Source: Actinomycetota bacterium (GTDB lineage Bacteria; Actinomycetota; Acidimicrobiia; Acidimicrobiales; MedAcidi-G1). From it: a stretch of 52,965 bases of DNA. Made by a program: the position numbers and the translations under genes. How positions within the stretch are numbered: position 1 is the first letter of the stretch; each line of letters begins with the position of its first letter. Where the stretch lies: contig PBLL01000041.1 of the NCBI GenBank assembly GCA_002721755.1, positions 1-52,965 of the forward strand. The letters run 5' to 3'. Positions 1 to 52,965 of this stretch are shown here, one piece after another. Under the pieces are notes generated by a model. The model did not search any database and was not told the DNA's origin. It was given only the letters and a program-made list of their open reading frames with translations.

Positions 1-186
1 GTTGGTTCAGCTTTTGGAATCGCTTTAGCTGCCACTCTTACTTTCAGCGGATCAGGTCAGCCAACAGTCGCCCTTTATCAACGAGGTGTCGGATTTATAG
101 TTGTCACTTCGCTCGTTAGTCTGCTACTAACTTTCGGATTGAGGGGAGACAATGAAAGAGAAAGTTCTAATCAAGCATCTCTTTAA
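1..186 (+). CDS. C-terminal end of a membrane protein, probably an MFS transporter (5' truncated by window)
   Basis: Frame 1 reads VGSAFGIALAATLTFSGSGQPTVALYQRGVGFIVVTSLVSLLLTFGLRGDNERESSNQASL*; hydrophobic helices. Confidence 0.6.
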   Translation, partial: VGSAFGIALAATLTFSGSGQPTVALYQRGVGFIVVTSLVSLLLTFGLRGDNERESSNQASL

Positions 187-836
187 AGATTAGGATTTTT
201 TTTCTTCAAAAGTTCCCAGGAGTTTCCGTCATATTGACGTATTACTTTTGCAGGACTTCCAACGGCAACTGAGTAAGACGGAATTTCACCTGTTACAACT
301 GAATTCGCACCTACTACAACGTGGTCTCCTATTTTTGAGCCTGGGAGTATTATGGCTCCAGACCCAATCCAGCTTCCTTTTCCTATTTCTACAGCCTCTT
401 CATTAGGCAATTGTTTCCCGATTGGGACATCGAGTTCTTCATAACCGTGGTTTTGGTCCGTGATGTAAACATTCATCCCGGTGAAGACGTCGTCACCTAT
501 TTCTATTGTGAGATGTCCAATTATTGAAGTGCCTCTGCCTATTAGGCAACGGTCACCAATTCGCACCACGGGGTTAGTTAGCATCTCTTGACCGGGTCCC
601 ATTCCTGCTGAAAGAGTCACATGTGCTGCAATTAGAACATCTTCTCCTATCCATATCCACTTTTCTCCGAAACCAGAACCGGTCGGCCACGAGATACTTG
701 AGCCTGATCCAAATTCTCCAAATCGTTTAGCTCGAATATCTTTTGGACCAATTACAGCCAGGCGCGTAAACATTTCTGAAGTTGTTCTTACGATTCCGCC
801 AACTAAGGGTCTGATAAAGGCAAAAAAAGAACTCAT
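183..836 (-). CDS. Acyltransferase with left-handed beta-helix hexapeptide repeats
   Basis: Repeats such as VRIGDRCLIGRGTSIIGHLTIEIGDDVFTGMNVYITDQNHGYE and IGKGSWIGSGAIILPGSKIGDHVVVGANSVVTG. Confidence 0.9.
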   Translation of the reverse strand: MSSFFAFIRPLVGGIVRTTSEMFTRLAVIGPKDIRAKRFGEFGSGSSISWPTGSGFGEKWIWIGEDVLIAAHVTLSAGMGPGQEMLTNPVVRIGDRCLIGRGTSIIGHLTIEIGDDVFTGMNVYITDQNHGYEELDVPIGKQLPNEEAVEIGKGSWIGSGAIILPGSKIGDHVVVGANSVVTGEIPSYSVAVGSPAKVIRQYDGNSWELLKKKNPNL

Positions 837-855
837 TGAGTGAACCTACTTTGAA

Positions 856-1188
856 CTAATCAATGTCATACGGCAATTCGACGGGCGGCAACGGTGTATT
901 TGATTGGTTCCAGGCAACTAATTCATCCCTGTCACATTCTGAGCATAGATAAACAACGCTGAGAGATTGAATTGAAAGTTGTGTGCCACGTGATTTGTCA
1001 ACTATCGAACGAACTGCCGCTCGCATATCTTCTGCTCCACATTTAGAACATTGTGGTTTAAGGTCTCGTTCCCATTCAACCCCACATGTCTCACAAGTGA
1101 CGGTCACTTTCTCTTTGTTCCCTGATTCTTTTGAGTCGCCTGAGAGATTTTCGTCTTCACCACAACTTGGACAAGATATTTCGTTCAT
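856..1188 (-). CDS. Small multi-zinc-ribbon protein
   Basis: Four CxxC pairs: CPSCG, CETCG, CSKCG, CSECD. Confidence 0.75.
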   Translation of the reverse strand: MNEISCPSCGEDENLSGDSKESGNKEKVTVTCETCGVEWERDLKPQCSKCGAEDMRAAVRSIVDKSRGTQLSIQSLSVVYLCSECDRDELVAWNQSNTPLPPVELPYDID

Positions 1189-1205
1189 GATTTAAATTAC
1201 CAAAT

Positions 1206-1832
1206 CTATTTTTTCTTGAGAACTGTTACCCATCCACCTATATCAGCTCCCGGAAGATGGTCGCCATATTCTTGGAAAAGAACTTCTACCGCACCTTCTT
1301 CAGAGAGTGCGTTAATTTTTTCCCCAACGGAATCATCCTTCCAGTAATGCTCATTTAAACCAATTACTAAAAGACCTTCACTTTTCAGAATTCTCAACAT
1401 CTGACGTATAGCTTCAGTTCTAATATGAGCGAACGCTAAAACACCAACGGCTGAAATCGCGTCGTAAGTTTCAGCCTCTACTTTTAGATCTTCGTTTATG
1501 TCAGCTAAGAACAGTTTTTGATATGCGTTTGTATTTTTTGCTTTTTCAAGCATTGCTGGGGAAAAATCACATCCATCAATGTTTTTAAAGCCCACGTCAC
1601 ACAGAGCTAATCCTGATAACCCGCTTCCGCAGCCAATGTCTAGTATTTTTATTTCATTCTTTTGAGAATAATTGGCTAGGGCATTAGCGCATCGCTCAGG
1701 CTGGGCGTAACTGTTTTCTTTTATCTCTTCGTCATAGGTCTCAGCCCAAGCCTCATAGTGGGCAAGAGTCTCTTCATGGTTTTCAAGTTTGTAAGTCTGA
1801 CTTAAAAATTTTCCTTGTGCCATTTCCCCCAC
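1206..1832 (-). CDS. Class I SAM-dependent methyltransferase
   Basis: Motif I ILDIGCGSGLSGLAL; IDGCDFSPAML; short C-terminal tail. Confidence 0.9.
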   Translation of the reverse strand: MGEMAQGKFLSQTYKLENHEETLAHYEAWAETYDEEIKENSYAQPERCANALANYSQKNEIKILDIGCGSGLSGLALCDVGFKNIDGCDFSPAMLEKAKNTNAYQKLFLADINEDLKVEAETYDAISAVGVLAFAHIRTEAIRQMLRILKSEGLLVIGLNEHYWKDDSVGEKINALSEEGAVEVLFQEYGDHLPGADIGGWVTVLKKK

Positions 1833-1839
1833 CTATACC

Positions 1840-1865
1840 ATTAACACTATCTAAATAGTGTTAAT
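1840..1865. promoter_or_regulatory. Perfect inverted repeat ATTAACACTAT-CTAA-ATAGTGTTAAT, candidate operator
   Basis: 11-bp perfect arms with a 4-nt spacer, 8 bp upstream of the methyltransferase start codon, between divergent genes. Confidence 0.6.
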
Positions 1866-1934
1866 TCAAGTCAACAAAACATAATCATGATGGACTTTTA
1901 CCACAATTTGTTATTCTCTCGTACACTAAAAACA

Positions 1935-1952
1935 TCATGTCATCAGACATGA
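1935..1952 (+). promoter_or_regulatory. Hairpin TCATGTC-ATCA-GACATGA in the cspA 5' region
   Basis: 7-bp perfect stem with a 4-nt loop, ~25 nt upstream of the cspA start codon. Confidence 0.4.
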
Positions 1953-1977
1953 CTGAATAAATGTAAGGAAATAAAGT

Positions 1978-2178
1978 ATGCCTACAGGCACTGTAAAATT
2001 TTTTCTCAACGAAAAAGGATTCGGGTTCATCTCCGTAGACGACGGGGAAGACATTTTCGTCCACTATTCGAATATCGAAGGTGACGGATACAAGAGTCTT
2101 GATGAAGGTCAAACCGTTGAGTTTGAAATCGGTGAAGGTAAAAAAGGCCCAGAAGCCCTGAACGTAAACAAAATCTGA
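1978..2178 (+). CDS. cspA: Cold-shock domain protein
   Basis: [33 protein letters not shown] contains the RNP1 (KGFGFI) and RNP2 (IFVHY) motifs. Confidence 0.95.
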
Positions 2179-2189
2179 TAATTAAAATC

Positions 2190-2276
2190 TTAATTTCGTT
2201 CTCTTAGCCACTCCAAAATAACCTTCTGAACAATTTCTGGTTGTTCTGGTACTAGCGCGTGTCCAGAATCACTCAT
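2190..2276 (-). pseudogene. Alpha/beta-hydrolase C-terminal remnant
   Basis: Short ORF MSDSGHALVPEQPEIVQKVILEWLRERN* resembles the catalytic-His C-terminal end of alpha/beta hydrolases. An in-frame stop lies just upstream and no remaining domain is present. Confidence 0.5.
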
Positions 2277-2436
2277 GATCAATCCCCTCTTCTTCCATCA
2301 CTAGATCCCAACGATCCATACATTCAAGACATCTATATGCAACTACATCTCCAGGTTCCACTTCGCTTTCAGGATTGATTAATAGTTTGCAGTTCCCACC
2401 ACAGTCAACGCAGACGATACTTTCCGGAGCTTTCAT
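2269..2436 (-). CDS. Small zinc-ribbon protein (55 aa), not in the supplied ORF track
   Basis: MKAPESIVCVDCGGNCKLLINPESEVEPGDVVAYRCLECMDRWDLVMEEEGIDHE*; CxxC...CxxC arrangement. Confidence 0.7.
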   Translation of the reverse strand: MKAPESIVCVDCGGNCKLLINPESEVEPGDVVAYRCLECMDRWDLVMEEEGIDHE

Positions 2437-2518
2437 ACTTTCACATTACTTGCTAGTCGCTGTCGTAGTTGTGCAAGTTTTTTAGCTACTGTCTATCCAT
2501 GGCTAGTAGAAGAAAAAA

Positions 2519-3364
2519 GTGATCGCAGTAATTCTCCACCCGGGAGAAATGGGCATTTCGGTTGCTGCCGCCGCAATCGAATCTGGTCATCGAGTTTTAT
2601 GGGTTTCTGAAGGCAGATCTGAGAAAACAAAGAAAAGAGCAGAAGTACATAATCTCGAAGATGTCGGACATCTCACTGAGGTTTGCGGAAGTGACATAAT
2701 TTTTTCAATTTGCCCTCCTCAGGTAGCAATAGAAACAGCAGAAAATGTTAGTGAAATTGGTTTTGGCGGTTTGTACGTAGATGCGAATGCAGGGTCACCA
2801 GAAAGAAAAAGGATTATTTCTGAAATCTTAAAAAGAAAGAATATAGATTTTGTGGACGCCGGAATAATTGGTCTTCCAGCGATTTCCGAAGGCTCAACTC
2901 GTATGTACGTTTCGGGTGAAAGGTCTGAAGAGGTTGAAAAATTTTTCTCAGATGGTTTTCTAGGTGTTAAATCAATTGGAAGTGAGATAGGCAAAGCGGC
3001 AGCTTTAAAAATTGCTTATGGGGCTTGGACAAAAGGTTCTAGTGCATTAATTCTTGCTGTTCGAGCTATGGCGAAAAGCAGTGGTGTGGAAGAAGATTTG
3101 CTCAAGGAATGGGCAGTGTCTCAACCTAATGCTGAGGCAATGACTTTATTATCGGCATCTCTCAACCCTCCTAAAGCGTGGAGATTTGTTTCAGAAATGC
3201 ATGAAATATCTAAAACTTTTGAAGCTGAAAATATCCCTAATGCTTTTTGGGATGCCGCTGCTGAAGTTTATGAACGCTTGAAAGAATTTAAAGATCTTCC
3301 TGAAGATCAATTCGATATAGATACAGTTCTTTGGAAACTTATTGAAGCAAATGAGGATATTTGA
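2519..3364 (+). CDS. NAD(P)-binding dehydrogenase, 6-phosphogluconate / 3-hydroxyisobutyrate dehydrogenase-like
   Basis: N-terminal nucleotide fold (MIAVILHPGEMGISVAAAAIESGHRVLW) and DUF1932-like C-terminal region. Confidence 0.75.
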   Translation: MIAVILHPGEMGISVAAAAIESGHRVLWVSEGRSEKTKKRAEVHNLEDVGHLTEVCGSDIIFSICPPQVAIETAENVSEIGFGGLYVDANAGSPERKRIISEILKRKNIDFVDAGIIGLPAISEGSTRMYVSGERSEEVEKFFSDGFLGVKSIGSEIGKAAALKIAYGAWTKGSSALILAVRAMAKSSGVEEDLLKEWAVSQPNAEAMTLLSASLNPPKAWRFVSEMHEISKTFEAENIPNAFWDAAAEVYERLKEFKDLPEDQFDIDTVLWKLIEANEDI

Positions 3365-3442
3365 CGTCTTTGAAATTAGAATTCGCTAATCACTATTTTT
3401 ACAGAATCTCATTAACCCAAGCCCCTAGCCAAATATTGTTTT

Positions 3443-4588
3443 ATGACTGAAATAAACGGAAATTATGATCCAGCTTTTTCACTAGTTGCGGAAGCTTTTG
3501 AAAAAAACTTTGAAGAAGACAAAGATTTGGGTGCTTGCTGCGCAGTTTTCGTGGATGGTCAAATTGTTGTCGATGTTTGGGGTGGTGTTGCCAACTCAGA
3601 TGAGAACACATTATGGGAAAAAGACACCATAGTGAATGTCTGGTCGACTACAAAAACAATGGCAGCAATTTGCACATTGATGCTTTTTGATCGCGGATTA
3701 ATTGATCTCGATTCCCCTGTTTGCAAATATTGGGAAGCTTTCGCCGAAAATGGCAAAGAAGGTGTTCTCGTAAGTCACTTACTTTCGCATTCTGCTGGGT
3801 TGCCCGGTTTCGATGCTCCAATAAGCGAAGATCAACTTTTTGATTGGGATTACACTTGTCATCGACTTGCCTCTCAGGCTCCTTGGTGGGAACCAGGCAG
3901 CGTATCGGGTTACCACCCGATGACTCAAGGCTGGTTACTTGGAGAGCTTGTTAGACAAGTTGATGGTCGAACTTTAGGTAATTTCTTTAGAGAGGAAGTT
4001 GCCGAACAAATAGGAGCAGATTTTCATATTGGTTTAGATGAGGAACATTTTGATCGTGTTGCTCTTCTAGATACTTCTGCTGTTGACGGACCTGTAGTTC
4101 TAACAGATCAGGCGCCTCATCCTTTTGTTGAACGTGTTGAAAGGCATGGGAGGATGGGTGCGAAAATAGCTAACACGGATCGTTGGAGAAAGTCTGAATT
4201 CCCAGCTGCAAATGGGCACGGAAACGCGCGATCCGTTGCTTTTATACATAGTTTGATCGCATGCAATGGGAGTTCTGACAATTTCAAGCTTATTTCCTCT
4301 GAAACTGTTAAGAAAATTTTTGAAATCCAGACCGATGACACTGATCTTATTCTTGGTGTACCTATTCGTCATGGAATGGGATTTGGTTTAAGGAGTGAAC
4401 TAATGCCGATCAGTCCGAATGAAAATGCTTGTTTTTGGGGTGGATGGGGAGGTTCTCTCGCTGTGATAGACGTTGACGCAAGACTGTCTTTTGCATATGT
4501 AATGAACCGTATGGCACCAAGCCTTCAACATGATATGAGAGCCGGCCGTACCCTTATGGCAGCTCACGCTTCATTAGCTTCGACATAA
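3443..4588 (+). CDS. Serine hydrolase, beta-lactamase / EstB family
   Basis: SxxK motif (WSTTKTMAA), HLLSHSAGLPGFD, GWGGSLAVIDVDARLSFAYVMNRM. Confidence 0.9.
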   Translation: MTEINGNYDPAFSLVAEAFEKNFEEDKDLGACCAVFVDGQIVVDVWGGVANSDENTLWEKDTIVNVWSTTKTMAAICTLMLFDRGLIDLDSPVCKYWEAFAENGKEGVLVSHLLSHSAGLPGFDAPISEDQLFDWDYTCHRLASQAPWWEPGSVSGYHPMTQGWLLGELVRQVDGRTLGNFFREEVAEQIGADFHIGLDEEHFDRVALLDTSAVDGPVVLTDQAPHPFVERVERHGRMGAKIANTDRWRKSEFPAANGHGNARSVAFIHSLIACNGSSDNFKLISSETVKKIFEIQTDDTDLILGVPIRHGMGFGLRSELMPISPNENACFWGGWGGSLAVIDVDARLSFAYVMNRMAPSLQHDMRAGRTLMAAHASLAST

Positions 4589-4602
4589 ATCTCATTGTTT
4601 CC

Positions 4603-5847
4603 ATGAACCAACTATCCGACCCGAAAATACCTTTTGGTATCTATGCGTTAATGGTTTCCGCTTTTTTCGCTTCTATGTCGCAAATTGGTCAAATTACAAT
4701 TATTGGAAAACAAGTCTGGGACATGACCGGAAATGAACTCGATTTGGGTCTGATCGGTGTGGCCGAATTTTTACCAGTCGCTTTGTTAGCCCCAATAACT
4801 GGATCAATAGCTGATCGTTTTGACAGAAGGCGCGTACTTGCTATTGCTCTTTTCGGCGAAATAGTTGTTTCAGTTCTTCTTTTTCTCTACATCCGAAATG
4901 ACCCCACATCTTTGAAACCAATTTTTGCATTAATCCTGCTGTTTAGTGTTTTCAGGTCCTTCGCAATGCCAGCCAATCGAGCTCTTCCAATCGATTTAGC
5001 TCCACCTGGAACCATAGAGAGGGTTGTCGCTTTAAAAGCTGTGTCTTTCATGGCGGGAACTGTTGCCGGACCTATTATTTTCAGTTTCCTTTTTGTAGCT
5101 GATATCGCTCTTCCATATTTAACCGCTGCAATAGGACTTGCTATAGGGATAACACTTCTATCGTTGGTTCCCAAACCTCAAGTCGTGCAATACAAACCAA
5201 CTGGAACTAAGCAGGTTATAAAAGATGCTTTTGAAGGCTTACGTTTCATTCGAAGAACTCCGATCCTATTCGGTGCAATAAGCCTTGACCTCTTTGCTGT
5301 ACTTTTCGGCGGTGTTATCGCTTTACTACCTGCTATCGCCGAAGAACGTCTCGGAGTTGGAGCAGTGGGTCTTGGATGGTTGCGTGCATCAGTTGGAATC
5401 GGTGCGGGGATCACAATGCTCTCCCTTTCGTTTAAACCATTGAAGCGCAATGTCGGTAAAAGACTTATCCATATGGTTGGAGTTTTTGGTGTAGCTACCA
5501 TAGCGCTCGCGATGACTCGAAGTTTCGCTATTGCCTTCATCCTTATATTTATCGCTGCATCAGCTGATGCTGTCTCGATGTTTATACGTGCCAGCCTCGT
5601 TCCTCTCGCTACACCAGAACAGATGAGGGGTCGTGTTCTCGCTGTGGAAAGTGTTTTCATAGGTGCATCAAACGAACTGGGAGCTGCAGAATCTGGTGTT
5701 GCAGCAGCATTATTAGGATTGGTGGGAGCGATACTTTTTGGAGGTGTGGGAACTCTTATAGTTGTTATCTTATGGTGGCGGCTTTTCCCTGCGCTTCGTT
5801 CTGTAGATAGATTTGAGGATGTAAGGGCATCTCAAGAAAATATTTAG
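4603..5847 (+). CDS. MFS transporter
   Basis: Multi-helix protein with GSIADRFDRRRVLAIA motif; EntS/TsgA-like organisation. Confidence 0.9.
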   Translation: MNQLSDPKIPFGIYALMVSAFFASMSQIGQITIIGKQVWDMTGNELDLGLIGVAEFLPVALLAPITGSIADRFDRRRVLAIALFGEIVVSVLLFLYIRNDPTSLKPIFALILLFSVFRSFAMPANRALPIDLAPPGTIERVVALKAVSFMAGTVAGPIIFSFLFVADIALPYLTAAIGLAIGITLLSLVPKPQVVQYKPTGTKQVIKDAFEGLRFIRRTPILFGAISLDLFAVLFGGVIALLPAIAEERLGVGAVGLGWLRASVGIGAGITMLSLSFKPLKRNVGKRLIHMVGVFGVATIALAMTRSFAIAFILIFIAASADAVSMFIRASLVPLATPEQMRGRVLAVESVFIGASNELGAAESGVAAALLGLVGAILFGGVGTLIVVILWWRLFPALRSVDRFEDVRASQENI

Positions 5848-5859
5848 TAGAGAGAAAAA

Positions 5860-6918
5860 ATGAACCAAACAGATAAAAAAACTTTGACCGTTCTTTCCGA
5901 TATTACTTCGGAAGTTGAAGTTTTGTGGGAGGAAAGTAAACCTCTTATCAATCAAAACGACATTGAGAAAATCATAGGCTGGGAACTTAAAACAGAAGGA
6001 CTCTGCAAAGGTGAGATATGTGTTCCTTTTGCCTTACCAGTAGATCATGTTGAATCAGATTTTGTCGACCTTTTGACAATCACGGAAACACTCGGCTTTT
6101 CGACTGTTTTAGATTCTGAGTCAGATTTTATTGCAATTGACACTTTCTCCAGTCTTCGCCATTCAGCTCTCTCAGATAAAAAAGCCCCTGACATTAAACT
6201 TCCAGACCTTGATGGAAATTTGCGTTTGCTTTCTGAGTGGAGTGATAAGAAAAAGTTGCTTGTGGCTTTTTCAAGTTGGTGAGGATGTGCTTTTGATCTG
6301 CCAGGTTGGCAGATACTGTTCGAAGATTTAAAAAATGAAAATTTTGTTGTGATAGCAATCGCTATAGATGAAAACGTTGATGCCATTAAAGAATTAGCAA
6401 AAGAAACTACTTACCCTGTTCTTATTGACGCCAACCATCTTTTTAGTGACCTGTATGCCGTAAGCAACGTTCCAACTGTTATTTGGGTTGACGAAAACGA
6501 CACGATTGTGCGGCCGAATGCTGGAGAGTTCGGCACTGATACTTTCTCTGAACTAACTGGAATCTTATGCGCAGATCATATGAACCAAGTCAAAGCATGG
6601 GTAAAAGACGGTGAACTCCCTGAAGACGCCGACTATGTCGTGGAAGACTTCAATATAGATGAAATTAACGCCCGTCTTCATTTTCGGATTGCTGTGAACG
6701 CATTAAGAGGAGGGCTGAGCGAAGTTTCAGAGCACCACTTCGAGAGGGCTGAAGAATTAGCCCCTCTGGATTTCACAATTGCAAGAGCGTCCATGCCTCT
6801 CCGTGGCGGCAATCCTTTTGGAGAGGAGTTCTTTGATCTTTATGAGAGGTATCAAAAAGCCGGATCCCCTTATCATGGGATACCGCGTAGGACAGCAAGA
6901 TTGGGAAAAAATGATTAA
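5860..6918 (+). CDS. Putative selenoprotein: thioredoxin-fold (AhpC/TlpA-like) protein with Sec encoded by UGA at 6280-6282 (SSWUGC)
   Basis: ORFs 5860..6282 and 6349..6918 are in the same frame, separated only by one TGA, and 6283..6348 is open (GCAFDLPGWQILFEDLKNENFV). UGA sits at the redox-active position after beta-strand KKKLLVAFSSW. A SECIS-like hairpin follows. Confidence 0.85.
6296..6314 (+). promoter_or_regulatory. Candidate bacterial SECIS hairpin ATCTGCCA-GGT-TGGCAGAT
   Basis: Perfect 8-bp stem with a GGU loop. Stem begins 13 nt after the UGA and loop 21 nt after it; G in the first loop positions fits bSECIS models. Confidence 0.8.
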
Positions 6919-7984
6919 GAATGTGATTGTTTGGGGAACCGGTAATGTTGGCAGGCTCGCTATAAGGGCTGTCGCCTCCCATGAAGAGTTAAATCTAAGT
7001 GGTGTGATTGTTCATAATGATTCCAAAGTCGGAGTCGATGCTGGGATCATCGCTGGTATAGGTGAATTGGGAGTCATCGCGACTAATGACATTAGAATTG
7101 CAGAATCATCTGATGTAGATGCGGTTGTTTACACAGTTAATTCCGACTTTCGCCCTGACGAATCACTATCTGAGATTCTTCCTGTGCTTAGATCCGGCAC
7201 GAACGTAGTCTCGAGTAGTTTTTATCCTTTGCTCCACCCGCCGTCCACTCCCGAGCCTATGCGTTCTCAAGTTCTTGAAGCATGTGAAGAAGGTGGTTCT
7301 TCTATTTTTGTTTCCGGAATTGATCCGGGCTGGATAATTGATGTGCTTCCTATTTTCTTGGCAAGCATGGGCTCAAACATAACTGAGGTGCGCGCACAGG
7401 AAATTGCCAACTATGCCGGTTACGATCAGCCAGACGCTGTCAGGTTATTGTGCGGTTTCGGGCAACCCATGGAATATGACCCCCCCATCCTCACCGATTG
7501 GGCTCTAATGCAAGTCTGGGCTCCCATGATCAGGGTTTTAGCAGATGGGTTTCAAGTTGAACTAGAAGAAATTATCACTGAAGTTGACAAACGTCCTCTT
7601 GAAAAAGGCATTTTTGTTGAGGGAATGGGTGATTTTGAAACCGGAACTCAAGGTGCTCTTCGTTTTGAGGTTAAAGGAATAGTTAACGGTAAACCTCTTT
7701 TGGTTATAGAGCACGTAACAAGAATTGATGATGACTGTGCCCCCGAATGGCCGAAAAACAGTCCAGAGGGTGGTTTCCATAATGTGATCATCACTGGTGA
7801 TCCGTGTTTGACAGTTTCAGTTCACGGCGAAGACTCTCTCGACCCTGGTGCTGCTTCTGGAGGCAATTTCACTGCAGCAAATCGAATTGTGAATGCAATA
7901 GTCCCTGTTTGCGAAGCTGGCTCTGGAATCATCCACCCACTTGATTTACCAACTAATTTGGGTTCTTCACAAATAAAAAACTAA
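6911..7984 (+). CDS. Dihydrodipicolinate-reductase-like NAD(P)-binding oxidoreductase
   Basis: MIKNVIVWGTGNVGRLAIRAVASHEELNLSGVIVHNDSKVG. The ATG at 6911 overlaps the upstream stop and is a better start than 6779 in the ORF track. Confidence 0.75.
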   Translation: MIKNVIVWGTGNVGRLAIRAVASHEELNLSGVIVHNDSKVGVDAGIIAGIGELGVIATNDIRIAESSDVDAVVYTVNSDFRPDESLSEILPVLRSGTNVVSSSFYPLLHPPSTPEPMRSQVLEACEEGGSSIFVSGIDPGWIIDVLPIFLASMGSNITEVRAQEIANYAGYDQPDAVRLLCGFGQPMEYDPPILTDWALMQVWAPMIRVLADGFQVELEEIITEVDKRPLEKGIFVEGMGDFETGTQGALRFEVKGIVNGKPLLVIEHVTRIDDDCAPEWPKNSPEGGFHNVIITGDPCLTVSVHGEDSLDPGAASGGNFTAANRIVNAIVPVCEAGSGIIHPLDLPTNLGSSQIKN

Positions 7985-7991
7985 AACTTTT

Positions 7992-9095
7992 TTATAGGAT
8001 CGATGGTGTTGGGTTATTTATTCCCAAATACTTAGCTAGTGAAGCAGTCACCATATTTGGTATAGCTGGATTTGAATCCTCTTGCATAAAACCCGCATCT
8101 ACCAGACGATCGCCGAGTCTTATAAATATTGAACAGAATCTCATTGTTGCAAAAACCTCCCAATAATGAGTGTCTCTAGTTTTCTGTCCTGTGAAGGTTT
8201 CGTAAATCGAAACCATTTCTTCCCGCGTTGGGTAGCCTTCCATCCTTTTTACATCCATATCGTCAAAACTCATACGGTCGAACATAAGCCACCATCCAAG
8301 ATCTGCTTCGGTTGGTAAAAGCGAACAAGCTTCCCAATCTAAAATCGCTGCAGCTCTATATTTTTTCCAAATGATGTTTCCTATCCTTGAATCCCCCCAT
8401 GAAAGACCAATTCTTCCATCTTCCGGATCGTTAGCTTCGAGCCAACTTAATGCTGAATCTAATACTGGGTGTTCTCGGCCATTGAGTTCCGTTTGGGAAT
8501 ATTCACGCCAAATATCTATCTGGTTCTTTGTGGTCGGACTTCCTGAACCGCTTGGGTCCAGCCACTCCAAGCCTGCATCTTGCCAGTCAATTGAATGTAT
8601 CCCAGCCATTGCATTTAAGCCGTCTTCAATCAACTGTCTTCTTTCCTCCGGAGTGGAAGATTCAACTAAGAAACCTTCAACTGTATAACGGGGATTGTCG
8701 CTAGGAACTTCTCCTTCGACAAAACTCATTGCAAAAAAAGATCTATTAATGGATTCAAGATTCTCTTCGTAGCTTAATAATGAAGGTATGGGGACAACGT
8801 TCTGTTCGGCAACGGTTTTCATAATTCTATGTTGCAGATAGCAAGACTTCTCAAGACCTGGCCGTTGAACAGGGAACATTCCGCCGTCTTTTGGTTCCAT
8901 GCGACCTACGAACTTTTCACTAAGTTTTTCTCCTTCTTCTTCCCAACTTGCTGTGAAAATAATTGTTTCGTTCGAGAATCCTGTTGCCACCGGAATGTCT
9001 AGTTCTATTATCTCGAGATTCTCGGCTTGGGGTTTTTCCTTAGTTAGATAACTTTTTATGGCTGCCTCATAGCCTTTCTGGTCAATCGGTAACAT
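7992..9095 (-). CDS. Phosphotransferase family protein (APH / choline-kinase-like)
   Basis: GLSWGDSRIGNIIWKKYRAAAILDWEACSLLPTEADLGWWL (Brenner-like and DxD motifs). Confidence 0.9.
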   Translation of the reverse strand: MLPIDQKGYEAAIKSYLTKEKPQAENLEIIELDIPVATGFSNETIIFTASWEEEGEKLSEKFVGRMEPKDGGMFPVQRPGLEKSCYLQHRIMKTVAEQNVVPIPSLLSYEENLESINRSFFAMSFVEGEVPSDNPRYTVEGFLVESSTPEERRQLIEDGLNAMAGIHSIDWQDAGLEWLDPSGSGSPTTKNQIDIWREYSQTELNGREHPVLDSALSWLEANDPEDGRIGLSWGDSRIGNIIWKKYRAAAILDWEACSLLPTEADLGWWLMFDRMSFDDMDVKRMEGYPTREEMVSIYETFTGQKTRDTHYWEVFATMRFCSIFIRLGDRLVDAGFMQEDSNPAIPNMVTASLAKYLGINNPTPSIL

Positions 9096-9942
9096 TGTTC
9101 ACACTTTCTGATAAAACTTTTCGTGCAACATTTTCTCCTTCTTTTATTAAATCCGGAACATTTTGAAAATCGATATCTAAATCTCCATCTGGATCTTGAA
9201 GAGCTATATGAAGAACTTTGACATTTTTTGGCACATCAGCCCACTCTTGTCTAGACAGCTCAGCTGATGCTGCACGAAATCCAATCATCATTAAAGAAAT
9301 AGCTGTCTGTTTTTCTGGTGGTAGAAATCTACTCGCAACATCCAAAACCACTAGTTTTGTTGGTTTCAGCGAAACTGCTTTCCTCAAGGGAATGTTTGAG
9401 ACAACACCTCCATCTAAATGGTAATCGTTGTCTCCTAGTTGGACTGCCGGTAAAAGACCCGGAAGGGCTGCTGAAGCTAGAAGCAGGTCAACACTTGGTC
9501 CTTTGTTCCACCATTTGATTAAACCCGTAGAAGCATTTGTGGTTCCTAAATGAAAAGGGACTGCTGTCTGATTTAGTTTTTCAACAGGAACATTGTCTTC
9601 AAGGAATTTTCTTAGCTTTTCACCTGTATCGAAACTTGGTTTACCTCTGAGTATTGATGCGACTCGTCTAAGGGCATTTCCACTAATTGGAGGTTCTTCA
9701 ACCGCTTGAAGCCAGAGTTTCTCAAGTTCATCCACTTGATCTAATTGTGGATTGCATGCGAACCAAAAACCGTTCATGGCTCCTATTGAAACTCCGACTA
9801 CTGCATCAGGTTTTATTCCCGCTTCACAAAGGGCTTTCAGCATTCCTATTTGTGCAGCTCCCCTTACAGCCCCACCCGAAAAAACAAAAATGGTTTTTGC
9901 TTTTCTTCTTGGAACCCAACTGGGTCTATTCGGAAACTTCAT
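9082..9942 (-). CDS. Patatin-like phospholipase
   Basis: Oxyanion GGAVRGAAQIG, nucleophile GVSIGAMNG, catalytic DGG (YHLDGGVVSNIPL). Confidence 0.93.
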   Translation of the reverse strand: MKFPNRPSWVPRRKAKTIFVFSGGAVRGAAQIGMLKALCEAGIKPDAVVGVSIGAMNGFWFACNPQLDQVDELEKLWLQAVEEPPISGNALRRVASILRGKPSFDTGEKLRKFLEDNVPVEKLNQTAVPFHLGTTNASTGLIKWWNKGPSVDLLLASAALPGLLPAVQLGDNDYHLDGGVVSNIPLRKAVSLKPTKLVVLDVASRFLPPEKQTAISLMMIGFRAASAELSRQEWADVPKNVKVLHIALQDPDGDLDIDFQNVPDLIKEGENVARKVLSESVNNVTD

Positions 9943-9988
9943 AGGTATTTATCAAGGTAGCTTGATTGACCCAAAATCCGTTAGTTGA

Positions 9989-10147
9989 CTATTTGTTTTG
10001 ATAACGGTCAGAAATGAAAGCTATTGCCGATGTAAATAGGAAAAACACAGCAAAGAATAACGCTGTTTTTATTTCTACAACCCCAGTTGCCGTCAAAATA
10101 AATAAGGAAACCAAAAATAGCAAATTTGCAAGGTAAGAAATCTTCAT
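9989..10147 (-). CDS. Small membrane protein (52 aa), not in the supplied ORF track
   Basis: MKISYLANLLFLVSLFILTATGVVEIKTALFFAVFFLFTSAIAFISDRYQNK*; two predicted TM helices, codirectional with neighbours. Confidence 0.55.
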   Translation of the reverse strand: MKISYLANLLFLVSLFILTATGVVEIKTALFFAVFFLFTSAIAFISDRYQNK

Positions 10148-10176
10148 ACTTTTTGAGAAAAAGAGCAAATCATCGC

Positions 10177-10704
10177 TTAGTTCATATCATGACTTTTCGA
10201 CCATGCTTCGCTTATACGAGTCCATGTATCAAAAAGACTTTCTGGTATTACACGTGTGTTAGCTGTAACAGTGGTGAAATTGGTATCTCCACCCCATCTA
10301 GGAACTACATGAACATGAATATGATTAGGGATTCCCGCTCCTGCAGCTTGACCTTGGTTCAAACCTATATTCATCCCTTCGGGAGAGAACACTTTTTGCA
10401 ATATAACTGTTGAATCTGTAACCATTTTCCATAAAGATTCGCTTTCCTCTTCTTGCAACTCCGCTAGAGTTCTTACAGGTCTTCTTGGGACCACAAGAAG
10501 GTGACCGCTTGTATATGGATAAGCATTAAGCAGAACCATTGTTAACCTTCGTTTTTCTATGACAAAAGTCTCTTCATCAGGCAGTTGACTCTCATCAATA
10601 AGTTCAAACAAAGTTTTCTCTGAGTTTCCCTTCAGCCCATCACTTTTCACTTGAGACAAATATTCAGCTCGCCATCCAGCCCAGAGATTTTCTAGTTTAT
10701 TCAA
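10177..10704 (-). CDS. HIT-family hydrolase
   Basis: HIT motif HIHVHVVPRW; YPYTSGHLLVVPRRP. Confidence 0.93.
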   Translation of the reverse strand: MNKLENLWAGWRAEYLSQVKSDGLKGNSEKTLFELIDESQLPDEETFVIEKRRLTMVLLNAYPYTSGHLLVVPRRPVRTLAELQEEESESLWKMVTDSTVILQKVFSPEGMNIGLNQGQAAGAGIPNHIHVHVVPRWGGDTNFTTVTANTRVIPESLFDTWTRISEAWSKSHDMN

Positions 10705-12668
10705 ACTCGGTTACCTACTTCTTCAGTCAAACGGAGTAGGAAATCTTTCAATGGTAAATCCCGTTCCGGCTCACTACCACCTCGGGTGTTATCAGCGACA
10801 GTTTCATTTTGCTTATCTTCATCGCCGACTACTAACAAGTGTGGAATTTTTTCAACTTTACCTTCTCGGACTCTTTTACCTAATGGTTCATCTGCAGCAT
10901 CAATTGTCGCTCTGAAGCCTTTACTTTCTATTTTCTCTAAAACTTTTTCTGCATAATTTTGATGTTCTGCTGCGACTGGCAGTATCCGAACTTGTTCAGG
11001 AGAAAGCCACGTTGGAAATGCACCTGCATAGTGCTCTATTAAAACCCCTACAAATCTTTCGACTGAACCCAATAGGGCTCTATGTATCATTACCGGTTGG
11101 TGTCTCGCTCCATCAGTTCCTACGTATTCGAGACCAAAACGTTCTGGCAGATTAAAATCCAATTGAATAGTGGTTAATTGCCAAGCTCTGCCGATCGCGT
11201 CATTTACATCCATGTCAATTTTCGGACCATAGAAAGCTCCCCCGCCCTCGTCGACAATGTAAGGAAGTCCCTCTTTTTCTAGTGCTTCCCTCAGGCCCTC
11301 TGTCGCTAGATTCCACAAGTCGTCATCGCCAACAGATTTTTCAGTTGGTCTTGTAGAAAGTTTTGCTTGAAAATCGTTAAAACCGAAGTCTCTTAATACT
11401 GAAAGGCAAAAAGCTAAAAGAGACGACAATTCTTCTGGGACTTGTTCTCGGGTGCAAAATATATGAGAGTCGTCCTGAGTGAAGCCTCGACTTCTAAGAA
11501 GTCCGTGAACTGCACCTGAGAGTTCATATCTGTAAACAGTTCCTAACTCAAAATAACGTGTCGGCAACTCTCTGTAGCTACGCTGTGAACTTTTGTAGAC
11601 CATGACATGAAATGGGCAGTTCATGGGTTTCGGATAATAGGTAGCTCCATCCATTTCCATGGGGGGATACATTCCTTCTGCATAAAAATCTAAATGACCG
11701 CTAGTTTCCCAAAGAACTGATTTTGCTATATGTGGGCTGAAAACAAAGTTGTAACCATCTTGCTCGTGTCTAGTTCGACTGTAGTCTTCAATTATTTTTC
11801 TCACCAGAGAGCCTTTAGGGTGCCATACAGCAAGCCCGGGTCCTAAATCTTCAGGCCATGAAACGAGATCCAGTTCTGTTGCTAATCTACGATGATCACG
11901 TTTTTCAGCTTCCGCGAGCCTTTCCAAATATTCGTCTAGTTCTTTTTTACTCGCCCAGGCGGTTCCGTATATTCTCTGCAGCATTGGCTGCTTTTCATCC
12001 CCTCTCCAATACGCACCAGCTACTTTTTGGAGTGAAAAATGACCCAATTTACCTGTAGAGGGCACATGCGGTCCCGTGCATAAGTCAACAAAATCTTGAC
12101 CATTTTTGTAATAGCTGATTGAACCTTCTGCGGATGCTTCATTCGACATTTCGTTGTCTATTTCACCCGTCGAGACTTTTTCTATAATTTCTTTTTTAAA
12201 TCTGTGATTTCCGAAAAGTTGTAAAGCATCTTCAGGTGGGATTTCATACCTTTCGAAGATTTGATCTTCTTTGATAATCTCACGCATTCTTTTTTCAATG
12301 TTCTGCAGGTCATCTTCTGTAAAAGTGGCTCCATCTGGAAGTTCGAAGTCATAATAAAATCCGTCTTTGATTGGCGGACCTATAGCGTAGGTAGCCCCTT
12401 CCCAGATGCTTAGAACTGCCTGAGCTAGAACATGTGCTGTTGAATGTCTAAGAACATACAAACCGTCTTCAGTATCCGGTGTAATAACAGAGACTATGTC
12501 ACCATCGGAAAGCGCCTTGTTTAAATCTATTGTTTCTCCGTTGACTTTTAGAGCTATAGCTGACTTGGCCAAACTTCTACTCACATCCGCCGCTAGATCT
12601 GTTCCGGTGGAACCTTCCGGCAAAGTTCGAATCGACTCATCTGGGAGTGTGACTTTAATTTCAGTCAT
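10701..12668 (-). CDS. thrS: Threonyl-tRNA synthetase
   Basis: TGS domain, HSTAHVLAQAV, PMNCPFHVMVYKSSQRSYRELPTRYFELGTVYRYELSGAVHGLLRSRGFTQDDSHIF. Confidence 0.98.
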   Translation of the reverse strand: MTEIKVTLPDESIRTLPEGSTGTDLAADVSRSLAKSAIALKVNGETIDLNKALSDGDIVSVITPDTEDGLYVLRHSTAHVLAQAVLSIWEGATYAIGPPIKDGFYYDFELPDGATFTEDDLQNIEKRMREIIKEDQIFERYEIPPEDALQLFGNHRFKKEIIEKVSTGEIDNEMSNEASAEGSISYYKNGQDFVDLCTGPHVPSTGKLGHFSLQKVAGAYWRGDEKQPMLQRIYGTAWASKKELDEYLERLAEAEKRDHRRLATELDLVSWPEDLGPGLAVWHPKGSLVRKIIEDYSRTRHEQDGYNFVFSPHIAKSVLWETSGHLDFYAEGMYPPMEMDGATYYPKPMNCPFHVMVYKSSQRSYRELPTRYFELGTVYRYELSGAVHGLLRSRGFTQDDSHIFCTREQVPEELSSLLAFCLSVLRDFGFNDFQAKLSTRPTEKSVGDDDLWNLATEGLREALEKEGLPYIVDEGGGAFYGPKIDMDVNDAIGRAWQLTTIQLDFNLPERFGLEYVGTDGARHQPVMIHRALLGSVERFVGVLIEHYAGAFPTWLSPEQVRILPVAAEHQNYAEKVLEKIESKGFRATIDAADEPLGKRVREGKVEKIPHLLVVGDEDKQNETVADNTRGGSEPERDLPLKDFLLRLTEEVGNRV

Positions 12669-12734
12669 ACAACGAGGTTAGCTAATCAGAGAGTGAATAT
12701 TCAGTGTTTTTAAGAAGTTAGATCAACTAAATGT

Positions 12735-13394
12735 CTAATTTTCGTCTATACCTATAAACCGTAAAGCAGCTCTTGTTTTATATCTGCTGTTTAACTGAAG
12801 TATTACTGCGCTAAAAGCCTCAATAGCAGTTGCATTGGATAAACCACCTGCATCTAAAGGTCTTATTCCAGGAATCTTGGAGAGTAGTTCTGAAGTCTCT
12901 TGTGTTGCTTTCACGTGATCAGAACAAACCAGCACATCACTTTCAACTTCCTCTTTCAAATCGCCTAATTCATTGGCTGGTACGTGGTGCATGGCTGCTG
13001 CTACATAAGAGTCCTGTATTACAGACTGAACGGTTGCAGCTACAGATCCTCTTGGTGGTACCAAAGGTTGAAATTCACCCGCAACTCGGGCTATTGCATT
13101 GGACATGCAAACAACGACTTTACCGTGAAGTTGATCAGCTACTGAACGGGCAGTTGTAGCAGCTGCATCCCACGGAGTTGCAATAACTATTAGATCTGCT
13201 TTTGCGGCATCAAGATTTTCTGCTGCAGTGATTTGCAATTCTTTTTCAGGCCAATCGGAAATTATCTCGTCGCGAATTTCCATAGCCCTATATTTACTTC
13301 TTGAACCTACTATGACCTCATATCCCACTGAAGCAAGTCTTGCCGCTAAAGCTTTTCCCGCAGGTCCAGTCGCTCCTAATAAGCCTATTTTCAT
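12735..13394 (-). CDS. NADPH-dependent F420 reductase family protein
   Basis: MKIGLLGATGPAGKALAARLASVGYEVIVGSRSK; ADLIVIATPWDA; start trimmed from 13454. Confidence 0.8.
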   Translation of the reverse strand: MKIGLLGATGPAGKALAARLASVGYEVIVGSRSKYRAMEIRDEIISDWPEKELQITAAENLDAAKADLIVIATPWDAAATTARSVADQLHGKVVVCMSNAIARVAGEFQPLVPPRGSVAATVQSVIQDSYVAAAMHHVPANELGDLKEEVESDVLVCSDHVKATQETSELLSKIPGIRPLDAGGLSNATAIEAFSAVILQLNSRYKTRAALRFIGIDEN

Positions 13395-13498
13395 GGTGAT
13401 GATCATAGGCAAATTTGAGCTTCGAAACACTGATGTAATGTTTTTTATGCACATTAATGAAATAAATCACGAATTATAGTTGTAATCACATAGTCTTT

Positions 13499-14287
13499 TT
13501 GGAGAAAGGAGCTTTTACTTTGGGTTTATTGGACGGTAAACGGCTTCTCATCACTGGAGTTCTGACTGACGCTTCGCTTGCATTCGCTGTTGCTGAACGT
13601 TCGATAGCAGAGGGTGCAGAAGTGGTTCTTACAGGAGCAGGGCGCGGACTGAGCCTTACTCGTAGAACAGCGAAAAAATTGGATCCCCAACCAGAAGTTT
13701 TGGAATTTGATGTTACTTCGCTTGAACAGGCAACTGACTTACACAACTGGCTGAAAGACAATTGGGGAGAAGTTAACGGAGCCCTTCATGCAATAGGATT
13801 TGCTCCTGAAGCTTGCCTAGGAGAAGACTTCTTGTCAGCCACATGGGATGACGTAAAGGTGGCAATGGAAATCTCCGCCTATTCTTTTAAAACTGTTGCA
13901 GAAATAGTGGCACCTTTAATGCCTAAGGGGGGTTCAATTGTTGGACTCGATTTTGATGCCCGTTTTGCATGGCCTGCCTACAACTGGATGGGGGTTGCAA
14001 AAGCAGCACTTGAATCAACTTCTCGTTATCTAGCTAAGTCACTAGGACCTTCTGGAATAAGGGTCAACCTTGTTGCAGCAGGGCCGATAAAGACCATGGC
14101 CGCGAAAAGTATCCCAGGTTTCTCGGAATTTGAAGATGCTTGGGACGGGCGCTCCCCTTTGGGTTGGGATGTTGAGGATCCAGATCCTGTTGCACGTTCC
14201 TGCGTAGCATTATTTTCTGATTGGCTGCCCGCCACTACTGGAGAATTACTGCACGTAGATGGTGGTTACCATTCCATTGGTGCTTAA
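13499..14287 (+). CDS. fabI: Enoyl-[acyl-carrier-protein] reductase, InhA/FabI type
   Basis: GLLDGKRLLITGVLTDASLAFAVAERSIAEGAEVVLTG; YNWMGVAKAALESTSRYLAKSLGPSGIRVNLVAAGPIKTMAA. Confidence 0.93.
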   Translation: MEKGAFTLGLLDGKRLLITGVLTDASLAFAVAERSIAEGAEVVLTGAGRGLSLTRRTAKKLDPQPEVLEFDVTSLEQATDLHNWLKDNWGEVNGALHAIGFAPEACLGEDFLSATWDDVKVAMEISAYSFKTVAEIVAPLMPKGGSIVGLDFDARFAWPAYNWMGVAKAALESTSRYLAKSLGPSGIRVNLVAAGPIKTMAAKSIPGFSEFEDAWDGRSPLGWDVEDPDPVARSCVALFSDWLPATTGELLHVDGGYHSIGA

Positions 14288-15219
14288 TCCCATTCAAAAT
14301 TACCGTAGGAAAATATAAACTTTTCACTTTCTTCATCGTCAGTGTGATTCAAAGGCATCTCCATGGGAATTCGATCAGTGCAATGACTATTAACTATTTG
14401 ATAAGGGTTAAGCTCGTTGCCTCTGCCTAAGGGACCAGCATGAAACTCAAAATGCAAATGAGGTCCGGTAGCATTTCCTCCTGCTCCAAGTTGACCAATC
14501 ACATCTCCCGCGGAAACTTTTCCGGACTTTTTCCCGAATTTATGCAAATGGGTTCCAAAATAATAGTCGCCATTCTGAGCAACAAGCTTAAACGACCTGC
14601 CCCCTACTGTGTCCCAAAAGAAAACTATCTCTCCATCTACGGGCGCAATAAGGTTAGCGCCATAAAAACCTACAATATCGACTCCCCGGTGAAGACCTCT
14701 TGGTCTTTTCTCGTTCCATGAATCATAAAATTTAACTTTCCCTTCAACAGGACAAAGCCAGTTTTCAGAGTTGACCATTTTCATTATGGTTTCTATATTT
14801 TCTGATTTTCTCTTGTTTTCCTGAAGGAATTCTTTATCCCCCTCATCGATATCTTCTAATTTGCGAGCGCGGTCGATCGTAAGGGTTTCTGCCTCTCTAA
14901 TATGCCCGAGTAGAAGCTGAGTGGCATCGTTCAACGATTGTTCAATTAGATTTTGACGTGATCGTATCGAATCGAGAAAAGTCTCTAAGTCCACGAGAGC
15001 ATTTTTAGTCTTATCAATACGATTTTTTACAATTGAAATTATTTCCGAAGCTTTGGAAGTGAAGAATGGAAGATTCGCCTCGCGTCGAAGTAAGAATGGT
15101 GAATCATTTTCTCCTACCTCTACAATTTTGATTTGGTTGTCTTGCGCAACTGAATAACTGGCATTTGCCACTGTTAGCACAGAGATGACAACGAGAGCTT
15201 GCAATAATTTAGACATCAA
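14284..15219 (-). CDS. Secreted M23-family peptidase
   Basis: N-terminal signal-like helix, coiled-coil region, then HRGVDIVGFYG...GTHLHKFGKKSGKVSAGDVIGQLGAGGNATGPHLHFEFH. Confidence 0.9.
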   Translation of the reverse strand: MMSKLLQALVVISVLTVANASYSVAQDNQIKIVEVGENDSPFLLRREANLPFFTSKASEIISIVKNRIDKTKNALVDLETFLDSIRSRQNLIEQSLNDATQLLLGHIREAETLTIDRARKLEDIDEGDKEFLQENKRKSENIETIMKMVNSENWLCPVEGKVKFYDSWNEKRPRGLHRGVDIVGFYGANLIAPVDGEIVFFWDTVGGRSFKLVAQNGDYYFGTHLHKFGKKSGKVSAGDVIGQLGAGGNATGPHLHFEFHAGPLGRGNELNPYQIVNSHCTDRIPMEMPLNHTDDEESEKFIFSYGNFEWD

Positions 15220-15264
15220 TTAACAGTACATTTCTGTGTTGTCGATATAACGGAATTCAAGAAA

Positions 15265-16320
15265 TCATCCGTTCTTATTGGTTGCAAGATCAGATTCGTC
15301 TTCAATGTCTCCGACTAGTTCTTCAATTACATCTTCCAGCGCTACTAAACCTAGAATTTCTCCACCTGTATTTTTCACACCTGCAACATGGCTTCTTGAT
15401 CTGCGCATCTGTAAAAGTAAATCATCTAGTGGTAAATCAGGTGTAACTATCAACATTCTCCGAATCATTTCTAATGGAACTGGTTCGTTTTGTGCTTGCT
15501 GTGGTAAGCGGAGAAAATCTTTAACATGTAAGAATCCAAGTAAATCATTCTCTGTGTTTCCAATTACTGGAAGTCGAGAGTGGCCACTTGCTACAACAAT
15601 TTTTTCAATTTCAACTAGATTCATTTTTCTATCGACTGTGATCATTTCGCTGCGCGGTATCACGATCGATGAAACAGGTCTTTGTCCTAAATCCAGAGCA
15701 CTGGTAAGAAGCTCGTGCTCAAAACTTTCTATAAGTCCTTCATCCCTAGACGCTTTGATAACCGCTAAAAGCTCAGTCATCCCTACTGCACTATCGTTCC
15801 CAACTTGCAACTTGTTGCTTAATGGTCTGACTGCGATTGCAACTATTTTGTCTAAAAGCCAAATCACAGGTTTTGCAATTTGTACAAAAAATCTCTGTAT
15901 AGGCATGATCCTAAGAAGAGTTCTTTCGGGGTCAGCGATAGCTATGTTCTTAGGAACTATTTCGCCGAACATCATCTGGAACATTGCTGCTACTGCTATT
16001 GCTGAAATCCAGGAAGTTGTCTCTGATACCCCACTTGGTAAACCTAAATTTTCTAGAAGCGATCTGATCAGCTCGCCTATTGAAGGTTCAGCAAGAATTC
16101 CAAGAATGACACTGCTCAGAGTTATGCCTAGCTGAGCTCCAGAAAGTTGTTTACGTAAATCTTTTCGAGCTTCTAAAGCCCTTATTGCAGTTCTGGACCC
16201 TCCTTCAGCTAGTTCTTCTAGTCGTGAAATGCGACTTGCTACCAAGGAAATTTCGGTAGCTACAAAAACAGAGTTGATGAAAATAAGAAAAATCGCTGCT
16301 GCAAGTATTACAAAAAGCAT
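15265..16320 (-). CDS. CNNM/CorC-like (hemolysin family) protein, DUF21 + CBS domains
   Basis: N-terminal DUF21 membrane domain, HSRLPVIGNTENDLLGFLHVKD, IEELVGDIEDE. Confidence 0.9.
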   Translation of the reverse strand: MLFVILAAAIFLIFINSVFVATEISLVASRISRLEELAEGGSRTAIRALEARKDLRKQLSGAQLGITLSSVILGILAEPSIGELIRSLLENLGLPSGVSETTSWISAIAVAAMFQMMFGEIVPKNIAIADPERTLLRIMPIQRFFVQIAKPVIWLLDKIVAIAVRPLSNKLQVGNDSAVGMTELLAVIKASRDEGLIESFEHELLTSALDLGQRPVSSIVIPRSEMITVDRKMNLVEIEKIVVASGHSRLPVIGNTENDLLGFLHVKDFLRLPQQAQNEPVPLEMIRRMLIVTPDLPLDDLLLQMRRSRSHVAGVKNTGGEILGLVALEDVIEELVGDIEDESDLATNKNG

Positions 16321-17610
16321 CTAGATGTTCCTTGTTTTTGAATCGTTCGGGGAAACTATGCGAAGGTTGGCTACCCTAAGCCCCTCTACAGCAACTACTT
16401 CTATTTTCCAGCTCTCCACTTCTATAATTTCACTTGGTTCTGGAAGATGCCCAAGTCTAAAAAGAACGTAACCAGCAATTGTCTCATATGGTCCTTCTGG
16501 GATTTTCAAGCCAGTTGATTCTTCAACTTCATATAAATTCAACCGACCGGAAATAATCGTGCTTCCCAAACCTTCTGCTTTAGTTCTGACCTCTATTTGG
16601 TCATATTCATCTCCTATCTCGCCGACAATCTCTTCGAGTACATCTTCGATGCTTACTATGCCTGCTGTTCCCCCGTGTTCATCTGCAACCACTAATAGCT
16701 GATTGCGCTTTTGACGCATGTCATCCAAAACGTCATCTAAGTCTCGTGTTTCTGGAACTGTTAAAACAGGTGTCATCAATTCTTCCACTGACAACGTCAA
16801 CCGTGTTTGTATAGGAAACTTGTATAGGGACTTGATGTGAACAACTCCTTGTATATCATCCAAATCAATTCCGAATACGGGAAACCTTGAAAATCCAGTT
16901 TCAACAGAAAGGTCAATAAGTTTTTCCGCTGAGTCTTGTTTTTGCACTGCGCATACTTCTACTCGTGGAACTAAAACATCAGCCACTGTCTTCCCTGTGA
17001 AACGTATTGACCTTCTAAGCAGGGTCACCTCATCAGAATCAAGAACGCCCTCATCACCGGACGTTTCAATAAGATGTTCGAGTTCACCCAACGTATGAGA
17101 AGCAGACAACTCATCTTTCGGTTCGATTCCTAATCTGTTCACTACGCGATTCGCACAGTAATTCAAAAAAGCGACTACTGGATAAAAAAGCTTTCCATAT
17201 ATCTGAATAAGTGGTGCTAAAAGGAAAGTTATTTTTCTGGGGGCCGCTAAAGCTGCGTATTTAGGTATCTGTTCGCCGATTACCAAATGTAAAGAAGTAG
17301 CTACCGCAACAGCCAAAAAAACACTTAAACCTGAGTGGTCATTCCCGCCGGTAAGGATCTTTGCGACCGTAGGTTCAGCCACAAAACCAAGAGACAATGC
17401 CGAGAGGGTAATTCCAAATTGAGCCCCTGACAGATAAACAATTAGATTTTGAAGGAGTTTGCGAACCCTGCGGGCATGTGAAGAACCATCATCAGCTTCT
17501 GCTTCAACACTGGCCCTGTTAACCGCTACAAGAGAAAACTCTGCAGCAACAAAAAAAGCATTTAGAAACAAAAGAAGGGCAGCAATGACCAAGCCGGACC
17601 AGATCGACAT
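16321..17610 (-). CDS. CNNM/CorC-like (hemolysin family) protein, DUF21 + CBS + CorC/HlyC C-terminal domain
   Basis: DUF21 domain, GFSRFPVFGIDLDDIQGVVHIK, DEHGGTAGIVSIEDVLEEIVGEIGDEYD. Confidence 0.92.
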   Translation of the reverse strand: MSIWSGLVIAALLLFLNAFFVAAEFSLVAVNRASVEAEADDGSSHARRVRKLLQNLIVYLSGAQFGITLSALSLGFVAEPTVAKILTGGNDHSGLSVFLAVAVATSLHLVIGEQIPKYAALAAPRKITFLLAPLIQIYGKLFYPVVAFLNYCANRVVNRLGIEPKDELSASHTLGELEHLIETSGDEGVLDSDEVTLLRRSIRFTGKTVADVLVPRVEVCAVQKQDSAEKLIDLSVETGFSRFPVFGIDLDDIQGVVHIKSLYKFPIQTRLTLSVEELMTPVLTVPETRDLDDVLDDMRQKRNQLLVVADEHGGTAGIVSIEDVLEEIVGEIGDEYDQIEVRTKAEGLGSTIISGRLNLYEVEESTGLKIPEGPYETIAGYVLFRLGHLPEPSEIIEVESWKIEVVAVEGLRVANLRIVSPNDSKTRNI

Positions 17611-17695
17611 CGTTCTTACACTCTAGCGAGCTAGAAAACTCCTCGGACCGCACAATACTCAAATCATTTGATCGCTGATCTTGTACTGTTAACCA

Positions 17696-19504
17696 ATGGA
17701 ATATCCGGCTCAGTTAGATTTAGAAAAAAAGAAACTCACACTTTCTGACACTTCTATAGATCCGGATATTACGAAACGTTGGTTCAAGCGTTTATACCCG
17801 ATCATCAAAGAGCAGAAAAGACCCTTTCTGATTACAGCTTTTTGTGGAATTGCAGGTCTTGCAATCCAGGTATCAGTTCCGATGGTTATGCGCAAGGCAA
17901 TAGATAATGCTCTAACAGATGGATCTGGGCAAATTGCTTCTTATGTTTGGGGACTGTTGGCGATGGCTGTATGCGCGTTTGCCCTCAGATTCACTTACAG
18001 GTTCTTACTATTTAAAACCGCGTACCGAATCGAAACCCAGCTCAGGTCGTTGATCTTTAAACACCTCACGAAGCTGTCGTTTTCTTTTTTTGATCGGACA
18101 GCTAGTGGTGAAGTTATATCTAGAGCAAACTCTGATATTCGTTCCATCCAACTACTTTTAGCTTTTGGTCCTTTAGCGATACTTTCACTATTCAGTTTTC
18201 TCTTAGCTTTCATTTTCATGCTTTCTATACACATACCTCTTACTCTTGTAACTATTTCCTGCATGCCTTTCGTATATATCCTTGCTCAAAAAATGCGAGA
18301 CAGAGTTTTCCCACTTTCCTGGGTTACTCAAGGCCGTATGGCTGATTTGGCGATGGTCGTTGATGAGAATGTTAATGGATCTAGAATTGTGAAATCTTTC
18401 GCGGTAGAGAAAGATCAAATCAAATTACTAGCTCAGATGGCCCAACGGTTACGCTGGTCTTCGACTGCTCTAATTGACGCGAGAGCACGCTTCAACCCCT
18501 TAATTGAATCTCTTCCCCGTTTGGGCATGGCAGGTATTTTAATGTACGGAGGGTGGCTTTCTATAAATGACAAAATCGGCATTGGTGCCCTTATAGCTTT
18601 CAGTAGTTACGTAATAATGATCTCTGTTCCATTCCGAATGCTTGGGTTTGTTCTCCTGCAGGCACAGAGAGCTGCCGCTTCATCGTTACGCATTTTTGAA
18701 ATACTTGATGAAAAACCTGCTGTGTTAGACAAACCTTCAGCGAAAAGAATTGTTCATCCTGCAGGAAATATAAGCTTCAGGAACGTTTCATTTACCTATC
18801 CGAATGACGAAAACCCCATTGTTTTGGATGGCTTAAATCTTGATATAGAAGCGGGTGAAACAGTAGCTTTAGTTGGGCGAACAGGATGTGGAAAATCAAC
18901 CGTTGCTAGGCTATTACCTCGGTTCTATGACGTAACCGGTGGTTCGGTTCTCCTAGATGGAACGGATACAAGGGATTTATTACTTGAAGATCTTAGAACA
19001 CACATAAATGTGATTCCTGATGAACCGTTTTTATTCTCCGACTCGATCAGAAACAATATTGCTTTCGGTAAACCTGATGCAAAAGAGAGTGAAATACTCG
19101 ATGCCGCTAAAGCAGCTCAGGCAGACAGTTTCATTTCTGATCTTGAGAATGGATATGAAGAAGTGGTGGGTGAACGTGGTTACACCCTTTCAGGAGGGCA
19201 ACGACAAAGGATAGTTGTAGCTAGAACACTTTTATCGAATCCCAAGATTCTTGTATTAGATGACTCAACTAGTTCTGTCGATGTGGAAACAGAGTCCTTG
19301 ATTCACGCCTCTTTTAAAAAACTTTTGCAAAATCGAACGACTTTAGTTATAGCTCACAGGCTTTCAACAATTAGTTTGGCTGACAGAGTTGTTTTGCTAG
19401 AAGCCGGAAAAGTAAAGGTCGAAGGAACCCATGAATATCTCTTAGAAAACTCACCCGAGTATGAGTCAATATTGTCTTCAGGTCTAATGCAGGAGGCAAA
19501 GTAG
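17696..19504 (+). CDS. ABC exporter, TM-NBD subunit with degenerate Walker B
   Basis: GRTGCGKST, LSGGQRQR, ILVLDDSTSSVD (Asp in place of the usual catalytic Glu). Confidence 0.93.
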   Translation: MEYPAQLDLEKKKLTLSDTSIDPDITKRWFKRLYPIIKEQKRPFLITAFCGIAGLAIQVSVPMVMRKAIDNALTDGSGQIASYVWGLLAMAVCAFALRFTYRFLLFKTAYRIETQLRSLIFKHLTKLSFSFFDRTASGEVISRANSDIRSIQLLLAFGPLAILSLFSFLLAFIFMLSIHIPLTLVTISCMPFVYILAQKMRDRVFPLSWVTQGRMADLAMVVDENVNGSRIVKSFAVEKDQIKLLAQMAQRLRWSSTALIDARARFNPLIESLPRLGMAGILMYGGWLSINDKIGIGALIAFSSYVIMISVPFRMLGFVLLQAQRAAASSLRIFEILDEKPAVLDKPSAKRIVHPAGNISFRNVSFTYPNDENPIVLDGLNLDIEAGETVALVGRTGCGKSTVARLLPRFYDVTGGSVLLDGTDTRDLLLEDLRTHINVIPDEPFLFSDSIRNNIAFGKPDAKESEILDAAKAAQADSFISDLENGYEEVVGERGYTLSGGQRQRIVVARTLLSNPKILVLDDSTSSVDVETESLIHASFKKLLQNRTTLVIAHRLSTISLADRVVLLEAGKVKVEGTHEYLLENSPEYESILSSGLMQEAK

Positions 19505-19507
19505 GAA

Positions 19508-21436
19508 ATGGGTTTCGGTGGTGGCATGGGAGGTTTCTCTATTGGACCTTCATCAGTTCAGGCAAATGCGGAAGCAGGTTTACCTTTCGCGGAGTTGCCT
19601 GATGACTTTCATGAAAGAATCGAAAAAGTTGTAGAGAAAGAACCTGTACATCCTGACCCGCAAATTTCTTTTTCACATAGCAAATGGGACCGTTCACCTT
19701 TCACACTCAAAACTTTTCTTTCATCACATAGTCTCATGCTCTGTTTTGCCCTTCTTCTAGTAGTTCTTGAATCAGGGCTTCAACACCTTGGACCTTTGTT
19801 GACACAAATCGCGATAGACGATGGAGTCGCAAGTAAAAATACACAAGTTCTAATAACAACTTGCATTTGCTATGTGATCTCGATCGCTCTATCAGCAGGA
19901 ATTTCTTTCATTAGGGCATCTTTCACGGGGAGACTAGGCGAAAAACTCGTTTACAAGTTACGGATACGGGTATTTAGTCATTTACAGAGACAATCTTTCA
20001 GCTTTTTTACTAATGAAAAAGCTGGAGTTCTTATGACTCGAATGACAAGTGATATCGAGTCTCTAACTGTTCTTTTTCAGGAGGGACTAGTCAATTTTGC
20101 AGTTCAAATAGTGACATTGGTAGTGATCACTATTTATTTATTAGTCCTTAATCCATATCTCGCACTTATCACTCTTCTTTTAGTGCTTCCAATCAATATC
20201 CTTTTGACTCTTTGGTTTAGGAAGGTTTCTATTTTCGGGTATTTAAATGTACGCGACAAAATTGCCGAAATTCTTTCTAATCTTTCTGAAAGTCTTGCCG
20301 GTATGCGTGTGATTACTGCATTCAACCAACATAAAAATCGATCCAAACTACATGACGATATAACTGTCGCTCATTTTCAAGCAAACATTTTTACAGGTCG
20401 AGCTCAAGCCATCTTTGGACCAGGAACAGAAGCAGTAGGGATTGTCACTCAGGCAATAGTTTTACTTATCGGTGGAAGAATGGTCTTGAACGGCGATCTA
20501 AGTATTGGGGAATTAACCGCTTTCATATTGTTCCTGACTTCTTTCTTCGCACCAATTCAAAGCCTCGTTCAGCTATACAATCAGTATCAACAAGGCAATG
20601 CATCAATAGCAAAACTTCGTGAACTTCTTTCAACTGTTCCCAGTGTCTCCGAAAAGGATGAAGCGTCAAAGATGCCAAAAATTTCTGGGCATGTTGAATT
20701 AAACTCAGTTAACTTCAGTTATGAAGCAGGTAAACCCGTCTTAAAAGATGTGAGTCTGGTGATTGAACCTGGAGAAGTTGTAGCTCTAGTTGGTTCAACT
20801 GGTGCTGGAAAGTCAACTATCGCAAAACTTATTTCTCGTTTTTATGATCCTAATGATGGCCAAATATTAATTGATGGTTACGACTTGCGAAATGTGCAAC
20901 TGGAATCATTAAGAAAACAAGTTGCTGTAGTTCCTCAGGAACCATTTCTTTTCAATGGGAGCATGAAAGACAATATTATTTTCGCCCGTCCTGATTCTGA
21001 TATAGAGGCTATTGAAAAAGCTTGCGCTGCGGTTGGTCTGACAGACTTGATAAGTCGTCTTCCTGACGGAATCAATAGTGCTATTCATGAAAGGGGTGCT
21101 TCTCTCTCAGCAGGAGAACGTCAGCTTCTTGCACTTGCTCGGGCTTTTTTGTGTCAGCCTCGACTTCTCATCCTCGATGAGGCGACTTCAAATCTCGATT
21201 TACTATCGGAATCGTCGATCGAGAAAGCTCTTGACAACTTGCTCGAAGGTCGGACTTCAATAATTGTTGCTCACAGAATCGCGACTGCTATGAGAGCGGA
21301 CCGCATTGCAGTAGTCGAAAGTGGATCGATTTTTGAAATAGGTACTCACGAGGAACTAGTCCAAGTGAATGGAAAGTATGCAACTATGTATAAAACCTGG
21401 GCTCGACAAGGCGGAATGGAGTTGGACCAACAATGA
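19508..21436 (+). CDS. ABC exporter, TM-NBD subunit with canonical Walker B
   Basis: GSTGAGKST, LSAGERQLLALARAFL, LLILDEATSNLD; overlaps the next gene (ATGA). Confidence 0.93.
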   Translation: MGFGGGMGGFSIGPSSVQANAEAGLPFAELPDDFHERIEKVVEKEPVHPDPQISFSHSKWDRSPFTLKTFLSSHSLMLCFALLLVVLESGLQHLGPLLTQIAIDDGVASKNTQVLITTCICYVISIALSAGISFIRASFTGRLGEKLVYKLRIRVFSHLQRQSFSFFTNEKAGVLMTRMTSDIESLTVLFQEGLVNFAVQIVTLVVITIYLLVLNPYLALITLLLVLPINILLTLWFRKVSIFGYLNVRDKIAEILSNLSESLAGMRVITAFNQHKNRSKLHDDITVAHFQANIFTGRAQAIFGPGTEAVGIVTQAIVLLIGGRMVLNGDLSIGELTAFILFLTSFFAPIQSLVQLYNQYQQGNASIAKLRELLSTVPSVSEKDEASKMPKISGHVELNSVNFSYEAGKPVLKDVSLVIEPGEVVALVGSTGAGKSTIAKLISRFYDPNDGQILIDGYDLRNVQLESLRKQVAVVPQEPFLFNGSMKDNIIFARPDSDIEAIEKACAAVGLTDLISRLPDGINSAIHERGASLSAGERQLLALARAFLCQPRLLILDEATSNLDLLSESSIEKALDNLLEGRTSIIVAHRIATAMRADRIAVVESGSIFEIGTHEELVQVNGKYATMYKTWARQGGMELDQQ

Positions 21437-22149
21437 GTCTTTTTGAAATACTTGCTGGCTGCTTTGTTTATGCGGTCGGTTGCACTCTTCAAGGTGTTTT
21501 AGGTTTTGGAGCAAACCTTTTGGCTGTACCAATTCTCGCTCTTATTAATCCAGATTTTGTCCCAGGACCAGTACTTCTTATAAACCCTTTATTGTCAGGT
21601 TTTTTTACTATTCGGGAAAAAGGAAACACTGACAAATACGGTCTGACTTGGACCATGATTGGAAGGCTTCCGGGGATTGCTTTAGCTGTTTTAGCTCTGA
21701 GTGCCGTAACTGAAGAAAAGATTGGTGTTCTTTTCGGCGGTCTTCTACTTTTTGCTATTGCTCTGAAATTAAGTGGTTTGAAATTTGAAAGGTCGCAGAA
21801 AAATTTGATGCTAGGTGGATGCATGAGCGGGTTTATGGGCACAGCTGTAGGTGTTGGAGGACCCCCTATAGCTTTGCTTTACCATGATGTTTCTGGTCCT
21901 GTTCTAAGAGCAACTCTCTCTCTTTATTTCTTTATTGGAACAGCAATCTCAATAAGTGCACTGGCTGCAACAGGAAATTTTGACTCCGGAGATCTGCTTA
22001 TTAGTGCTTTTCTTCTTCCGGCGGCGATTGCCGGAATGGCAATCTCTGGACCTCTAAGGAAAACACTCAATCAAAAATGGATAACTTCAGGTATTTATTT
22101 TCTCTCCGGAACAGCTGCGATTATCTTATTGATTAGGTCTTTATTCTGA
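21433..22149 (+). CDS. TauE/SafE family sulfite exporter / permease
   Basis: VGCTLQGVLGFGANLLAVPILALI; GTAVGVGGPPIALLYH. Confidence 0.88.
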   Translation: MSLFEILAGCFVYAVGCTLQGVLGFGANLLAVPILALINPDFVPGPVLLINPLLSGFFTIREKGNTDKYGLTWTMIGRLPGIALAVLALSAVTEEKIGVLFGGLLLFAIALKLSGLKFERSQKNLMLGGCMSGFMGTAVGVGGPPIALLYHDVSGPVLRATLSLYFFIGTAISISALAATGNFDSGDLLISAFLLPAAIAGMAISGPLRKTLNQKWITSGIYFLSGTAAIILLIRSLF

Positions 22150-22182
22150 TGTTGAATATTTTTTCAAATTTCGGGTGATCAA

Positions 22183-22977
22183 ATGTCTCTTTTGAAATTA
22201 ACTTCTATCAACAAAACAGAATCTGATTCAAAAATACTTGACGATATAAATTGGGAAGTTAACATCGGTGAAAATTGGATCGTCTTTGGACCCAATGGAT
22301 CAGGCAAAAGTTCTCTGCTCAATATCGCTTCTATGAACCTTCACCCAAGCAATGGAGACGTAGAACTTCTCGGTCACCTTTTAGGGAAAAGCGACCTACG
22401 TTTACTCAGATCAAGGGTGGGATTTATGTCCAAAGCTTTGGAGAGTAGATTTCGGACAAACATAAAAACTTTAGAGGTAGTTGTAACCGGCCTCACAGGA
22501 GCAACCGAACCCTGGTGGGATACTTTTACCTCTTCTGATTGGGAACGAGCTCACGAATTGCTAAAACTCGTGGGGTGTGAAGGTAAATCTGATCAGTCGT
22601 TTGGCTCTTTGTCTACGGGCGAAAAACAGAGAGCCATGATCGCTAGAACTCTTATGCCTCAGCCTGAAATATTTTTTCTAGATGAGCCAACTGCTGGTTT
22701 GGACATGGGAGGTCGTGAGGAGCTTCTAACTGTACTTGCCAATCTAGTCAATGAAAAAACCTCTCCTCCGATGATTCTTGTTACCCATCATTTAGAGGAA
22801 ATACCATCTGATTTCAGTCATATTCTTTTATTGCGAGAAGGAAAGATAATTGATTCAGGAGTTATAAACGAAGTCCTCACACCAGATAATATTCTCAAAT
22901 GCTTTGACCTGAAGGTTTCGATAAACAAAACTTCTGGACGTTGGAATATTGACATATCTGAGGAAGAAAATGAATAA
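22183..22977 (+). CDS. ABC transporter ATP-binding protein
   Basis: GPNGSGKSSLLNI, GSLSTGEKQRAMIARTLM, IFFLDEPTAGLD. Confidence 0.92.
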   Translation: MSLLKLTSINKTESDSKILDDINWEVNIGENWIVFGPNGSGKSSLLNIASMNLHPSNGDVELLGHLLGKSDLRLLRSRVGFMSKALESRFRTNIKTLEVVVTGLTGATEPWWDTFTSSDWERAHELLKLVGCEGKSDQSFGSLSTGEKQRAMIARTLMPQPEIFFLDEPTAGLDMGGREELLTVLANLVNEKTSPPMILVTHHLEEIPSDFSHILLLREGKIIDSGVINEVLTPDNILKCFDLKVSINKTSGRWNIDISEEENE

Positions 22978-23599
22978 CACCCATGCGCTTATACTGACCG
23001 GAGGGCCTCTACCTTTCTTTGAACACCTTCTCCCTGAAGCGCAAATAGTGATTGCAGCTGATTTAGGTGGCGATCATGCTGCAAAACTAGGTTTCGAGGT
23101 CGACTTGATCATCGGCGACTTTGATTCATGTTCTGAAGATGCATTAGCGAGAGCAAAGGAGGTTCGTAGTTTCCCAGCTGACAAAGATGTGACAGATCTG
23201 GAATTAGCACTTGCTGCGGCCATTGACAAAGGCGCTTCATCTGCGACAATACTGACTTCTTCTCGAGGAAGACTTGATCATTCTTTAGGAAACATTTTGG
23301 TAGCCAGTTCGGAACGCTGGTGTGACCTTAAAATCGACTTGATTGTCGACAACAATCTCATAAAAGTTATCCGAAGTAAAACAAAACTATCAGGTAACCC
23401 TTCCGACGTAGTCACACTATTTGCTATGGGGAACACTGCTTTTGGGGTTACCAGCAAAGGACTGAAATGGGAACTAGAGGGCCTGGACCTTGTACCGGGT
23501 TCAGGGTTAGGCATTTCGAACGAATTTGTCCAAAGTGAGGCTGAGATATCAATAGAACAAGGAACTGTTATCTCAATTCAAGCGTTTCAAAGCAACTGA
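22970..23599 (+). CDS. Thiamine pyrophosphokinase
   Basis: LIIGDFDSCSEDAL, FPADKDVTDLELAL, SSRGRLDHSLGNI; start overlaps upstream stop (ATGAATAA). Confidence 0.88.
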   Translation: MNNTHALILTGGPLPFFEHLLPEAQIVIAADLGGDHAAKLGFEVDLIIGDFDSCSEDALARAKEVRSFPADKDVTDLELALAAAIDKGASSATILTSSRGRLDHSLGNILVASSERWCDLKIDLIVDNNLIKVIRSKTKLSGNPSDVVTLFAMGNTAFGVTSKGLKWELEGLDLVPGSGLGISNEFVQSEAEISIEQGTVISIQAFQSN

Positions 23600-23702
23600 A
23601 AAATAACTTTCAGATTGCTCATAACGCTGTATTTCCGCATACGTCTGAAATGGAATAGATTTAAGTTGTAAAACTATCTATGAGGTTCCACCACTGACGC
23701 CT

Positions 23703-25403
23703 ATGCCTAAAGAAACAACAGAACTAGAGACTCTAATCGATAATCCAAAAACACTCTTAAGGCAACCAGAGAAGGTAATGGAGCCCATGAATCTCGGTGC
23801 CGCCCGAATGACTCGGTTTAGTTTTAGCCGGTCAATGATTCGGCGAGCCTTTCTGAACAGTTGGGACATTAAACGTCTGATAGTCGACTTCGACGAATCA
23901 GGAAGTGGTCAAATTGTTTACAGGATTCTTGCTGAGGGAAAAATTTTCCATTTTGTTGCTTTCACTTCAAGACTCGATGAGACATTGCACACAGATCGTG
24001 TAGTTGCAGATGCCTGGGATGTAACTGCTGCATTAGTGGAGGGAGAGTTAGAAGAAGATCTTATGCAACTTCTAAAAAGTGAAGTGCCAAAACAGGAATC
24101 CAGCAGATTGGATTCCAGAGTGCTTGTACTGACAAGAGGAAATAGAAGTGTCCGATTTTACGACTACTTGGTGGAATGCCTAGCAGAAGGCAACCAACCT
24201 AAATCAAAAAAACTGGGTGATGCCGGTTACATAATGCGAAGCACAGCTTTCTATGCAAACGGAAAGTTCGGCATGAAATCTTTCCTAGGGATCGGTGAGA
24301 ACCATCCACTGTCTGCTCCTTATAGAGCTCAATTCCTAGCAGCATGGCTTTTTAGGGAAGTTGGTTACGAATCAGTGGAACATTGTGCAAAAGCACGCAA
24401 TCCAAATGCTGCATCTTTCAACAGTGATTGGAACCGCTTCTTAGGCTTAGGAAATGCCACAGGTTTGGGTCTAGTGCCTTGGGCTATGAAACACCCCGAC
24501 CAGTTGAATGCCTGGGTCGCTATCCGAGAGTTGGCTCTGTCTAATGTTCGTTCTATGAAAGGTTCAGGCGAAAATACTCGTGAACTGGATGAATGGTTGA
24601 ACAGGGCTTATGAACACTTCTCTTCCCTGGGAGGCGGAAACCGCGGATCGTGGTTGGGACCTGATTCTCTGGCTGAAGCAACCTTAATAATACGTAGTAC
24701 TTTTAAGTCGCTAAGCAAAAATGATTTTCCCTTTGATGATCTATATCTATGGGCGGAAGAACAGGACTTTGAGATTACCGAATTAGTAGTTTCACTTTTA
24801 TTGGAGCTTGACACTACTAGCGATGAAATCATTGACCGACTTTTAACTGTCAATACCAAAAAACCGCTAATTTCGGACACCACAGTAAAAGATCTAAAGA
24901 CACAAATCTATGCAAAATACTCTTGGATAAGTAAATTAAATCTTGATGATCCACAAGCTAGCTACTACTGGTGGGTGATGTCAGACAACGCCGAAGAACC
25001 ACGCCGCGCGCAAAGATCAATCGTCGACCCTCTCCATAGAGAACTTCCTATAGACATTGCTTTACGATTAAAAAAGCTAATTCAAGACCTCGAAGCAACA
25101 AATGAAGAAACTGCTGTAAATGAATTTATTCATTCTTACCCAGAGCATGGAATTGCGATAAACCGCATTCTTTGTGATTTCGGACCGTACAGCGAACCTA
25201 GAGACAATGTTTGTGATTTCGAACATTTACCTTTAAATCTGCAACGCTTTCAGCTAGCAATGTATGGAATGGACAACTTCTCTCCACAATCAACTGACTG
25301 GTTAAGAGTTACCCTTTTTCAGGGAGCTCCAAGAGTTTTCGAAATAAGTTCTACAGATTCTGATAATTGGATCTTGCCAAAGCAACCGGGAGGTTTAACC
25401 TGA
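23703..25403 (+). CDS. Conserved hypothetical protein (566 aa)
   Basis: Long open frame followed immediately by the dipeptidase-like gene. I could not assign a domain from motifs. Confidence 0.8.
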   Translation: MPKETTELETLIDNPKTLLRQPEKVMEPMNLGAARMTRFSFSRSMIRRAFLNSWDIKRLIVDFDESGSGQIVYRILAEGKIFHFVAFTSRLDETLHTDRVVADAWDVTAALVEGELEEDLMQLLKSEVPKQESSRLDSRVLVLTRGNRSVRFYDYLVECLAEGNQPKSKKLGDAGYIMRSTAFYANGKFGMKSFLGIGENHPLSAPYRAQFLAAWLFREVGYESVEHCAKARNPNAASFNSDWNRFLGLGNATGLGLVPWAMKHPDQLNAWVAIRELALSNVRSMKGSGENTRELDEWLNRAYEHFSSLGGGNRGSWLGPDSLAEATLIIRSTFKSLSKNDFPFDDLYLWAEEQDFEITELVVSLLLELDTTSDEIIDRLLTVNTKKPLISDTTVKDLKTQIYAKYSWISKLNLDDPQASYYWWVMSDNAEEPRRAQRSIVDPLHRELPIDIALRLKKLIQDLEATNEETAVNEFIHSYPEHGIAINRILCDFGPYSEPRDNVCDFEHLPLNLQRFQLAMYGMDNFSPQSTDWLRVTLFQGAPRVFEISSTDSDNWILPKQPGGLT

Positions 25404-26353
25404 TGCGCATAGACGGATTGGAAATAAATAACTGGAGTCGTCAAACGGTTGAACAAATCAAATCCGGTGGTATCGATGTAGTGCATGCAACTTGTGGGGT
25501 TTGGGAGGATCCCGCTGGCGCCTTAACCAGGATTGGCGATTGGAGACATTTCGCTCGGGAAAACGCAGACATGGTACGCATAGTTAAAAGTGTAGAAGAA
25601 ATGCACTCTGCGAAAAATGAAGGGATTCTGGGTGTCTTGCTGGGTTTTCAAAATAGTTCCATGCTTGGTGATGACCCTGAAATGGCAGGTATCTTTGCTG
25701 ACCTTGGGATACGAGTAATTCAACTCACTTATAACATTTCAAATCATCTCGGCTCGAGTTGTTGGGAACCTGAAGATGGTGGATTAACCAGATTGGGTCA
25801 CCGTATGGTAAGTGCATTTAACCAAGTTGGGGTACTTATCGACATTTCTCATGTTGGAAACCGTACAGGTCTAGAGGCGATTGAAAACTCTGAAAGTCCG
25901 GTTGCTGTGACTCATGGCAACCCATTTTCATTTCATGACTCACCTCGGAATAAACCTGACTACCTTTTAGAAGAACTCGCAGCCCGTGGAGGTGTCATAG
26001 GTTGCACCCTGTACCCACTCTTTATAGGTGGTGAAAAAGTTTCGCGTTTAAATTGGTGTCAAATGGTTGCTGACACAGCAGAAAAAATTGGTGTGAACCA
26101 CATAGCTATTGGCAGTGATTCAGTGGTCGGATGGCAACCCACTGACTTGGGATGGATGCGCAATGGAAGATGGGACAGACCAAAAAAGGCTGAGGACATG
26201 CCCAGTTTTCCTACTTGGCAGAAATGGTTTAAAGGACCAGAGGATTTCAGTTCTTTAGCTGAAGGGCTTTCCGAAGTTGGTTTCTCTTTAGAAGATACTG
26301 AAAAAATTTTAGGATCTAATTGGCTGCAACTTTTTGAAAAAGTATTTAAATGA
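25403..26353 (+). CDS. Membrane dipeptidase (peptidase M19 / renal dipeptidase) family protein
   Basis: GVLLGFQNSSMLGDDPEMAGIFADLGIRVIQLTYN, VLIDISHVGNRT, VTHGNPFSFHDSPRN, IAIGSDSV; ATG at 25403 overlaps upstream TGA. Confidence 0.85.
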   Translation: MRIDGLEINNWSRQTVEQIKSGGIDVVHATCGVWEDPAGALTRIGDWRHFARENADMVRIVKSVEEMHSAKNEGILGVLLGFQNSSMLGDDPEMAGIFADLGIRVIQLTYNISNHLGSSCWEPEDGGLTRLGHRMVSAFNQVGVLIDISHVGNRTGLEAIENSESPVAVTHGNPFSFHDSPRNKPDYLLEELAARGGVIGCTLYPLFIGGEKVSRLNWCQMVADTAEKIGVNHIAIGSDSVVGWQPTDLGWMRNGRWDRPKKAEDMPSFPTWQKWFKGPEDFSSLAEGLSEVGFSLEDTEKILGSNWLQLFEKVFK

Positions 26354-26880
26354 ACAAAATTAAAACTGTCGTAGCACCACGCGAGATAAAGGATCAGATC
26401 GAACGCGCCAGCCGCGTACTTGGCTGTGAAGCTAGTGTCGCTGAACATCTTGGAGAAGACATTTCTTTCTGTGAAATTTATTACGGTGAAGGAATCTCCA
26501 CCTGGCTTAAATTAGCTTCCTCTGAAACAAACTCCTTTACTGATCTTCTGAAAAATTCATTTCGACTCGAATCACTATGCGACAGTACTTCTTCTGAAGT
26601 GCGTTGGGAAACCCCTATCCCATTTGCTTTGATTGCTCGCTCTTTACACAACTATGAAAAGTACCCAATTAATTGGTCGTGTGAACCTGAGGCGGTCTCT
26701 GGTAATAGTCAGATCAATTGTGTTTACCTGAAACCAAATGAACCTGCTCGTGTACTTTCCAATGAGAAAGTAGAAGAAGCACTGTCATCTGGGGTGGAAG
26801 TTTCCTCAATTCATTGGGATGAACTAGACGGAATTGCTTCTGAGTTTCTTTTATCAGAGGAAATACTAGATGCACCTTGA
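26350..26880 (+). CDS. Conserved hypothetical protein (possibly DUF3726-like)
   Basis: ATGA overlap with upstream dipeptidase; located just before the Ldh-family gene. Confidence 0.6.
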   Translation: MNKIKTVVAPREIKDQIERASRVLGCEASVAEHLGEDISFCEIYYGEGISTWLKLASSETNSFTDLLKNSFRLESLCDSTSSEVRWETPIPFALIARSLHNYEKYPINWSCEPEAVSGNSQINCVYLKPNEPARVLSNEKVEEALSSGVEVSSIHWDELDGIASEFLLSEEILDAP

Positions 26881-26912
26881 AATGAGACTTTGATCGAAAG
26901 GAGCTTTGAATA

Positions 26913-27920
26913 ATGATGACTGAAAATACATTGATTTCTCTGCAGGAAATAGAGACAACCACTAATAAAGCCCTTCTAAATCACGGTGCATCTCCAAAAA
27001 TTTCTGCGCTAGTAGCTCATGCTGTTCGCACCGCAGAAGAGAGAGGTAACAAAATCTGTGGTCTTTATTACCTTGAAAGCTATTGCATGCAACTAAAAAC
27101 AGGCAGGGTTAATGGATCTGTAAAACCGACCGTAACCAATGCCAAACCTGGAGTGGTGCGAGTTGATGGACATTTTGGTTTCGCTCAATCGGCTTTTGAA
27201 GAAGGCTTTAGTAAATCCATAGAAGTGGCTCGTGACAACGGCATTTGTAGTTACTCGATCGAACACACCCAAACATGCACTTCACTAGGATACTTTACTG
27301 AAAAACTAGCACAAGCAGGGATGCTAGCGATTGGCGCCACCAATGCCTCTGCGGTAGTGGCACCCCCGGGTGGGTCAATCCCCGTACTTGGCACTAACCC
27401 AATCGCCATGTCAGTTCCAAATGGTGAAGGAGGAGTGGCTTTTCAATTTGACTTCAGTACAAGTGCTATTGCTCTAGGTAAAATCACAATGGCAGCAGAA
27501 GCCAATGAGCCGATTCCTCTTGGTTGGGCGGTCGACAAGCACGGGAATCCAACTACTGATGCTAATGATGCTCTAGAAGGCTCATTGCTTTCCACGGGAG
27601 GATATAAGGGCTATGGCTTTGGGCTGATGGCGGAACTGCTTGCTGGGGCACTAACTGGATCTCGACTCAGTGTGGAAGTTCCCCCCTTGAAAACTCCAGA
27701 GGGTGATCCACATGATTTAGGTCAGTTTTACATCTTGATTGATATAGAAGCTTACGACGAGAATTTTTTGCAGAGAGTAGAAAAAATTGCCGAAGTAATT
27801 GAAGTACAACCTGATGCGCGTCTACCAGGTGCAAATATCTCTATTCCCACGGAAGTTGAAGTCAATTCAGAGCTCTGGTCAACCATTCAAGAACTCTCTA
27901 AGGAATCTAACTATAAATAA
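26913..27920 (+). CDS. Ldh family oxidoreductase (malate/L-sulfolactate dehydrogenase-like)
   Basis: IGATNASAVVAPPGGSIPVLGTNPIAMSVP; GGYKGYGFGLMAELLAGALTGS. Confidence 0.9.
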   Translation: MMTENTLISLQEIETTTNKALLNHGASPKISALVAHAVRTAEERGNKICGLYYLESYCMQLKTGRVNGSVKPTVTNAKPGVVRVDGHFGFAQSAFEEGFSKSIEVARDNGICSYSIEHTQTCTSLGYFTEKLAQAGMLAIGATNASAVVAPPGGSIPVLGTNPIAMSVPNGEGGVAFQFDFSTSAIALGKITMAAEANEPIPLGWAVDKHGNPTTDANDALEGSLLSTGGYKGYGFGLMAELLAGALTGSRLSVEVPPLKTPEGDPHDLGQFYILIDIEAYDENFLQRVEKIAEVIEVQPDARLPGANISIPTEVEVNSELWSTIQELSKESNYK

Positions 27921-27921
27921 T

Positions 27922-28518
27922 TCACGAAAAGTTTTTTTTAGCTATCCGTATATCTCGAGCCGCATCAACTGGTAAAAGAAATTTATCTGATGAAGGAGAT
28001 ATGCCTCTTGCTATAAGAGTCGTGGCTAGGTCGTTAATTGTTTTGAAATTTATGAATCCTTTCATTCCTCTATGTACGACTGAGCGAGAATCAGCCACCC
28101 ATAAAAACCATTCAGTCAAAAGTGGAAGTTGGATAACGATTCTTGATTTCTTGCCTGTGTGCGTTTCATAAATAACCGGTGGGTCTTTTCTTCGACTCCA
28201 AGCTTTCAGGTTTTTCTGGATTATTTCTTCTTTTACTCTTAATTCTTTTGCGAATTTTTTTAGATTTCCTTTACGTTCTATGAATCCCAGAGAATCTGGT
28301 CTAGCACCTGCAAGGTCTACCAACTTGAACCATTGGTTTTGGAGATCAGGACCGCGCATCCCATAGCTTCGAATTGCAACCTTTTTTTCATTTAGAACCC
28401 CTAAAACAGGTGCTCTGATTGAACTTCCCAATAGATCTGAAGGCGAACAAGAGCCGAAACGTTGTGCAGCTTTAAATCGTTCAACAGCTAATTCTCGGTT
28501 TTTTTCTAAACCTGCCAT
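27922..28518 (-). CDS. Hypothetical protein (198 aa)
   Basis: Complete ORF with no antisense competitor; no domain recognised. Confidence 0.6.
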   Translation of the reverse strand: MAGLEKNRELAVERFKAAQRFGSCSPSDLLGSSIRAPVLGVLNEKKVAIRSYGMRGPDLQNQWFKLVDLAGARPDSLGFIERKGNLKKFAKELRVKEEIIQKNLKAWSRRKDPPVIYETHTGKKSRIVIQLPLLTEWFLWVADSRSVVHRGMKGFINFKTINDLATTLIARGISPSSDKFLLPVDAARDIRIAKKNFS

Positions 28519-28663
28519 TACATAAGGTTACGACTTAGCGTGCCATGATAGAGGGAGCCTCAAAATTAAGCCATTTTCAGGGTCATAAGTGACTTTTTAA
28601 AGATCAAATATTTAGGATTTGATTGGTAAGGGTTAATTCTTCCTCTGGGCAAAATGTTTCAAT

Positions 28664-28691
28664 TAGTAATCGAACATATGTTCGATTACTA
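28664..28691. promoter_or_regulatory. 28-bp perfect palindrome containing actinobacterial LexA/SOS box TCGAACATATGTTCGA
   Basis: TAGTAATCGAACAT|ATGTTCGATTACTA is self-complementary over 28 nt; the core (28670..28685) matches TCGAAC-N4-GTTCGA exactly. Confidence 0.85.
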
Positions 28692-28698
28692 TTTACCT

Positions 28699-29007
28699 AT
28701 GGTTAACCTCCACTTAATAGATGGGTCGTGTGAAAATTGCATCCAACTATTTGCAGCTCTTGAAGAACTAATGGCAAAGACTGGACCGGTCGCCATTCTT
28801 TTCACTGCGGAAGGTTCCATTGTTCTTTACATGGAAGACCGATTCATTTTAGAAAACAAGACTCCTGAAAGAAGTAGCCGCACTCAGGAAAATCCATCCC
28901 TCCTAACAGGTAAAGAATATAGAAGAAGATCAAAAAATAGAGCGGAGAAGCGCATCAACATCCCCAACAGCAAACTGGGAATTATCTATAAGGAAACAAG
29001 GGAATAA
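28699..29007 (+). CDS. Small uncharacterised protein (102 aa), predicted LexA-controlled
   Basis: MVNLHLIDGSCENCIQLFAALEELMAKTGPVAILFTAEGSIVLYMEDRF... Start moved from 28654 because the palindrome covers the longer N-terminus; a TACTAT -10-like hexamer lies at 28687..28692. Confidence 0.6.
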   Translation: MVNLHLIDGSCENCIQLFAALEELMAKTGPVAILFTAEGSIVLYMEDRFILENKTPERSSRTQENPSLLTGKEYRRRSKNRAEKRINIPNSKLGIIYKETRE

Positions 29008-29028
29008 AAAAACCGCCCAAACGGGCGG
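29004..29028 (-). terminator. Rho-independent terminator for the minus-strand gene 29116..29958
   Basis: Minus strand reads CCGCCC-GTTT-GGGCGG-TTTTTTTATT (6-bp GC stem plus T tract). Confidence 0.85.
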
Positions 29029-29115
29029 AAAACAACGAACAAGCCAACAACCTATCACATCTAAATTTTCAATGTCGGGTCGTGCTTATAGTTATTTAAG
29101 ATTTTTTATTAAGTC

Positions 29116-29958
29116 TTAAACTCCTAGAGGTATAACAAGAACGTTTTTCTCTTTCGAATCATTGTTAATGACTTGGGCTTCTGCGGGACTTTCAATTCCC
29201 CTCTTTAAGAATCCCAGAGCAAAAAATCCATCCCCGCTGGAAACTTCACTCGTAACAGTTCCGATTTCTTCACCATTTTTCAAAAGAAAGCCTTGACTCG
29301 CAAATACATCTGAACTCCCACTTATTTTTGCAAGCCTGTAAGGTGTGCCGCCTTTTCTACTATCAACACGTGCTACTAGCTCTTGTCCGGTGTAGCAGCC
29401 CTTGGTGAAACTGACGGAAGAGTCAACTATCCCTAATGAAGCTGGAATTGTAGAGGCATCAATTTCTTTACCCATCTTTGGGATGCCTGCTTTGATTCTA
29501 ATTTCTTCCCACACTTGATTATCCCCTGAAGAGTAATCTTCAGGCAGGTCGCCACTTCTGAAAATATAATCTGTGAATTCAAAATCGAACCAAGAGTAGG
29601 AAAGTGTGAAACAGTCAGAAAAATCTCTCTTGATCTGAGAATTACCGACCTCTGTATAAAGAGTGCATATTGAAGCCTCGAGGACGCAATCAGTGCGTAA
29701 CAAAAATCTCTCAAGTCTCGCTGCAACTAGCTCTCCGAAGCCTTGATCCACATCAAGTAAGTACTCGTTTTCGCTGTCACGAGTAACTCTTAACCATGCA
29801 TCTACTTTCCCAGAAGGCTGAAGAAGGAATGAGAATCTGGCGTCACCATCTGACATGTCATCAATGTCTTGACTCAACTGGCCCTGAAGGTAACTTTTCG
29901 CTTCAGTTCCAGAAACTCTCAAAAAGTCTCTTTCACGTTTTACTAGATTCAATTCCAT
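29116..29958 (-). CDS. ygfZ: YgfZ/GcvT-like folate-binding protein
   Basis: Signature KGCYTGQELVARVDSRKGGTPYRLAKI. Confidence 0.92.
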   Translation of the reverse strand: MELNLVKRERDFLRVSGTEAKSYLQGQLSQDIDDMSDGDARFSFLLQPSGKVDAWLRVTRDSENEYLLDVDQGFGELVAARLERFLLRTDCVLEASICTLYTEVGNSQIKRDFSDCFTLSYSWFDFEFTDYIFRSGDLPEDYSSGDNQVWEEIRIKAGIPKMGKEIDASTIPASLGIVDSSVSFTKGCYTGQELVARVDSRKGGTPYRLAKISGSSDVFASQGFLLKNGEEIGTVTSEVSSGDGFFALGFLKRGIESPAEAQVINNDSKEKNVLVIPLGV

Positions 29959-30076
29959 TACTATGACCTTATGTCGAAATCGACAATAAGATTTTATTCT
30001 TTACACAAAATCGATATGGTCGACTAGAATTTTTACCTAACCGTAAATACCCCAACTCGTAGAGGTGTGACCAAAA

Positions 30077-30256
30077 ATGACAAACCGTATAGGCGTAGTT
30101 GGAGGTGACGGAATAGGACCGGAGGTGATCTCTGAGGGCCTTAAAGTCATACATGCCTCTGGCGTCAACTTGGAAGTCGTTGAAGCTTGTAACCAATTGA
30201 ACCCTAAGATCGAAGGCACAAAAGAAATCGGCGATTCCATTGCTAGTCATTTGTGA
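30077..30256 (+). pseudogene. Truncated N-terminus of isocitrate/isopropylmalate dehydrogenase family
   Basis: MTNRIGVVGGDGIGPEVISEGLKVIHASGVNLEVVEACNQLNPKIEGTKEIGDSIASHL*; GDGIGPEV family N-terminus ends at 59 aa. Confidence 0.75.
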
Positions 30257-30288
30257 AAACTCTTGATCACTGGTCTTTTATATAAATA

Positions 30289-31092
30289 GTGATGAAAAAC
30301 GACACTTCTGCTAAAGACTTTGATTCGATACCAATTTCCTGGCGCGAAGCTGGAAACGAAGGAGAGTTACTACTTTTCCTTCATGGTCTTGGTGGCAGTC
30401 GAGACGCATGGGAACCACAACTAAAAGCCTTCTCAAACTCTTATCGCTGTGTTGCATGGGACATGCCGGGATATGGAAGTTCTGAAAGTTTAAACGATTT
30501 GACTTTTAAATCTATTGTTGATTCGATAACCAGCTTTTTAGACACACTCCAAGTGGAAAAGGCTCATTTAATTGGACTTTCATTCGGAGGCATGCAAGCT
30601 TTACATGCAGCTATTTTGGCACCTGAAAGAGTTAGCTCACTTGTTATCGCAGATTCCAGTCCTTCATTCGGTTTAGATGGCACAGATCCAGAAGCTTGGA
30701 TTGAACAGCGTTTGAAACAAATAAAAATAGGCAAGGAACCAAAAGACTTTGCTGAGGAAGTCCTACGTTCAATTTCTGGACCCGACTTCGAAGGTATCGA
30801 ACTTGAAAATGCTATACACGCCTTTTCTCGCATCACTCCTGAAGCTTTCGAGGCATCCTGTCGCTGCTTAACCACCCATGATGTGCTTAGTGAACTAAAG
30901 TTAATTGACTCTCCGGCTCTCATAATTGTCGGAGAGTTAGACGAGGAAACTCCCCCTTCGTACGCCCATGCACTGGTTGAAAAGATGCCAAACGCCACTT
31001 TTCTACAGATAGAAGGATCTGGTCATTTAACTCCTAGCGAAAAACCCCATGAATTCAATTCTGCTGTTGCTTCTTTTCTTTTGTCCCTCTGA
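30289..31092 (+). CDS. Alpha/beta hydrolase
   Basis: FLHGLGGSRDAWEPQ, nucleophile elbow GLSFGGMQA, EGSGHLTPSEKPHEF. Confidence 0.93.
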   Translation: MMKNDTSAKDFDSIPISWREAGNEGELLLFLHGLGGSRDAWEPQLKAFSNSYRCVAWDMPGYGSSESLNDLTFKSIVDSITSFLDTLQVEKAHLIGLSFGGMQALHAAILAPERVSSLVIADSSPSFGLDGTDPEAWIEQRLKQIKIGKEPKDFAEEVLRSISGPDFEGIELENAIHAFSRITPEAFEASCRCLTTHDVLSELKLIDSPALIIVGELDEETPPSYAHALVEKMPNATFLQIEGSGHLTPSEKPHEFNSAVASFLLSL

Positions 31093-31142
31093 TAACTGAT
31101 CCAGTTTTTCAATTTCCTTTATATTTAGAGTAGATTCTTCGT

Positions 31143-31835
31143 GTGAGAGCACTTGTTATTGAACATGATGAGCATGGCGGAGCTGAGAAAGTAGGAGAGA
31201 AACTTATCAGCCTTGGATTTCATATTGACTCATTTAGAGTACTTGATGATCTTACGAACCCCGTTTCAACCCGTCCTTTTCCTGAACCCCAAAAATATGA
31301 CCTATTAGTTGTAATGGGTTCCACTTGGTCAGTAAACGATCAACAAATCGAAAGTTGGATCGCGCGTGAAATAGAAATGGTCAGATCTGCACACGATTCT
31401 GGTGTCAAAGTACTTGGTATCTGTTTTGGTGGACAAGTACTTTCGAAAGCATTAGGCGGTTATGTAGAACGTGCCTCTCAACCCGAAATTGGTTGGCATG
31501 AAGTTAAAGCAAAGGATCCTGAAAGCCCAATAAACGGCTTATGGTTTCAATGGCACTATGACAAATTTTCTGTACCAGATTGCGCTGAGGGATTAGCTGA
31601 AAGCGAAACCTGCACACAGGCCTTTGTATCAGGCTCAAGTCTGGGAATTCAATTTCATCCAGAAGTCTCATCAGCTCAACTCGAAAAATGGATTGTGATC
31701 TCTGAACAGGAGTTGATTCAAAACAACCTTGATGCATCAGAACTGCTTGAGGCAACAAAAACAAACGAAGCTGAAGCATTCGTTAGGTCCGAATCTCTGT
31801 TGGACTGGTACCTTGCTGATTTGATGGAAAAATGA
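31143..31835 (+). CDS. Class I glutamine amidotransferase-like protein
   Basis: Nucleophile GICFGGQVLSKALGG and LGIQFHPEVS. Confidence 0.9.
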   Translation: MRALVIEHDEHGGAEKVGEKLISLGFHIDSFRVLDDLTNPVSTRPFPEPQKYDLLVVMGSTWSVNDQQIESWIAREIEMVRSAHDSGVKVLGICFGGQVLSKALGGYVERASQPEIGWHEVKAKDPESPINGLWFQWHYDKFSVPDCAEGLAESETCTQAFVSGSSLGIQFHPEVSSAQLEKWIVISEQELIQNNLDASELLEATKTNEAEAFVRSESLLDWYLADLMEK

Positions 31836-33082
31836 ATGACCTCAAACGAGAAACGCATGGTCTGAAAATTCTAGAAAATGATATTTGGGCTGAACGTATT
31901 CCCCATCAAGAATTTAAAGAACTCAGGGAGAACTACCCGGTTGCTTGGTTCGATGAGCCTGATGGTAATGCGGGATTCTGGGCTATCACTAGGCATTCAG
32001 ATCTCGTAGCTGTCCACCGTGATTTCCATACGTTTTCGTCGGAAATAGGTGGAACTGAACTTGAGGAACTGGAACATGATGTTGAAGCGCGCGAAGCGCG
32101 TAGAACCATGCTCGAAACCGATCCCCCTGAACACACTCGAATCCGAAGAATCACTTCAAGGGAATTTACACGTAGGGCAATTTCTAAATGGGAGGTTCAA
32201 GCAAGATCTCTTATGTCTCAAATTATTGAAGAAGCGATCAAAAATAAACGGATAGATTTTGTTGATTCTGTTTCTCGGGACCTCCCAATAAAAATGCTCA
32301 CAAAACTATTGGGAATACCTGAAGAAGATTCAGAAAAACTTTTCCATTGGGCTGACGCGACGGTTTACCACGCTGATCCAGATTTCACAGATCTTGTTTA
32401 TGACCGTGATGACACTGACCCTTATCGACTTCTCCCCTTTCGAAGTCCTTATTCACTTAAAGTTTTTGAGTATGCAAGAAAACTTGCTGAATCTAAAGAA
32501 AAAAACCCTGAAGTCGACATCGTTTCTATGCTTGCAGCGTCGGATGAACTAACTGAACAAGAGTTTCTAACTTTCTTCTTATTACTGGTAATTGCAGGAA
32601 ATGAAACCACTAGACATGGTCTCAGTCATGGAGCACTAGCTTTAGCCAAATTCCCAGAGGAACTAGACCGTCTAAAGGCGAATCCTTCTCTTATCGACAC
32701 TGCCACTGAAGAGATCTTGAGATGGTCAAGTCCGCAAGCACATTTTCGCCGCACTGCCCTTTTCGACACTGAAATTGAAGGCGTAAATATTTCAAAAGGT
32801 GACAAAATCGTTACCTGGTACATTTCAGCTAATTATGATGAGAAAGTCTTCGAAAATCCTTTTTCATTAGATTTTGCTAGAAATCCAAACCCCCATGTGA
32901 CTTTCGGCGGTGGGGGTCCTCACATTTGTTTGGGGGCATGGTTGGCCCGTTTAGAAATTAAAGTCTTCCTTGAAGAACTCTCTTCAAAAATAACCTGCAT
33001 AAAACTCGAAGAAGAACCAACACGTATCAGATCAAATTTTATCAATGGTATAAAATCTCTACCTGTAACTCTCGTTGTGTGA
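31832..33082 (+). CDS. Cytochrome P450
   Basis: I-helix AGNETTRH, EEILRW, heme loop FGGGGPHICLGAWLAR; ATGA overlap with amidotransferase. Confidence 0.96.
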   Translation: MNDLKRETHGLKILENDIWAERIPHQEFKELRENYPVAWFDEPDGNAGFWAITRHSDLVAVHRDFHTFSSEIGGTELEELEHDVEAREARRTMLETDPPEHTRIRRITSREFTRRAISKWEVQARSLMSQIIEEAIKNKRIDFVDSVSRDLPIKMLTKLLGIPEEDSEKLFHWADATVYHADPDFTDLVYDRDDTDPYRLLPFRSPYSLKVFEYARKLAESKEKNPEVDIVSMLAASDELTEQEFLTFFLLLVIAGNETTRHGLSHGALALAKFPEELDRLKANPSLIDTATEEILRWSSPQAHFRRTALFDTEIEGVNISKGDKIVTWYISANYDEKVFENPFSLDFARNPNPHVTFGGGGPHICLGAWLARLEIKVFLEELSSKITCIKLEEEPTRIRSNFINGIKSLPVTLVV

Positions 33083-33087
33083 ACACT

Positions 33088-34482
33088 TCATATCCCCATC
33101 TTTTTTTCAGCTTCATCAAGAAGATTATTTATTTCATGTTCTTCAGCAAAACCAAAAATATATCGGTCTGGTCTAATTAATACTGCATCATTACTATTCA
33201 AAAGTAGGTCAATTTCTCGAGAATGCTCATCCAGATCTTCTTTTGAAATTGTCCGACACCACCTTCTGGTATTTTTTTGACTCTGATTGGAGACTAAATA
33301 CCAGTCGCTGCCAACTACCGAATCTAAAAGCATTCTTTGGCCTTCATGCGACACCTCGGGTTGTCTACCCTGATGTCCTATTCTTTCATTTTCTGCATCA
33401 GAAAAAATTCCTGATTTTAATGATGGCAGCCTGGACCACCTCTCAGGATCATTTATGTCCGCTTCAGGGAAAATTGGGCTCTCAGAAGTAACGAGTGATC
33501 CGGCTGTTACGGAAAGTTTTATGCAGTCCTCAACATGCGGACGTCTTTCCTCTTCATAACTTTCAAATATTCTCTCACTTGCACCTTCTCTGATTACTGC
33601 CTTTAATTTCCATGCAAGGTTAGATGCATCTCTAATACCTGAGCACATACCTTGCCCCATAAATGGAGGCATCTGATGTGCAGCGTCACCTGCTAAGAAA
33701 ACATTTCCAAAACGCCAGCTGTCTGCAACAACAGCATGAAACCTGTAAGGAGCTACTCGTACTATCTCACCTGTATCACCAGTAATCCAATTTGATAAAA
33801 GTTCACGAACTCTTTCAAGTCCTCTAAAATCATCTGGGTTCTCATTTTCAAATATTCTGAACTCCCACCGGTGATGACCATTTGCTGAAGGGACATAAGT
33901 TGCTGGGCGATTAGGGTCACATACTTGTTGGATAATTGATGGCAATCCTGGGTCTTTGTCAATCATCAAGTCAACTACAAGCCATGTCTGATCAAAATCA
34001 AAATCGGTGAGTTCTATACCTAAAGATTCTCGTGTTGGACTCGATGCACCATCACAAGCAACTATATATCTAGCATTAAGGTCGGTTATGTCTCTGACCT
34101 CAGATCCGAAATTCAACTCGACACTAGGCCAACGACCTATCCCTTCACGAAGAATACGATCCAGCTGGGGCTGCTGAAAAACATAGTCTTCCTTCCAACC
34201 TAATATTGGATCTCTTTCAAAATCCTCATAGTCGAAAAGCGGGTTACCTTCTTTGTCTACGAACTCCATACCTTGGCTAGGTTCAACAATTTCCAAGATT
34301 TCTTCTGATAAGCCAATACCCTGGAAAATCCGCATTATTTCAGCGTCTAGATGACAAGCTCTAGGCAACGGATATTCTGAGTCGGCAGCCTCATGGACAA
34401 CTGTTTTAAGACCTGATTGTCCTAGCAAGTTGGCCATAGTGGCACCAACGGGTCCACACCCAATTATGGCTACATCTTCCAC
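33088..34482 (-). CDS. FAD-dependent aromatic monooxygenase (MhpA/TfdB-like)
   Basis: VAIIGCGPVGATMANLLGQSGLKTVVHE; GNVFLAGDAAHQMPPFMGQGMCSGIRDASNLAWKL. Confidence 0.93.
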   Translation of the reverse strand: MEDVAIIGCGPVGATMANLLGQSGLKTVVHEAADSEYPLPRACHLDAEIMRIFQGIGLSEEILEIVEPSQGMEFVDKEGNPLFDYEDFERDPILGWKEDYVFQQPQLDRILREGIGRWPSVELNFGSEVRDITDLNARYIVACDGASSPTRESLGIELTDFDFDQTWLVVDLMIDKDPGLPSIIQQVCDPNRPATYVPSANGHHRWEFRIFENENPDDFRGLERVRELLSNWITGDTGEIVRVAPYRFHAVVADSWRFGNVFLAGDAAHQMPPFMGQGMCSGIRDASNLAWKLKAVIREGASERIFESYEEERRPHVEDCIKLSVTAGSLVTSESPIFPEADINDPERWSRLPSLKSGIFSDAENERIGHQGRQPEVSHEGQRMLLDSVVGSDWYLVSNQSQKNTRRWCRTISKEDLDEHSREIDLLLNSNDAVLIRPDRYIFGFAEEHEINNLLDEAEKKMGI

Positions 34483-34491
34483 GTTATATCT

Positions 34492-34854
34492 TTAATGTGG
34501 AGCTTCATCATGCCAACAAGTTGTACCCCAGGTTATTGCAAGCATTGTGCAATCAGTGTTTGGAGCTGCTCCATGCCAATGAGCTTCGTTGGGAGGCGCT
34601 ACCACCAAATGACCCTCTTCTAGAATTACTTCTTCCGTATCTTTCGTCCCAACTCTTCCACGACCTTTTACAAGGAATAAAAGTTGACCACCAGGATGAT
34701 GATGCCAGTTCGTAACTGCACCCTCCTTAAAATGAACAAAAGCAGTGTCCGGCTCCTCTTCAGTTGGTGTCTCATTTAACATTTCAAGATCAACTTGACC
34801 CGTGAATAAACCCCCGTACGTGCTACTACGATCGCCCCCTGTGATTACTTTCAT
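34492..34854 (-). CDS. Cupin domain protein
   Basis: TNWHHHPGGQLLFLVKGRGRV; GHLVVAPPNEAHWHGAAP. Confidence 0.88.
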   Translation of the reverse strand: MKVITGGDRSSTYGGLFTGQVDLEMLNETPTEEEPDTAFVHFKEGAVTNWHHHPGGQLLFLVKGRGRVGTKDTEEVILEEGHLVVAPPNEAHWHGAAPNTDCTMLAITWGTTCWHDEAPH

Positions 34855-35699
34855 TTAAGGTCTCCTGATACGAACCGATTTCTTAAGCTGCCAACCCCTT
34901 CCAGTGTGGCCTCCACAATTTGTCCGTCACGAATATATGTCGGTGGCTCCATCGAATCGCCAACACCACCGGGAGTACCTGTAAAAATCAGATCCCCTTG
35001 GTTCAAAGTCACATAACGAGAAAGCCACTCAATGAGTACAGGAACAGAAAATATAAAGTCTCCTGTGCGAGCATTTTGGCGTTGTTCTCCATCCACATTC
35101 AACGAAATTTTTAGATCTTCTGGATTCTCAAACCCATCAGATGTAACCAATACCGGACCAATCGGGCCAAAGTGGTCATAACTTTTTGCCATTGAAAACT
35201 GTTTTAAAGGAAGTCTAAATTGTTCATTTCTATCACTGACGTCATTTCCTAGCATGATTCCAGCTATATGTTCCCAAGCGTCTGATCTCGGAATACTAAG
35301 ACCAGACTTTCCTATCGCTAAAACCAACTCAGCTTCATAATCAACCATCTCCAAATCTCGCATCGGAATGTCGGAATATGGTCCTGTGATACAAGTTGGA
35401 AACTTTGCCATCACGTGCGGTTCTGTAGGTATCTCTTTTTTTGCCTCCTCTGCGTGACTTCGATAATTAATAGCTATAGCGATTATCTTTCCTGGACTGG
35501 GAACAGGAGGACCCAACATTAATTCGTCCAACTCATGACTCGCATCATCTAATGTCAACTCCGAGAGAATCGAATGGTTCAGTTTATTAGTCATCTCCAT
35601 CGGATCGCTGCTGATACTCCCACTCGTAGCTTGTTCTATATCAACAACTTGATCATCTATTATCACTGAACCTCTACCATTAACATTTGCTAAACGCAT
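34851..35699 (-). CDS. Fumarylacetoacetate hydrolase family protein
   Basis: GKIIAIAINYRSHAEE, VDYEAELVLAIGK, LIFTGTPGGVGDS. Confidence 0.93.
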   Translation of the reverse strand: MRLANVNGRGSVIIDDQVVDIEQATSGSISSDPMEMTNKLNHSILSELTLDDASHELDELMLGPPVPSPGKIIAIAINYRSHAEEAKKEIPTEPHVMAKFPTCITGPYSDIPMRDLEMVDYEAELVLAIGKSGLSIPRSDAWEHIAGIMLGNDVSDRNEQFRLPLKQFSMAKSYDHFGPIGPVLVTSDGFENPEDLKISLNVDGEQRQNARTGDFIFSVPVLIEWLSRYVTLNQGDLIFTGTPGGVGDSMEPPTYIRDGQIVEATLEGVGSLRNRFVSGDLK

Positions 35700-35710
35700 C
35701 TATTCTCCAA

Positions 35711-36592
35711 TCAGCTTCTCGTCCAACCATCTTCAGGTCGATCAAACCACATATGAATCTGACCTGTACCAGCTGCAGATTCATAATCTGAATATTTTTC
35801 ACCTTTTGCTTGACACGACCTTCCACCTAGTGCCCCTGCCATTATCAGATAGTGACCAAAAAAACCTTCAGGTGCATAGGTACGGTAATCAGGATAAAAA
35901 TCAATTACTGCCGCATGGTCTCCATCTTCCCATAATTCAATGACTTTTTCATCCGCTCTTCGGGCTTCTGGGGTACGAATATTTTCCAAAGAGGCCGATT
36001 CATGTTTTGCAAAATCCCTTAAAGGCCAAAATCGATGACTAAGTCCACCTGAGGCGAGAATGACAACTCTACGGTCCAAGGATTCAATTGCTTCTCTAAG
36101 TAGTTCACCTAAAAGCAAGAAATCATCAACTTCAGCTGTCTGACATACCCCTACTGAAACCCAATTTTCTTTTCTTTGTAGAAAACTCAGTAAGTTTATT
36201 GTCGGGTAATGAACCGGCAAGTACGGGTCACTGCAGGCAAGTATTCTCGTATCTTCTCGACCTGCAGCTGCTTTTTCCAGTTCGAAGGCTAATTCCGAGT
36301 CTCCTGGCATGTCATAGGGAACTTGAGACATTCCTCTAGGAAGCTCATCAGAAGTAAAAATACCCTTTCTTCTGTCATGTGACGTGATTATATGCTCCAC
36401 CGTTGTGAACCAATGTGTGTCAATTACAACAACCGTTTCTGGATTTAACATATCCAAACGTTCAGACCTCAAACGATTCAAACCTTCCACCAAGGAAAAA
36501 TCCTGTCCGTCATTAAGTTTTTTTCTTTCCTCCTCAGACATAACTATTGGTGGAACATGTGATACTACTGCTGCACCTATTATCTCACCCAT
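35711..36592 (-). CDS. Class III (LigB-type) extradiol ring-cleavage dioxygenase
   Basis: VVSHVPPIVMS, VVVIDTHWFTT, VVILASGGLSHRFWP. Confidence 0.88.
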   Translation of the reverse strand: MGEIIGAAVVSHVPPIVMSEEERKKLNDGQDFSLVEGLNRLRSERLDMLNPETVVVIDTHWFTTVEHIITSHDRRKGIFTSDELPRGMSQVPYDMPGDSELAFELEKAAAGREDTRILACSDPYLPVHYPTINLLSFLQRKENWVSVGVCQTAEVDDFLLLGELLREAIESLDRRVVILASGGLSHRFWPLRDFAKHESASLENIRTPEARRADEKVIELWEDGDHAAVIDFYPDYRTYAPEGFFGHYLIMAGALGGRSCQAKGEKYSDYESAAGTGQIHMWFDRPEDGWTRS

Positions 36593-36776
36593 GCAAATTT
36601 CCTTCTAAATTTTAAAGTTTCTAAAAATCGGATATATATCTAAAGATTAATTATAGGAAGTGTTCCCATTAGAAAATTATCGAAAAATCGACTAAACATA
36701 CTCTTTGGGTCGGATTATTGATGGATTTTTAAGAATTATCGACAAACTTTAAATCACTTACAGCAAGAGAGGTCTC

Positions 36777-38096
36777 ATGGCAGAAAATGACTACAGGAGA
36801 ATACGAGTACTATGGCCTGACCATTTAAATCTCGCTAGAGGTAAGTATTTGCCAACGCATCTGGCTGATCGCGGGACTCGACATAGTTTGACTGTTTTCG
36901 CTCTTGGTTACGACCGTGATATGGGTCCTGTACCAGGAACTGGATTTCTTGAGGGCATGCCTGACATGGAATGTCATTTCAACATGTCTGATGTGCGTCC
37001 ATCATGGGAAGAAGATATCGGGGTGGTAATAGGCGATCTTGAGAGACATGGAACTCCAATAGAATTCGCTCCCAGAAAAGTCCTTCAAAACGCCGTTGAA
37101 GCTTGGGAAGCACACGGTTTTACACCAAAAGTTGGAATCGAATTCGAAGCATATTTGATGCAGCCCGACGACAATGGCAAGTGGGTTCCCTACAACGCCC
37201 CAGGATCTTTTGTGTATGGAACGGGTCCCCTGAACGATCCTATGGGTGTAGCTATGGCAATAGATGAAAAAGCTGACCAGTTAGGTTTCAGAATCGAATC
37301 GTTCAACACAGAATTCGACGTTGGACAATTTGAAATGACTTTAGAATATGACGACGCAATGGCTTGTGCAGATGAAGCCTTTTTGTTTAGATCCATGGCA
37401 ATGGACACGGCAGCCCAAAGAGGATACAGATTAACTTTTATGCCAAGACCAATTCTGGAATTTGGCGGTAATGGGTTACATGTAAACTTCAGTCTTTTTG
37501 ACAAAAAGGGCAATAATCTGATGCTTGATTCTAAAAAAGAAGACGGTCTATCTGATATCGCAAAGTCATGCATTTCTGGTCAGCTTTTTCATATGGAAGC
37601 AATGTCAGCTCTTTGCGCACCGACAGCCAATTCTTACAAACGCCTACAACCGGGACAGTTGTCTGGTTATTGGAAAAATTGGGGACATGACCACAGGTGT
37701 GCAACTGTTCGAGTTAACCCTGAAAGAGACCAATCCACTCGATTGGAAAACAGAATGCCTGACGGTGCTGCAGGAGTGCATATTGCAATCGCTTCAGTTC
37801 TTACAGCCTCTCGTTTAGGTTATGAGTCAAATATGGAATGTCCAGAAGCCGAAGATGGAGATGCTCTCGAAGTTGCTTCAACAGAAGAACATGCTCCCAA
37901 CCATCTTGGCCAAGCTATTGAAAAGCTTTTAGAAGATGAAACTTTCAAAGATGCGATAGGGGCAGGAATGGTAGATCAGTTTACTGCAGTCAAAACTGTC
38001 GAATGGGAGAAGTATCTGGCCGCCAATTCCAGCTGGGAAGAATCTTTAGAACATTTTACAGACTGGGAAGCTTCCTACTATCTGCCCTACCTGTAA
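36777..38096 (+). CDS. Glutamine synthetase-like ATP-dependent ligase (candidate gamma-glutamyl-amide synthetase)
   Basis: GIEFEAYLM, FNTEFDVGQFEMTL, GNGLHVNFSLF, APTANSYKRLQPG. Confidence 0.9.
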   Translation: MAENDYRRIRVLWPDHLNLARGKYLPTHLADRGTRHSLTVFALGYDRDMGPVPGTGFLEGMPDMECHFNMSDVRPSWEEDIGVVIGDLERHGTPIEFAPRKVLQNAVEAWEAHGFTPKVGIEFEAYLMQPDDNGKWVPYNAPGSFVYGTGPLNDPMGVAMAIDEKADQLGFRIESFNTEFDVGQFEMTLEYDDAMACADEAFLFRSMAMDTAAQRGYRLTFMPRPILEFGGNGLHVNFSLFDKKGNNLMLDSKKEDGLSDIAKSCISGQLFHMEAMSALCAPTANSYKRLQPGQLSGYWKNWGHDHRCATVRVNPERDQSTRLENRMPDGAAGVHIAIASVLTASRLGYESNMECPEAEDGDALEVASTEEHAPNHLGQAIEKLLEDETFKDAIGAGMVDQFTAVKTVEWEKYLAANSSWEESLEHFTDWEASYYLPYL

Positions 38097-38115
38097 GCAG
38101 AATAGATTTTCATCA

Positions 38116-39300
38116 ATGCCCTATAGTGACTCTTTAACACTTTCTTCACTAGAAAAAGACCCTGATCCGATACTCGCAGAATTACGAAAATACGAACCCG
38201 TGTGTTTTGTACCTGCACTCGAAATGTGGTTCATAACAAAATGGGAAGATGTTGCTTTCATGGAATCTCATCCGGAAATCTTCAGTGCCGACACCAACCC
38301 GTCTTTTCTTGCTAGGGCTCTCGGACCAAATATGTTGACTATGGACAAACCGAATTCTTCAAAGGCACGCAACGCTATGCTGCCTGCTTTTCAAGCTGGT
38401 GGAGTTGCTGGAAGTTTCGTTTCTGCGCGCTTACCAGAATTAATTGATCAAACTATTGATCAATTCATCGAAAATGGCAAAGTCGAAATAATGAAAGATT
38501 TTGCAACCCCTATAAGCGCTTCCTCACTTGCAATTGTTCTTGGCTTGGATTCACATGCTTGGGAAGAAGTATGGGAATGGTGCGAAGGTCTTTGTGCTGA
38601 TATAGCAAACTTTGAGAACGACCCCACACTTACGAATAAAGGTAATGCTGCAAGAGACTCATTAGGGAAAGTTTTAAATAAGAATTTAGAAGAATTGTCG
38701 AAGAAACCTAATCAAACGGCTCTTTCGACATTTCTTCATTCAATAAACAGTGACCCACCTCTTTCTCAAGATGAGATAGTTAACAACGTTAGATTGATGA
38801 TAAGTGGTGGCATAAATGAACCGCGAGACGGTATCGGACTCGTGGTAAAAACCGTATTAGAGAATCCTCAACTTCGTGAAGAATTGCTTGAGAATGACTC
38901 CCTTTGGCGCAAGTGTGTTGAAGAGGTGTTTCGCCTTCACTCACCTGTGGGAACGATCACAAGACAAACTAAATGCGAAGTAAAAATGCGGGATAAAACA
39001 ATTCCAGCTAACTCTTTAGTTTCAGGAATTCTTAGATCCGCAAACCGTGATGAAGAACACTGGAGTAATCCTGACTTATTTGACCTTCACCGTAAAGAAG
39101 GGCCCCATGCGGCATTCGCTTTGGGTGAACACCGCTGTCTAGGGGAATGGCTTGGCAGACAGGTGGTAAAAACTGCTTCCCAGAGACTTTTTACTCGTAT
39201 AGAGGGATTTGAGTTAGAGCCAGATTTTGAAATTGAACTTAAGGGATTCGAATTTAGGGGACCCTTAGAATTGAACTGTGTTTGGGGGAAGCATGTCTGA
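38116..39300 (+). CDS. Cytochrome P450
   Basis: SGGINEPRDGIG I-helix, EEVFRLHSP, FALGEHRCLGEWLGRQV heme loop. Confidence 0.93.
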   Translation: MPYSDSLTLSSLEKDPDPILAELRKYEPVCFVPALEMWFITKWEDVAFMESHPEIFSADTNPSFLARALGPNMLTMDKPNSSKARNAMLPAFQAGGVAGSFVSARLPELIDQTIDQFIENGKVEIMKDFATPISASSLAIVLGLDSHAWEEVWEWCEGLCADIANFENDPTLTNKGNAARDSLGKVLNKNLEELSKKPNQTALSTFLHSINSDPPLSQDEIVNNVRLMISGGINEPRDGIGLVVKTVLENPQLREELLENDSLWRKCVEEVFRLHSPVGTITRQTKCEVKMRDKTIPANSLVSGILRSANRDEEHWSNPDLFDLHRKEGPHAAFALGEHRCLGEWLGRQVVKTASQRLFTRIEGFELEPDFEIELKGFEFRGPLELNCVWGKHV

Positions 39301-40057
39301 AAAAAAGGAAGTTACTTTCGTAACTGGAGGAGCTTCGGGAATTGGAAAAGCTGTTTGTTTGGAACTTTCTTCTAAGGGCAATTCAGTAATCATTGCAGAC
39401 ATTGACGAGGTTAAAGGTGGGGAAACCTGCGAGGAAATACGTTCTAATGGCGGAGAGGCTATTTTCCATAGTGTAGATGTTCGAGAACGTGACCAAATCA
39501 GACATGCAGCCGACAACTCTGTAAAAAGGTTTGGGAAAATAACTGGTCTTGTTAATTGTGCCGGATTAGTAAAGATGACCTCGCTAGATGAATTAACGGA
39601 AGAAGAGTGGGATCTAGTTGTTGACGTGAATTTAAAGGGAACTTGGTTGACCACTCAAGAAGTTTCTCGTGATATCGCAACAGCCGGAGGAGGAGCTGTG
39701 GTAAATATCTCCACCGTGGAGGCTGAGGTGGTTGTTTCTTCAAAAGGTTATTGTCAAGTCCATTACAACGCTTCTAAAGGTGGTGTTAAAATGCTGACTA
39801 AAGCCCTCTCAGTTGAACTGGCTAAAAAGTCAATTCGTGTAAATGCTGTTGCCCCTGGACCAATTGCTACTGATTTTGTATCTCTCGAAGGCATTACTGC
39901 ACCCGAAACACTCGAAGAGTTGAAGGAGAGATTGCTTATACCAAGAGTCGGACTCCCAGAAGATGTAGCAAAAGCAGTTAACTTTCTTTTATCTGAAGAA
40001 GCATCCTGGATCACAGGGGTACATTTACCTGTTGACGGTGGGTGGCTGACTAGATAA
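39293..40057 (+). CDS. Short-chain dehydrogenase/reductase
   Basis: TGGASGIGKAVCLELSSKG, NCAGLV, YNASKGGVKMLTKAL; start overlaps P450 stop. Confidence 0.94.
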   Translation: MSEKKEVTFVTGGASGIGKAVCLELSSKGNSVIIADIDEVKGGETCEEIRSNGGEAIFHSVDVRERDQIRHAADNSVKRFGKITGLVNCAGLVKMTSLDELTEEEWDLVVDVNLKGTWLTTQEVSRDIATAGGGAVVNISTVEAEVVVSSKGYCQVHYNASKGGVKMLTKALSVELAKKSIRVNAVAPGPIATDFVSLEGITAPETLEELKERLLIPRVGLPEDVAKAVNFLLSEEASWITGVHLPVDGGWLTR

Positions 40058-40065
40058 ATGCTCGC

Positions 40066-41907
40066 TTAAGAGCCACCCAAATACGCAACCCTGACTTTTT
40101 CATCACGCGAAATTTCTTCAGGTGATCCAGTTGAAATGATACGTCCTTGATCCAGTACGTATACACGGTCACAAATCCCTGTAATAAAATTCAAGTCATG
40201 ATCGATCACAACAACACCCGCTCCTATGAGTGAAGCTACACTCCGTACTTGATGTATCATTGCTTCTGACTCATGGTCGCTCATTCCACTGGTTGGCTCG
40301 TCTAGTAATAAAAACAAAGGGTTTGCTGCTGCTGCTCTTGCCAACTCCAATCGACGAGCATTTCCGTAGTCAAGCTCCCTAGCACGCCTATTACTTAAAT
40401 CATTTAAACCAGTCAAGTGTAAAAGTTGTTCGATCGTGTCTGTTCCTAATCTCGTCTTTGCATCTGGGGAAGCCAGTCGAGCAACTTCAATGTTTTCTCT
40501 TACTGATAAAAGGTGGAACAGTCTCAAGTTCTGAAATGTTCTAACAAGCCCTGCTCTGGCTATCATGTGTGGCTGCAAGCCTTCAATGCTTTTACCGTTG
40601 ACCGTTAAGGCTCCTTCATTACTTTCTACAACTCCGGTAATGACATTAAGCAGAGTGGTCTTGCCAGCCCCATTTGGACCTATTAATCCAACGACCTCAT
40701 CAGTTGTAGCACGTATTTCTGCTTTATCCAGTGCTCTAAACCCTCCGAAATCTACCACTACACCTTCGACCTTTAGACTCTGAAGGTCGCGTATTTGATC
40801 TTTCCCTACTCTGCTCTGTTCTCTCTCTTCAGTCTCTTTTTTCGGTATAAATTTTTTAAGCCAATTATCTAATTCCCAATCTCCTAATAAGCCCGCCGGT
40901 TTGAAAATCATAAAACCCAACATCGATGCCCCAAGGAAAATATCGGTTAGTCCGCTCCGCAATATCCAGTCAAGCGCAGCCATATCTACGGAAGGTCCTG
41001 CTAAGTATCTGGTGAACTCACTACCGGCAGTAATAATTACCACCCCTACGATTGCTCCTGTGACACTATTTCGGCCACCAACAATCAGCATGGTTAGTGT
41101 GAGCAATGTGAATTTAAAAAAGAAAAGTCGAGGATTGATGCTTCCCAATTCAAAAACACGTAAAGAAGAGCCTATGGAAACTATTGTTACGGACAACAAC
41201 AGCGAAACCATTTGCTGAACCGCTGGGTCAATGCCAACTGCTCGGGCCGCCAAATCATCTTCTCTAGCAGCTTGTGCGAGTCTACCCAAACGGGTTTCCT
41301 TGAATAGTCTTGCTGTGATCATTGCTAATAAAAGAGCTATATAAATCCATCCTCTTCCTTGCAGTGTCACATTGCCCAAAGGACTGAACGACAAACCTGT
41401 TTTACCTCCCCGTGTTAGATCAATCCAGTTTTTAGCCACCTCGTGTACTACAAATAGCAATGCAAGAGTTATTACCGTTGCTGCTACAGAACCTGACCGA
41501 GCACCCGACCTCGCTAAACCCAAACCTATGATGAAAGCGACGATGACTGTTAAGAGAATCGATATAAGAACAGATTGAAAAGGGGTTAAATCAACTTCTG
41601 AAAGCCCAAACGGAGCATCTGGTATTTGCGAATTTTTTCTTGTAGGTGATATTGCGCAAATGGCAAATGCGTATCCAGCAATTGCACCAAAACCTATATG
41701 ACCGAAAGAGAGAACGCCCGTATTCCCAACGTATATCTGTATACCGAGAACAATTATTGCGTTGATGAGCATCTGCGTTATCAAACCGTCGCGAGCTGAG
41801 CCGCCAAAAGACGCATATAAAAGACCCCCTAAAACAAGAACAGCAAAAATAGAAATGGGTCCTATAAGAGTTATCAAGCGTGACTGCAACAGTTCTTTTG
41901 ACATCAC
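40066..41907 (-). CDS. Fused Liv-type ABC permease (LivM) + ATP-binding protein (LivG)
   Basis: N-terminal membrane region (VGNTGVLSFGHIGFGAIAGYAFAI), C-terminal NBD (GPNGAGKTTLLNVITG, LLLDEPTSGM). Confidence 0.93.
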   Translation of the reverse strand: MMSKELLQSRLITLIGPISIFAVLVLGGLLYASFGGSARDGLITQMLINAIIVLGIQIYVGNTGVLSFGHIGFGAIAGYAFAICAISPTRKNSQIPDAPFGLSEVDLTPFQSVLISILLTVIVAFIIGLGLARSGARSGSVAATVITLALLFVVHEVAKNWIDLTRGGKTGLSFSPLGNVTLQGRGWIYIALLLAMITARLFKETRLGRLAQAAREDDLAARAVGIDPAVQQMVSLLLSVTIVSIGSSLRVFELGSINPRLFFFKFTLLTLTMLIVGGRNSVTGAIVGVVIITAGSEFTRYLAGPSVDMAALDWILRSGLTDIFLGASMLGFMIFKPAGLLGDWELDNWLKKFIPKKETEEREQSRVGKDQIRDLQSLKVEGVVVDFGGFRALDKAEIRATTDEVVGLIGPNGAGKTTLLNVITGVVESNEGALTVNGKSIEGLQPHMIARAGLVRTFQNLRLFHLLSVRENIEVARLASPDAKTRLGTDTIEQLLHLTGLNDLSNRRARELDYGNARRLELARAAAANPLFLLLDEPTSGMSDHESEAMIHQVRSVASLIGAGVVVIDHDLNFITGICDRVYVLDQGRIISTGSPEEISRDEKVRVAYLGGS

Positions 41908-42791
41908 ACACGCTCCGCTCTACGCACTGAGATAAAGCCTTGTGGACGGAAAACAAACAAGAAAGCTATGAGTAAGAATACAATCCCATCCGTTAAGCCG
42001 ACCAGCCCTTCTGGAAGTCTTGATATGAGCATCACTTCCACCAGACCAAGTGTCACTCCTCCTAACACAGCTCCACCTAAACTTCCTAAACCACCTATAA
42101 GAGCAGCTAGTACGCCTTTCAACATCGGTGTAAGTCCGGCTGTTGGACCAGCTTGTCCACTTCTCATGAGCCAAAAGACCGCGGCTACTCCTGCGAGCAA
42201 CCCCGATAAAGCAAAAGCACCACGAATGATCCTGTCACTTCTGACCCCCATCAACCTTGCAGCATCAAAATCTTCTGCTGCTGCTCTTAGACTTATCCCG
42301 AACATTGTTTTTTGCAAAATCCAAAATGTCGCTATAAGAGTTAACAATGTGAAGAATATGACTGCTACATCAAAGACTTCAAAACTTATACCAGCAATTT
42401 TGACAGTATTGAAAATCCAATCTGGTCTTGGAAACTGTCGGAAATTAGCTGAAACATACATTACAAAGAGTGCTTGAACCACGAAATGAATTCCAAATGA
42501 AGTCATCAACATTGTGAAATCGGGCGCGCCTCTTACCCAACGAAAAGCTAAGAACTCTATAACCACAGAAGTCATGCCTGCTATCAAAATCACCGCTGGC
42601 GCAATAAGCCACCAATCCCATCCTGCTTGGAAAAGTCCATACGCTGAATAGGCACTTACCGTAATCAACTCACCATGGGCAAAGTTGACAAGGTGCATAA
42701 CACCGAAAATAACTGCGATACCCAAAGCTATTAAGGCGTAGATTCCGCCGCGCCCTAATCCATCGACAATCTGTTGAATCAATTCAGTCAT
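41904..42791 (-). CDS. livH: Liv-type ABC permease (LivH)
   Basis: IYALIALGIAVIFGVMHLVNFAHGELITVSAY. Confidence 0.92.
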   Translation of the reverse strand: MTELIQQIVDGLGRGGIYALIALGIAVIFGVMHLVNFAHGELITVSAYSAYGLFQAGWDWWLIAPAVILIAGMTSVVIEFLAFRWVRGAPDFTMLMTSFGIHFVVQALFVMYVSANFRQFPRPDWIFNTVKIAGISFEVFDVAVIFFTLLTLIATFWILQKTMFGISLRAAAEDFDAARLMGVRSDRIIRGAFALSGLLAGVAAVFWLMRSGQAGPTAGLTPMLKGVLAALIGGLGSLGGAVLGGVTLGLVEVMLISRLPEGLVGLTDGIVFLLIAFLFVFRPQGFISVRRAERV

Positions 42792-43503
42792 GATTACTGT
42801 CCGTTTTACCTATATAGGTTTCGAAAAGATCGTCTCGTGAAATCAACTCATCAGAATCACCTGAAATTACGATATTTCCTGACCTCATGACATAACCCCT
42901 ATCAGCAACTTCCAGTATGCGCCTTGCATTTTGTTCTACTACTAAGAGGGTTTGTCCATTTTGACGCAATTGATCAATCAATTCGAAAACAACTTCAGCT
43001 AAAACTGGCGCTAAGCCAAGAGCAGGTTCGTCCATTAATAAAATTTTAGGTTCACTCATTAAGGCTCTTCCAATGGCGAGTTGTTGAGCCTCACCGCCCG
43101 ATAAGTAACCGGCTTCAGTGGCTAATTTTTCACCGAGAACTGGAAAAAGAGAGATCACTTCTTCTTTCAGTTCTAAGCGTCGTGCTGAAGCAACAGTTAC
43201 TCCACCTACTAAAAGATTTTCGTCAACTGTTAAGTCTCCAAAAATTCTCCTGTGTTCTGGAACCAATGCAAGTCCAGAACGCAATATGCGATCAGGAGAC
43301 CAGGAGGTTATCTCTTCGTTTTCTAACCTGATAGAACCTGAAACTGGGTTTAACAGCCCGGAAATAGTGGACAGAAGCGTTGTTTTCCCGGCTCCGTTGG
43401 GACCGATGAGGCAAACCACCTCACCGGCACCAACTGATAAGCCGACATCTCTTAAAGCTGAAATCGAGCCATAACGGGTCGTTAAAGACTCAACTTCGAG
43501 CAC
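42784..43503 (-). CDS. livF: Liv-type ABC ATP-binding protein (LivF)
   Basis: GPNGAGKTTLLSTISGL, YLSGGEAQQLAIGRALM, LLMDEPALGLAP. Confidence 0.94.
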   Translation of the reverse strand: MLEVESLTTRYGSISALRDVGLSVGAGEVVCLIGPNGAGKTTLLSTISGLLNPVSGSIRLENEEITSWSPDRILRSGLALVPEHRRIFGDLTVDENLLVGGVTVASARRLELKEEVISLFPVLGEKLATEAGYLSGGEAQQLAIGRALMSEPKILLMDEPALGLAPVLAEVVFELIDQLRQNGQTLLVVEQNARRILEVADRGYVMRSGNIVISGDSDELISRDDLFETYIGKTDSNHD

Positions 43504-43516
43504 TGCTTATGGAGTC

Positions 43517-44716
43517 CTAGTCGATCGTGGCTGCAAGCGTGGGTGCACCACCTACCACTTGATGCACATATACAGGCTTTGCAGGTACCCCAGTCGTTCC
43601 AACATAAGTCAGATCTCCCGTAGCCCCATTTACGTCCTTTGCTGATGAAATTGCCTCACCAATGACTTTTGGATCAGTTGATTTGGTTCTCACGAAAGCG
43701 TCAATTATGACGGCTATAGCGTCAACTGCCAATCCACCAAATGAAGCATTTTCAAGGGGGGATCCACTTGCTGATTCATAGCTATCAGCAAGAGCCTTGA
43801 TTCTGCTTCCTTCTGATGGAAATGAGTGAGTCGTGTGGTAGAAACCCTCTACCCCGTCGGTAAAGTATCCTCCAGTTGCCTCAAAAGCATCGGTTACTAG
43901 ATAATTGGTGGTTACACCGGCACTATCCAACTGTCCACGTAATACTGCACTTTGGAAAGAAAGCATGGCGGAATAAACCACGTCAGGTGCTTGACCCGCT
44001 CCGGCCATTTCATTGACCTGTGCTGAGAAATCCATATCTTCAATTGGGACAAAGTTGTAATCTGAAATTACGTTTCCACCACCTGCTGTAAATACCTCTG
44101 TAAATACTTCTGGGTTATAACCGAAATAAGGACCTGGAGCAGAAAAAGTCACAGCTGTGGACCAACCTTGATCTAGTGCAAATTCAGCTGCTGCAGAAGC
44201 CTGCGCAGTGTCGTCAAAAGCTACAAGATATGCCAAAAGAGAAGAATCGGCAAGCATTGGTTCAGTCGAAGCGACAAACAAAACTGGCATATTTCCAGCA
44301 GCCACTTGAAGTAGCGGTTCGCCAAAATCTGGGAATGCTGGTCCTAGTAGAGCTGATGCTCCACCATCAATAAGAGACTGGCTCGCCCTTTGTGTAACTT
44401 CAGGATCACCAGCAATATTTTCAACTGTCATTTCAAGTTTTGTTCCAGACATTTCTGAACAATTGTTTAGATCAGTTGATAAAACCTCATCAATATCGAT
44501 TCCGTTCTTTGAATCAATTCCACCTGAGCAGTTAACCAATGCAACAAAATGATTGGCTGCTTGACTTGCTGGCATGTCAGCGAATCCTCCCAAATCAGAA
44601 AAATCTGCAGCATAACCTATCTTCAATGTGCTTGGTGCAGCTTCTTCATCACTTCCACATGCAACTGCAAGAAGCGAAAAAGCGATTAACACACCAGCTA
44701 TCGTCGACTTTCTCAT
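43517..44716 (-). CDS. Liv-type substrate-binding lipoprotein
   Basis: Lipobox LLAVACGS; periplasmic-binding fold (LKIGYAADFSDLGG...ALLGPAFPD). Confidence 0.92.
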   Translation of the reverse strand: MRKSTIAGVLIAFSLLAVACGSDEEAAPSTLKIGYAADFSDLGGFADMPASQAANHFVALVNCSGGIDSKNGIDIDEVLSTDLNNCSEMSGTKLEMTVENIAGDPEVTQRASQSLIDGGASALLGPAFPDFGEPLLQVAAGNMPVLFVASTEPMLADSSLLAYLVAFDDTAQASAAAEFALDQGWSTAVTFSAPGPYFGYNPEVFTEVFTAGGGNVISDYNFVPIEDMDFSAQVNEMAGAGQAPDVVYSAMLSFQSAVLRGQLDSAGVTTNYLVTDAFEATGGYFTDGVEGFYHTTHSFPSEGSRIKALADSYESASGSPLENASFGGLAVDAIAVIIDAFVRTKSTDPKVIGEAISSAKDVNGATGDLTYVGTTGVPAKPVYVHQVVGGAPTLAATID

Positions 44717-44795
44717 ATCCCCCTCCTAATTACTTACCTTTGGATAACAAATCAGCCTAGAGCATTTGCATGAAAAGAGCTATCGGGGTAGAAAA

Positions 44796-45636
44796 TTATT
44801 GAGGGGGTCTTATGCCTCTAAACTCCCAATCGCCACCCAAAGCGGTTGAAATGACTTCTTCTGACTCACTGGGCTGAGCTCCGAAATCACTATCTACAAA
44901 GAAGTCACCTTCAACAATGTTGTTCTCAAGCTTTCCTAATCCTTCTACTTCTACTTCTACTTTGTCCCCAGGTTCTACCGGTCTTGAATTTGCCGGCGTT
45001 CCAGAAAAAATCATATCTCCTGGGTTGAGTGTCATAATTCTTGCTAAATCAGCGACTAGATAGTGCATGTCCCACTTCATTTCATCGGTATTACCATCTT
45101 GAACCACTTCACCATTCACGTAGGTGCGTATTTGCTTAGATCTAAAATCCCATTCTTCATTTAGCCCAGGACCTACAGGGCAAAGAGAATCCGATCCTTT
45201 CACTCGCAACATCGACCCAGCATCAGTATCACGAAAATCATGGAGGCCGAAGTCATTTCCGATGCTAAAACCTCCAATGAACTCAGAAGCTTGATCAGGC
45301 TGGATGCCTCGACATTCCTTACCCACAATGATCACAATTTCACCTTCATAGTTGAGCCAATTACAGCCTCTTGGTCTAATGACATCCCCCTTATGGACAT
45401 TGAGTGAAGACAAAGGCTTTTGAAAATAGGTTGGAGCTGGTGGAAGATTCGCTTGAAACTCCTTTACGCGACTTGAATGATTAAGGTGCACACATAAAAT
45501 TTTTGTTGGCTCTGCAGGGGGTAAATATTGAACTTCGGAAGCGTTAAAGGTACTTCCGTCACCTGCTACACATGTGTCCCCATCGACACGTACCTCCAAA
45601 AATGTGTCTTCAAACTTTATTCTCCTTGTCTCCACT
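44796..45636 (-). CDS. Fumarylacetoacetate hydrolase family protein (second copy; start uncertain)
   Basis: WLNYEGEIVIIVGKECRG, GNDFGLHDFRDTDAGSM, DMIFSGTPANSRPVEPGD. The ORF-track start at 45740 overlaps the divergent gene. Confidence 0.85.
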
Positions 45637-45693
45637 CGACTCTCCAATTCATTCAGTAATCCAATTCGTTGAAACCTAGTGTAAAGTTTCTTA

Positions 45694-46494
45694 ATGGCAA
45701 GACTTAAAGGTTTTATTTTTCCAAGGGATTCTACTGGCAAGACTTCTATCGTTCCAGATCCGCCGTGGCATTACTCGGGTGACATGTTGACAATCGAATT
45801 CAGAACAAAACCTGAATCAGTAGCTGAGTTGCTGCCAGATCATCTCTCTCTTGCTCCAGATGATCCTGGTGCCGTCGCTGTCATCTGGGCTGATTGGCAG
45901 TCTTGTTCGGCAGATTTCAACGAAGTGACAGACCCTGATCGACTTCAATACAAAGAATGTTTTGTCGTGGTTAGATGCCAATACAAAGATCAAATCTACA
46001 GCAGATGTGTTTATATTTGGGTCGACAAAGACTATGCGATGGTTCGAGGTCATATTCAGGGATACCCGAAAAAGATGGCAGATATTTGGCTCACCAGACC
46101 GATAACTGTCGGCAAGGCAGGACCGAAATTGGAGGAAGGGGGAACTTTCGGAGCTACATGTTCTGCTTATGGAAGAAGACTTGTCGAAGCCAAATTTACT
46201 ATCAGCGGACTCAGTGAAAATTCTGGCTTTGTAAATGCCCTGCCAATGATTCATAACAGATTTTTTCCTCGAATAGAGGCAGATGGAACAGACTCCTTAA
46301 ATGAACTTGTCACGATGAGAGGAATAGATGGCGAATCTAGTCAAGCTTTCACAGGAGATGCTGAAATTAAGCTGTTCGAATCTCCAGTAGAGAGACTTGA
46401 ACGTTTACAGCCAATCGAAATGATCGCAGGTTACTGGCAGAGTGTAGGGGTCACGTGGAACGGTGGTACGACACTGGAAGATCTACGTGATTGA
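45694..46494 (+). CDS. Acetoacetate decarboxylase family protein
   Basis: TIEFRTKPESVAELLPDHLSLAPDDPGAVAVIWADWQ; VRGHIQGYPKKMADIWLTRP. Confidence 0.88.
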   Translation: MARLKGFIFPRDSTGKTSIVPDPPWHYSGDMLTIEFRTKPESVAELLPDHLSLAPDDPGAVAVIWADWQSCSADFNEVTDPDRLQYKECFVVVRCQYKDQIYSRCVYIWVDKDYAMVRGHIQGYPKKMADIWLTRPITVGKAGPKLEEGGTFGATCSAYGRRLVEAKFTISGLSENSGFVNALPMIHNRFFPRIEADGTDSLNELVTMRGIDGESSQAFTGDAEIKLFESPVERLERLQPIEMIAGYWQSVGVTWNGGTTLEDLRD

Positions 46495-47749
46495 AACCCA
46501 CCCCTGGGCTCCAATAAATGACGATGGATTTGCCGATCTGCCATCACATGACACCTGGGTTTCAGGTGTCCCATACTCTACTTTCAAGAGAATGCGCGAT
46601 GAACAACCTGTTTGTTGGACTAAAGAAATAGATGGTTCAGGATTTTGGTCGATTACTCGCTATCAGGATGTAGTTGAAGCAAATCACCGCTGGGATGAAT
46701 TTTCATCAAAAAATGGCATCCGACTTGAAGAAATGGACCACGATGAAATTGAGGCTAGACGGACGATGATGGAATTAGATCCTCCACAACATACGCGGCT
46801 TCGAAGGTTAGTGAATCGTGGTTTTACGAGAAAAACTGTTGAAACATTCGAAGAACCAATTCGTGATCTAGCAATTGAGATAATAGAAAAAGCTTTGAAA
46901 AAAACTGAATTTGATTTTGTTGATGACGTAGCACGAATTCTACCAATGCGCATGCTGGGACGCCTGCTTGGTGTTCCTGATAAAGACGGTGAACTTTTGG
47001 TTGCGTGGGGTGACCAACTTTTATCCAATGCCGACCCTGAGTACACAGATCATGTGGTTGACAAAGTGGACACAGAAGAATTCAGATTGATTCCTTTCCG
47101 TAGTCCAGCTGGATTAGAGGTTTTTAAATACGCTCAAAATGCTGCATCGGAAAGAAGAAATTCTCAACATCAAGATTTGATCACTCGCATGCTGGAACCG
47201 ACTAGTGATGGGCAACCACTTACAGATCTCGAATTCAACAATTTCTTTACTTTGTTAGTCGCTGCTGGCAATGACACGACAAGATACTCATTAACAGAAG
47301 GTCTTAGAGCACTTATTGAACATCCTGATGAAATGCAGAAACTTCGAGATAACCCCGAACTTATTGGAAGCGCTGTCGAAGAAATTCTTCGTTGGACAAC
47401 TGTGACTACACATTTTAGAAGAACTGCAACTTCTGACATGCATCTCTCTGGGCAGGAAATAAAGGAAGGGGAAAAGGTAGTGCTTTGGTGGGTGTCAGCT
47501 AATTATGATGAAAGAAAATTTGATGATCCTTACAAATTTGATATCTGTCGGAACCCTAATGACCATGTAACTTTTGGAAGAAATGGGCCTCATCTTTGTC
47601 TGGGTGCATGGTTGGCCCGAATGGAGCTAAGAGTAACTATTCAAGAGCTTCTAAAGCGCACCTCACAAATAGAAATTACTAAAACTTCGGAGAAACTAAG
47701 GTCACATCTGATAAGTGGAACAAAACACCTATTCGTAAAAACCACTTAA
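46487..47749 (+). CDS. Cytochrome P450, paralogue of 31832..33082
   Basis: AGNDTTRYSL, EEILRW, FGRNGPHLCLGAWLARMELR; GTG at 46487 overlaps upstream stop. Confidence 0.95.
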   Translation: MIETHPWAPINDDGFADLPSHDTWVSGVPYSTFKRMRDEQPVCWTKEIDGSGFWSITRYQDVVEANHRWDEFSSKNGIRLEEMDHDEIEARRTMMELDPPQHTRLRRLVNRGFTRKTVETFEEPIRDLAIEIIEKALKKTEFDFVDDVARILPMRMLGRLLGVPDKDGELLVAWGDQLLSNADPEYTDHVVDKVDTEEFRLIPFRSPAGLEVFKYAQNAASERRNSQHQDLITRMLEPTSDGQPLTDLEFNNFFTLLVAAGNDTTRYSLTEGLRALIEHPDEMQKLRDNPELIGSAVEEILRWTTVTTHFRRTATSDMHLSGQEIKEGEKVVLWWVSANYDERKFDDPYKFDICRNPNDHVTFGRNGPHLCLGAWLARMELRVTIQELLKRTSQIEITKTSEKLRSHLISGTKHLFVKTT

Positions 47750-47756
47750 GTTCATA

Positions 47757-48815
47757 TCAGGTCAACTCTTTAATCAATTTGCCTGATTCAACAACCGGGT
47801 TATCATCCAAGAACACACTGCAACTTCGCATCGGGAGGTCAAAATGACCACGACAGAACCTGCCAGCAACTTCATTTGCTCCAGTGGACCATAAAAAGTT
47901 GCCTGCAAAAGCACGCAACTCAGTTCCATTAAAATCAGATTTGTCATACATGGGTAAAGAATCCCATCTACAAAGATGGTTCATTCCCCAACCTAAGTGG
48001 CTTATTGCGTAAGCATCTTCTTCATTCCATGCTTCCAAATAGGAAGAAAAAAGCTCAGCATCAAGTCCGTCTCCATCTATTTCCGTAATGTAATCTGATT
48101 CAATTTTTATACTGATTGTCGAACGAAGGTATTCCTTAAAGGTGAGGTTTACATCACCAGGTTTCATAACAACTGTGCCATTTACTGATCCCGAGTCTGG
48201 AAAACACAGGACAAGTCCACCAGGCCAATGCGAAATCCCGCCAGGTTCGCCAGCTATACCATCAGAACCAGCTACTTGCGCTCCTTTTAAGTCGACTGTC
48301 AAATCAGTACCAGCTTCTGAAAAAACTCTCATTTTCGATGCTGAAGAAAGTCTCTCAACACCATCTTTCACTCGTTTCGTCAAAGTAGGGTCATGACCAA
48401 TCCTGTCAAAAACTTCAGGGTGCTCGTTTGAAATCATAAGTATTCTTGTTCCATCTTTGAGTATTCGATCTCGCTCCGGAGCATGCAACAAACCTTCTAC
48501 TGTGCAGTCGACTACAAAAGTTGTAGAAGCTAAATCAGCAATTAAGGCTTCGTTTCCGTCTATAGCCAGACTCGCGCCAGTGGACCTTATCGGCACCGGA
48601 CCATAATTGAGAGGCGTTGAGACGGTAGTAGTGGATAATTTAGAACCAATTTTCTCAATTGCTTGCTCTACTGTTTTTACGAGCTCTCTACGGCTCTGAG
48701 TTTCTGCGAGCACCATGACTCTGTCTTCGTTATTCACACCACAACGAAGAAAGTGATCTTTAAATATGCCGACTCTTTCTAAGGAAACATCATTCATAAA
48801 TTTCACTTCAATCAT
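47757..48815 (-). CDS. NicX-like (2,5-dihydroxypyridine 5,6-dioxygenase family; M29-aminopeptidase-like fold) protein
   Basis: ISHWPGGLVLCFPDSGSVNGTVVM, YAISHLGWGMNHLCRWDSL, AFAGNFLWSTGANE, GHFDLPMRSCSVFLDDNPVV; start trimmed to 48815 (overlaps upstream stop). Confidence 0.8.
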   Translation of the reverse strand: MIEVKFMNDVSLERVGIFKDHFLRCGVNNEDRVMVLAETQSRRELVKTVEQAIEKIGSKLSTTTVSTPLNYGPVPIRSTGASLAIDGNEALIADLASTTFVVDCTVEGLLHAPERDRILKDGTRILMISNEHPEVFDRIGHDPTLTKRVKDGVERLSSASKMRVFSEAGTDLTVDLKGAQVAGSDGIAGEPGGISHWPGGLVLCFPDSGSVNGTVVMKPGDVNLTFKEYLRSTISIKIESDYITEIDGDGLDAELFSSYLEAWNEEDAYAISHLGWGMNHLCRWDSLPMYDKSDFNGTELRAFAGNFLWSTGANEVAGRFCRGHFDLPMRSCSVFLDDNPVVESGKLIKELT

Positions 48816-49974
48816 AGAGACCTGATCGACCAAGCCTATCCATACAAATTTCAGCACTCCAAGGAAGCATTGTTGCCCCACACCGAGCATCTCGATACAG
48901 ACGCTCTAAAACCAATGGACGTAACAAAGAACGCCCACCACACACTCTTATTGCCATGGATGCTATTTCAGGTGCAGTTTCCATTGCAACAAGTGTTGCT
49001 GCCCACGCTCTAGCCAACTGATCCTGTGATGGATTTGGACCAACTTCCGACAAAACACGATATGTAAGAGATTGAGATTTTTCATATGCCAGTTTCATTT
49101 CGGCCCATCCGTGTTGTTTCTGAAAGCTATCTCTTCGTTCAGTTCCTCCGGATTCTCCTTTTAAATACTCAGCTGTAAAATCCATCACAGCACGTTGTAT
49201 ACCTAAATATGAAAAACTCAAAGTCATATAAAAGTAAGGCCAGCGAGATGCGACCTGATCAAAACAACCTGGTGGTAAATATTCATTTTCTGCAGGAACA
49301 AAAACATTCTCGAAAGTTAAAGTTTTAGAAATAGTCCCACGCATTCCCAGCGGGTCCCAATCTCCCTCTATTTTCAGTCCTTCACTACCTGCTGGAATGC
49401 CTAAGAACCTGATCTCATTCTCACCCTCAACGAGACAAGTAATGTTGTGCCGGTCTGCGGCTTCAGACAGAGATGCAAAAATCTTTTTCCCTGTGACACG
49501 AAAACCTCCTTCTACTGGGACAGCCAGACTGCTAATACCGGCACCTTCTCCGGCTTGGTGACCTTCGCTGAAAGGTTGTGCGTGTATATGTCCATCTTCT
49601 ACGACACCTTGCCACATCAAAGAACGTTTATTTTCATGATCTCTACGCTGTTGGGAAGACATTTCCAGATCATCCGATATCTGTCCAGTGAGAAGCATGC
49701 TCGCAGTGTGCATGTTGAAAGTAAGTGCAGTTGAGCCACAGTGTCTTCCCAGCTCTTCTGAAACAAGTGCATAAGTAACAAAATCTGCTCCCATCCCTCC
49801 GTGCTTTTCAGGAATACATAAAGCCAAAAAGCCGGCTTCTCTCAAATCTGAAAAATTCTCGTATGGAAATGAGGCCTCCAAATCGTATCTGTCTGCCCTT
49901 TCGCCAAAAACAGAACCTAGTTCATTCATTGTTTCAACTAGTCTCATACGTTCAGGTGTCTGTAAATCATTCAT
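48808..49974 (-). CDS. Acyl-CoA dehydrogenase-like flavoprotein
   Basis: EAGFLALCIPEKHGGMGADFVTYALVSEELGRHCGSTALTFNMH; WDPLGMRGTISKTLTFENVFVP. Confidence 0.9.
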   Translation of the reverse strand: MNDLQTPERMRLVETMNELGSVFGERADRYDLEASFPYENFSDLREAGFLALCIPEKHGGMGADFVTYALVSEELGRHCGSTALTFNMHTASMLLTGQISDDLEMSSQQRRDHENKRSLMWQGVVEDGHIHAQPFSEGHQAGEGAGISSLAVPVEGGFRVTGKKIFASLSEAADRHNITCLVEGENEIRFLGIPAGSEGLKIEGDWDPLGMRGTISKTLTFENVFVPAENEYLPPGCFDQVASRWPYFYMTLSFSYLGIQRAVMDFTAEYLKGESGGTERRDSFQKQHGWAEMKLAYEKSQSLTYRVLSEVGPNPSQDQLARAWAATLVAMETAPEIASMAIRVCGGRSLLRPLVLERLYRDARCGATMLPWSAEICMDRLGRSGLYD

Positions 49975-51419
49975 GATTCATCAGCTTTCTTTATTTGTAA
50001 GGTTTTTAAGTCTGAATGAAAATCTAATGCGTAGTCACCACCCTCACGACCCAGCCCACTGATGCCTAATCCGCCAAAAGGAGCAGTTAAATCACGAACT
50101 AAAAAACAATTAACCCATACAGTTCCAGCTCTTAGTGCTGAACCTATTATTTCTGCTTTTTCCTTTGATCCCGTGAAAAGTGTCGCTGAAAGTCCATATT
50201 CAGTACTATTTGCAAGTTTTACAGCCTCTTGTTCATCCTGAAATGTCTGAAAAGTGAGAACTGGACCAAAAACCTCTCTTTGCACAATCTCACTATTGTT
50301 TGAAGCGGGCTTTACGAGAGTGGGTTCATAGAAAAGTTGTTGGTCATTCAACCTCCTACCGCCTCTGATAATTTCGTCACCGTTTTCCAATGCCCTATCA
50401 ATAAAAGACTCAACTCTTTGAAGGTGGTCAGGATGTATAAGAGGCGTAATAGTGGTCTCGTCATCAAAACTGTCTCCAAGAATATGACCATCAACGTTTT
50501 GATGGAAGCACTCTAAAAAGTGTTCACTGATTTTGTCTGAAACTATAAGTCTCGTGGCCGCAAGACAAACTTGCCCCGAATCATCGTATTGACCAGCGGC
50601 AGTTGCAGCTGCTTGCTCTACATCTGCATCTTCAAGCACAACTAATGCTCCTTTACCGCCGAGCTCTGCTGTAAAAGGAACAACATTTTTCGCAGCTTCG
50701 ATTCCTATTTTTCTAGCTGTTTCGGTGGATCCCGTAAACGAGATCCTTCTAACTCTTGGATCTTTGGTTAAAAAAGATCCAACTTCTCCCCCAATCCCTT
50801 GAACTACATTAAAGACTCCGGGAGGAAACCCTGCTTCATCAACTAGATCAGCGAGAATGCTAGATGATAGTGGCGCCCACTCAGCTGGTTTAAGAATGAC
50901 GGTATTACCTGCCGCTAGTGCTGGAGCTATCTTCCACGTCGCAAGCATAAATGGTGCATTCCACGGGGTTATTACCACAGTGGGTCCCGCAGGAAGTCGC
51001 TGAATCAAATTCGTTGTGCCGTTGGACTCCCAAGTTCTTCCTTCATATGCACTAGCTAAATCCGCATAAGCCCGAAAATTTCTAGCACCGCGAGGTATGA
51101 CTCTATTAAAAAGGCTTTCATGTCGCATGGCCATGTCAGTACATTCAACTCTTGCAATATTTGAGACTTCTCTATCAATGAGATCTGCCAAACGATAAAG
51201 GAAAGAAGCACGTTCCTGTGGACCGAGGCTTGCCCAATCTTGAAATGCATCTGAAGCGGAAGCAACTGCTAGATCAGATATCTCATGATCTCCAGCTGAC
51301 ATCTCAGCCAAAACCTCTTCCCATTTGAGAGGAGAATGGACTTGAAATACTGATGGTGACGAAACCCTTTCGCCACCTATGTAGTGGTCAAGGGAAATTA
51401 CACTTCCGGCTATTTCCAT
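49971..51419 (-). CDS. Aldehyde dehydrogenase
   Basis: TPWNAPFMLATWKIAPALAAGNTVILKPAEWAP, FTGSTETARKIG, ELGGKGALVVLEDAD, SGQVCLAATRLIV. Confidence 0.96.
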   Translation of the reverse strand: MEIAGSVISLDHYIGGERVSSPSVFQVHSPLKWEEVLAEMSAGDHEISDLAVASASDAFQDWASLGPQERASFLYRLADLIDREVSNIARVECTDMAMRHESLFNRVIPRGARNFRAYADLASAYEGRTWESNGTTNLIQRLPAGPTVVITPWNAPFMLATWKIAPALAAGNTVILKPAEWAPLSSSILADLVDEAGFPPGVFNVVQGIGGEVGSFLTKDPRVRRISFTGSTETARKIGIEAAKNVVPFTAELGGKGALVVLEDADVEQAAATAAGQYDDSGQVCLAATRLIVSDKISEHFLECFHQNVDGHILGDSFDDETTITPLIHPDHLQRVESFIDRALENGDEIIRGGRRLNDQQLFYEPTLVKPASNNSEIVQREVFGPVLTFQTFQDEQEAVKLANSTEYGLSATLFTGSKEKAEIIGSALRAGTVWVNCFLVRDLTAPFGGLGISGLGREGGDYALDFHSDLKTLQIKKADES

Positions 51420-51486
51420 TCTTGGTCGTTCAGTAATTGGAATCTTCCTTTAATAATCAATAAAACAACTGTGCTATGAACCTATT

Positions 51487-52791
51487 TTAAGGCCTGTAAC
51501 CCTCTAAATATTCTTCTAATACATCATGAAATCGTTGTACACGAGATTCCTGCCCTGCCAGCCTGACTCCCCTGTATCCGCGAGACGATAATCCTAGTTG
51601 TTGTCCGGTGCTGATAGCTAGGTCCTGATCAGCTATCTGACGGTTCATAAGCTCCGTTCCATATTCAAAAAATCTTCTTTCTTCGGGTTTTGTCATACCT
51701 ATTCGTGCTGCTGCACCATGTGATAAATACATAAAGTTGTCGTAAGAATGCCTCTCAGGATCGCGACGGTGTGGCCTCATTCTCTGAAGTCCTATATATT
51801 CGGCTCCTGCAAAACTGATTGTTACATTCGGGAATATGTTGTAGTGATAGGCATCTGTTAATTGATCGTCAAAAAGGTCTTCAAACTGGTAGCCACGCGT
51901 AGCACCAAGTTTCCTCTTAACAGATTGAACTTCCTCTCGAGTTTCAAACTCCCTGCCTTTGAAATCGTCCGGATTTAAGTTCCAAGGCTCCAGCATTTCT
52001 GCTAGTTGTTCGTCCACTTCTAATTCTTCACCAGAAAGAGAATGGGAAGGGGTGACCATCGGTATTGCCATGCGGTTGTGGCCTTCTTTGCACCAATCAA
52101 AATGGCAAAATTTATAGCTATGTTCTATCCATTTCAACCCTTGAGGATGAACAGCAGGCAAGTGGTAGGACTCGCACGAATTGTCTTGAGGAACTTTCCA
52201 ATTGCACTTGACATCAACTGTGGAAGAAAGTCCACGTATCCAATCATGACTTTCATAAGCTTCAAATTCTTCCCAGACGGGACCCAGATAGTCTTTCAAG
52301 CTCATACATTCGGGATCCATGTTTATCCAAATGAAACCAGCAAAAACTTCGCAATTAACTTCCGCCAAGGTTAAATCGTCACATGGGTTACCTTCGCTAA
52401 AGTCCTCAGGGTCTTGGACATACTCCAGTGAACCGTCGCGAGCCCATTTCCAACCGTGATAAGGGCAAACTATTTGATTGGCTGAACCTTCATGGTTGAA
52501 AATCAGGCGTGAACCACGGTGCTGGCAAACATTATAAAAAGCTCTGATAGAACCATCATTTTGTTTGATCATGATGAACGATTCAGGTCCGATCTCCTCC
52601 ACCTGATAGGAACCCGCTTCATCTAATTCAGATGAACGACCCATAAGCAGCCAAACTTTTGTCCACATGTTCAACCACTCGCGTTCAAAAAATTCTCTCG
52701 AAGTGTACTGTTCTCCTAAAATGGGTACGTTTAGAAGTGGTGGACGGTCCCAGGGTCTGGCCAATGCCATGACTTTCTCGGAAGTGCTCAA
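51487..52791 (-). CDS. Rieske-type aromatic ring-hydroxylating oxygenase, alpha subunit
   Basis: Rieske CQHRGSRLIFNHEGSANQIVCPYHGWKW; mononuclear Fe region QDNSCESYHLPAVHP. Start may be ATG at 52770. Confidence 0.95.
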   Translation of the reverse strand: MSTSEKVMALARPWDRPPLLNVPILGEQYTSREFFEREWLNMWTKVWLLMGRSSELDEAGSYQVEEIGPESFIMIKQNDGSIRAFYNVCQHRGSRLIFNHEGSANQIVCPYHGWKWARDGSLEYVQDPEDFSEGNPCDDLTLAEVNCEVFAGFIWINMDPECMSLKDYLGPVWEEFEAYESHDWIRGLSSTVDVKCNWKVPQDNSCESYHLPAVHPQGLKWIEHSYKFCHFDWCKEGHNRMAIPMVTPSHSLSGEELEVDEQLAEMLEPWNLNPDDFKGREFETREEVQSVKRKLGATRGYQFEDLFDDQLTDAYHYNIFPNVTISFAGAEYIGLQRMRPHRRDPERHSYDNFMYLSHGAAARIGMTKPEERRFFEYGTELMNRQIADQDLAISTGQQLGLSSRGYRGVRLAGQESRVQRFHDVLEEYLEGYRP

Positions 52792-52965
52792 GGCAATTCC
52801 AAAATGGTTACTTCACCTGTAGTTCCGTCGATTTTCAAAGTTGTTCCATCAGCGATTAGTTTTGTAGCCTCATTGACCGAAACCACACAAGGTATGCCCA
52901 ACTCTCTGCTCACTATTACAGCATGACTTATTTGGGCACCCACATTTACAATTACAGCTTCTACA
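52788..52965 (-). CDS. C-terminus of PEP-utilising enzyme mobile (phospho-His) domain protein (truncated by window)
   Basis: Minus strand reads VEAVIVNVGAQISHAVIVSRELGIPCVVSVNEATKLIADGTTLKIDGTTGEVTILELP*; SHxxIVxRExGIPxVV motif. Confidence 0.85.
   Translation of the reverse strand, partial: VEAVIVNVGAQISHAVIVSRELGIPCVVSVNEATKLIADGTTLKIDGTTGEVTILELP

Follow-up and report, generated by a model that had tools for sequence, protein, structure and literature searches.

The window, that is, the whole stretch of DNA analysed here (52,965 nucleotides), derives from a metagenome-assembled genome (MAG). Mechanical ORF calling placed two ORFs in one part of it, at 5860–6282 and 6349–6918. When TGA was translated as selenocysteine (Sec, U), positions 5860–6918 of the plus strand gave one frame of 352 residues, with its end at a TAA (6916–6918) and with the TGA at 6280–6282 (codon 141, U141) as its sole internal stop. 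An earlier, sequence-only reading had claimed that the two called genes are one frame broken by a single TGA, and the translation, 352 residues in length, agreed with this. The stretch between the two called ORFs (6283–6348) reads GCAFDLPGWQILFEDLKNENFV. The features of the locus are:

4603–5847, plus strand: MFS transporter, the upstream neighbour, which adjoins in all 8 congeneric loci.
5860–6918, plus strand: predicted selenoprotein ORF, 352 aa, with an N-terminal domain (residues 1 to ∼100), a ResA/TlpA-like thioredoxin fold (∼104–234) and a C-terminal helical region (∼237–352).
6004–6021, plus strand: CX4C pair Cys49/Cys54 of the N-terminal domain, both invariant in the set A3.
6280–6282, plus strand: in-frame TGA, U141 of the W-U-G-C motif (TGA in 69 homologues, TGC or TGT in 19).
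6283–6288, plus strand: Gly142-Cys143, the latter the putative resolving residue of the UGC site, both invariant in the sets A1 and A3.
6297–6313, plus strand: SECIS-like hairpin (TCTGCC at 6297–6302, loop AGGTT at 6303–6307, GGCAGA at 6308–6313).
6472–6474, plus strand: Pro205 of N-V-P-T, where the thioredoxin fold has its cis-Pro; it does not vary in A1 or A3.
6911–7984, plus strand: DapB_N-type NAD(P)-binding oxidoreductase, the downstream neighbour, which overlaps the selenoprotein ORF.

The sequence GAGAG located 5′ of the ATG at 5860 is a plausible ribosome-binding site. That the TGA is a true stop and that a second protein is re-initiated at the GTG at 6349, as the two mechanically called ORFs would have it, is so improbable as to be negligible, because no ribosome-binding site was found upstream of this GTG, conservation extends through the 22 residues that separate the ORFs and that include the active-site motif, and in 19 homologues the protein is encoded without a stop, with Cys at the site. 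The two called genes are almost certainly one selenium-containing redox protein in which the apparent stop is read as selenocysteine.

The sequence-only reading had also predicted that homologues would carry Cys or Sec at codon 141. When this codon was read directly across the order, aligned homologues had either TGA (69) or TGC/TGT (19) and no other codon was encountered, exactly as predicted. Within the genus, each of the eight other species had TGA at codon 141 and no further stops, at a protein identity of 72–82%, so that TGA is present in 9 of the 9 members of the genus; these congeneric loci come from marine Acidimicrobiales MAGs and from AG-414-N20, whose record carries no MAG label. 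In the GTDB family of the window every match that covered the site had TGA, and the W/Y-[U/C]-G-C motif was found in 98 of 98 compared sequences. A few homologues had an additional in-frame TAA or TAG (L084 in genome G452, and those of G543 and G793), possibly due to decay or assembly error.

The two sides of the TGA were then compared for selection by the Nei-Gojobori count. Downstream of the TGA, dN was 0.06–0.10 and dS ∼0.7–1.5, while upstream of it dN was 0.14–0.38, indicating that purifying selection is stronger on the 211 codons after the TGA than on the codons before it. The low dN after the TGA means that the part behind the apparent stop is working protein. These data also bear on whether the locus is a pseudogene or a sequencing error, in which a Cys codon (TGC/TGT) was mutated to, or misread as, TGA. 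Although Cys forms with TGC/TGT do exist and the window does derive from a MAG, there is hardly any chance of this: the identical TGA is present in independent assemblies of nine species of the genus, including AG-414-N20, it is found at the same site in many other genera, and dN is well under dS on both sides. Decayed relatives without Cys or Sec at the site, which the sequence-only reading had named as evidence that would speak against it, were not seen in the genus, whose members showed no other decay.

Downstream of the TGA, a stem that begins at the third base of codon 146 closes a 5-nt loop by six pairs, and the second base of the loop is an invariant G. As neither an Rfam scan of the window nor a permissive scan round the UGA gave a match to any SECIS family, we tested the hairpin by comparison. 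In 34 distinct sequences, 98.5% of the stem cells were paired and three stem pairs changed on both sides (i.e. were compensatory). The covariation score was reached by none of 500 shuffles, a count that ignores the relatedness of the sequences and is not a p-value, and slid partners performed far worse. RNAalifold recovered the same six pairs unprompted, and in L050 several pairs were altered in step (GGTCCC/GGGACC). Among further Sec forms all six pairs were present in 39 of 41, compared to 7 of 20 rows with Cys (these 20 include one sequence twice). Single-sequence folds of the 47 nt located 3′ of the UGA differed outside the core stem, and across the alignment the six-pair core alone was conserved. 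The hairpin lies at a peak in the conservation of synonymous sites: synonymous identity was ∼0.84 over the eleven codons that surround and follow the UGA versus 0.63 over the whole gene (a short N-terminal stretch, from few comparisons, was above the UGA region). Furthermore, Leu147 is encoded by CTG throughout the genus, and CTG accounts for only 13% of the Leu codons in these genes. Judged by these comparisons, the predicted hairpin resembles a bacterial SECIS in form.

A complete hairpin was also kept in six Cys forms (L121–L125 and L127), most of whose genomes are without selA. This suggests that the changes from Sec to Cys were recent, or else that protein coding constrains the same bases.

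The source MAG (1.55 Mb, 78% complete) contains selA (389.5 bits, cut-off 267.9), selB (289.3 bits, cut-off 242.25), which adjoins selA on contig C23 of G000, and a tRNA-Sec with the anticodon TCA (64.4 bits, gathering score 47) on contig C6. A search for selD in this incomplete MAG gave no match; the gene was complete in seven of the eight congeners and fragmentary in the eighth. Thus, the sel genes that the sequence-only reading had asked for were recovered in the source genome with the exception of selD. The selD of the genus and of most related genera itself has one in-frame TGA (L026, L027, L029–L031 and L033), and SelD there is therefore probably a selenoprotein as well.

selA was present in 73 of 78 TGA-form genomes versus 4 of 19 Cys-form genomes (Fisher p ∼3e-10); in this comparison the genomes are not phylogenetically independent, three TGA-form genomes rest on below-cut-off fragments, and one Cys-form genome with a 20-bit match only was scored as lacking selA. 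The TGA-form genomes without selA were 69% (G008), 74% (G714), 76% (G729), 93% (G703) and 94% (G075) complete, and the four genomes with both the Cys form and selA were G564 (L124), G736 (L131), G481 (L134) and G693 (L136). G075, the genome with the TGA form L050, belongs to another class; 94% complete and 4% contaminated, it had no detectable selA, which could reflect contamination, a missing contig or decay.

These results also bear on a third explanation, according to which the UGA is decoded as cysteine (Cys-tRNA-Sec), in part or as a rule, or passed by low-level read-through, in a lineage that may lack selenophosphate. The missing selD of the source MAG would be in line with this, as would the relatives that tolerate Cys at the site. 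However, with selD intact in most congeners and the source MAG incomplete, and with the Cys-using relatives having altered the codon itself, we consider such decoding very unlikely.

A reassigned genetic code was rejected as well. Of 45 ORFs checked in the window, 23 have TGA as their stop, which makes it the commonest terminator there, so reassignment does not explain the internal TGA.

Codon exchange, hairpin, selection and the presence of selA, selB and tRNA-Sec all agree with the claim of the sequence-only reading that the locus encodes a selenoprotein, and we are highly confident that the UGA at 6280–6282 is decoded as selenocysteine, as far as can be judged from sequence. SelB together with Sec-tRNA(UCA) would read this UGA, and the hairpin at 6297–6313, putatively recognised by SelB, would direct the insertion of selenocysteine.

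What kind of enzyme might this selenoprotein be? In Pfam, the protein matched Redoxin (PF08534, E 4e-12, residues 106–234) and AhpC-TSA (PF00578, E 1.1e-11). The top Foldseek matches of the predicted fold were ResA (E 5.6e-9), and the phmmer matches among solved structures were ResA, TlpA and DsbE proteins. The AF2 model, from which the C-terminal helices were placed, had a mean pLDDT of 68.9 and a pLDDT <50 at residues 140–145, making the UGC loop unreliable. In the alignment, Sec141 takes the place of the nucleophile, the first Cys of CxxC, and Cys143 that of the second, with one residue fewer between the two sides of the motif. N[VI]P was found, by motif only, in 96 of 98 sequences, and Cys49 and Cys54 were present in all members of the 98-sequence set that had the N-terminus in frame. 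No signal peptide was evident at the N-terminus (MNQTDKKTLTVL...), and the location of the protein is predicted to be cytosolic.

As Sec occupies the nucleophile position of a ResA/TlpA-type CxxC, the protein is more likely to be a thiol-disulfide oxidoreductase than an AhpC-type peroxidase, and such oxidoreductase chemistry is, judged by fold and motif position, probable. The alternative, a selenoprotein that acts as a Sec-dependent, peroxiredoxin-like peroxidase and not as a disulfide oxidoreductase, has a small but real chance of being correct: the best Pfam domain matches are Redoxin and AhpC-TSA, and the family is named Prx-like in the literature (PMC2398784). On the other hand, true Sec-Prx is listed there as TxxU (PMC2398784 Table 2), a pattern that differs from a Sec aligned with the first Cys of a ResA-type CxxC, and the nearest neighbours by structure and by NCBIfam are ResA/TlpA. 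The AhpC/TlpA/thioredoxin-like placement proposed from the sequence alone therefore stands with respect to the thioredoxin fold (Redoxin, AhpC-TSA and ResA matches) and is less likely with respect to an AhpC-type peroxidase. If the protein is a disulfide oxidoreductase, the selenolate of Sec141 would most likely attack a substrate disulfide or an oxidised thiol, and the mixed selenosulfide could then be resolved by Cys143, a role assigned from its position. More speculatively, the Cys49/Cys54 pair may pass electrons to or from the UGC site.

The ATG of the DapB_N-type gene (6911) lies inside the joined ORF, giving an 8-nt overlap with the end of the selenoprotein gene. Seven congeneric loci have the same overlap, and the two genes are probably in the same operon. 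The DapB_N gene also adjoins the selenoprotein gene in L074–L076. Both the DapB_N and the MFS neighbours are kept in the genus and, outside it, in few genomes only; gene order gives little hint to function.

In a protein tree (n=81) the Sec and Cys forms interleave and 8–9 changes between them are needed, of which at least 4–5 are forced by well-supported branches. This repeated exchange, tied to selA within one order, is a natural set for testing the benefit of selenium, and it permits a comparison of UxC and CxC active sites that are otherwise very similar. In the same tree, two proteins from the window's own GTDB family (L077 and L078) group with genes of family f97, which suggests, as a reading of the tree, horizontal transfer. 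A more far-reaching proposal, that these proteins are a separate selenoenzyme family of Acidimicrobiia, which combines the UGC site with the CX4C pair as a second conserved site in an unclassified N-terminal domain, serves a cytosolic redox function of its own, relays electrons within the molecule from Cys49/Cys54 to Sec141, and has switched repeatedly between Sec and Cys as the Sec machinery was lost, is tentative, and we think it rather doubtful.

Finally, we compared the protein with known systems. The Global Ocean Sampling (GOS) study (2008) lists a family 'Prx-like (UGC-containing)' (pfam00578, motif UGC) with 46 Sec and 855 Cys sequences (PMC2398784 Table 2), and a 2026 review lists a 'UGC-containing TlpA disulfide reductase family protein' (cd02966; PMC13188914). 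Compared by description, the GOS family and the present protein are both of the pfam00578 type, contain UGC, occur in aquatic bacteria and have Sec as well as Cys forms; in the present protein PF00578 was matched at E 1.1e-11 and UGC is at residues 141–143, in keeping with the literature family. Because both papers list them, the UGC motif and this kind of protein were already known. Thus, the UxC motif highlighted in the sequence-only reading is indeed there, as U-G-C at 141–143, but it is not new, being found in both papers and in the NCBIfam model NF041054. A literature search yielded no relevant paper that names WAxxUGC or describes selenoproteins of Acidimicrobiia. To this the present analysis adds the taxonomic and genomic context, a clade that the curated model does not cover, and the exchange of Sec and Cys linked to selA.

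The curated model in question, NF041054 (WAxxUGC_long, 'ResA-like WAxxUGC motif-containing protein'), matched the present protein at 180.9 bits (E 4e-53), with a cut-off of 300. Homology between the two extends through the N-terminal domain and the thioredoxin fold, and they have in common the UGC site, the CX4C pair (also present in the rows of the NF041054 clade) and the position of the hairpin. They differ in the motif, which is WAxxUGC in the model and AFSSWUGC, without WA, in the present protein; furthermore, the present clade has a shorter C-terminal region, is separated from NF041054 by a long internal branch and includes 19 Cys forms. All members of A3 (20 of 20) matched the NF041054 model at some score, whereas in an order-wide search with the A3 profile the present clade scored at least 308 bits and the next sequences at most 213. 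In the tree, the sampled NF041054 members formed one clade and the present proteins a separate, well-supported sister clade. Five genomes contain both clades: G153 (L042), G670 (L116), G703 (L113), G652 (L143) and G590 (L144), the second protein in each being a lower-scoring WAxxUGC_long-like TGA protein. In automated gene calls such proteins end up split or truncated, and the whole clade escapes the curated NCBI model; a model made from the gathered sequences would allow annotation pipelines to call them correctly.

ResA, TlpA and DsbE (CcmG) proteins are membrane-anchored or periplasmic. They share with the present protein the thioredoxin fold and the position of the redox residues, but while they have CxxC, the present protein has UxC, which is one residue shorter, and unlike them it has extra N- and C-terminal regions and no evident signal peptide.
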